The translations under genes were made by a program, and so were the position numbers. Shown here piece by piece: positions 1 through 35,670 of a stretch of 35,670 nucleotides of DNA (its first letter is position 1; each line of letters starts with the position of its first letter). The notes beneath the pieces were generated by a model, which was given only the letters and a program-made list of their open reading frames with translations, was not told the origin of the DNA and did no database searches. Source of the stretch: Acidobacteriota bacterium (lineage in GTDB: Bacteria > Acidobacteriota > UBA6911); contig QHZE01000247.1 of NCBI GenBank assembly GCA_003225335.1, positions 1 through 35,670 on the forward strand, read 5' to 3'.

Positions 1-40
1 CGGGACCAGTAGGTCGAAGTAGATCGAGATTAACCATCCT

Positions 41-107
41 CTCAGACTTCAGACCTCAGGGGTCAGACCTCAGGGATCAGACCTGAAGTCTGAGGTCTGA
101 AGTCTGG
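41..107. repeat. Family A palindromic repeat (CAGACYT units)
   Basis: This stretch is built from 7-base units CAGACTT and CAGACCT on one arm and their complements (AAGTCTG, AGGTCTG) on the other, so it can fold back on itself. The same units recur at 395-428, 564-592 and 18270-18342. It lies just downstream of the truncated permease. No coding role is visible. Confidence 0.8.
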
Positions 108-111
108 ATAC

Positions 112-384
112 CTATTCGCCACTCAGACCCAGGGCGACCCCGATCAGGGCGACCTCCATCCCCTGGCGCAGAACCAGGCCGAGCACGTCGCCGCGCCGGG
201 CCCCCAACGCCATCCGGATCCCCATCTCATGGGTGCGCCGAGTTACGAAGAACGACATCACGCTGAAGATCGCGCTGTTCGCGCCGATCCCGAGCGCCAG
301 GGCGATGACGGCCACGGTTGTAAACGCCGGAGTTTTCGCGAGCATTCGCAATCCATAGCGCAAATCCTGCCACATCGTGTCCAT
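112..384 (-). pseudogene. Internally deleted MacB/FtsX-type (ADOP family) permease remnant
   Basis: The 90-residue ORF joins two parts of a protein that is normally about 800 residues long. Residues 1-42 match the N-terminus of Acidobacteria-type ADOP permeases: a '[18 protein letters not shown]' start followed by the first membrane helix, ending near 'GANSAIFSV'. Residues from about 47 onward match the last FtsX domain ('[20 protein letters not shown]'). The periplasmic domain, the first FtsX domain and the last helices are missing, and the frame stops at a TAG soon after. The junction is in frame, so the product could be translated, but it has only one clear complete membrane segment and cannot be a working permease. 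Family A repeats flank it on both sides (41-107 and 395-428). Recombination between repeats may explain the deletion, which is inference. Family identification is from recognisable motifs only. Confidence 0.75.
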
Positions 385-394
385 GTTGCCTCCA

Positions 395-592
395 CAGACC
401 TCAGACTTCAGACCTCAGACTTCAGACCCTTAGATTCTTTGCGTCTTCGCGCCTTTGTGGTAAAGCCCGCCCCCAATTCACCACGAAGACGCGAAGAATC
501 ACGAAGCGTTTTCCATCAGCCGGAAAATCCTTTCCAAAAAACGAAGGATTTATTGGGTTAGCAGGTCTGAGGTCTGAGGTCTGAGGTCTGAT
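395..592. repeat. Nested repeat block (families A, B, G, A)
   Basis: This gene-free gap holds four repeat pieces in a row. Family A units lie at 395-428. A family B hairpin at about 433-507 has arms like 'GCGTCTTCGCGCCTTTGTGG' and 'CCACGAAGACGCGAAGAATC'. A family G hairpin at 521-555 has arms AAAATCCTTT and AAGGATTT. Family A units return at 564-592. Nothing else is visible here. Confidence 0.75.
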
Positions 593-602
593 TCGCCCTT
601 CA

Positions 603-977
603 TCATTCGTCCTCGCTTGTATTGTGCGGTTGGTACCGCGCCCAGGTATTTGATGTTTCACTTACTCTAACGGCGACAACTTGCGGCCACAACGCGTGCG
701 CCTTTTCAAAAAGCCACCTGGCAATGTTCTCGGCCGTGGTGCGATACGGAATGACTTCGTTGAGGTGGCGGTGATCCAGGCAGGTATCGATGATCTTCTT
801 GAACGGCTCGAGGTCTCCGTAGTCCACGACAAAGTCGTTGCGATTGAGAGCCGGCGCGGACAGCACGATCTCGACCACGTAGTTATGTCCGTGCAGACGC
901 GCACACTGGTGGTCCTCAGGCAGATGATCGAGTTGATGGCTCGCCGAGAACGTAAATTGTTTGGCAATGGTGTACAT
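603..977 (-). CDS. queD: 6-pyruvoyl-tetrahydropterin synthase / 6-carboxytetrahydropterin synthase family (QueD-like)
   Basis: This is a 124-residue cytosolic enzyme of the PTPS/QueD fold. In bacteria QueD converts dihydroneopterin triphosphate to 6-carboxy-tetrahydropterin in the queuosine/7-deazaguanine pathway. Zinc-ligand histidines are visible as H14 ('SASHQL') and H29/H31 ('LHGHNY'). The nucleophile is C25 in 'CARLHGH', and a conserved 'LDHRHLN' and a late glutamate ('VSETSN') follow. The ORF track starts at 1052, but the ATG at 977 gives the standard 'MYTIAKQFTFSASH' start and has GGAGAGAG just upstream, so I use it. No queC, queE or folE gene is next to it, so the exact pterin product is assigned by family only. 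It probably forms its own unit or is read through from the hydrolase gene upstream at 1065. Confidence 0.87.
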   Translation of the reverse strand: MYTIAKQFTFSASHQLDHLPEDHQCARLHGHNYVVEIVLSAPALNRNDFVVDYGDLEPFKKIIDTCLDHRHLNEVIPYRTTAENIARWLFEKAHALWPQVVAVRVSETSNTWARYQPHNTSEDE

Positions 978-1064
978 TGTTACTCTCTCCGATCGGGCGT
1001 CGCGGTTCACTCCTGATCGTCCATCGCCACTTGGCCTTCTCCGGGCGGCCACGGAGGGCTGCCC

Positions 1065-2054
1065 CTACCGGGCCCGTGTCATGGCGAGGCGGCTGCCGAG
1101 ATACGCCAGCGGCACATGGAGCGCGAAGGGAACCACGACGAAAGAGGCGGGATGTGATTGGTGCGCAGGGGGAGGGATTGTCTGCGGCTGACCGCGTGTG
1201 TCCTCGCTGAACCGAAACGGCTCGTGGGCGCCGAAATCCACACTGGTGATCGTCGGGCACAAATACTTTTCCACATGTTCGATCATCAGATCGGTGCCTG
1301 CGAAGTGGCTCACATAGGGCCGCTTTCGCGAGTTGTACATCGTATCTGTGAGATCCCGCATCACCAGGACGTTTTTGCCCTGGTTCAGCATCTGGCGGAC
1401 GGAGAACGGGCGCCCGAGGACGCACATGTTGAGATGCACGCCCATGACGATCAGGTTCTCGATGCCGCGCTGCTGTAAGAGATAGTAGGCTTCGGCAGAG
1501 TCCGTAACCGCATCCCCCGGCTGGATCTGGATCGTCTTTATCTGTCTCGTCCAGGCTAATCCCGTTTTGCATTGCGGAGTGTCGTCGCAACCGCCGTCTG
1601 AGTCATCAATCGGTAGCGGCGCCTCCCGTTGAGGATCCAGATTGCACCATCGCAAAAGGGGCGTTTTGGGAGCGACCTCAGGGGCTGCCCGCGCGAGCTC
1701 CCTTTCCGGCGTCCCCTCATAGAACTTCATGGTGTCGCTGGGTGCATGGATGATGAGAACTCCACGTTTGCGCGCCTCCTGGACCACCTGGTTTATCCGC
1801 GGAGCCATCTCGGCTACACGGCGCGACGCTCCCTTGCACCAGTGCTGGTCCCACATGTCGCAAATGACGATGGCCGTCCTTTTGGCGTCCCAGCCTCGTG
1901 TTTCCTCAACCACGCGGTAGACACCGCTCCCCGGGGAGATCTCGACGCGGCGGCGCGTATGAAGACTGAGCCTGTCGCCAGGTTCCGCGACAGACGCCGT
2001 CCAGGTCGCCAGAAACAATGCCGCGATGAGAGGGTACGCGCTCTTGCAAATCAT
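1065..2054 (-). CDS. Exported isochorismatase-family (cysteine hydrolase) protein
   Basis: This protein of about 329 residues has an N-terminal signal peptide ('SAYPLIAALFLATWTASVAEP') and an isochorismatase/nicotinamidase-like core, so it likely acts in the periplasm or outside the cell. The first strand carries the catalytic Asp in 'IVICDMWDQHWC', and the nucleophilic Cys is in 'GVHLNMCVLGRP'. A lysine in the segment between them would complete the usual Asp-Lys-Cys triad, but I cannot fix which one. The substrate (amide or enol ester) cannot be read from sequence. The track start is a GTG at 2069; the ATG at 2054 has GAGG nine bases upstream and is preferred. The C-terminus ('HVPLAYLGSRLAMTRAR') is hydrophobic then basic, and the last codons run into the sequence 'GGTAGGGGCAGCCC', which belongs to a repeat family seen again at 20900-21021. 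The original stop may therefore have been replaced. Confidence 0.82.
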   Translation of the reverse strand: MICKSAYPLIAALFLATWTASVAEPGDRLSLHTRRRVEISPGSGVYRVVEETRGWDAKRTAIVICDMWDQHWCKGASRRVAEMAPRINQVVQEARKRGVLIIHAPSDTMKFYEGTPERELARAAPEVAPKTPLLRWCNLDPQREAPLPIDDSDGGCDDTPQCKTGLAWTRQIKTIQIQPGDAVTDSAEAYYLLQQRGIENLIVMGVHLNMCVLGRPFSVRQMLNQGKNVLVMRDLTDTMYNSRKRPYVSHFAGTDLMIEHVEKYLCPTITSVDFGAHEPFRFSEDTRGQPQTIPPPAHQSHPASFVVVPFALHVPLAYLGSRLAMTRAR

Positions 2055-2149
2055 CGACTCGGGCCTCACAAAGGCTTTTGCCGCACGGAACCTACCATGG
2101 AATCTGGCACAGACCGCGCCGAGCTGTCAATCGAGTTTGGACCAACAAG

Positions 2150-2197
2150 AAATATGCAGTCCTCTCTGTGTCTCGGTGTCTCTGTGGCTAAAGATTG
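2150..2197. repeat. Family C half-element (CTCTGTGTCTC...GTGGCTAAAGATTGG)
   Basis: A single arm of the family C repeat lies between the hydrolase start and the dinB stop. It closely matches the right arm of the full hairpin at 4097-4224, including the downstream AAGATTGG. No opposing arm is seen nearby. Confidence 0.7.
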
Positions 2198-2204
2198 GAT
2201 GCCT

Positions 2205-3395
2205 CTAGGTTTTTCCCCGTTTGGAAGCTGGAGGGACAAGGGAGGCGCGGGTGATGGCGCTGTCTCCGAATCTCCCGGTAATGTCGTCCATGGCCGCGGC
2301 GAGATCGCGATCTTTGCTTCGTTCCGGGCCGAATAGAGGAAGCTGCCCGGTTTGATCCTCTACAAGATTGCTGCCGTAGATTCCGATCAGGCGAACCAAT
2401 TTTCCCTTTCGCACCAAGGGGCGCATCAAGCGCTGCGCCACCGGGAAGATCCTCTCGGCTGTGTCCGCGGGAACCTGGAGGGTCGTCCTCCGCGTGTACG
2501 TCGTGAAATCGGCTTCGCGAAATTTCACCGCGATGGTGCGGGCCCGCACTTGATGAGATCTCAACCGCTGGGCCACCTTCTCCGTGAGCTCCAGAAGGGT
2601 GTCATGCAGCACATCGGGATCTGCGGTGTCCTTTTCAAAAGTTGTTTCATGCCCGATCGACTTGTATCCTTCCTCAGGCGAAACTGTGCGATCATCTATT
2701 CCCTGAGAGAGGCGCCAGAGGTCCTCTCCGCCCTTCCCCAGCGTGCGGATAAGCTTGGCGCGATCCGTATCCGCCAGCTGCCCGATCCGCTCGATTCCCA
2801 TCTTTGTGAAGTACGTTGCGGTCTTCGCGCCCACTCCCCACAGGCGCGTCATGGGGAGCGGACTCAGAAACTCTTTCTCCTTGCCCGGCGGCACTATGAC
2901 GAGTCCATCGGGCTTCTCGAGGTCCGATGCGACCTTGGCCACAAACTTGTTGCCGGCAACGCCGACGGACGCAGTCAACCTCTGATCTCCATAGATACGG
3001 GACTTGATCTTCCGGGCAATCTCCTCGCCGGAACCGTAAAGCTCCCGGCTTCCCGTAACATCCAGGAAAGCCTCATCGATGCTGACCTGCTCGACCAGAT
3101 CGCTGAACTCCATCAAGAGAGACATTATGCGTTCGGAGACACGCGCGTATTTGGCCATGTCGGGACGCACGTAAATCCCTTGCGGGCAGAGGCGCCAGGC
3201 CTTGGAGATCGGCTGCGCGGAATGCACGCCGAATCTGCGCGCTTCGTAAGAGCAGGTCGAAACGATCCCGCGCCCCCGGCCGTTCTTGGGATCCGCTCCC
3301 ACGATGACGGGCTTGCCGCGGAGTTGTATACGGTCCCGCTGCTCTATCGCGGCGTAGAAAGCATCCATGTCCACGTGCAAGATCGTCCGGCCCAT
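2205..3395 (-). CDS. dinB: DNA polymerase IV (Y-family translesion polymerase)
   Basis: This 396-residue protein is of the expected size for DinB, which copies past damaged template bases and often makes errors. The palm motif 'HVDMDAFYAAIEQRD' carries the first catalytic Asp and the aromatic steric-gate region. 'VSIDEAFLDVTGS' supplies the second Asp-Glu pair. Helix-hairpin-helix (thumb) sequence follows ('LWGVGAKTATYFTKMGI'), then the little-finger domain. Near the C-terminus 'GQLPLFGPE' fits the beta-clamp binding motif QLxLF, so the protein can dock on the replicative clamp. The ATG at 3395 gives the usual 'MGRTILHVDMD' start. No LexA box was recognised upstream, and the upstream gap is filled with repeats. 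Identification is secure. Confidence 0.96.
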   Translation of the reverse strand: MGRTILHVDMDAFYAAIEQRDRIQLRGKPVIVGADPKNGRGRGIVSTCSYEARRFGVHSAQPISKAWRLCPQGIYVRPDMAKYARVSERIMSLLMEFSDLVEQVSIDEAFLDVTGSRELYGSGEEIARKIKSRIYGDQRLTASVGVAGNKFVAKVASDLEKPDGLVIVPPGKEKEFLSPLPMTRLWGVGAKTATYFTKMGIERIGQLADTDRAKLIRTLGKGGEDLWRLSQGIDDRTVSPEEGYKSIGHETTFEKDTADPDVLHDTLLELTEKVAQRLRSHQVRARTIAVKFREADFTTYTRRTTLQVPADTAERIFPVAQRLMRPLVRKGKLVRLIGIYGSNLVEDQTGQLPLFGPERSKDRDLAAAMDDITGRFGDSAITRASLVPPASKRGKT

Positions 3396-3644
3396 TTCGA
3401 ATTGACAATTGACGATTGGCGATTGACGATGGAACGGCCCTGGCAGGGGTCTCCAAAGGAATTATGCATGGCCGTGCCACGTGGCATGGCCGTCCCGGCC
3501 ATGATGAGGCTTTTGGTCAACTTTACACCCACCGGAAGAACCTGCCGAGCAAGCCTCTTAGCGCCAACTCCGCCACGGGTGAGACGCCCGTGCCGCATGC
3601 ATGGCCACAGACCCTAATGGTCAGTTGTTTAAGGGTCCTTGTCA
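3396..3644. repeat. Repeat-filled gap between divergent genes
   Basis: The gap between dinB and the small membrane protein starts with family D units (ATTGACAATTGACGATTGGC). The hairpin CATGGCCGTCCCGGCCATG lies near 3484-3502. A degenerate copy of the CTAG-element end follows at about 3513-3530 (GGTCAACTTTACACCCACC). Near 3577 there is GGGTGAGACGCCCGTGCC, a worn form of the CACGGGCGAGACGCCCGTG hairpin. No promoter could be singled out. Confidence 0.55.
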
Positions 3645-4100
3645 ATGTTTCGGTTTCTTCTGTTGCTCCACCTCGTGGGGCTGGCCTTGGGCTTGGGAGG
3701 GTTGTTGTGTCAGTTGATCCTGCTGGCGAAGTTCCGGCGGGCCAATGACATCACGGAGAGGGCCGGTTCGGAGCGCATGGCGGGATCGGTTATTTCCCTG
3801 ATCCAGGCGCCGGGAGTCTATCTTCTGCTGGTCTCGGGGGCCGGATTGTCATGGCTGGCCCGCTGGGCGCCCCTGCATCAGGGATGGCTGCACTTCAAGT
3901 TGCTGTTTTTCTTCTGGATCTTCCTCGCAACACGTCTGATGGTACGCAATGCAAAAAACATCCACATCCTGCGACAACAATGCGGCGAAGAGGACAGCCA
4001 ACGTCTGCTCTCCTTGAAAGACAACCACAGCGTGATTGGTTACGTAACCATTCTCAGCTTTCTGTTCGTCCTCATCTTCTCCCTCTGGAAACCGATTTAG
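3645..4100 (+). CDS. Small integral membrane protein (DUF2269-like, uncharacterised)
   Basis: This 151-residue protein has about four hydrophobic segments: 'FRFLLLLHLVGLALGLGGLL', 'SLIQAPGVYLLLVSGAGLSW', 'FKLLFFFWIFLATRLMV' and 'IGYVTILSFLFVLIFSLW'. Short charged loops separate them, so it sits in the inner membrane. The topology, with an early histidine in helix 1 and an 'HQGWLHFKL' loop, resembles DUF2269/CopD-like four-helix membrane proteins, but I cannot assign a function. The ATG at 3645 is preferred over the TTG at 3639 because AAGGG lies about nine bases upstream. The TAG stop is itself part of the family C repeat that begins at 4097. Confidence 0.72.
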   Translation: MFRFLLLLHLVGLALGLGGLLCQLILLAKFRRANDITERAGSERMAGSVISLIQAPGVYLLLVSGAGLSWLARWAPLHQGWLHFKLLFFFWIFLATRLMVRNAKNIHILRQQCGEEDSQRLLSLKDNHSVIGYVTILSFLFVLIFSLWKPI

Positions 4101-4224
4101 CCACAGAGACACAGAGCCACGGAGGATCGAGGATGGAGGACAATCTTTGTGTTGTTTGTCTTCAATCTTCGATCTTCAATCCTCGATATTCAATCTCTGT
4201 GTCTCCGTGTCTCTGTGGCTGAAG
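4097..4224. repeat. Family C long hairpin
   Basis: The left arm (TTAGCCACAGAGACACAGAG) and right arm (CTCCGTGTCTCTGTGGCTGA) are near-complementary, and an inner segment of ATCGAGGAT/ATCCTCGAT units also pairs. The element sits between the membrane protein and the SDR gene and contains the membrane protein's stop codon. Relatives lie at 2150, 13917 and 16563. Confidence 0.8.
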
Positions 4225-4281
4225 ATTGGTTGCTGCTGAAGCCTCGGATGACTTGGTACCATAGTAGCGCAGGAGGCAGTA

Positions 4282-5088
4282 ATGGGATCCGGAAACCTGG
4301 CAGTCGTAACGGGAGCGTCCTCCGGCATTGGATGGGAGATGTCAAAGCAGCTTGCCGCCCGCGGCTACGACCTCCTTCTTGTAGCCCGGCGCGAGGACAG
4401 GCTCCGCGCGCTCGCCTCGGAAGTTTCACACCAAACGGGCCGAAACACCGACGTCCTGGGCGCCGATCTGACGCAGCCGTCGGAGAGGAGGAAGCTGGTT
4501 TCGGCGCTCGAGTCCCGCAAGGAGGCTCTGCAGCTCCTGGTCAACAGTGCGGGGGTCGGCATGGTCGGACCGACCGTGGCGCCACCGCTGGAGCGCATCA
4601 TGAAGCTGATCGAGCTCAACATCACGGCAGTGACAGAGCTCTCGTATGAAACGGCGAAGATCATGATACCCAGGCGGGCGGGCGGTTTGATTAACGTAGC
4701 GTCCACGGCGTCCTTCCAGGCTGTTCCGTATATGAACGTTTATTCGGCCGCCAAGGCCTACGTGCTGAGCTTTACCGAAGCCCTGGGGGAAGAACTACGC
4801 GAGTACGGGATCCGGGTCATGGCGCTTTGTCCCGGGTATACGAAAACGGAATTTCAGGCGGTTGCGGGAGTGAAATATGACGACACCAGATTTCGCTCTG
4901 TCATGAGCGCCGCCGCATGCGCGCGCGCCGGGCTGGACGACTTTGACAAGGGAAAGAGAATCAGTGTCACCGGACTCGGCAACAAGCTGCTTGTCCTCAG
5001 CAGCTGGATAGCGCCCCGGAGCATCACTCTCAAAATCGGCTCCAGATTGATGAAGAACCGCGCCGGTCAGCCACTGAATGACGAGTGA
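4282..5088 (+). CDS. Short-chain dehydrogenase/reductase (SDR), NAD(P)-dependent
   Basis: This 268-residue classical SDR has a Rossmann-fold dinucleotide site 'TGASSGIG' near residues 10-17. 'VARRED' follows at the end of strand 2, whose Arg residues suggest NADPH preference. 'NSAGVG' replaces the usual NNAG. The catalytic residues are Ser in 'VASTASF' and Tyr/Lys in 'YSAAKAYV', and 'CPGYTKTEF' covers the cofactor-lid region. It most resembles the DltE/YqjQ-type 'SDR family oxidoreductase' that acts on lipid or ketone substrates, but the substrate cannot be stated. The start ATG has AGGAGG eight bases before it. The stop codon lies inside the left arm of a family D hairpin (5084-5144). Confidence 0.92.
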   Translation: MGSGNLAVVTGASSGIGWEMSKQLAARGYDLLLVARREDRLRALASEVSHQTGRNTDVLGADLTQPSERRKLVSALESRKEALQLLVNSAGVGMVGPTVAPPLERIMKLIELNITAVTELSYETAKIMIPRRAGGLINVASTASFQAVPYMNVYSAAKAYVLSFTEALGEELREYGIRVMALCPGYTKTEFQAVAGVKYDDTRFRSVMSAAACARAGLDDFDKGKRISVTGLGNKLLVLSSWIAPRSITLKIGSRLMKNRAGQPLNDE

Positions 5089-5144
5089 CGAATGATCTCT
5101 CCGACCGGCTCTTCCGGTTCCATCGCCAATCGTCATTCGTCACT
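5084..5144. repeat. Family D hairpin (AGTGACGAATGA / TCATTCGTCACT)
   Basis: Two perfect 12-base arms, at 5084-5095 and 5133-5144, enclose a smaller ACCGG/CCGGT stem. The SDR stop codon is inside the left arm. It could act as a terminator-like structure but has no U-tract. The right arm abuts the CTAG-ended element. Confidence 0.75.
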
Positions 5145-5445
5145 AGGTCCACTTGGTGGTCGCCAAGTTCACAAACTGGTCAAATTTCGTCCGGGAGGCA
5201 TGGTTGATTGATAAAAGAAAAGAGAGAGAAATGGAACAAGCGCAGTTGTTTTGAAACCGCCGATGAACGCGGATGCACGCCGATGTTCGGTGCCGCACAT
5301 CGGCGTGAATCGGCGGTTCCCCTCGTACCTCCCAGTCACTCACGGGCGAGACGCCCGTGCCACGATGGCTTCGTGGCATGGCCGTCCCGGCCATGATACA
5401 AAACTTGACCGATTTGTGAACTTTGTGTCCACCAAGTGGACCTAG
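5143..5445. mobile_element. CTAG-ended MITE-like element, copy 1 (303 bp)
   Basis: Both ends read CTAGGTCCACTTGGTGG inward. Over the first 45 bases the two ends match at about 39 positions. The interior holds a nested palindrome (AACCGCCGAT...ATCGGCGGTT) and two hairpins, CACGGGCGAGACGCCCGTG and CATGGCCGTCCCGGCCATG. There is no ORF of transposase type. It sits between convergent genes (SDR and the beta-propeller protein). Copies recur at 23749-23968 and, single-ended, at 28892-28997. Confidence 0.8.
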
Positions 5446-5455
5446 TCAATCGGGA

Positions 5456-6490
5456 TCAGGGCTTCCAGTCGGCGATGAAGACGTTGGTTTCGCCGGGCCG
5501 CTTTCCGTGGCGATTGGAGGAGAAAACCAGCCTCGATCCGTCTCGAGAAAACATGGGGAACCCATCGAAGGTTTCGTTGAAGGTCACCCGCTCCAATCCC
5601 GTGCCGTCCAGATTGATCAGATAAAGATCGAAATTCCGCCCGCGGGGATCATGCATGTTGGACGCAAAGATGATCCTCTTGCCGTCGGGATGAAAATAAG
5701 GAGCGAAGTTCGCCTTTCCGTTGCTCGTCACCTGCCGCTTGTTGGAGCCGTCCGCATCCATCACCATGATCTCCAGCGCGCGCGGCTCGATCAGGCCCTG
5801 GGCCAGAAGTTTCTCATAACGTTCCACGTCACCGGGCTCCGTGGGGTGGTGAGCCCGGTAGACGATTTTCTTGCTGTCGGGGGAATAGTAAGCGCCCCCG
5901 TCGTACCCCTTTTCATGCGTAAGCCTCCGGACGTCGCTGCCGTCCAGGTTCATGGAATACAGCTCCAGGTCCCCGTCGCGCACCGAAGTAAATACGATGC
6001 GCTTGCCGTCGGGCGAAACGGTGGCCTCGGCGTCGTAGCCGGGCGTTCGCGTCAGCGGCTTCACGTCGAGGCCGTCAGCTCGCGCCGTGTAGATGTCATA
6101 GTCCTTGTAAAGAGCCCACACATACCCCTGGCTCATGTCGGGCCTTGCGGGACACAGCGGACTTCCTTCGTGGGTGGAAGCGTAGAGAATACGCGTGTCT
6201 CCGGGAAGAAAATACCCGCAGGTCGTCCTTCCCTTGCCCGTGCTCACCATGCGAAGGCCTGTGCCGTCGAGATTCATCGTGAAGATCCGGTCACACTCGT
6301 AGGGAGAACGGGTCGATTGAAAGATGAGCTTCTTTTGATCGAAGGAAAAGTACGCTTCTGCGTTCTCTCCTCCCGAGGTCAGTTGCTGAAGGTTCGCAAG
6401 GTGTTTCTCCCCCGGAAGCGGCGCGATCGTGTTGTTTTCAAAACCTGCTAACACGAGAACCGCAAGAATTCCGACAACAAAAAACTTCAT
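5456..6490 (-). CDS. TolB-like WD40/PD40 beta-propeller protein, exported
   Basis: This 344-residue protein has an N-terminal hydrophobic signal ('FFVVGILAVLVLAGF') and five or more PD40-type blades. The blade signatures are 'FSFDQKKLIFQSTRS', 'VSPDGKRIVFTSVRDGD', 'YSPDSKKIVYRAHHP', 'FHPDGKRIIFASNMHD' and 'FSRDGSRLVFSSNRHG', with 'LYSMNLDGSDVRRLT'-type strands between them. This is the TolB C-terminal propeller family. In the absence of pal, tolA or tolQR neighbours it is better called an exported propeller protein of unknown role than TolB itself. The ATG at 6490, with GGGAGG five bases upstream, is chosen over the track start at 6610, which lies inside a family B repeat. Confidence 0.85.
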   Translation of the reverse strand: MKFFVVGILAVLVLAGFENNTIAPLPGEKHLANLQQLTSGGENAEAYFSFDQKKLIFQSTRSPYECDRIFTMNLDGTGLRMVSTGKGRTTCGYFLPGDTRILYASTHEGSPLCPARPDMSQGYVWALYKDYDIYTARADGLDVKPLTRTPGYDAEATVSPDGKRIVFTSVRDGDLELYSMNLDGSDVRRLTHEKGYDGGAYYSPDSKKIVYRAHHPTEPGDVERYEKLLAQGLIEPRALEIMVMDADGSNKRQVTSNGKANFAPYFHPDGKRIIFASNMHDPRGRNFDLYLINLDGTGLERVTFNETFDGFPMFSRDGSRLVFSSNRHGKRPGETNVFIADWKP

Positions 6491-6504
6491 AGGGCCTCCC
6501 GCAA

Positions 6505-6915
6505 CGAAAACCTTCGCGTTTCTTAGCGTCTTCGCGTCTTGGTGGTAAAGGCTGTGCCCAATCCACCACGAAGACACAAAGACGCGGGACAACGAACTGC
6601 GATTTGTCATTTTTCATTGGTCATTGGTCATTTGTCATTTTATTTTTCTGCGGGCTCTGCGTCTCTGCGATGAGATCCGTTTCGGTTGCGGCTGGGCTGA
6701 TCCGTACTACTAAGGCGAAAATCCTTTGCGATCCGGCAAGGATTTTTGTGCGTACTCCTGGGAGCGCACCCATCCTGTCTTCAGCACAAAGACACGAAGA
6801 ACACAAAGATCCACCACGTCCTTGCCCGTGTGAATCTTCGTGGCTTCGTGTCTTTGTGGTGAGATTTTTTTGGATTGCGGCTGGGCTGCTCCGTCTACTC
6901 CGTGGTGAACACTGA
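6505..6915. repeat. Repeat-filled gap between divergent propeller and sigma-factor genes
   Basis: A family B hairpin lies at about 6505-6590 (TCTTCGCGTCTTGGTGG against CCACGAAGACACAAAGACGC). Family D-like units (CATTGGTCATTTGTCATT) follow at 6606-6640. A family G hairpin preceded by GCGGCTGGGCTGATCCGTAC lies at about 6683-6755, and a second family B hairpin at about 6782-6870. GCGGCTGGGCTGCTCCGT recurs at 6880-6897. The remaining bases up to 7027 show no recognisable motif apart from the sigma gene's ribosome-binding site. Confidence 0.7.
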
Positions 6916-7027
6916 GGAGTTTCGCTCAGAGTCATTGACTGCCCCGGCGCTGATAATACAGGATTGGGCGTTCGATGGTCCAAGTTCTTGAGCCCCCGAG
7001 CTAACCGCTTTCCAGGGATCGCGTCTA

Positions 7028-7612
7028 ATGATATCGATGGAAGAGAGCGACGCTGCAGCCGTCTTGCGGGCGCGCTCCGGCGACAGCCAAGCGTTTCGAT
7101 TACTGGTCGAGCACCACAGCCGCAACATCTTCCGTCTGGCTTACAGGATGACGGGTAACGAGCAAGACGCGGAAGACGTGGTTCAGGAGACCTTCTTCAA
7201 GGCCTTCAGACAGCTGAACGGCTTCGAGGAGCGCTCGAACTTCAGCACCTGGCTGTACCGCATCGGGGTCAATTGCGCGCTGGATTTGCTGCGCAAACGC
7301 AGGCGGCACGATGAGTTCCAGGAACCTTTGGAACCCGATCACGGCAGGGGTGTGTTCGAAGCGGACCCCCACGAATCCACGCCTGACAGGCTGGTTTTCA
7401 GCATTGAGGTAAAAAGACAAGTCACGCAGGCGTTGGAAAGACTGAGCCCGATGGAGAGATCCGCCTTTGTGCTGCGTCACTTTGAAGGGATGTCCATAGA
7501 AGAGGTCGGACAGGTCCTGGGGCTCCAGACCAGCGCGGCAAAACACAGTATCTTTCGCGCGGTCCGGAAGATGCGCGTCGCGCTCGAGCCCCTGATGAGT
7601 TCTCTGCGATGA
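7028..7612 (+). CDS. ECF-type RNA polymerase sigma factor (sigma-70 family, RpoE-like)
   Basis: This 194-residue protein has the two domains of an ECF sigma factor. Region 2 runs from about residue 20 ('FRLLVEHHSRNIFRLAYRMT') through 'DAEDVVQETFFKAFRQL' to 'FSTWLYRIGVNCALDLLRKR', which covers core binding and -10 recognition. Region 4 ('ALERLSPMERSAFVLRHFEG' then 'SIEEVGQVLGLQTSAAKHSI') holds the helix-turn-helix for the -35 element. The ATG has AGGGA about nine bases upstream. The stop overlaps the next gene as ATGA, so it is translated together with its anti-sigma factor. It may direct its own operon; I could not identify a matching promoter in the repeat-filled upstream region. Confidence 0.95.
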   Translation: MISMEESDAAAVLRARSGDSQAFRLLVEHHSRNIFRLAYRMTGNEQDAEDVVQETFFKAFRQLNGFEERSNFSTWLYRIGVNCALDLLRKRRRHDEFQEPLEPDHGRGVFEADPHESTPDRLVFSIEVKRQVTQALERLSPMERSAFVLRHFEGMSIEEVGQVLGLQTSAAKHSIFRAVRKMRVALEPLMSSLR

Positions 7613-8364
7613 AACACTTGAACGAAGATCAGCTCATCCTTCACTACTACGGCGAGGCCCCCGATCCCGCAGCGATCGAATCCCATCTCTTCTCCTGCGC
7701 AGACTGCCGCGCCGGCTTCGAAGGCTTGCGCCGTGTCCTGGCCGCCGCGAATGCGTTGCAGGTCCCTGAGCGCCGGGAGAGCTACGGAAGCGAGGTCTGG
7801 CAGCGCCTGCGGCCTCGCCTGAGCGAGCGACGGAGATGGGACTGGAAGCCCACGTTCCATGTTTCCCGTTGGGCATGGGCCAGCCTCATTACGGCGATGC
7901 TGGTTGCCGCGTTTTTTTTAGGCCGGTTCTGGCCGCGAGCCGAGATTCCTGTGGCGAAGCTCCCGCCGGGGCAGGTGCGCGAACGCATCCTCTTGGCGTC
8001 TGTTGCGGATCATCTGGAAAGCTCCCAGAGGGTCTTGATGGAAGTTGTAAATGCTTCAGGAAACGGCAGCGTGGATATTTCGCAGCAGCAGGCCTCGGCA
8101 GAGGACCTTGTCGCGGCAAACCGCCTCTACCGGCAGAGCGCCGAGCGTGCCGGCGAGGCGGGGATGGAAGGCGTGCTCGAAGAGCTCGAGCGCATCCTGC
8201 TGGAGATCGCCCACAGCTCCTCGCAGCTTACTTCGGGCGAACTCAATGAAATTCGCCGGCGCATCGATACGCAGGGGATACTGTTCAAAGTCCGGGTGAT
8301 CGGTGACCGGGTGCGCGAGCGACAGAAGGCAGCCGCGCGCGAGCTGGCCCGGAGAAACTTATAG
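7609..8364 (+). CDS. Zinc-finger (zf-HC2) membrane anti-sigma factor
   Basis: This 251-residue protein begins with an anti-sigma zinc-finger helix bundle. 'HLFSCADCRAGF' gives the His-x3-Cys-x2-Cys ligand set near residues 26-33, as in RsrA/ChrR-type domains. One membrane helix follows ('WAWASLITAMLVAAFFLGRF', near residue 90-110). The periplasmic part is mostly helical ('EDLVAANRLYRQSAERAG', 'ELERILLEIAHSSSQL') and may be the signal-sensing part. It starts four bases inside the sigma gene (ATGA), so the two products should be made in matched amounts. It should hold the sigma factor at the membrane; the inducing signal is unknown. Confidence 0.9.
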   Translation: MKHLNEDQLILHYYGEAPDPAAIESHLFSCADCRAGFEGLRRVLAAANALQVPERRESYGSEVWQRLRPRLSERRRWDWKPTFHVSRWAWASLITAMLVAAFFLGRFWPRAEIPVAKLPPGQVRERILLASVADHLESSQRVLMEVVNASGNGSVDISQQQASAEDLVAANRLYRQSAERAGEAGMEGVLEELERILLEIAHSSSQLTSGELNEIRRRIDTQGILFKVRVIGDRVRERQKAAARELARRNL

Positions 8365-8376
8365 TTTGGAGACGCA

Positions 8377-9588
8377 ATGATTAGAATCCAGAAAGCATTC
8401 TTGTTTTCCTTACTTCTTCTGGTCCTGGCGGCAGGCGCCCCCATTTCCGGGGTTCGCGCCGACGACTCGAAAGAAGACAGCCTCTACCAACGCGCTTCCA
8501 AGGCTCTGGATGAACGGCGCTGGGACCAGGCGATCGAAGCCTTCAATGAAGTTGTGAGACAGGGAGGCAGCCGAAAGGACGGGGCACTCTACTGGAAGGC
8601 CTACGCGCAGAACAAGCTGGGGCAGAGATCTGAAGCCCTCGAAACACTTCAGGAGCTGAGCAAGAGTTTCCCGAGCAGCCGCTGGTCGAACGACGCCAAA
8701 GCCCTGGAACTGGAGGTCCGCCAGGGTGCAGGCCAGCAGGTTGCTCCCGAGGGCGCGGCCGACGAAGAGCTCAAGCTGATGGCGCTAAACAGTCTGGTCA
8801 ACACCGATTCCGAGCGTGCCATTCCCATGCTGGAGAAGTTCCTCCAGGGAAACCAATCCCCCAAGCTGAAGGAAAAGGCGCTCTTTGTGCTGAGCCAGAG
8901 CGGATCTCCGCGTGCGCGCGAGGTTCTTGCCAAGATCGCGCGGGGCGAGTCGAATCCGGATCTGCAGATGAAAGCGTTGCGGAATCTGGCAATCTTCGGA
9001 GGCCGGGAGAGCCGTCAGGTGATGGCCGACATATATGCTTCGTCCTCGGACACGGCGGTCAAGCGGAGCATCCTTCAGGGTTTTATGATCGCCGGCGACC
9101 GCGAACGCCTGCTGGCCGCGGCGAAGTCGGAGAAAGCGCCGGAACTGCGCATGGATGCCATTCACCAGCTCGGCGTCATGGGTGCGCAGAATGAGCTGTG
9201 GGACCTCTACCGGCCGGAATCCTCGGTAGAGGTCAAGGAGAAGATCCTCCATGCGATGTTTGTGAGCGGCAATGCGGAGAGGTTGATCGAGGTGGCGCGC
9301 AACGAGAAGGATCCCAGGCTGCGCAGGGCGGCCATCCATTCTCTGGGGGTCATGGGATCCAAGGCTTCCGGCGAGGCGTTGGTTTCGATCTATGAGAGCG
9401 ACAAGGACCCGGACATACGGAAACAGGTGATTCAGGGGCTCTTCGTCCAGGGCAATGCGAAAGCCCTGGTTGACCTGGCGCGCAGGGAAACCGACCCATC
9501 TGTCAAAAAGGAGATTGTCGGCAAACTGTCCGTGATGGGGTCCAAAGAGGCCACCGACTACCTGATGGAGATCCTGAACAAAAACTGA
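8377..9588 (+). CDS. Exported TPR/HEAT-repeat protein
   Basis: This 403-residue protein has a signal peptide ('FLFSLLLLVLAAGAPISGVRA'). A TPR-like segment follows at about residues 35-105 ('DERRWDQAIEAFNEVV', 'GALYWKAYAQNKLGQRSEAL'), then about eight HEAT-type helical repeats to the C-terminus. Repeat signatures include 'RMDAIHQLGVMGAQ', 'RRAAIHSLGVMGSK' and 'KKEIVGKLSVMGSK', about 31-37 residues apart. It is a protein-binding scaffold in the periplasm or on the surface, with no catalytic residues visible. It begins 12 bases after the anti-sigma gene with GGAG before the ATG, so it is almost certainly in the same operon and a likely target or sensor partner of the sigma pair. Its exact partner is unknown. 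Confidence 0.87.
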   Translation: MIRIQKAFLFSLLLLVLAAGAPISGVRADDSKEDSLYQRASKALDERRWDQAIEAFNEVVRQGGSRKDGALYWKAYAQNKLGQRSEALETLQELSKSFPSSRWSNDAKALELEVRQGAGQQVAPEGAADEELKLMALNSLVNTDSERAIPMLEKFLQGNQSPKLKEKALFVLSQSGSPRAREVLAKIARGESNPDLQMKALRNLAIFGGRESRQVMADIYASSSDTAVKRSILQGFMIAGDRERLLAAAKSEKAPELRMDAIHQLGVMGAQNELWDLYRPESSVEVKEKILHAMFVSGNAERLIEVARNEKDPRLRRAAIHSLGVMGSKASGEALVSIYESDKDPDIRKQVIQGLFVQGNAKALVDLARRETDPSVKKEIVGKLSVMGSKEATDYLMEILNKN

Positions 9589-9591
9589 ATT

Positions 9592-9632
9592 CACCACAAA
9601 GACGCGAAGGACACGAAGGACACGAAGAAATC
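9592..9632. repeat. Family B repeat arm between two HEAT genes
   Basis: A tract of CACCACAAAGACGCGAAGGA-type units (CACGAAGGA repeated) begins four bases after the first HEAT gene's stop. No complementary arm lies before the next gene, so this is a half-element inside an operon. Confidence 0.7.
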
Positions 9633-9660
9633 ACTAGGAACACTTCGAAGGAACCATGCC

Positions 9661-10737
9661 ATGAAGGTAATCCGATCAATCCCAGCCGTGCTGGTCTTGA
9701 TGTGCTCCGGAACTTATGCCCAGCAGCCACGGATCGTCAACGCGAACGTGCAAACCCGCTCCGCCGCCGGCGGCCTGGAAAGGGAGTTTCGCTCGCTGCT
9801 GAGCGGCCAGGCGGAACCGGCCTGGCTTGGCTATGGGGCGCCGATGATACCCGGTGAGCACAACATGTGCTGTTACGAGTCGGCTCACTGCTGCAGCGGA
9901 TGCCAGCTCGAGGGGAAACAATCCGGGGGCATACAGTCCGGCAAAGGGGAGCGCGTCCGCCTGGAAGGCCCACGGTATTTGTTTGTTCTGCTGCGCCTGG
10001 AGCAAAAACGCGTGGAAAAGATTCGCACATTTACCGAAGACTGCGAGCTGGATGCGGGCGGGCTGCCCTTCTTCTGGTTGACGGACGTGCGTCCCTCCGA
10101 AAGCATTGCCTTGCTTTCAAGTTTTGCTACGGCCGCCGAGGGAGACGCTAAAGAGGGCCGGCGCCTGGCGGATTCGGCCGTGGCAGCCATTGCCTTCCAT
10201 AACGACGCCGCAGCAGATCGGGCCCTGGAAGGATTCATCGCGGCAACCCAGCCGGAGTCCCTGCGCGAGCGCGCTTCTTTCTGGTTGGGCAACGCGCGCG
10301 GGCGCCGCGGGTATGAGGTGCTCCGGCGCATGCTCCGGGAGGACCCGAGCCCGAAAGTCAGGGAAAAGGTCGTGTTTGCGCTTACGCAGAGCCGGGAACC
10401 CGAGGCTGTTGCGGCGATCATCGAAACGGCTCGCAACGACGCGAGCGCTCACGTTCGCGGCCAGGCGCTTTTCTGGCTGGCCCAGAAGGCAGGAGCGAAA
10501 GCGGCGGACGCCATCACGGACGCCATCGATAGGGATCCGGAAACCGAAGTGAAAAAGAAGGCGGTCTTCGCCTTGAGCCAGCTTCCCGCGGACGAGGGGG
10601 TGCCTAAGCTCATCCAGGTAGCAAGGTCCAACCGTAATCCGGAAGTGCGCAAGCAGGCTATCTTCTGGCTCGGCCAGTCCAGAGACCCGCGCGCCCTGGC
10701 TTTTTTCGAAGAGGTGCTGCTTCGCAGCCCTCGGTAG
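9661..10737 (+). CDS. Exported HEAT-repeat protein with Cys-rich N-terminal region
   Basis: This 358-residue protein has a signal peptide ('VIRSIPAVLVLMCSGTYAQQ'), an N-terminal non-repeat region of about 140 residues, and a C-terminal run of five HEAT repeats. The repeats have the signatures 'RERASFWLGNARG', 'REKVVFALTQSREPEA', 'RGQALFWLAQKAGAKA', 'KKKAVFALSQLPADEG' and 'RKQAIFWLGQSRDPRA'. The N-terminal region contains 'NMCCYESAHCCSGCQLEG', five cysteines in 15 residues, which could form disulfides or bind metal after export. GAAGGAACC precedes the ATG. It lies 72 bases downstream of the first HEAT gene in the same direction, so the pair probably share the operon. No enzymatic motif is visible. 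Confidence 0.83.
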   Translation: MKVIRSIPAVLVLMCSGTYAQQPRIVNANVQTRSAAGGLEREFRSLLSGQAEPAWLGYGAPMIPGEHNMCCYESAHCCSGCQLEGKQSGGIQSGKGERVRLEGPRYLFVLLRLEQKRVEKIRTFTEDCELDAGGLPFFWLTDVRPSESIALLSSFATAAEGDAKEGRRLADSAVAAIAFHNDAAADRALEGFIAATQPESLRERASFWLGNARGRRGYEVLRRMLREDPSPKVREKVVFALTQSREPEAVAAIIETARNDASAHVRGQALFWLAQKAGAKAADAITDAIDRDPETEVKKKAVFALSQLPADEGVPKLIQVARSNRNPEVRKQAIFWLGQSRDPRALAFFEEVLLRSPR

Positions 10738-10740
10738 AAC

Positions 10741-10815
10741 GTTTTAGTGACGAGTGACGAATTCAAAATCCTTGCCCCGAATTTGCCTCGTGTTTTCGTG
10801 TAATTCGTGGCCGCG
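10741..10815. repeat. Family D and B remnants
   Basis: AGTGACGAGTGACGAATTC (family D units) and CGTGTTTTCGTGTAATTCGTGG (family B-like units) occupy most of the short gap between the second HEAT gene and the heptad-repeat gene. Confidence 0.55.
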
Positions 10816-10866
10816 CTTTTTGGGTGCGTGAAATCATTCGGGATCGGGAGAGTTTATGGGGGGAAT

Positions 10867-11301
10867 ATGAAGAAGATGCCGGTGTTCTCCAGTACGACGT
10901 TCTGTCTCGGGTTAGGGTGTGTGATGCTGGCCGCCGCTGCGGTCGTTTCGGAGTTCGTGCCGCCTGGCCAGGAGAGAATTTCCCGAATTGCAGAGATGGT
11001 GCGGGCGAGTGAAGACCGGCTTCGGGCGCTCGAAGATCAAATGCGCGCGGTCGAAGACCAGGCTCAGGCTGCCGAAGACCAGGCTCGGGCCTTCGACGAT
11101 CAGGTGCAGGCAGCGGAAGATCAAGCACGAGCCGCAGAGGACCAAGTGCGCGCGGCCGAGGATCAGGTGCAGGCCGCAGAAGATCAGGTAAGAGCGGCGG
11201 AAGATCAGGTCCGCTCTATGGAAGACCAGATGCGCTCTGCGCAGGATCAAATCGGCTCCGCCGAAGTTCCACCCAGTGCCCCGCCTGAGCAGCGCCGGTG
11301 A
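10867..11301 (+). CDS. Membrane-anchored or exported heptad-repeat coiled-coil protein
   Basis: This 144-residue protein is not recognised as any named family. Residues 10-30 form a hydrophobic segment ('FCLGLGCVMLAAAAVVSEF') that acts as a signal or anchor. Residues 47-130 are twelve uninterrupted heptads of the form xxEDQxx (commonest unit AAEDQVR/Q), and a short Pro-rich tail ends the protein. Small or aliphatic residues recur with 3/4 spacing (A, then V/A/M/L), which predicts a long left-handed coiled coil, with Glu-Asp-Gln and Arg/Gln outside. The ATG at 10867 with GGGGGA before it replaces the longer track start. It follows the sigma/HEAT genes on the same strand and may extend that operon. 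The repeat resembles Lpp-like or spacer coiled coils; what it binds is unknown. Confidence 0.75.
   Translation: MKKMPVFSSTTFCLGLGCVMLAAAAVVSEFVPPGQERISRIAEMVRASEDRLRALEDQMRAVEDQAQAAEDQARAFDDQVQAAEDQARAAEDQVRAAEDQVQAAEDQVRAAEDQVRSMEDQMRSAQDQIGSAEVPPSAPPEQRR
11005..11256 (+). repeat. Twelve tandem 21-nt coding repeats
   Basis: The DNA under the heptads has a 21-base period with the recurring core GCNGARGAYCAGGTNC. Codons vary between copies (GAA/GAG, GAT/GAC, CAG/CAA), so the array is partly diverged at DNA level while the protein heptad is kept. Copy number could vary by slippage or recombination. Confidence 0.85.
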
Positions 11302-11309
11302 CGAAAGCA

Positions 11310-11535
11310 GGCGCGCCCATTCACCCAAGACGCAAAAACGTGAAGAATCACTAAGAAGATTTTTTAAAACGTGCCATCCGTACTACTACTCGAAAATCCC
11401 TCGTAATCTGGAAAAGATTTTCTTTCCCTGCCATTCTTGGCGCTCTCTTTGCGGACTTCGCGTCTTCGGGGTGAATTCTTCGCCTCGATCGTTCACCGCC
11501 CAGGCGCGAAGTACGCGAAGAAAACGCGAATAGAG
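11310..11535. repeat. Family B and G repeats
   Basis: Family B-type units lie at 11316-11352 (CACCCAAGACGCAAAAACGT) and 11430-11530 (GACTTCGCGTCTTCGGGGTG and AGGCGCGAAGTACGCGAAGA). A family G copy at about 11378-11425 has TCCGTACTACTACTCGAAAA before its hairpin. No gene is visible between the heptad gene and the small membrane protein at 11593. Confidence 0.65.
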
Positions 11536-11580
11536 AAGAGCAGAAAAATTAAATTTTCAAGACCTGACCCCAAATCGATT

Positions 11581-11586
11581 TATAAT
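11581..11586 (+). promoter_or_regulatory. Candidate -10 element (TATAAT) for a leaderless transcript
   Basis: A perfect TATAAT lies with only six bases between it and the ATG at 11593. Transcription normally starts about seven bases beyond a -10 box, which would place the first base of the mRNA at or next to the start codon. No Shine-Dalgarno sequence is seen before this ATG, which fits a leaderless message. No good -35 box at 16-18 bases spacing was found, so this is tentative. Confidence 0.4.
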
Positions 11587-11592
11587 ACAAGC

Positions 11593-11985
11593 ATGTCAGG
11601 CCGACCCGTATCAGAACAGATCGCGCAACAAACACGACTGCCTCGCCCTCTGGTTCTCGTTCTGGAACATATCGATCCCATTGCCCTGGGAGTGGCCTTG
11701 GGGTTGGTGAGCGGAGCCTGGGTTTTCCTCATGACCGCGACACTGGTAATACGCGGAGGCGAGGATGTAGGGGTGAACCTCTCCCTCTTGTCCCAGTACT
11801 TCTTCGACTACAGTGTCACGATGCCGGGTGCATTCCTGGGACTTCTCTACGGAGCGGTGGCTGGCTTCATTGCCGGTTATGTTTTCGCTCGGATGCGGAA
11901 TTTGCTGGTTCATTCCTACGTGAGATATATCCGGCGCCGGGCGGAACAGGAACTGCTGGACGACCTGCTGGATCGCATGATCTAG
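11593..11985 (+). CDS. Small membrane protein, paralog of the next gene
   Basis: This 130-residue protein has two clear membrane segments ('ALGVALGLVSGAWVFLMTATLV' region and 'AFLGLLYGAVAGFIAGYVFA') joined by a loop containing 'NLSLLSQYFFDYSVT'. A charged C-terminal tail follows ('RYIRRRAEQELLDDLLDRMI'). The next gene repeats the same plan, including 'LALLSQFFPGYSVT'. No known family or catalytic motif was recognised. The ATG at 11593 is the first in-frame start after the repeat block; the longer track ORF runs through repeats. The two genes are 12 bases apart and surely co-transcribed. Confidence 0.72.
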   Translation: MSGRPVSEQIAQQTRLPRPLVLVLEHIDPIALGVALGLVSGAWVFLMTATLVIRGGEDVGVNLSLLSQYFFDYSVTMPGAFLGLLYGAVAGFIAGYVFARMRNLLVHSYVRYIRRRAEQELLDDLLDRMI

Positions 11986-11997
11986 GGAGAAAAACCC

Positions 11998-12297
11998 GTG
12001 GAAGAAAACCTGATTCCGGAGGAAGAGCTAATCGAGCGAGTGGCCGTGCGTTTGAACGCCGCGACGGTCGGCCTCGTTCTTGGATTCCTCTTCGGAGTCG
12101 GGCTTTTTGTGGCGACTATCTGGCTGGTGATCAAGGGTGGACCCCACCCCGGAGCGCACCTGGCTCTGCTCAGCCAGTTCTTTCCCGGCTATTCCGTTAC
12201 CTTTCTGGGCAGCATCTTGGGTTTCGTCTACGGCTTCCTGGTGGGCTTCGTGACCGGAGCCGTTCTGGGCGCGGTCTACAACAAGCTCGCCCGCTAA
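11998..12297 (+). CDS. Small membrane protein, paralog of the previous gene
   Basis: This 99-residue protein starts with GTG. It has an acidic N-terminus ('EENLIPEEELIERV') and two membrane segments around the shared loop 'GGPHPGAHLALLSQFFPGYS'. Compared with its neighbour it lacks the long charged C-terminal tail and ends soon after the second helix ('YNKLAR'). Glycine-rich helices ('LGSILGFVYGFLVGFVTGAV') suggest tight helix packing, so the pair could form a hetero-oligomer. This is inference from similarity and adjacency. GGGAGA lies before the start, partly overlapping the upstream stop region. Confidence 0.72.
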   Translation: MEENLIPEEELIERVAVRLNAATVGLVLGFLFGVGLFVATIWLVIKGGPHPGAHLALLSQFFPGYSVTFLGSILGFVYGFLVGFVTGAVLGAVYNKLAR

Positions 12298-12309
12298 CTT
12301 CACCACCCT

Positions 12310-12372
12310 ATTCTTTCTCTGCGTCTTCGCGTCTTGGCGGTAAGGACTGCGCCGGATTCACCACGAAGTTGT
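12310..12372. repeat. Family B hairpin
   Basis: The arms TCTGCGTCTTCGCGTCTTGG and TTCACCACGAAG lie just after the second small membrane protein. This starts a 478-base gene-free stretch between convergent genes (12298-12775). The stretch also holds a CATGGCCGTCTCGGCCATG hairpin (about 12468-12486), the 192-bp element, a GGCACGGGTGGGACGCCCGTGCC hairpin (about 12710-12732) and a final family B arm (12752-12772). Confidence 0.65.
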
Positions 12373-12493
12373 CATGTCCTGCGGCTCGCCACCGCGAATG
12401 AAAAGTACGCCCAGATCCTAGCGAGCAACCTCCGGGTCATTCGCGGGTCAGACGGGTCTTCGTGGCATGGCCGTCTCGGCCATGACCAGGTTA

Positions 12494-12685
12494 GGGCCCG
12501 TCAGAAAATAAGGTGTGCATTTTGGCGCGAGCGCCGGGCGGGCAGATGCAAGGCGCCGCGACGCAGGCGATGTGGTGACATCGTCGAGGAGCGGCAACGC
12601 CGCAGATGCCCGCCCGCCGCCGCGCCCCTCCGGGCTGCGGCCCGCAGCCAGCAGCAAAATGTACACCTTATTTCCTGACGGGCCC
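12494..12685. mobile_element. 192-bp MITE-like element with 31-bp terminal inverted repeats
   Basis: The left end (12494-12524) begins GGGCCCGTCAGAAAATAAGG. The right end (12655-12685), read in reverse complement, begins GGGCCCGTCAGGAAATAAGG. The 31-base ends match at 29 positions. TTA lies directly outside both ends and may be a 3-bp target duplication. The GC-rich interior has two further stems: CGGGCGGGCA with TGCCCGCCCG, and CGATGT-GGTG-ACATCG. There is no transposase gene. It sits between convergent genes. Confidence 0.8.
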
Positions 12686-12775
12686 TTAATGCCCACTTCC
12701 CACGGTTTGGCACGGGTGGGACGCCCGTGCCACGAAAGTCCATTTTCAGGAGAGACACGAAGACGCGAAGAATAA

Positions 12776-13846
12776 TCATCGATGCCGGGAAGATGAGGCG
12801 GGAAAGGAATTCTGGCGGACAACCTTGAACCTGAGATAGGCAAAGACGAAGCCTGCCACGCTGTAGAGGTAATAGAACCAGTGCATACCCATCGCCCGGA
12901 GCGCGAACCAAGGTCCGCCGCGCCGCCAGTAGAAACCATAGAGTTGCCGGTTCCAATAAGTAACCAGGGCCAGGCAAAAGGCGGTCCCGAGCAGAAACGC
13001 GGGCCTCTTCAGCGCCACAAGCACAAGGAGCAGCGCCAGGCAAACAAAGAACGCCGCAGCTCGCTGGAGTCTCGTCACGTTGAGGTCATCCAGGATCTGG
13101 CCGTGCGAAAGCTGAAGGGCTGTCCAGGGAATCGCGCGGTCCATCAAGTCGCTGCGCAGAAGGCTCAGGAAACTCCAACGCTTGGCATGTTTCACCACCA
13201 GGTGCTTGCACAAACGTATTCTTCCGCCACGGGCTCGCAACCGGTATCCCAGCTCGATGTCTTCGATGCTCGGCCGCCGATAGGATTCGTCAAAACCCTT
13301 CAATTCCTGGAACACCGACTTCTGAATGGCGCCGCATCCGGTCCAGAACGTGGAGCCTTCCGGAGAGGCGAGCTGATGCACGAAGTGGTGTGTCAGGTTT
13401 TTGTAACGCGAAAGGAAATTGTGTTCGGGTGGGTCGTCGTCGTAGGATCCGATAACCGCAGCTATGTCCGGCTCCTCCTTGAATGCCCGCTCGATCGTCT
13501 CCAGAGTATCCGGGAAACAAAATACATCCGCATCCATGAAGAAGAGAATGGCTCCGCGGGCCTCCTCGGCCCCGCGGTTTCTAGCGACCGCCGGGCCCTG
13601 GCAAGACGAGAGCGTGACAATCCGGTCCGTGAATTGCCGGGCGATTTCCGGCGAGCGATCGGTGGAGCCGTCATCCACCAGGACGAGCTCAAAGTTCCTA
13701 TGGCTGGAGCTCGCAAGCGCCTTCAGGCAGCGCTCCAGGTAAACTGAGGCATTATAAAACGGGATGATTACCGAAATCGACGGTGTGGGAGGTTCACTCA
13801 CTGCCTGGAATCTTTCACAATACGCGCCCCCCTTCAAGAGAGGCAC
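12776..13846 (-). CDS. GT2 family glycosyltransferase with C-terminal membrane segments
   Basis: This 356-residue protein has a GT-A fold start, 'ISVIIPFYNASVYLERCLKA', then 'LVLVDDGSTDRSPE' for nucleotide-sugar binding. 'ILFFMDADVFCFPDT' carries the DxD-type metal site. 'GCGAIQKSVFQELKGFDESY' and 'IEDIELGYRLRARGGRI' (ED motif, catalytic base region) are the acceptor-side signatures. Two or three hydrophobic segments near the C-terminus ('RAAAFFVCLALLLVLVAL', 'FLLGTAFCLALVTYW') anchor it at the inner membrane. It is the last gene of the minus-strand polysaccharide cluster. The track start is GTG at 13846 without a clear ribosome-binding site; a GTG at 13801, just before the conserved fold, is a plausible alternative. 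Its stop lies at the edge of a family B repeat. Confidence 0.88.
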   Translation of the reverse strand: MPLLKGGAYCERFQAVSEPPTPSISVIIPFYNASVYLERCLKALASSSHRNFELVLVDDGSTDRSPEIARQFTDRIVTLSSCQGPAVARNRGAEEARGAILFFMDADVFCFPDTLETIERAFKEEPDIAAVIGSYDDDPPEHNFLSRYKNLTHHFVHQLASPEGSTFWTGCGAIQKSVFQELKGFDESYRRPSIEDIELGYRLRARGGRIRLCKHLVVKHAKRWSFLSLLRSDLMDRAIPWTALQLSHGQILDDLNVTRLQRAAAFFVCLALLLVLVALKRPAFLLGTAFCLALVTYWNRQLYGFYWRRGGPWFALRAMGMHWFYYLYSVAGFVFAYLRFKVVRQNSFPASSSRHR

Positions 13847-13916
13847 CAGCAGTATAGGGATGGGAGAGTGACATGTAAAGCCCGAGGTGTAATCGCGCCT
13901 CGAGCAAGCCCGATTT

Positions 13917-13979
13917 AGCCCCAGAGATACGGAGGCACCGAGAAAATCTTTTTCTCTGTGTCTCCGTGGCTCTGTGGCT
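13917..13979. repeat. Family C hairpin between GT2 and flippase genes
   Basis: The left arm AGCCCCAGAGATACGGAGGC and right arm GTCTCCGTGGCTCTGTGGCT pair over about 30 bases with a few mismatches and an AAAATCTTTTT centre. It fills the 189-base gap between two cluster genes. Confidence 0.75.
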
Positions 13980-14035
13980 GAAGAAACCGCGAAAGAATTT
14001 AACTGGAGAAAGGGGGGTTGGGCTGGGGAGGAGGG

Positions 14036-15598
14036 TCAGGAATTCTTGAAGCGGGCCTCGACAAAGCGGATAGTGCCTATCGCAAAGCTGCGGTAGGCCT
14101 GTAACTCGATCTTGCTGGCACCCATACCGAGATAGCTCACCACGTACACCAACACGCCCAGACCTGCTATCACCAGGACAAGGGGCAAGGACGACGGGTC
14201 GATTACGTTCCGAAGGACATAGAGCACGATCACCATGGGAACCGCTGGCAGCAGTACCGGTGAAAGGATCTGCTTGAAGACCTCAGAGATGCGGGCTCCA
14301 ATGACCCGCATGGCATACGGCAGGACGAGCCCAAGGCATTCGGCAGCCGTCGGGATCAGGGTGCCGAGGGCGACGCCGGTGAGCCCGAACCGGTGCACGA
14401 GGGCGATTGACAGGACGAGGTTTGCCAATCCCGAGCCGAGCGACATTGCTGCCACTGGCCGATGCCGTGCCATGCTCTGAAGGATCGAGGCAGCGGGCCA
14501 CATGCTCGTGTTGATGAGACTGGCGAGAGTCAGGATGATAACGAGATGGGCATAGTCCGCATATGCCGTGCCGACCCAGAGGCTGAGAATTGGCCGAGTC
14601 AAAACGGCGAGTATGCAGCCAACCGGGATGAAGATGGCGAGCGTCAAGCGGCTGCTGGTGAAGTAGAGTGAGCGCAGACGGCCCCGATCACCTTCGGCAT
14701 GGAGCTCTGACGCGAGCGGCAGGAGTACCTTCACGAGTTGATCGGTCAGAAGCTGAGCCAATTCGCTCAGCCGCCTGGCAATGGCATAGGGCGCGACCGC
14801 GCTGATCGGCAGAGATGCCGCAATCACAAACTCGTCAGTCTTTGTCTGCAGGCAACCCGAGACTTCCGTCACGAAGAGCGGCGAACTGAACGAGATGACT
14901 GTCCGCACCAGCCGGCGCCTCGCGCCTCGCCACCCGAAATGCAGCTCCGGCATGATGCTGTGGATGGACCCAATAGCCCATGCTTGCATTGCGAGCGTAA
15001 CGGCGATACTGACTCCCACCAGGCCAAGTACGCCTCCGCCAAGCAGCAAGACGACGACCGTCGCCGCAGCGGAGAGGATCGTACCGGCGGTATTGATGAG
15101 GTTGATGGTGTCGTAGCGCTGCAAACCCCGCAGGACGGCCGGGGCCGTCGTGCACGGGATCGCTATCCCAATCCTCAAACCCACCAATAGCGCCAACCAA
15201 ATGGCCGTGATACGCTCGCCGGGCAGCAGATTGAAGAGGGCCGGGACGAGCGGCGCGAAAGCCGCGCTCACGACGATGACGATCAGACCGAGGGCAGAAT
15301 AAAGGCACAGCGCAGTCGCGACGAGGCTCCGCGCCTGCTCGGTCTCCCCTCTGGCCCGGTGCTCGGCGACATACTTGATAACGGCGCCCGCGATGCCAAG
15401 GTCGAGGAGTGAGCCGTACATTACCACCGAGCCCACGATCATCCATAGACCAAACCCCGAGGCCCCAAGCTGGCGCAGGATGAACGGCGTGAGGAAGAAC
15501 CCGATGCCAAGCGTGATGAACGCGCCGAAGTAGTTACTGACAACATTGCGCAGGGCGCGCTGCCAGATCAACGCGTCCTTGGCTGCGTCAATAGCCAT
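14036..15598 (-). CDS. Wzx/MATE-type polysaccharide flippase (oligosaccharide translocase)
   Basis: This protein of about 520 residues has 12-14 membrane segments. The N-terminal pattern is that of polysaccharide-biosynthesis flippases: 'NVVSNYFGAFITLGIGFFLT' then 'ILRQLGASGFGLWMIVGSV'. It would move lipid-linked repeat units from the cytoplasmic to the periplasmic face of the inner membrane. 'KTDEFVIAASLPISAVAPYA' in mid-protein matches the conserved helix 7 region of the family. The ATG at 15598 (GGAG eight bases upstream) is preferred over the track start at 15646. It overlaps the upstream GT2 gene by 31 bases, so the two are translationally linked. A flippase within a glycosyltransferase cluster points to a Wzx/Wzy-like route, though no Wzy is evident here. 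Confidence 0.9.
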   Translation of the reverse strand: MAIDAAKDALIWQRALRNVVSNYFGAFITLGIGFFLTPFILRQLGASGFGLWMIVGSVVMYGSLLDLGIAGAVIKYVAEHRARGETEQARSLVATALCLYSALGLIVIVVSAAFAPLVPALFNLLPGERITAIWLALLVGLRIGIAIPCTTAPAVLRGLQRYDTINLINTAGTILSAAATVVVLLLGGGVLGLVGVSIAVTLAMQAWAIGSIHSIMPELHFGWRGARRRLVRTVISFSSPLFVTEVSGCLQTKTDEFVIAASLPISAVAPYAIARRLSELAQLLTDQLVKVLLPLASELHAEGDRGRLRSLYFTSSRLTLAIFIPVGCILAVLTRPILSLWVGTAYADYAHLVIILTLASLINTSMWPAASILQSMARHRPVAAMSLGSGLANLVLSIALVHRFGLTGVALGTLIPTAAECLGLVLPYAMRVIGARISEVFKQILSPVLLPAVPMVIVLYVLRNVIDPSSLPLVLVIAGLGVLVYVVSYLGMGASKIELQAYRSFAIGTIRFVEARFKNS

Positions 15599-16515
15599 TC
15601 GAAGGCTCCAGAGACAAGCGCAAAAACATAGACGGCATCGCCGCACGCCCGATGGGGCTCACGCCACACCCGGCGAGGGAACAGAAGGACGTGACGTATG
15701 ATGTCCGAAATCATGCGCCGCAGCATATAGGGGTCTCTCACGCTCAGGTACTTGGCGTAATACGCGCCCTGACCGCGGCCGTAGCTCCAGCCTATTGAGA
15801 CATGGTCTTGTTTAGTCCGCCAGGCACGATGGTAGAGCACTGCCTCCGGCGCGTAGATGATACGAGATCCGGCCTCGAGAAGGCGGAATCCAAAGTCGTT
15901 GTCTTCGGACGAAGGGAAACGCGATCCTACGCCGAGGCGTTCGTCGAAGGCGCCAATGCCGGCGATGACGGTGCGGTACATCGCCATATTGCCGGCCCAG
16001 AGCACATCTTTGCCGACGCGACCCTCGTAGACTTCGCGGACCTCTTCGATTTTGGTTGATGGCGCGAAGGCTCCAGGCGTTTCCGGTGCGGTCGGCAGGA
16101 CCCGGCCTGTCACGATACTGCGCCGCCCTGCGTCGACGAGAGCCCGGATGAGGGAGCCAAACCAGGTGGCCGGCACCACCATGTCGTCATCGGTGAAGGC
16201 AAGAATGTCATGCCGAGCTGCGGCAATGCCGGCGTTTCTGGCTCTGCCTAACCCGACGGACTGCGTCCATAAGTAGCGAATCTCACAGGCGCGATCGGTT
16301 TTCAGGGCTGTCAGGCTCGGATGTTCGACATCACTCTGGTCGATGATGCACAGTTCGGTTGGAAGCTCCGCGCCCTGAAGGATGGACTGGACGCACTCGA
16401 ACAAGAGTTTCGGCCTATTCCGCGAACAGATGACGAGGGAGGTCGCGGGAAGATTTCCCGGCGTGGATGACGCCCCCTGGTGTCCTGGCGCAGATTCCTG
16501 CGTGTTAAATACCAT
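15568..16515 (-). CDS. GT2 family glycosyltransferase (tandem paralog 1)
   Basis: This protein of about 315 residues has GT-A signatures 'SLVICSRNRPKLLFECVQSI', 'ELCIIDQSDVEHPSL', 'GRARNAGIAAARHDILAFTD' with DDDM as the metal-binding site, and 'GAFDERLGVGSRFPSSEDND'. The C-terminus is hydrophobic ('YVFALVSGAFEWLLTQP'). It is closely similar end to end to the next upstream gene, so the two arose by tandem duplication. The track start is a GTG at 16569 inside a family C repeat; the ATG at 16515 with AAGGAA upstream is preferred. Its donor sugar and linkage cannot be read from sequence. Confidence 0.9.
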   Translation of the reverse strand: MVFNTQESAPGHQGASSTPGNLPATSLVICSRNRPKLLFECVQSILQGAELPTELCIIDQSDVEHPSLTALKTDRACEIRYLWTQSVGLGRARNAGIAAARHDILAFTDDDMVVPATWFGSLIRALVDAGRRSIVTGRVLPTAPETPGAFAPSTKIEEVREVYEGRVGKDVLWAGNMAMYRTVIAGIGAFDERLGVGSRFPSSEDNDFGFRLLEAGSRIIYAPEAVLYHRAWRTKQDHVSIGWSYGRGQGAYYAKYLSVRDPYMLRRMISDIIRHVLLFPRRVWREPHRACGDAVYVFALVSGAFEWLLTQPRTR

Positions 16516-16562
16516 CGCTTCCTTATTTCGCCCCGCTGGGGCGGATCGCCGAGTCTTCGGTT

Positions 16563-16611
16563 TAGCCACAGAGACAAGACTATCTCTGTGCCTCCGTGGC
16601 TCCGTGGCTAA
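16563..16611. repeat. Family C element overlapping a gene end
   Basis: The arms TAGCCACAGAGA and CTCCGTGGCTCCGTGGCTA lie in the 64-base gap between two GT2 genes. The right arm runs into the coding end of the upstream gene and encodes its last residues ('HGATEAQR'). Confidence 0.75.
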
Positions 16612-17521
16612 TCTTTAGCTGTGTCCATGCCCAACGAGTTGTCCCGGAGAGAATTCCAGCAATATATACAAGGTCGCCGCAAGCCCTCCGGGGATCCAGC
16701 CATACCAGGCATGGAAAGCGAAAGACACGATGCAGAATATCCCAGGCCATGCGGCGCAGCATGTAGCGGTCCTTGTAGCTGAGGTACTTGCTATAGTACC
16801 CGCCTTTGCCGCGGCCATAACTCCAGCGCGCCGCCATATACTCCCCTTTGCCGCGCCAGGCACGATGATAGAGCACGGCTTCCGGAGCGTAGATGATGCG
16901 ATACCCAGCCTCGAGCAGGCGGAAACCAAGGTCGTTGTCATCGGCGGCGGGAAAATCCGCCCCTGCCCCGAGGCGTTCGTCGAAACCGCCGACGGCGTCG
17001 AGGATGGATCGATACGCAGCCATGTGTCCCCCTGCCAGCACATCAGTGCCGATGCGACCTTCGTAGACCGCCCGAACCTCGCTGGGCATAAATGTCGGCA
17101 CAAAGCCGCCGGGCACTTCCGGTGCGGTTGGCAGCACCCTACCGGTCACGACGGCGCGCTCTCCAGAGTTGAGAAGCGCTCGGATGAGCGAGCCGAACCA
17201 GGCGGGCTCCACGAACATGTCATCGTCTATGATGGCGAGAATGGCGTGCCGCGCCGCGCCGATACCAGTATTCCTGGCCCGGCTCAGCCCGGCCGAGTGC
17301 GTCCACAGGTAGCGAATTTCGCAGGAGCGGCCGCTTTTCAAGCTCGCCAGGGCCGGATGCGGGACACCACTCTGGTCGATGATGATGAGCTCGGTTGGAA
17401 CCTCATCTCCCCGGAGCACCGACTCGATGGTCTCGGCCAGGAGTTTCGGCCTGTCACGCGAGCAGATGATCAGCGATGCCGGCGGGAGGCTCGCCTCCGT
17501 AAGAGAATTGATGTCGGTCAT
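16580..17521 (-). CDS. GT2 family glycosyltransferase (tandem paralog 2)
   Basis: This protein of about 313 residues is the paralog of the gene at 15568. It shares 'CEIRYLWT', 'WFGSLIRAL', 'VTGRVLPTAPE', 'IIYAPEAVLYHRAWR' and 'YMLRRM'. The metal site is 'LAIIDDDMFVEPAW', and 'GGFDERLGAGADFPAADDND' holds the catalytic-base region. The two copies differ most around the acceptor side ('TFMPSEVRAVYEG' against 'STKIEEVREVYEG'), so they may add the same sugar to different acceptors; this is inference. The ATG at 17521 follows the methyltransferase stop by four bases. Its C-terminal residues come from a family C repeat, so the native end has probably been altered. Confidence 0.9.
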   Translation of the reverse strand: MTDINSLTEASLPPASLIICSRDRPKLLAETIESVLRGDEVPTELIIIDQSGVPHPALASLKSGRSCEIRYLWTHSAGLSRARNTGIGAARHAILAIIDDDMFVEPAWFGSLIRALLNSGERAVVTGRVLPTAPEVPGGFVPTFMPSEVRAVYEGRIGTDVLAGGHMAAYRSILDAVGGFDERLGAGADFPAADDNDLGFRLLEAGYRIIYAPEAVLYHRAWRGKGEYMAARWSYGRGKGGYYSKYLSYKDRYMLRRMAWDILHRVFRFPCLVWLDPRRACGDLVYIAGILSGTTRWAWTQLKISHGATEAQR

Positions 17522-17525
17522 TGGT

Positions 17526-18242
17526 CTATCGCTTGATTGCACGAACCCCGAGGATGACCGGGAAGTTCTCGTCATTCGCATCGAGCTCCCGGCGTGACAG
17601 CTCCTCGTACGCCATGCCGGTCAGGAATGCGATGGCCGTCAGCACATTGCCGTACGACCGGACAGTGATGCGCTCTGCGCCAAACACTTCCCCAAAGAGC
17701 GACGAGCACGAGGTGGCTGTGAACCGCCAGTAATCGAGGCTCGGCTTGTCCTCAGGAGACATTCGGCCCGCCGCGGGGACAGTGACCAAAAGAACTCCAT
17801 GCGGGCGAAGAACACGATGGGCATGAACGATGGCGGCACGCACGTTGTAGATGAACTGAAGCGTCTGGGTCAGCACGAAGCAATCAAATTGGTCCGCCGC
17901 GATCCCATCTGCCGCGGCCAAATCACCGACGATCGTCGCGCGCCGGTTTGCAGCGTCGATGTCGAGCACATCACGCCGGTCGACGTCCGCGCCGAATCGA
18001 TCAGTGTAGACGCTATCTTTGATTTCGAGCGCACGGCCGCGGATGTCCCGCCGGTGCTCCTCGAGGAAGCGTTCGATGTAATAGCGATCAACCGGCGTGC
18101 CGCGGTCATAGCCATGACGTTCGCTCAAGGGCGTGGTTCGGCGGATCGTCCCGAGCCATGCCGGACGCACGAGACGGCGGAGGCGTTTCCGCTGGTCGGG
18201 GCGAATCCTTTCCAGAATTTTCTCCAAGAGGGGCGATCGCAT
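17526..18242 (-). CDS. SAM-dependent methyltransferase (Methyltransf_11-like)
   Basis: This protein of about 238 residues has a class I methyltransferase core. 'GRALEIKDSVYTDRFG' stands where motif I (usually ExGxG) is expected. 'RDVLDIDAANRRATIVGDLA' covers the acidic motif II and the following strand. 'FDCFVLTQTLQFIYNVRAAI' then 'AHRVLRPHGVLLVTVPA' are the typical motif IV and post-motif helix. The missing glycines in motif I are unusual but common in methyltransferases of polysaccharide clusters. It likely methylates a sugar or end-caps the glycan. Start choice is uncertain: ATG at 18242, or GTG at 18257 in the track; neither has a strong ribosome-binding site. Four bases separate it from the next GT2 gene. 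Confidence 0.82.
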   Translation of the reverse strand: MRSPLLEKILERIRPDQRKRLRRLVRPAWLGTIRRTTPLSERHGYDRGTPVDRYYIERFLEEHRRDIRGRALEIKDSVYTDRFGADVDRRDVLDIDAANRRATIVGDLAAADGIAADQFDCFVLTQTLQFIYNVRAAIVHAHRVLRPHGVLLVTVPAAGRMSPEDKPSLDYWRFTATSCSSLFGEVFGAERITVRSYGNVLTAIAFLTGMAYEELSRRELDANDENFPVILGVRAIKR

Positions 18243-18269
18243 CAAAATTGAAACCACCGATGAAACAGA

Positions 18270-18342
18270 TCAGACCTCAGACCTCAGGGATCAGACCTCA
18301 GACCTGGAGCCGGAAGTCTGAGGTCTGAAGTCTGAGGTCTGA
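18270..18342. repeat. Family A palindromic repeat
   Basis: The CAGACCT-unit arm (CAGACCTCAGACCTCAGGGA) and complementary arm (AAGTCTGAGGTCTGAAGTCT) are separated by GGAGCCGG. It fills the 119-base gap between the methyltransferase and the next GT2 gene. The family's other copies lie 18 kb away at 41-107, 395-428 and 564-592. Confidence 0.8.
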
Positions 18343-18361
18343 CCTGTTCATACCTTTGCCG

Positions 18362-19255
18362 CTATGCCGCCGCCACGCGCAAACCGTATATCAAGCCGCT
18401 CAGGGTCCCTCGCAGGATCAGCCACCTTTGATACGCCTCCAGCCATTGCCAACGTCCAGTGGCGACCGCGAGGTCCTTGCACTGCCAGCACAGCCAGTGG
18501 CCGAAAACGCGCAGTGCGTAGAGATCTCCCCGGCGCAGCCATAGGATGCAGAAGGCGCCAATGCCGTGGCCGTAGCTATAGCGGGTTGTCATGCGCTTGG
18601 CTTTGCTATGACGCTGATGATAGACAAGTGATTCGGGCTCGTAGCGCACACGCGCCCCGGCGCGAAGAAGGCGATAGAAAAGGTCTATATCCTCCGCTGC
18701 TTTGCCTGGGGATCCCACGCCGAGGCGTTCGTCGAAGCCGCCGATGCGGGCGAACCAATCCCGCCTCACGGCGAAGTTGTTCCCGCTCCCGACGAGCCAC
18801 GGCAAGACCCTGCCGCTGAAATCCGCGCGTACGCGGCTCTGCCGTAACGCAATGCCATACGTCCCGGGTACGTGTGGCCCCAGAGGCAGTATTCTTCCGG
18901 TGACCGCATCTGGCGCGGCCGGCGAGGCGAACGCCCGCTCAATAGCGGCGATCCATCCTGGGTCCGGCACACAGTCGTCGTCGGTCACGGCGACAACAGG
19001 ACAACTCACTTGCCCCAGGGCGGCGTTGCGCGAAGCCGAGAGACCGCGCCGTTGCTGGCGTGTATACAGGATCGGCACAGCGCCTGCCCGACGTTGTTCG
19101 ATCATCGCCTTGGTCGCATCATTCGCGCTTTGATCGACCACGATGACCTCGGCCGGCAAGACAGCGCCTGACAGCAGCGCATCCAGGCAACGCGCCAGGG
19201 CCTCCGGCCGGTCAAGAGTGGCGATGGCCGCGCTGACATGTGCAATTCTCGTCAC
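18362..19255 (-). CDS. GT2 family glycosyltransferase
   Basis: This 297-residue protein has 'VSAAIATLDRPEALARCLDA' and 'VIVVDQSANDATKAM' in the nucleotide-binding half. 'GLSASRNAALGQVSCPVVAV' comes before the TDDDC metal site, and 'GGFDERLGVGSPGKAAEDID' holds the catalytic-base region. The C-terminal part is aromatic and hydrophobic. It belongs to the same subgroup as the tandem pair downstream but is clearly more distant. The GTG start has an excellent AGGAGGAGG five bases or less upstream of the spacer, which settles the start. Twelve bases separate it from the gene upstream. Confidence 0.92.
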   Translation of the reverse strand: MTRIAHVSAAIATLDRPEALARCLDALLSGAVLPAEVIVVDQSANDATKAMIEQRRAGAVPILYTRQQRRGLSASRNAALGQVSCPVVAVTDDDCVPDPGWIAAIERAFASPAAPDAVTGRILPLGPHVPGTYGIALRQSRVRADFSGRVLPWLVGSGNNFAVRRDWFARIGGFDERLGVGSPGKAAEDIDLFYRLLRAGARVRYEPESLVYHQRHSKAKRMTTRYSYGHGIGAFCILWLRRGDLYALRVFGHWLCWQCKDLAVATGRWQWLEAYQRWLILRGTLSGLIYGLRVAAA

Positions 19256-19267
19256 GACCTCCTCCTA

Positions 19268-20878
19268 TCACGGCTGGTTCCCATCGGTCGCTTCCTTGTC
19301 CAGAGCACCACGAACCCTTGGTCCGGCTTGGGCCTGACCGCCGTTTCGTCTATAGAATTGAGATTGCCCCGGGATCCCCAGCCAAAGAGCCAGGGCGAAG
19401 CGGATAAACGAACCGGCGCCACGCACCTCGACGCGCCGCAGAGCGTGGCTGGGTACAATGGGGTCGTTCACGCCGGTGTGACAGGAACAGGCGCCCAGGA
19501 AGCCTGCGTCCTCTACCGCCGCCTGAACGGCCGCATCGAGCTCTCCGTGCGGATAGGCGAAGGTGAAAATTGGAACGCCAAGTGCGCGCTCGAGTTCCGC
19601 CCGTGACCCTTCGACTTCGTCCTTCATCCGGTCTGGACTGACGGCAGTGAGTGCGACGTGGCTCTGTGTGTGCGCTCCAAAGCGAACGCCCCCGTGCAGC
19701 AGCGCACGTACATCCGACCAGGAAAGGAGGGGCCGGCCGGCTAACTCACCGTCGCTGTCCCACCGGTTGACGTCTCCTACCCCCCCGCTCACCAGAAAGA
19801 TCGTGGCTGGAAAGCCATACCTGCGGAGAATGGGATAGGCGACGGCCCGGTTATCGGCATAGCCGTCGTCAAAGGTCAGGATGACCGAGCGAGCGAGTGG
19901 CAGGCGATATTCGCAGCGATCGCGCAAGAATTCCTCGAGGCCGAGGACGTGGTAGCCCCGCCATTTGAGCCATGCCATCTGCCGGGCGAAGCGGCGTCCA
20001 GGGATCGCGTAGCGACTGGAAGGCTCGCCCGGTTTTCCGAACGCGTGATACATTAAGATGACCGGGCTGCGGGTCAGTCGCTGCCAGGTGTCACGATCGG
20101 GCACACCGAGGGTCAACAGAAGACGGCGGAGAAGGATTGCCTTGCGGCTCATGTCGTAGAACGCCCCCAGTTGCAGATATGGGAGCATGTGCGGCTGGTG
20201 CGCGTACAATTCGACGCTGGCCGCCCCCGCTCTTTCCGCATCAGTCGCAACCTCGCGAAAGCCCTTGCGATAGTCCCGGTGTCCAATCGCCTCAGGGATA
20301 TGGACGAAGGATAGTCCCTGACGCTCGAGGCGATAGCCTAACTCGGCGCCCGACGAATCCACGAAGCCGCCCGCCTTCAAGAGCGCTAACCGTGGCACCG
20401 ACAGATTGGCGCTGGAGCAATCCGCACACGAGGGGGCCTGGGCGCCCTCTTGCAGCCGTGTGTGGTGATCCCACTCCTGCGCGACATAACGCGCAAAGCC
20501 GTCGGCGCTGGGCGGTAGCCTGGCGATGAGCTGCCCCAGGCCGGCGACGCCCGGCCCCTGGCGCTGCACGCGCAGATGTTCGGCCACCAGCCGGGAGTCG
20601 GCGATGACATCATCGTCGAGGAAGAGACAATAGTGCGCGGCTGTGGCTTCCACGGCGCGGTTCCGGGCCGCGCCAGGGCTGCTACCGATCTGCCAGATGA
20701 CGCGCAACCTGAAGCGGGAAACAAAGCTGTCCAGCATCGCGCGCGTCGCGTCGGAGGCGCCGCACACCACAACGATCACCTCAGACGCCTGCACTGTCTG
20801 ATGGCGGAGCGCCTCCAGGCAGGCGCGCAGCAGTTCGGCCTTTCCATAGCTCAGGACAACGACGCACAGTTCGATCAA
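19268..20878 (-). CDS. GT2 glycosyltransferase fused to a NodB-type polysaccharide deacetylase
   Basis: This protein of about 536 residues joins two enzymes. The N-terminal 270 or so residues are a GT2 domain: 'LCVVVLSYGKAELLRACLEA', 'VIVVCGASDATRAMLDSF', 'AAHYCLFLDDDVIADSRLVA', then 'LGYRLERQGLSFVHIPEA'. The C-terminal 220 are a carbohydrate esterase 4 / NodB domain. It has 'VILMYHAFG' at its start, the catalytic Asp and metal Asp in 'VILTFDDGYADN', the HxxxH-type metal motif in 'FGAHTQSHVAL', and 'FTFAYPHGELD'. The protein could add an N-acetyl sugar and also remove acetyl groups, or the halves may act separately. The NodB half is probably not exported, as no signal peptide is seen. The start is a TTG at 20878 with GGAGGA eight bases upstream; the track start lies inside a repeat element. 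Confidence 0.88.
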   Translation of the reverse strand: MIELCVVVLSYGKAELLRACLEALRHQTVQASEVIVVVCGASDATRAMLDSFVSRFRLRVIWQIGSSPGAARNRAVEATAAHYCLFLDDDVIADSRLVAEHLRVQRQGPGVAGLGQLIARLPPSADGFARYVAQEWDHHTRLQEGAQAPSCADCSSANLSVPRLALLKAGGFVDSSGAELGYRLERQGLSFVHIPEAIGHRDYRKGFREVATDAERAGAASVELYAHQPHMLPYLQLGAFYDMSRKAILLRRLLLTLGVPDRDTWQRLTRSPVILMYHAFGKPGEPSSRYAIPGRRFARQMAWLKWRGYHVLGLEEFLRDRCEYRLPLARSVILTFDDGYADNRAVAYPILRRYGFPATIFLVSGGVGDVNRWDSDGELAGRPLLSWSDVRALLHGGVRFGAHTQSHVALTAVSPDRMKDEVEGSRAELERALGVPIFTFAYPHGELDAAVQAAVEDAGFLGACSCHTGVNDPIVPSHALRRVEVRGAGSFIRFALALWLGIPGQSQFYRRNGGQAQAGPRVRGALDKEATDGNQP

Positions 20879-20884
20879 CGTGTT

Positions 20885-20892
20885 ATTCCTCC
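20885..20892 (-). promoter_or_regulatory. Ribosome-binding site deciding a TTG start
   Basis: GGAGGAAT on the minus strand stands eight bases before the TTG at 20878. No such site precedes any in-frame ATG or GTG further upstream, where the reading frame runs through the inverted-repeat element at 20900-21021. Confidence 0.75.
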
Positions 20893-20899
20893 AGTAAGG

Positions 20900-21021
20900 T
20901 GTGAAAAAAAATCGGTATCCGCGTAGGGGCGACCCCATGGGGTCGCCCGACCGGCCAAAAATAGCGCGGACTTGCGGGCGGCCACGCAGGGCCACCCCTA
21001 CGAGATCAGGATTTTTTCACA
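20900..21021. mobile_element. 122-bp MITE-like element directly upstream of the GT2-deacetylase gene
   Basis: The left end (TGTGAAAAAAAATC then GTAGGGGCGACCCC) and the right end in reverse complement (TGTGAAAAAATCC then GTAGGGGTGGCCC) are imperfect inverted repeats of about 35 bases. The inside has a perfect GGGCGACCCCATGGGGTCGCCC palindrome. It lies eight bases before the gene's ribosome-binding site. A partial relative (GGGCGGCCACGGAGGGCTGC) is at about 1044-1070. Confidence 0.7.
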
Positions 21022-21454
21022 GGTTGTAATCGATTATTCGAGCTGTTTGGAGTTCAGCCTTCACGCTGCCCTCAGAGTTGGTCTCCTGTACTACTAACCC
21101 GAAAATCCTTTGCTGGCAGGAAAGGATTCTTCTTCGCGAAGAAAACGCGAAGGGCTTTAGTTTGGTTGCGGCTTTACTGCTCTGTGTAATTACCGTTCGT
21201 ATAGGTCAGACATCTTGGCTTCTCTGGACGATCTTGACTACTTTGTACCGGGCCTTACGCTTAGCCCGGATCGCATCAGCCTCGTTGGTTCCAGTGTACA
21301 GGATGGATCCTGATCTGTCCGGACAGAGACAGTTAGGATCGGTACAAAATTCCACCGTAGTGTATTTGACTATTTTCATAGAGTTTTCCTATTCAACTCC
21401 TTCAATAGTTTTGATGATCCTAAGGTCCCCAGACCAGAGCCTGAACTCCGAATT
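21022..21454. other. Gene-free gap with one family G hairpin
   Basis: A family G copy lies at about 21088-21128 (GTACTACTAACCCGAAAATC then CAGGAAAGGATT), followed by a short family B-like CTTCGCGAAGAAAACGCGAA. From 21160 to 21454 I see no gene, strong promoter or repeat. The plus-strand ORF at 21078-21470 starts within the repeats and has no recognisable domain. Confidence 0.5.
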
Positions 21455-23575
21455 TCACTTCAAGCGGTAGAGATAGCGCCGGATGGCGCCGTTGCCGGTC
21501 GCATTCGCAACCGGTCGGTAGAGGTAGCGCCGCGCCCCGCTCGGCTCACCTCTTTCGATACTCGACATGTGTACGAGCTGGAATTGCGCTCCATCATAGA
21601 TCGCCTCGACGGTCGCCCGTGACTCGGGCAAGGCCGAGACATACGCATAGCGCAGGCCCGCGTGGCGCATGCCGGTTACGATCGAGTCCGTCGTGGCTTC
21701 GGTATCCGCGGGGATCACGACCCGGCTGAGCGAGGGACCGAGGAGAGGATAGTACGCGGCATAGTCGCTCGAGGGTGGGCCATAACCGGTGTGATGCAGG
21801 AGCCCCTCGTGCTCCGGCAACGAAGTGACCAGCGGGTCCACACCCCACACGCGGTCGTAAAACTCCGCCCGCGCGCCCGGTTGGCGGGCCAAAGGCAGCA
21901 AGCCTTGATCGAACGTCACCAGGGCCGAGAAGACAGCCGCCCCTGCGAGGAGCGCGCTTCCCATCCGCCGTTGCGGCCGCGGCACAGCCAGCAGTGACCA
22001 GGGGAGAAAGGCGCAGCCGAGGCCGAAGAACGCCAGCAGGAATCGCGGTTCGTGCATCGTCAGCATCCACCAGGCCGGGAGCATGAACGCCGCCACCAAC
22101 CCATAGAGGAAGATCGGCTGCCGCCGCCCGCGCCGGGCCGCGAGCACAAGGCCAGGCACGACCCCAACTGCGAAAAGCATGCCGAACCCCGATCGGTCGT
22201 CGTGTGGCTCGATCAGAGGATAGAGTGGCCATGCTGCCGGGCCGGGCACGAACTCTCTATCGATCCGGCCGAAGTCGCTGACGAAGATGCCCCGGCCGAT
22301 CAGGGGAACCCCGGCAGGGTAGACGGGATTACCGTAGCGCGCCACATTACGGATCCACCACGGGGCCGTTACGAGGAGGAACATGAGCGCGGCGAGCGCG
22401 AGCCCCTTGGCTACAGCGTGAGCCTTCCCGTGGTGACGAGCGGACCAAAGCGTGGCGGCGATCACAAAGAGTGTCACGCCGGCCACACAGGGGAGCAGGG
22501 CTAGTTTGGTGGTGGCAGTCAGGCCCAGGCCGAGGCCGAGCCAGCCGAGACGGCCGGCCGTCCAAGTCGCCCCAGGGGCGCACGCCAGCGCAATCGTCGC
22601 CATTAAGAGACCTCCTCCGGCGACGTCGTTGGCCTGCGTCGTGCTCTGCATGACAACCATGGGCGCCAGCAGAAAGGCGCCGGCGGCAAGCCCTGCGGCG
22701 CCGCGGCCCAGGCCTGACCGCCGCGTGAAGGCGCCGGCGGCCATGCCACCGAGGAAGGCAAACGGCAATTGTCCGAGGTCGGCAAGACGCTCCCCGCCGG
22801 CGACCCGCATTAGTCCGTACCAGAGCTCCGACGTCCCCGGGTTCGCCAGCGCCCACGCGATCGGCGCCCGATCGAGGAAAGCGCCGAGATTCCCATCGTG
22901 CCAGAGAAAGACGGCGAGGGGTGCATGGTAGCTTATCGCGTCCCCCCCACCCGGAGGGTGCAGCAGGCTGAGTGCGGTGGAGACCAGAAGCAAGCTTGCG
23001 GCCAAACCCCCGGCCAGCAAGACCAAGCGGCCATGCCGCCCCGATATGACGTGCGGCTGATGCGGCCGCCAGCCCCGCCGCAGGCCAGCGCCAACTACGG
23101 CGGCCGCCGGAAGGGCAGACAGCAAAGGACCGAGCGGAGGGCGCAGCAGAGCCGTGCCGGTCCACGTGGCGATACCGCCGATTGCCGCGGCAGGCACGAC
23201 GATGAACGCAAGCGCGCTCAGGCCGAAGACGAGCGGCCGCTCATAGGGGGCGCCGGCGAACGAATCGCTCACTACCCAGGCGGCGAGCGACGCGGCGGCG
23301 ATCAGCGCGCACGCAGCCGCCGAATCGGCGCCACTCAGAGCCGTCCAATCGCCGCAGACAAAGTAACACGCCCGGGATTTCAGTCCGAGCAGGGCCGCGA
23401 CCGCATCCCGAAGGGGCGAGTGCATGGCAACGTACACGCCAAACGCTCCGGCCATCGCCGGAAGAGCAAGCCGGCGCGAGCGAGCGAAGGGGTGGCGAAT
23501 GACGGTGCGATGGCCTGAGTGCAGGCCGGTTGGAACGCCCGATATGCGATTCACGGTCTTCGCGTCGTTGCCCAT
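21455..23575 (-). CDS. Large multi-pass membrane protein, GT-C glycosyltransferase-like
   Basis: This protein of about 706 residues has roughly 12 membrane segments in the first 550 residues and a soluble C-terminal tail. The first large loop contains 'GGGDAISYHAPLAVFLWHDG', with an acidic residue after the early helices, where GT-C enzymes place their catalytic Asp. 'TTKLALLPCVAGVTLFVIA' and 'APWWIRNVARYGNPVYPAGV' match the GT39/PMT-like 'PWxIRN...GNPxYP' signature seen in many polysaccharide clusters. It probably moves a sugar from a polyprenyl-phosphate donor on the periplasmic side, or polymerises units. The tail ends with a short internal duplication ('GARRYLYRPVANATGNGAIRRYLYR' shows RRYLYR twice). 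The ATG at 23575 with GGAG six bases before it replaces the longer track start. Confidence 0.75.
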   Translation of the reverse strand: MGNDAKTVNRISGVPTGLHSGHRTVIRHPFARSRRLALPAMAGAFGVYVAMHSPLRDAVAALLGLKSRACYFVCGDWTALSGADSAAACALIAAASLAAWVVSDSFAGAPYERPLVFGLSALAFIVVPAAAIGGIATWTGTALLRPPLGPLLSALPAAAVVGAGLRRGWRPHQPHVISGRHGRLVLLAGGLAASLLLVSTALSLLHPPGGGDAISYHAPLAVFLWHDGNLGAFLDRAPIAWALANPGTSELWYGLMRVAGGERLADLGQLPFAFLGGMAAGAFTRRSGLGRGAAGLAAGAFLLAPMVVMQSTTQANDVAGGGLLMATIALACAPGATWTAGRLGWLGLGLGLTATTKLALLPCVAGVTLFVIAATLWSARHHGKAHAVAKGLALAALMFLLVTAPWWIRNVARYGNPVYPAGVPLIGRGIFVSDFGRIDREFVPGPAAWPLYPLIEPHDDRSGFGMLFAVGVVPGLVLAARRGRRQPIFLYGLVAAFMLPAWWMLTMHEPRFLLAFFGLGCAFLPWSLLAVPRPQRRMGSALLAGAAVFSALVTFDQGLLPLARQPGARAEFYDRVWGVDPLVTSLPEHEGLLHHTGYGPPSSDYAAYYPLLGPSLSRVVIPADTEATTDSIVTGMRHAGLRYAYVSALPESRATVEAIYDGAQFQLVHMSSIERGEPSGARRYLYRPVANATGNGAIRRYLYRLK

Positions 23576-23748
23576 GAAAGCTCCATCAGACTTTCTGAAT
23601 CGCGGATAGTAGCGATGGACCTGGCGCCGATGCGCGCTGGCCCCGCATAGCCGCAATCAAAAAATCTCGCCGCAGTCTCACATGTGCGGCGCACACCCAA
23701 AGCACATGAAAATGTGTCCCGCTGGGGAATGGTGAAGCAATGGTGCAG

Positions 23749-23968
23749 CTAGGCCCTCTTGGTGGACACAAAGTTCACAAAATGGTCAAATTTTTGCGTC
23801 ATCGCGGGCGCAGGTTCGGAGTTCAGCCTTCAGGCTGCACTGGCGCCGGGCAGGCTAAAGCCTGAACTCCAAACGGGCCGTGCCACGATGGCTTCGTGGC
23901 ATGGCCGTCCCGGCCATGATACAAAACTTGACCGATTTGTGAACCTTGCGTCCAGCAAGTGGACCTAG
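23749..23968. mobile_element. CTAG-ended MITE-like element, copy 2 (220 bp)
   Basis: Its left end (CTAGGCCCTCTTGGTGGACA) and right end in reverse complement (CTAGGTCCACTTGCTGGACG) match the ends of the 5143-5445 element. The right interior again carries the CATGGCCGTCCCGGCCATG hairpin and CACGATGGCTTCGTGG. The left interior differs and has a TTCAGCCTTCAGGCTGCACTG/GGCTAAAGCCTGAACTCC palindrome. It fills most of the 459-base gap 23576-24034 between two cluster genes; the rest of the gap shows nothing. Confidence 0.8.
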
Positions 23969-24034
23969 TTGCCCCACTCGGTATTCTCGGAACAGAGACG
24001 CGGAGGCCGTCCCTGGAAGCGTGCACTCCCAGGT

Positions 24035-25900
24035 TTACTGCGCGTTCGCCCGATTCTTGGCAGCCCTTAAGATTGGGATGAGATCACCCCGGATAATGAG
24101 GTCCGAGATTTCAAGCTGTTCGAGGGCGCCGCGTCTCCGTTCCTCCAGCTGCCCGCAGTCTAGCGTTCGGCCCGTTTCAGCCTCGTAACAGGCGGAAGCT
24201 GAGATTCCGCCGAAGTGATTGATAAAGTAGTGGAGTCCATCCGCGAAGCTGCCGTCCCTGAATACGACCAAAGAGTCTTTCCCCTGGGTTAAATCCCTGC
24301 CGAACATCACGCTACTATCGTCGACGATACCAAGAAGACTGAGCAAGGTCGGAGCAATGTCGAGGTGCCCGCCAGTGACATTTCTGACTCCGGCGCCTTG
24401 CGCGTAGGGAAGCCGGATAAACAGCGGCACTCTTTTTCTGAAACAAAAGGAGTCGTACTCGCTCGACTCTGCGAATCCAAAGAGGCGGGCAAGTTCGGGT
24501 CCCTTCATGAAAGCCTGATGATCGCCGTACAGCACGAGAAGAGACTTCTCCAGCAGACCACTCTCTCGCAACTGATCGACGAACTCACCGAACGCGCGAT
24601 CGAAGTAGTGAACCGAATGCAGATAGTTACCAAGCAGGCTCCCCTCCAACTCGCCCAGATTCAGGGTGCGGTGTTTCTCCGGCACTTCGAAAGGGTCGTG
24701 GTTTGAGGAGGTGAGAAGATAAGCCAGGAAGGGTTCTGTCTGTGCCTTCAGGATGGGAATTGTCTGGGCAAAGAACTCTCTATCTGCCAACCATGGCCCA
24801 ATGCGGTCAAGAATTTTGTAGTCTTCTTCGAAGAAAGACCGCTGAAAACCAAGCCGCGGGTGCATTTGATTCATGTACCACATGGCACCGGACTCTCCGC
24901 AGGCAGACAACGTCGAGTAACCATCGTGGGACAAGGTCGCCGGGAGTCCGTAATAGTGATTCCCGGAATAGCGGCTTTCTGCAACCGCCCCCGTGGGCAG
25001 CGGATGCAAGGATTGAAATGAAATGAACTCACCGTCAGACGTCGTTGCCAAATGAGTCTGATCGTAGAAGTTCACAAAGTAGAGACTCTCTTTTGCAAAC
25101 GCGGAAAGTCTGGGCGTGATGAGCTGTCCCCTGATTTCGAGCCCGATCGGAAAGGTCTGCAGGGACTCTGCCATAATCACAATCACGTTTCGACCGCGCG
25201 CACTTCCAAATAGATTTGAGGAAGAGGCATCGCTCCTCTCGCGTTTGCCGCCAACGAAACGGAGGACGCGTTGGTGTTCGGACTCTCCAATGCCACGGCT
25301 GCGCGAGGCTACGTGAATCATGGCATCGCCGAAATAGTAGGCCGGCAAACCTACCGTCGCAGCAACTTCGCGTTGGAGGTTCGTATACGCAGATACCAGA
25401 TTCTTATCCTGCCATACCAGGCGCACAGTGGGCGCAGCGAAGACAATACCCAAAACCAGCAATCCCCAGCAGAGACGTTTTCTATAGCTGCGATCGAGAA
25501 GAGCAACGCTTCGGCAGAACGCCAGGTAGTAAGGTAAGATCAGAATCCCAACAACGATGATCGGCATGATATTGCCATAGAAACGAAAATGCACGGCATT
25601 GACGAGGACCAGCATACTCAGGGCGAGATTAAGCAAAAGTAAGATCATGAAGCGCGAGACTCGAGGAAATAAGAGAAGCGGCGCAAACAATAACACCAGG
25701 CTCGCGAGTGTCGCGGTAAACATGTCGGGGTGAGCAAGAAGCCACCGCCCGAGTGGTTCTTCCGGGGCCCACGAAAGACTGCGCAGCGACGCGCCGAAGC
25801 AGACCAGCTTGGCCCACAGAGACGTTATTCCCCAGACCAAAGGGCCGATTTCAACCAGCCAAACACGAGGAGAATTTATACGCATGCGTACCGGTCTCAT
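24035..25900 (-). CDS. LtaS-like membrane sulfatase-fold transferase (phosphoglycerol transferase family)
   Basis: This 621-residue protein has about five N-terminal membrane helices (residues 15-165) and an extracytoplasmic alkaline-phosphatase/sulfatase-fold domain (about 235-560). It matches lipoteichoic-acid synthase in its metal site: Glu245 in 'NVIVIMAESLQTF', the Thr nucleophile near 287 in 'LATTSDGEFIS', His401 in 'TSSNHDPF', and Asp460-His461 in 'VLYGDHQAF'. LtaS and OpgB-type enzymes move phosphoglycerol or similar groups onto glycans or lipids outside the inner membrane. In this cluster it may decorate the polysaccharide with a phospho-polyol or phospho-amine; a metal-dependent phosphatase is the alternative. 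ATGs at 25900 and 25885 are both possible starts. A family B hairpin lies just upstream. Confidence 0.88.
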   Translation of the reverse strand: MRPVRMRINSPRVWLVEIGPLVWGITSLWAKLVCFGASLRSLSWAPEEPLGRWLLAHPDMFTATLASLVLLFAPLLLFPRVSRFMILLLLNLALSMLVLVNAVHFRFYGNIMPIIVVGILILPYYLAFCRSVALLDRSYRKRLCWGLLVLGIVFAAPTVRLVWQDKNLVSAYTNLQREVAATVGLPAYYFGDAMIHVASRSRGIGESEHQRVLRFVGGKRERSDASSSNLFGSARGRNVIVIMAESLQTFPIGLEIRGQLITPRLSAFAKESLYFVNFYDQTHLATTSDGEFISFQSLHPLPTGAVAESRYSGNHYYGLPATLSHDGYSTLSACGESGAMWYMNQMHPRLGFQRSFFEEDYKILDRIGPWLADREFFAQTIPILKAQTEPFLAYLLTSSNHDPFEVPEKHRTLNLGELEGSLLGNYLHSVHYFDRAFGEFVDQLRESGLLEKSLLVLYGDHQAFMKGPELARLFGFAESSEYDSFCFRKRVPLFIRLPYAQGAGVRNVTGGHLDIAPTLLSLLGIVDDSSVMFGRDLTQGKDSLVVFRDGSFADGLHYFINHFGGISASACYEAETGRTLDCGQLEERRRGALEQLEISDLIIRGDLIPILRAAKNRANAQ

Positions 25901-25911
25901 GGGGTTGTTTT

Positions 25912-25990
25912 ATTTTCTTCGCGTCCTTCGCGGCTTCGCGGTGAATGCCGGGCTGGACTTTCACCGCGAAGGACACGAAGAAAACGCGAA
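25912..25990. repeat. Family B hairpin between GT4 and LtaS-like genes
   Basis: CTTCGCGGTGAA (25934-25945) pairs perfectly with TTCACCGCGAAG (25960-25971), and the flanking GTCCTTCG and CGAAGGAC-type units extend the pairing. It occupies almost the whole 101-base gap. Confidence 0.8.
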
Positions 25991-26001
25991 GGACTTTTCA
26001 G

Positions 26002-27267
26002 TTAGGGGATTCTAACGAGTCCGCGTGGTTGCCCGTGACCCGTCAGATTCTGATAAAGCGTCTCGTACGCCACGATCGACCTTTCCCAACTGAGATTAGC
26101 GTGTGCCCAGGCGCGGGCACGCGCCGCCAGCGCGGTGCGTTGTTCCGGGTGGGCCAGAAGCTGAGCGATTGCGTCGCAGAACTGCGGGTCAGACTCGGCA
26201 ACGAAAACGTGCTCACCATCGACAACATCGAGGCCCTCGACGGCAAGCGGCGACGCGATTACAGCTTTGCCGGCAGCAAGCGCCTCCAGCACTTTAACGC
26301 GCATCCCGCCGCCGAGACGGAGTGGCACGACCACAAGGGCGGCGCGATCGAGATAGGGCGTCACATCCGGAACAGGTCCGGTCACGATAACGTTAGCGTT
26401 GGCCATCTGGCGTACCCGGGGCGCCGGCTGTTCTCCGACGATGTGCAGGACTAGTTCCGGAAAGCGCGCCTGCACTCGCGGAAAGATCGCGCTGATGAGA
26501 CGCACGGCGGCGTCCGCGTTCGGCGGATGCCCGAAGTTTCCGACGAAGAGCAGGCTCGGCGGCGAGTGCCCAAGGGGGTTGAGCGGGTGTTCCGGAAGCG
26601 CCATCCCGAGCGGGATCCGCACAATTGGCGTGTGTGGCGCGAAAGGCGCAAGCACCAGCCGGTCACGCTCGGTGAGCGCGACGACGGCTTGGACCTGCCC
26701 GATGACCGCTCCTTCAAACCGCTCCCAGGCACGCCAACTAAGCCAATAAGGCAGCCGCGCGAGGCCGCGGCGTGAATCCAGCAGGTCGCGAGCCACTTGC
26801 GCTCCCGGTTCATACTCGGTGAGCACGCGTGGCGCAGGGCAGCCGTCAAGAGCGGAAAGATACTGCCCCATCACGTGGTATTCGATCTGCACGATATCAG
26901 GCCGCCACGTTCGGGCGAGCGCGCGGAGTCGCGGGCCGTATGCCGCAACCGAGGAACCGGCGGCCCATAAGGGTCTGGCCCGGAGCAACGAGTTGAGACG
27001 TGACCATCCCTCGGCCAGGGAAAAGCCGGGATCGGGCCGCATGACCTCTTCCACCAGCTCGCACCGCTCCTGCAAGGTGGTGTCCAGAGGCGGATCTGAC
27101 GGGGCGCGCAGATACAGCAGGGCGACGCGATGCCGGGTAGCCAGTTTTACCAACAGCTGCGCCGTCGCTCGACCGCCTCCATGTCGCGCGTCCAGCCGTG
27201 GAGGAAACGGGAGCAGAAAGAGCAGCCGTTTCGGGCGGAGCCCAGGCCGCGTCAACTGCGCATCCAC
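26002..27267 (-). CDS. GT4 family glycosyltransferase (group 1, GT-B fold)
   Basis: This protein of about 421 residues has an N-terminal domain starting 'RLLFLLPFPPRLDARHGGGR', an acceptor-side glycine-rich loop as in GT4 enzymes. The C-terminal donor domain carries 'SLLFVGNFGHPPNADAAVRL' and 'LVLHIVGEQPAPRVRQMA'. The EX7E-like region reads 'VVPLRLGGGMRVKVLEALAA' followed by 'GKAVIASPLAVEGL'. The GGG-x-K-x-LEA pattern closely resembles TIGR03087/WcaC-like 'stp1/WcaI' transferases found in exopolysaccharide loci. The track start at 27384 would overlap the upstream gene by 133 bases; a GTG at 27267 or a TTG at 27255 (TTGA overlap) is more likely. It is translated in step with the APH-fold kinase gene. 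Confidence 0.88.
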   Translation of the reverse strand: MDAQLTRPGLRPKRLLFLLPFPPRLDARHGGGRATAQLLVKLATRHRVALLYLRAPSDPPLDTTLQERCELVEEVMRPDPGFSLAEGWSRLNSLLRARPLWAAGSSVAAYGPRLRALARTWRPDIVQIEYHVMGQYLSALDGCPAPRVLTEYEPGAQVARDLLDSRRGLARLPYWLSWRAWERFEGAVIGQVQAVVALTERDRLVLAPFAPHTPIVRIPLGMALPEHPLNPLGHSPPSLLFVGNFGHPPNADAAVRLISAIFPRVQARFPELVLHIVGEQPAPRVRQMANANVIVTGPVPDVTPYLDRAALVVVPLRLGGGMRVKVLEALAAGKAVIASPLAVEGLDVVDGEHVFVAESDPQFCDAIAQLLAHPEQRTALAARARAWAHANLSWERSIVAYETLYQNLTGHGQPRGLVRIP

Positions 27268-28790
27268 GTCTTGAAACGGCGCCGGTGCAGCTGTTGAACT
27301 ATCGCGAAAAACGGTCCTAAGCCGCAGGCCCTCCCCAACCGATGCTCGTTGGCCGCATGGTGTAACCAGCACGCATGAAAACACAACTCGGCAACCTCAT
27401 CCGGGATTTCGACGGCGCATCTGAGGCGCCCCAGGAATCGCGTCACCGCTTTAGCGTAGACGCCACCCGGGACAAAGCACGCCTCGAAAGCCTTCGGCCT
27501 GTCAACGTAGCCCCGTGCCGCGGCGGCAGCGTCGGTCATGGCATAGAGGAAGTCGACGAGCGGGAAGCCTTCCTCGCGAGCTCCGTCCCAATCGATGACG
27601 CCCAGGCGCCCCTGCTCCATCAGGAAGACGTTGCGCATCGTCAGGTCATTGTGTGTGGCGACGAGCGGGACCGGCATGCCTGCGACTGCGGCACAACGCT
27701 CGGTGAGCCAATCCCGGTATTCCCTGCCCCGCTCGAGGAGCGGCGCAAGAAGGGTCGCCGGCGCGAGGAGCTCCCGATCCAGCAGCCCGAGATCCAGAGG
27801 CCGGATCGAGACAGTGGACCGGTTCCAGCGCTCGAGCCAGGCGACCAGGAGGTCCATGTGCTCAAGCAGCCGCTTTGGCCGCGCGGCGAGCAGTGAGGCC
27901 ATGGGCCGACCGCAAACTACGGTTTGGAGCAACACGGGATGATCGTTAATTTGCCCCAGGAGCAGAGGCTCTGGGACCTCGGCGCCGGCACTCCGCGCAC
28001 TCGGCCCGAGGCGGGCGAGGGTTGCGGCCTCGGCGACGCGGTCGCCAGCCATTGTCGCCGTGAGATTCATCTTGGCGATCGCCGAGGGCTGGGCGTCCCT
28101 TCCCGGAAAGCGGTGGAGGACGACTGCGCCGTCCTGCCCCCGCCAGCTGGAGCTGATGACAGCGCTGCCAGGCTGCTGGCCTCCATGGTCCAGCTGGAAC
28201 AGCCAATCGAAGAGAGGGCGAGCCCCTGGACGGTGCGCGACGAATCCGGCCGAAGGGAGCAGGTCCCCAAGGAGTTTTTGGACAGCAGGGAGGCGAAGCC
28301 CTATCATGGCCAGGCGACGTCCCCAGGGCGGCAGCGGCAGCAACTTCGAGAAGGCATATTGGGCCGGTACGGCAGTGAGGGGTACGAGATAACGGCTCGA
28401 CGCCCGGTTGGGGAGGTGAAGGATCGGTGGTCCGATCGCCAGGCCATGGCGGCGCAGCAGGCTCTTGACTCTTGACCGCCACCGTGGCGGGGCGAGCACA
28501 TATGCCACTCCATCCGTCTCAAGCTTCTGAGCCAATGATTGTGCGGCCTCTTCGAGCCAGCCGGACGTACGGCACTCCGTTACAGTCGGGGCCAGAATGA
28601 CGAGATCTGCGTACTTGTCATCCTGCGCCCGAGGCACAGGAAGCAATACGGCCGGAGAGTTGCTCCCTATCACAAGGGACTGGTTGCTGTTGCCATCCGG
28701 GTGGAGCAGTTCAAGCAGAGAAGTGCGCGTTGTCTCCCCCCTTTCATCCGCTGTCGCGGAGTTCAGCGTTGGCGTTGCGTGTTGAACCAT
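27252..28790 (-). CDS. APH-fold kinase with an extra N-terminal domain
   Basis: This 512-residue protein has a C-terminal aminoglycoside-phosphotransferase/choline-kinase fold. The catalytic loop 'VATHNDLTMRNVFLMEQGRL' carries the HxDxxxxN motif, and 'GVIDWDGAREEGFPLVDFLY' carries the metal-binding Asp. The N-terminal 250 or so residues are not kinase-like: 'YADLVILAPTVTEC' and 'DGVAYVLAPPRWRSRVKSLLRRHGL' resemble the end of a methyltransferase-type Rossmann domain, though no SAM motif I is clear. In polysaccharide loci such proteins probably phosphorylate a sugar or lipid intermediate, not an antibiotic. The overlap with the GT4 gene links their expression. The ATG at 28790 has only a distant GAGG, so the start is reasonable but not proven. 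Confidence 0.82.
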   Translation of the reverse strand: MVQHATPTLNSATADERGETTRTSLLELLHPDGNSNQSLVIGSNSPAVLLPVPRAQDDKYADLVILAPTVTECRTSGWLEEAAQSLAQKLETDGVAYVLAPPRWRSRVKSLLRRHGLAIGPPILHLPNRASSRYLVPLTAVPAQYAFSKLLPLPPWGRRLAMIGLRLPAVQKLLGDLLPSAGFVAHRPGARPLFDWLFQLDHGGQQPGSAVISSSWRGQDGAVVLHRFPGRDAQPSAIAKMNLTATMAGDRVAEAATLARLGPSARSAGAEVPEPLLLGQINDHPVLLQTVVCGRPMASLLAARPKRLLEHMDLLVAWLERWNRSTVSIRPLDLGLLDRELLAPATLLAPLLERGREYRDWLTERCAAVAGMPVPLVATHNDLTMRNVFLMEQGRLGVIDWDGAREEGFPLVDFLYAMTDAAAAARGYVDRPKAFEACFVPGGVYAKAVTRFLGRLRCAVEIPDEVAELCFHACWLHHAANEHRLGRACGLGPFFAIVQQLHRRRFKTWMRS

Positions 28791-28794
28791 GGGT

Positions 28795-28997
28795 GAGACG
28801 TCCTCACACTGGCTTCGCCAGCGATGGGCACGACCTCAGTCGTGCCGGAAGAAAGGGGGCGATAAGGGAGGGCACGGCTTCAGCCGTGCCGTTAGGTTTT
28901 CTTGGTGGACACAAAGTTCACAATTCGGTCAAGTTTTGTATCATGGCCGGGACGGCCGTGCCACGAAACCATCGTGGCACGGGCGTCTCGCCCGTGA
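28795..28997. repeat. Hairpin cluster and single-ended CTAG-element copy
   Basis: CTGGC-TTC-GCCAG and two perfect 8-bp stems, GGCACGAC-CTCA-GTCGTGCC and GGCACGGC-TTCA-GCCGTGCC, lie at about 28810-28890. From 28892 a single end of the CTAG family follows (CTTGGTGGACACAAAGTTCA). It continues through GTATCATGGCCGGGACGGCC and CACGGGCGTCTCGCCCGTG to about 28997, matching the right half of the 5143-5445 copy in reverse orientation. No opposite end was found before 29211. The 28998-29210 rest shows nothing. Confidence 0.7.
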
Positions 28998-29210
28998 CTC
29001 ACTTGGCGGTATGAGGCTGCTCGCCATAGATTGGCGATTTGCCGCAGAGGCCCAAAAGGGCGACAGTGACCAGGACACCGCGGAGTGTGCGACTGGATTG
29101 TCGAGAAGATGACTGAGCGCCGAAGGTGCGGCAGACGCGGATTGTCGGTCCTTCGCGCCTCAGATTACGGGTCCTGGCGGCCCCGGCCCTCACGGCCCTG
29201 ACGGGCGGGG

Positions 29211-30431
29211 CTATTCACTGGCGGGCTTCGGCTCTGGCTCAGGCATGGCGTCAGCGGTGCCGAAACACTGGCTTCGCCAGCGAGCAACATACCGCTGCCA
29301 TATCCGGTCAATCACGTCGGCGCGGACAGCATCCTTGGGCTGCGTCGTATCCAGAATTTCAAGCTGCGGAATGCGCCCTTCCAGAGCCAGAAAGTGCTGC
29401 CGCCATTCCTCCAATTGCCGCGGGTTGTACTCGCCCTTCCGCGCATGCATCACTTCGCCAGGCGCATTCAACACCAGTACCATGTCGGGGCCAGGGCAGG
29501 CGTGGCGATCCAACCGGCGAGATGCCCGCCTCAGCCAGTTGAGGCGTTCAGGATGCGGTAACACCAACAGGCGGCCTAGAAAGACCAGCCCCGGCACGTG
29601 GAGGCGGGCAATGTGCCGGAGCAGGCCACCGGTCAGCCCCATGTAGACCAGGCGCACAGGAAAAATAAACGAGTGCTGGATCCCCATCGCCAACGTCGAT
29701 TTACCCGCGCCATCCGGGCCCAGGAGCGCGATGCTCAGCCCGCGGCGGCGGCGCAGGTCCCACAGTTTGTCCATCAGGCGTGACCTGCGGAGGACGAACA
29801 TCTGCCACGGCCCGATGGAGTCCTGCCGCATCCACGCCGTCGTCAGAGGAGGCGCCAATTGCTCCAAGGTGATCCAATCGCCGCGGGAGACGGACTCCGT
29901 CATACGCGCCGGCGTCCATCCGGCGGGGCAGACCGCTTCGACGACCCGGGCCAGGGGGCTATCCGCGCGCACCGCCGCCACCAGTTCCTCCAAACGCTTC
30001 CTGTGACGAGGTGCGATGGCCCCTTTGTCCAAGAGGCAGTGCAACAGCAGCACCCAAAAAGCGTCGTCGAGGGCCAGGACGACCGCACCGTCGCGCTGAC
30101 GCCTCGCCAAACATCCTCTCTCGGCCCGTGTCCGAAGAGCAGAGTGGGGGCCGAAGGACAATTCGGTGACCAGATCGAGCCAGATCCAGCAGTCTGTGGG
30201 CCGATGATAGCTGAGAAAGCAGGTATGTACGCCATGGTTTCGCGTCGGAAGCGGCGCAAACCCGCACGCCTCCATAACCCGCCGCACGCTTTCAATATGA
30301 GCAGGGTCGACGAGCAGATCGACATCACCACCCGAGGGCGTGCCGAAATCGGCCGGAGTGCGCAGCAGGCACCAGCGCACACCCGCCTCCTCGAAAGCGA
30401 GAAACACGGCTTCCAGCACCGGGTGCAGCAT
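29211..30431 (-). CDS. Nucleotidyltransferase-like / P-loop kinase fusion
   Basis: This 406-residue protein has two parts. Residues 1-170 look like a nucleotidyltransferase-fold domain: 'GVRWCLLRTPADFG' then 'GGDVDLLVD' with Asp36 and Asp38 as the DxD pair, and 'CWIWLDLVTE' as a possible third acidic strand. Residues 230-385 are a thymidylate-kinase-like P-loop domain with Walker A 'GPDGAGKS' (238-245) and 'DMVLVLNAPGEVMHARKGEY' as the Walker B/LID region. This architecture is found in polysaccharide gene clusters. It probably phosphorylates a nucleotide or glycan terminus; the substrate is unknown. The ATG has AAGG eight bases upstream. The C-terminus ('DAMPEPEPKPASE') is low-complexity, and just before it the DNA carries the CTGGCTTCGCCAG palindrome also found at 28810. 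Confidence 0.82.
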   Translation of the reverse strand: MLHPVLEAVFLAFEEAGVRWCLLRTPADFGTPSGGDVDLLVDPAHIESVRRVMEACGFAPLPTRNHGVHTCFLSYHRPTDCWIWLDLVTELSFGPHSALRTRAERGCLARRQRDGAVVLALDDAFWVLLLHCLLDKGAIAPRHRKRLEELVAAVRADSPLARVVEAVCPAGWTPARMTESVSRGDWITLEQLAPPLTTAWMRQDSIGPWQMFVLRRSRLMDKLWDLRRRRGLSIALLGPDGAGKSTLAMGIQHSFIFPVRLVYMGLTGGLLRHIARLHVPGLVFLGRLLVLPHPERLNWLRRASRRLDRHACPGPDMVLVLNAPGEVMHARKGEYNPRQLEEWRQHFLALEGRIPQLEILDTTQPKDAVRADVIDRIWQRYVARWRSQCFGTADAMPEPEPKPASE

Positions 30432-30507
30432 CGGCTAGCCTTTCACGTTCGGCAACCGCACAACCGTTTGATAAAAAATCGGGGCGAGGCGGCATAATCC
30501 AATAGGC

Positions 30508-30663
30508 TCAAAGGGGCAAAGGGGCAAGAGGACCCCTTCCGATGGCCGAACCCTGGCAAAAAGCGTCATGAATGAATGCGTCTCCTGGAAGATTCGCCGG
30601 ATTTATTTTGCGACGAAAGATACGGTCTCACTGCGGAAAAGCGGTTCCCCTTTGCCCCTTTGA
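30508..30663. mobile_element. 156-bp element with perfect 17-bp inverted repeats
   Basis: TCAAAGGGGCAAAGGGG at 30508-30524 is the exact reverse complement of CCCCTTTGCCCCTTTGA at 30647-30663. The interior shows no further structure and no gene. It sits in the 321-base gap between the nucleotidyltransferase/kinase and the GT2 gene; nothing else was seen there. Confidence 0.7.
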
Positions 30664-30752
30664 CTCCTAAAAGTTGGCGGGCGAAGCGAGCCAAGGGCTA
30701 TCGGAGTGGCGTCTTCGGAAGGATCAACCCACCGCAGCGCAGGGTCTGGTGT

Positions 30753-31718
30753 TCAGCTGCAAGTCGCCAGGTTTCTCCAGTTACCCAAGACAACAACGCG
30801 ACATGCTCCCATCTCCGCAGCGATTTCGGCGCGCTTGCAGGCGTTCCGCGTGAGACATAGACGGATGCCGCCGCTGATCCACCTGGCCAGCATGAGGCTT
30901 TTTACGATCAGGACCACCTCGGCTATGCGCAGGCCAGATGCGTGTTGTCGGTAGAACTGTATGGTGCTGGCGAGGAGTCGTACGCCCATCTCAGGGCCCC
31001 ATTGCCTGGTGCTGGCTCCCCCGATATGCACCACGGTCGTGACCGGCGCGAAGTGAACCTGCCAGTCCGCGGCGTTTAATCGGTAGCAGAGATCGGCATC
31101 CTCGAAGTACATGAAATATGATTCGTCGAAGCCGCCAACGGCGTCAAAGGCTTCGCGGCGGACCGCCATCGCCGCCCCCTTTACCCATGGGACCACTCGG
31201 GCAGAGCGATGGGGCCAGGTGCGCAGGTACGAGTTCCCGACGATGGGGATATAACGGCGAATCAGCCGTCCCAAGACAACAGCCGTCGTGCTGTTCTCGA
31301 GGAGGGTGTTGAGCGGCGTTGGAAATGGATAGCACGAGGCTTGCAGCGTCCCATCCGGGTCCACCAGACGTGGGCCAACGATAGCGGCGCGCCGATGCCG
31401 AGCCAGATACCCACTGAGGGCCGCGAGGGCTCCCGGTTGCAGGAGCGTATCGCCGTTGAGAAGTAATACATGCTGGGCAGTGCAGCTGACGAATGCCTGG
31501 TTTGCCGCAGCCCCGTAGCCGAGATTCTTCTTGTTGGCTCGGAGCGTTACCGATGGGTACTGTGCCCGCACCATTTCAGCGCTGCCGTCCCACGAGGCGT
31601 TGTCGACAACCACGACCTCGGGCGGCGCTTCCAACTGAACTGTTGCCAGGCATTCGCGCAGGTGGTCGCGCGTGTTATGGTTCACAATGGCTACAGCGAT
31701 CGGCGTCATTGGGGACAT
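30753..31718 (-). CDS. GT2 family glycosyltransferase, rhamnosyltransferase-like (WbbL type)
   Basis: This 321-residue protein has the signature 'VAIVNHNTRDHLRECLATV', 'EVVVVDNASWDGSAEMV', then 'NLGYGAAANQAF' and 'HVLLLNGDTLLQPGALAA', with NGD in the place of the usual NPD. 'GAAMAVRREAFDAVGGFDES' leads into 'YFMYFEDADLCYRL' with the ED motif. These are hallmarks of the WbbL/RfbF subgroup that often adds rhamnose, although the donor cannot be proven. No rml genes are in the window. It is the first gene of the minus-strand cluster as transcribed. The ATG at 31718 has GAGGTG about seven bases upstream. Its promoter should lie in the 31719-32000 region. Confidence 0.92.
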   Translation of the reverse strand: MSPMTPIAVAIVNHNTRDHLRECLATVQLEAPPEVVVVDNASWDGSAEMVRAQYPSVTLRANKKNLGYGAAANQAFVSCTAQHVLLLNGDTLLQPGALAALSGYLARHRRAAIVGPRLVDPDGTLQASCYPFPTPLNTLLENSTTAVVLGRLIRRYIPIVGNSYLRTWPHRSARVVPWVKGAAMAVRREAFDAVGGFDESYFMYFEDADLCYRLNAADWQVHFAPVTTVVHIGGASTRQWGPEMGVRLLASTIQFYRQHASGLRIAEVVLIVKSLMLARWISGGIRLCLTRNACKRAEIAAEMGACRVVVLGNWRNLATCS

Positions 31719-31954
31719 ACGTGCACCTCATTCAACAGGAGGATAGCTGTCAACCGTGACCAGTTCGATGCCGCACCCTGGTCTTAAGGGCCGCTAATCA
31801 AACACGCGTCTGATCCAGATCACCGTGTCAAGCGATGGCAGTTTTTCGCTCCGATCGCCTATCCGATGATTTCTATTTGTAACGGGATTGGGTTTGAGAT
31901 AAGAAAACGGTACTATAGTTGACCGCTGAAGTAAAGGAAGAAACAACAGAAGGG

Positions 31955-32162
31955 TGCAATTAAAAGTGGAGTCAAGCACCGCCGCCAGAGAGTGTGGAGA
32001 ATTGTATTTCAGACCAATGACATCCAAATGACAGCGATCGTTTTCGTGAAATTCGTGGAATTCGTGGCCAGTAAAAACCACCACGAATTCCACGAATTAA
32101 ATTCTCTCCAACTCTTCTCAGGAGTTCACGACAGTGTCCATTGACTCCCACTTCTAATTGCA
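31955..32162. mobile_element. 208-bp element with inverted-repeat ends and nested family B hairpin
   Basis: The left end TGCAATTAAAAGTGGAGTCA and right end in reverse complement TGCAATTAGAAGTGGGAGTC match over about 22 bases with one gap. Imperfect pairing continues inward (GAGAATTGTATTT against AATTAAATTCTC). The centre holds a family B hairpin made of TTCGTGGAATTCGTGG and CCACGAATTCCACGAA. No transposase is present. Confidence 0.7.
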
Positions 32163-32364
32163 GCCAAACCAGAAGAACAACGCAAATAATCCGTCCGTCC
32201 GTTCGGCTCAGAAGGTGTGCAAAGCGCACGGGTGTGGATGCCGGCTCCTGCGCGATTTTTCGCGGCTCGTATCTCTCTGATCTCAGGAGTCTTAAAACTT
32301 ACACATAAGAGAAATTTAAGTTGCCAGGGGCATAGAAACTTTGATATTGTTCACGCTACGATAT

Positions 32365-32383
32365 AAAAAGTGTTTTACTTTTT
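32365..32383. terminator. Small perfect hairpin AAAAAGT-GTTTT-ACTTTTT
   Basis: A 7-bp stem with a five-base loop lies inside the larger imperfect pairing TACG...CGTA. It has an A/T-only-type stem base and ends in T5, so it could be a weak bidirectional terminator, or a regulator-binding palindrome. No gene ends close to it. Confidence 0.3.
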
Positions 32384-32840
32384 AGAGCGTAACTTGAACC
32401 CAGACGGAATCCCTTCTCGTGGACAGAGACTGAATCACTCCCGGGGAATCCTCGTATTGCACATGATCCAGCGGCCCTCCGAAGCACGAGTTCTTGAAGC
32501 GAGGCTGGGTTAGACGGATATTGCCCCGTTTTCTTTTCCTGCAAGCCCCGCCCCTCTTTCAGGGAAGAGCGCTCACAAAAGAGCAAAGGCAGAAAGCGTA
32601 GAGCGCCTGACCGAAGCTGCGCGTAACAACGCTGTGTTGTTGTTTGCGCGCCGGAAGACCTCAGCCCTCCCCGGTTCTCCTCGCTGTTTGTCCTGCTAGC
32701 CAATTTCCATCCTCGCGGTGTGTGAACGCAGGGAGTTTCCTGCGATCCATGCCGGCGTTTCAACCAACTGGGCGGGAGCCTGCCTGCTACGTTCTTGGTG
32801 TGCAGGCTTCCGCGCCGCGTCTTGGGGAAGGTGTGTTCCG

Positions 32841-35627
32841 ATGCAAGCATGGATTGGACAGGCTCGATTTCTACAATTACTCAGGCTCCTCGTACTGCTT
32901 TATCTGGCTGGAAACACTCGCGCTTTCGCTGTCGATGTCACTTTGTCCTGGGACCCGAACAGCGAGCCCGCCGTTGCCGGATACAACCTTTATTACGGCA
33001 CGGCGGCGCGGACCTACAGCGAAACAATCGTGGTTGGCGACAAGACGAGTTACACCGTGACCGGACTCGGAGGAGGAACGTACTTTTTTGCCGTTACCGC
33101 GTACGACATCTTGGGAAACGAAAGCAGCTATTCCAACGAGGTCTCACAGACGGCGTCTCCTGCCGGTTGCACATACTCGATTTCTCCCCTCAGCCAGTCC
33201 TTTGCGAGCGCCGGGGGAACAGGGAGCGCGGCCGTATCGTCATCAACCGGCTGCAGCTGGCCGGCGGCAAGCAACGCCGGCTGGATCACGATCACTTCGG
33301 GCGGCAGTGGAGGGGGCAACGGCACGGTGACGTACACCGTTGAGACCAACAGCTCAACCAGCTCCCGAACGGGGACCATGACTATTGCGGGCCGGACCTT
33401 CACGGTGACCCAAGCCGGCTCAGTCCCGCCCACGACGTCATCCTTCGACCTGCGCGTCACGAGCGCCTCGGTCGGGAGTGTGTCGCTCGCATGGAACAAG
33501 GCGACCGACCCGGCTGCCGTAAACTACAACTTGTACCGGGGCACCGCGTCCGGGAACTACGAGACCTACGCCGATCTGAACGTTGCCACCACGAGCTACA
33601 CGTTCACGGGGCTCACGCCCGGCGTTACCTACTACTTCGCGATTAGCTACGACACCTGGACCGCCGGGGAAAGCGACTATTCCGACGAGGTGTCGCAAAC
33701 GGTGCCTGCCGTGGTCTCGCAGACGATGTCTGCCGAGGTCTCGCAAACGGCGCCTGCCGCCTGCCTATACTCGATTTCTTCCCTCGGCCGTTCCTATGGG
33801 AGCGCCGGTGGAACTGGGAGAGCGACCGTAGCCTCATCAACCGGCTGCGGCTGGGGGGCAGCAAGCGATGCCAGTTGGATGACGATCACCGCGGGCGGCA
33901 GTGAGAGGGGAAACGGCACGGTGGCGTACACCGTGGAGGCCAACAAATCAGCCAGCTCCCGAACGGCCGCACTGACCATTGCGGGGCAGAGCTTCCGGGT
34001 GACCCAGGCAAGCTCACAGTCGGAGATCTGCACTTACAACATTTCGCCGGCCAGTCACTCCTTCCCTAATACCGGCGGCTCAGGCACCCTCTCCATATCG
34101 TGCCGGAGTGGTTACGCATGGACCGTCTCAGGCGCTCCAGAGTGGATAAACATAAACTCCGCCGGCAGCGGCACGGGCGATGGCGCCGTGACGTTCTCGC
34201 TTGAGCGTAACAGCGGCAAACACCGCCGGCGGGGGGAACTGACCGTCGCAGGGCAGACTCTCGTTGTCGAGCAGGCAGGGAGAAACAAGACCGCATTCCC
34301 CCAGGTGGCCAACGGCGCGCAATGGGTTTCTTCCATCGTCCTGACCAATCCGTCGGCGACGGAAACCGTGACCGGTTCCATGAACTTGCTGAATGATGGC
34401 GGCCAACCGCTGCTTGTCTCTCTTAACAATCAACCGCCTGCCGAAACGGTCTCTTTCGCGATATCGCCTTTGGGCGGCGCGACATTCACTACCGACGGAG
34501 CCGGGGACCTCGTGTCCGGATCGGCGCAAGTCAGCTCCGATAACCCCGTATCAGGGGTCGTCAAATACTCCCACCCGGCCTTCGGAATGGCGGGTGTTGG
34601 AGAAAGCCATCCGCTTCGAAGTCTTATGACGCCCGTGCTGTGCGATAGAAACCGGGGGCTGAATACCGCGGTGGCGCTGCACAATACATCGGACAGCCCG
34701 GTCGAGATGAGACTGTCGCTGCGCGGCCTCGACGGTCGCGAGGTAGCCCGAGGATCAAGCTCCGCGGTGCTTCCCGCAGGCGGCCATGTCGCCAAATTCA
34801 TTGACGAGCTATTTCCGGGCGTCGATGCCTCCAGCTTTCAGGGCACCCTGGTTGTCAGGTCATCCGGGCTGGAACAAAGTGTGACCGCGACCACGATTCA
34901 GACCGGAGGCTCCGTTGGAGAATTCACCACCCTCCCTGTGATACCTCTCGATCCCGCACCGGCACCGAGGGAGTTGTTCTTCGCTCAACTTGCCGCCGGC
35001 GCGGACTGGACTTCGGTTCTGTTCCTGACCAACCCCAAGGGCACGGCCAGCAACAATCAACTCGCTTTTTATGACGATGAGGGCCGCCCCTTGCCAATAT
35101 CGGTTAACGCCCATCCGGCCGCCCCCGGCGTCTCGTCAAACATCCAGCCTCAGGGCGCGGTTACTCTTTCCGCTGGCGGAAACGGGAGCCTCGTGTCGGG
35201 TTCCGCCAGGGTACATGCCAGCGGCGCCGTGGGAGGCGTATTGAGTTTGACTTCTCCCGGCTTGGGCGTGGCGGGAGTCGGCGCGAGCATCCCAAGCGAC
35301 GGCTTTATCGCGCCTGTGACACGAAGCGCAACAGAAAGTTCGAGCACGGGAGTCGCGATTGCCTCTACGGGTTTACCCGTGAAGGTGACTTTGACGCTGA
35401 GGGACGAAAAGGGAAAGCCAGTTTCAGGCGGAGGCGCCACGTTGGAATTGTCGGCAAATGGACACCTGGCCCGTTACCTCGAACAGCTATTCCCGGATGC
35501 GGACACGCGCGAATTCCGTGGGGCCGTTACCGCGACCGCGGAGGGGGGCAGCATTGTGGGAGCTGTGCTTGAGTTTCACAGCAAGGCGCGCCAGATTACA
35601 GCGCTCCCTGTGATACCGCTGCAGTGA
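32841..35627 (+). CDS. Secreted multidomain FN3/BACON protein with duplicated C-terminal module
   Basis: This 928-residue protein has a signal peptide (residues 1-30, 'LLRLLVLLYLAGNTRAFA'). Domains follow in order: fibronectin III at about 31-104, BACON-type domain 110-192 ('CTYSISPLSQSF' to 'GRTFTVTQAG'), fibronectin III 201-288, a VSQT-rich linker, BACON 308-390, and BACON 397-479. Two related modules fill about 486-705 and 706-928. They begin 'FPQVANGAQWVSSIVLTNP' and 'FFAQLAAGADWTSVLFLTNP', and end 'TTLPVIPL' and 'TALPVIPL'. The domains suggest binding of glycans or cell surfaces; no catalytic domain is visible. No LPxTG, PEP-CTERM or type 9 sorting signal is seen at the end. The ATG at 32841 follows GGGGAAGG and gives the signal peptide; the track's GTG at 32718 is less likely. 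Confidence 0.85.
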   Translation: MQAWIGQARFLQLLRLLVLLYLAGNTRAFAVDVTLSWDPNSEPAVAGYNLYYGTAARTYSETIVVGDKTSYTVTGLGGGTYFFAVTAYDILGNESSYSNEVSQTASPAGCTYSISPLSQSFASAGGTGSAAVSSSTGCSWPAASNAGWITITSGGSGGGNGTVTYTVETNSSTSSRTGTMTIAGRTFTVTQAGSVPPTTSSFDLRVTSASVGSVSLAWNKATDPAAVNYNLYRGTASGNYETYADLNVATTSYTFTGLTPGVTYYFAISYDTWTAGESDYSDEVSQTVPAVVSQTMSAEVSQTAPAACLYSISSLGRSYGSAGGTGRATVASSTGCGWGAASDASWMTITAGGSERGNGTVAYTVEANKSASSRTAALTIAGQSFRVTQASSQSEICTYNISPASHSFPNTGGSGTLSISCRSGYAWTVSGAPEWININSAGSGTGDGAVTFSLERNSGKHRRRGELTVAGQTLVVEQAGRNKTAFPQVANGAQWVSSIVLTNPSATETVTGSMNLLNDGGQPLLVSLNNQPPAETVSFAISPLGGATFTTDGAGDLVSGSAQVSSDNPVSGVVKYSHPAFGMAGVGESHPLRSLMTPVLCDRNRGLNTAVALHNTSDSPVEMRLSLRGLDGREVARGSSSAVLPAGGHVAKFIDELFPGVDASSFQGTLVVRSSGLEQSVTATTIQTGGSVGEFTTLPVIPLDPAPAPRELFFAQLAAGADWTSVLFLTNPKGTASNNQLAFYDDEGRPLPISVNAHPAAPGVSSNIQPQGAVTLSAGGNGSLVSGSARVHASGAVGGVLSLTSPGLGVAGVGASIPSDGFIAPVTRSATESSSTGVAIASTGLPVKVTLTLRDEKGKPVSGGGATLELSANGHLARYLEQLFPDADTREFRGAVTATAEGGSIVGAVLEFHSKARQITALPVIPLQ

Positions 35628-35670
35628 TCCGCCGGAAAAAATTTGACACGCCTGGGGGCGGCCCTGCGGG

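Follow-up and report, generated by a model that had tools for sequence, protein, structure and literature searches.

The DNA between positions 395 and 592 of this stretch is built around a large hairpin whose arms consist of a short word repeated in tandem, and it raises the question of what such hairpins are, how their two arms remain complementary and by what route they reach new sites. The window analysed here is the whole stretch of 35,670 nucleotides, which is part of contig C264 in an assembly of 7.54 Mb and 795 contigs that is probably metagenome-derived. Together with 40 further stretches of the same genome (731 kb) the window makes up a sample of 767 kb, in which seven word families were tracked; since the stretches were picked around A and B matches, densities in this sample are not genome averages. 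Hundreds of such small hairpins lie between the genes of this bacterium, each with a word of 7-10 nt repeated along one arm and its reverse complement along the other. The answer that we consider probable is that these are non-coding, intergenic hairpin modules of tandem words, which undergo slippage and are spread and replaced as units.

Tandem-word hairpins in the window

The search for local inverted repeats in the window (score of at least 32) gave 12 cases as compared to 0 in each of six dinucleotide shuffles, and the majority are made of tandem words of 7-8 nt; those at 12493-12686, 23741-23976 and 30508-30663 are not word arrays. RNA folds of eight window elements had z-scores of -4.1 to -9.0. 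These results bear out the earlier note in that the arms are internally repeated and form hairpins, and the four word families that it had named A to D are all present in the window, with 17 array matches for A, 18 for B, 17 for C and 11 for D when overlapping words and a few weak matches are counted. The unit is 7 nt long in A (CAGACYT) and D (TGACNAA) and 8 nt in B (ACGCGAAG) and C. Additional families in the genome are E, (AATCCGC)n, which is also a 7-nt array, F, (TTCACGAAT)n, and G, (ACAGATGAAC)n. The A, B, D and E words have no runs of three G and so do not qualify as G-rich quadruplex formers. Genome-wide, the B pattern was found in 320+300 places and its reversed pattern in 1. The A pattern was found in 90+85 places and the reversed A pattern in 42+39, the latter being a poor control because it resembles the A word itself. 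No part of the window matched Rfam at gathering thresholds.

The elements of the window are the following, with the strand given for single arms.

42-106: A hairpin of CAGACYT words (inverted-repeat search; RNA fold z -4.6)
395-428, plus strand: left arm of the outer A hairpin, 4.9 units of 7 nt (word and inverted-repeat searches)
435-497: B hairpin of ACGCGAAG words nested in the A loop, with a loop of the shared B type (RNA fold z -5.1)
562-591, minus strand: right arm of the outer A hairpin, 4.1 units (DNA fold of 393-592, z -10.4)
2163-2186, minus strand: C half-element, a single arm (word search)
3401-3430, plus strand: one-armed D array of ATTGACG words, which recur in many genomes of the class
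4096-4223: C hairpin with an inner nested hairpin of 7-nt words, TCTTCAA/TCTTCGA (RNA fold z -9.0)
5078-5142: D hairpin of TGACGAA words with a unique loop
6519-6583: B hairpin (RNA fold z -4.1)
6602-6640, minus strand: one-armed D array of ATTTGTC words
6781-6862: B hairpin of the +- type within a larger dispersed host repeat, its loop common to L041 and L067 (RNA fold z -7.5)
9587-9627, plus strand: B half-element, a single arm (word search)
11407-11562: B hairpin with long and imperfect arms (inverted-repeat search)
12315-12377: B element with a degenerate right arm
13914-13982: C hairpin (RNA fold z -8.5)
16583-16606, minus strand: C half-element
18264-18348: A hairpin (RNA fold z -6.2)
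25913-25984: B hairpin (RNA fold z -5.9)
32050-32098: F hairpin of CACGAATTC words (inverted-repeat search)

The hairpin that had been described at 395-592 has genuine A arms but is not a simple A element, as it encloses the complete B hairpin at 435-497. The half-elements reported near 2150 and 9592 are both real and are one-armed arrays. The word arrays also yield spurious predicted reading frames (MTNDQ, LVIGHWSLVI).

Position relative to genes and turnover at phage junctions

The two arms of an element stand in a fixed inverted orientation. Consecutive arm pairs in the 767 kb were +- in 22 of 25 cases for A (-+ in 2) and in 22 of 22 for D, while E pairs were -+ in 23 of 24 and never +-. 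B comprises two types, -+ with loops mostly of 21-25 or 30-34 nt and +- with loops mostly of 15 or 36 nt. Relative to the genes given by a simple ORF caller, which marked 83% of the DNA as coding (estimated coding fraction 0.83), 21 of 30 A, 52 of 54 D and 33 of 38 E elements lie between genes. Divergent spacers hold 11 of the 106 A, D and E elements against 25% expected by length (p = 3e-4), a depletion that is weaker when spacers are counted by number (p = 0.07). For B, C, F and G no depletion between divergent genes was found in the 767-kb sample. Elements in tandem spacers tend to lie closer to the upstream stop codon than to the next start, with median distances to the stop of 11 nt for A, 17 nt for E and 49 nt for B; this closeness reaches significance in C alone (p = 0.002), is borderline in B and E and is not significant in A and D.

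The closeness to stop codons and the depletion of A, D and E between divergent genes are also in keeping with functional intercistronic hairpins, that is terminators or message stabilisers under selection, for which the stem matters and the word is free to change. That different hairpins repeatedly occupy the same junctions in phages, as described below, favours this explanation too. We nevertheless regard it as rather unlikely, as close relatives have no hairpin at the same junctions (L121 at P1, L091 at s3, L093 at s3 and s7, L094 at s6), the stems of the listed elements are not consistently followed by a T-run, and the depletion between divergent genes is absent in B, C, F and G.

No close cellular relative of the window's genome was found in the collection for empty-site comparison, the best coding identity being about 70%, and gain and loss were therefore observed in phages only. 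The strict D-hairpin pattern matched eight stretches in IMG/VR contigs, and relatives were gathered for three of these phages; for phages L089, L085 and L087 the search for relatives returned only themselves. The junctions are flanked by head and tail genes, including those of the major head protein, the portal protein and the tape-measure protein. The compared relatives have 78-93% DNA identity, yet the same junction may be empty, one-armed or filled with hairpins of unrelated words.

Across the capsid region L091, L092 and L099 share about 93% identity, yet they are unlike one another at the junctions s3, s5 and s6. At the junction downstream of the capsid gene an (AAGTTGC)n hairpin is found in L091, the B-like (GGCGCGAA)n in both L092 and L099, (GTTGCGA)n in L094, CATGGGCGTCTCGCCCATG in L096 and (AGGTGACA)n in L097/L098. 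At s3 a hairpin is absent from L091, whereas L092 has a short and GC-rich one, L099 (TTGCCTA)n, L094 one of B type and L097 its own word, and L093 is without a hairpin at both s3 and s7. A D-like hairpin at s6 is common to L091 and L092 and differs in length between them, with another hairpin in L099 and an empty junction in L094. One word is found at three junctions of L098, with similar loops. In L116, (AAGGATGA)n hairpins with similar arms and unrelated loops occupy four junctions. Four junctions were compared between L116 and L117, whose flanks are about 83% identical. D words are present in both phages at one of them; the remaining three hold (AAGGATGA)n in L116 and, in L117, D words, (TGACGAA)n, in two cases and (GGGTGGAG)n in one.

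At the junction before the portal gene (P1) stop and start are just a few bases apart in L121, while L120 has a one-armed array there and L119 a D hairpin of about 95 nt. The empty junction of L121 (L121:258-268) reads TGACCAATG, consisting of the stop, CCA and the start, and is the same as the D word. A D array has stops in all frames on one strand and is open in all frames on the other. Duplication of a stop-start junction such as that of L121 was considered as the origin of the arrays, but no junction of this kind is present in the words of A, B and E, and it gives no general explanation.

Among these phages, hairpins are gained, lost and altered in word at fixed sites, and at s6 one arm has changed by whole units. 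Exchange of whole junctions by recombination between phages is possible and would look similar to module turnover. Phage families with empty, one-armed or differently filled junctions provide a comparative system for the birth, movement and loss of hairpins.

Likeness of the two arms

Template switching is an established mechanism of hairpin formation (PMC8794818; PMC7202029), and in the form of quasipalindrome correction it would make the second arm from the first and keep the arms matched, as the earlier note had suggested for these elements. Arms of the same copy were compared with arms of different copies, and once subfamily was controlled for no excess likeness within copies was found, B lying weakly above expectation. 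In core alignments z was -0.8 for A and -0.2 for E, and word composition also gave nothing for these families. The B cores were slightly more alike within copies (z = 2.7 and 3.1, p = 0.002-0.004), with a borderline result by word composition (p = 0.05-0.08). The D arms had a clear excess both by alignment (z = 3.6) and by word composition (p = 0.0002), which was gone when the permutation was made within the subfamilies TGACGAA and TGACAAA/TGACCAA (p = 0.57), so the two subfamilies explain all of the likeness within D copies. In none of the families did the lengths of left and right arms correlate (Spearman -0.11 to 0.07). Given the uncorrelated lengths and the absence of a general within-copy excess, the arms are not kept alike by mutual copying, at least on the recorded time scale.

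Slippage by whole units, which had been proposed together with arm-to-arm copying, was seen directly between the phage orthologues L091 and L092 at s6. The left arm of L091 has four TTTGCCA units there that are absent from L092, and this expansion is not mirrored in the right arm of L091. Similarly, in each L116 copy the two arms differ in the variable unit AAGGNNGAAGG. Each arm thus gains and loses whole units on its own. Template switching as general maintenance is contradicted for A, D and E, and as an account of the elements as a whole it is unlikely.

Template switching may still act when a hairpin is born, and two cases besides the slight excess in B point in its direction. In the L091 family, the two arms at the capsid-upstream junction both have TCCGAA in L091 and both have TTCGAA in L099, and this is the one place where the arms appear to have changed together. 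The other case is an E copy with its centre near C62:15,067, the exact middle of a 953-bp inverted alignment with 97% identity. The resulting 0.95-kb palindrome (L061:14590-15540, contig C62), the outer 22 nt of which are unique in the genome, represents either an inverted duplication centred on the hairpin or a chimeric assembly.

Spread of whole hairpins and relation to known repeats

Loops were compared after masking of the words, with shuffles as control. B copies had 73 and 74 shared-loop links against 0 in shuffles, forming groups of 20, 7 and 6 of 41 copies and of 13 and 4 of 21. D had 10 links and E had 4, again against 0 in shuffles, with groups of 5 and 4 of 21 copies for D and of 3, 2 and 2 of 21 for E, and one E loop is present in both orientations (L069 and L037). 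As loops in B, D and E are common to several copies, those hairpins were copied as wholes between sites. A loops are unrelated (1 link against 0-1 in shuffles) and A copies could each have formed in place, independent formation and age being indistinguishable here. Another inverted repeat was found inside 16 of 25 long loops, compared with 22% of random intergenic stretches; cases of nesting are D in C (L052:9443), E in C (L069:600), B in G (L036:6615) and C in A (L060:10371). Larger mosaic host repeats (for example TTTTTGGTTGCGGCTG ... CTGGGAGCGCAGGCATCCTG) that embed different word hairpins were seen in intergenic DNA of L031-L070.

The dispersal of B, D and E with shared loops and the larger host repeat around the +- type of B would also suit a classical mini-element, such as REPIN/RAYT or a MITE, mobilised in trans by a transposase. 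This explanation is very unlikely. Y1_Tnp was the transposase class searched, and neither of the two genes of this class in the genome has word arms or inverted repeats within about 3.3 kb. REP/RAYT is thereby excluded for both Y1 transposase genes present, which agrees with the earlier view that the pattern is not of that type. Furthermore, target duplication was not seen, the loops of A and of L116 are unrelated and unrelated words occupy the same phage junction. The elements have in common with REP and REPIN that they are dispersed intergenic palindromes; REPs as usually described are not known to have internal tandem words. A conserved tag of the GTAG/CGTC type at a palindrome end was not noticed among the listed elements. 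Apart from arm-to-arm copying, the earlier interpretation holds with regard to repeated arms, hairpins, slippage and the distinction from REP/RAYT.

An assembly or binning artefact, for which it could be said that the genomes are metagenome-assembled and that the near-perfect 0.95-kb palindrome could be chimeric, has a negligible probability and is contradicted for the class as a whole by near-identical elements in independent samples (L088/L089, L097/L098) and by D-word arrays in finished plasmids of cultured Nostoc, Rhizobium and Serratia.

Outside the window's genome the occurrence is patchy across phyla and the words are recurrent. In the named collection, the scan of which perhaps did not cover the window's genome, A hairpins were found in one other genome, an Ardenticatenaceae MAG (L081, L082); G006, from the same family, and G035, from the same class, also contain A words. 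C and D arm sequences are present in many genomes of the class, and the strict two-armed D pattern was found in 0 of 296 other genomes of the phylum. Blastn located D arrays in Nostoc, Tolypothrix, Fischerella, Rhizobium, Serratia, Yersinia and Pantoea plasmids, and an Aphanizomenon phage has them too; with B and C elements the plasmid searches gave no matches. Six of these outside D arrays were inspected, of which five are one-armed and one is an inverted pair, located between two cytochrome oxidase genes in Nostoc C052 (L122) and recognised by eye below the inverted-repeat threshold.

A literature text search for the words themselves gave nothing relevant. Among the descriptions found, the closest concerns the inverted GGGAATC heptamer arrays in Xanthomonas (PMC4692102), which are dispersed arrays of 2-26 units of a 7-nt word, about 90% intergenic, on average 28 nt from the upstream gene and with 7-8% between divergent genes. 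In 70-75 cases two convergent GGGAATC arrays are able to form stem-loops (PMC4692102). The families described here are similar in the 7-nt tandem words of A, D and E, the variable unit number, the pairing of arrays in fixed inverted orientation and the mostly intergenic location towards the upstream stop with few A, D and E elements between divergent genes. They differ in that the words are not G-rich quadruplex formers, that many families, some of them with units of 8-10 nt, coexist and nest, that loops are common to copies in several families and that they occur in phages. Only D resembles the cyanobacterial STRR sequences of Calothrix and Nostoc, its (TGACNAA)n words matching the arrays in Nostoc, Tolypothrix and Fischerella plasmids. 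The P6b element of the Nostoc trnL intron is a hairpin of degenerate heptanucleotide repeats with variable repeat number (PMC3488679); it differs in being confined to one intron site, and the plasmid arrays inspected are mostly one-armed. The TAACTGA repeats of Beggiatoaceae are likewise intergenic heptamer arrays in many copies and scattered across phyla, but they are direct repeats upstream of start codons and inverted in only 1 of 170 sets (PMC4679880), whereas the arms here are inverted.

Under the favoured reading of modules with slippage, spread and turnover as units, a hairpin would arrive or be born as a unit directly after a stop codon, a placement explained by the least harm being done there. 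It would then drift by slippage and later be lost or overwritten. When transcribed it would form an intergenic stem that may protect or end messages, its presence being dispensable. Such modules would spread within a genome and between phages and bacteria without a gene of their own, probably through replication or recombination errors at hairpins or ends. Searches found no insertion boundary, target-site duplication or enzyme, and movement is therefore inferred from the pattern of copies. As a wider proposal, possible though short of probable, tandem-word hairpins may be a class of gene-less mobile DNA that colonises intercistronic junctions of phages and bacteria, with its own word set in each genome, wholesale replacement at a junction between close phages and the same words in unrelated phyla. 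Heptamer arrays have been noted genus by genus (Calothrix, Nostoc, Xanthomonas, Beggiatoaceae), and no general account of their origin has been given. If the modules move as units without any gene, they represent an unexplained route of DNA spread, and if the hairpins form anew, the same words in distant phyla need another cause.

The window holds further repeats that are not built of words. A second kind of dispersed palindromic repeat is present in three related copies at 5321-5446, 23741-23976 and 28886-29018, with the motifs CACGGGCGAGACGCCCGTGCC ... GACCTAGT / ACTAGGTCC. The 47-nt inverted repeat at 12493-12686 (AGGGCCCGTCAGAAAATAAGGTGTGCATTTTG) is 83% complementary with arms about 100 nt apart, and these are possibly the ends of a mini-element. 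Two adjoining glycosyltransferase-like genes at 15818-17396 are tandem paralogues with 73-76% DNA identity over blocks of 227-300 nt at a spacing of 1036, and internal repeats of 269 nt with 80% identity are found at 33154-34016 within a 969-aa ORF at 32718-35627.
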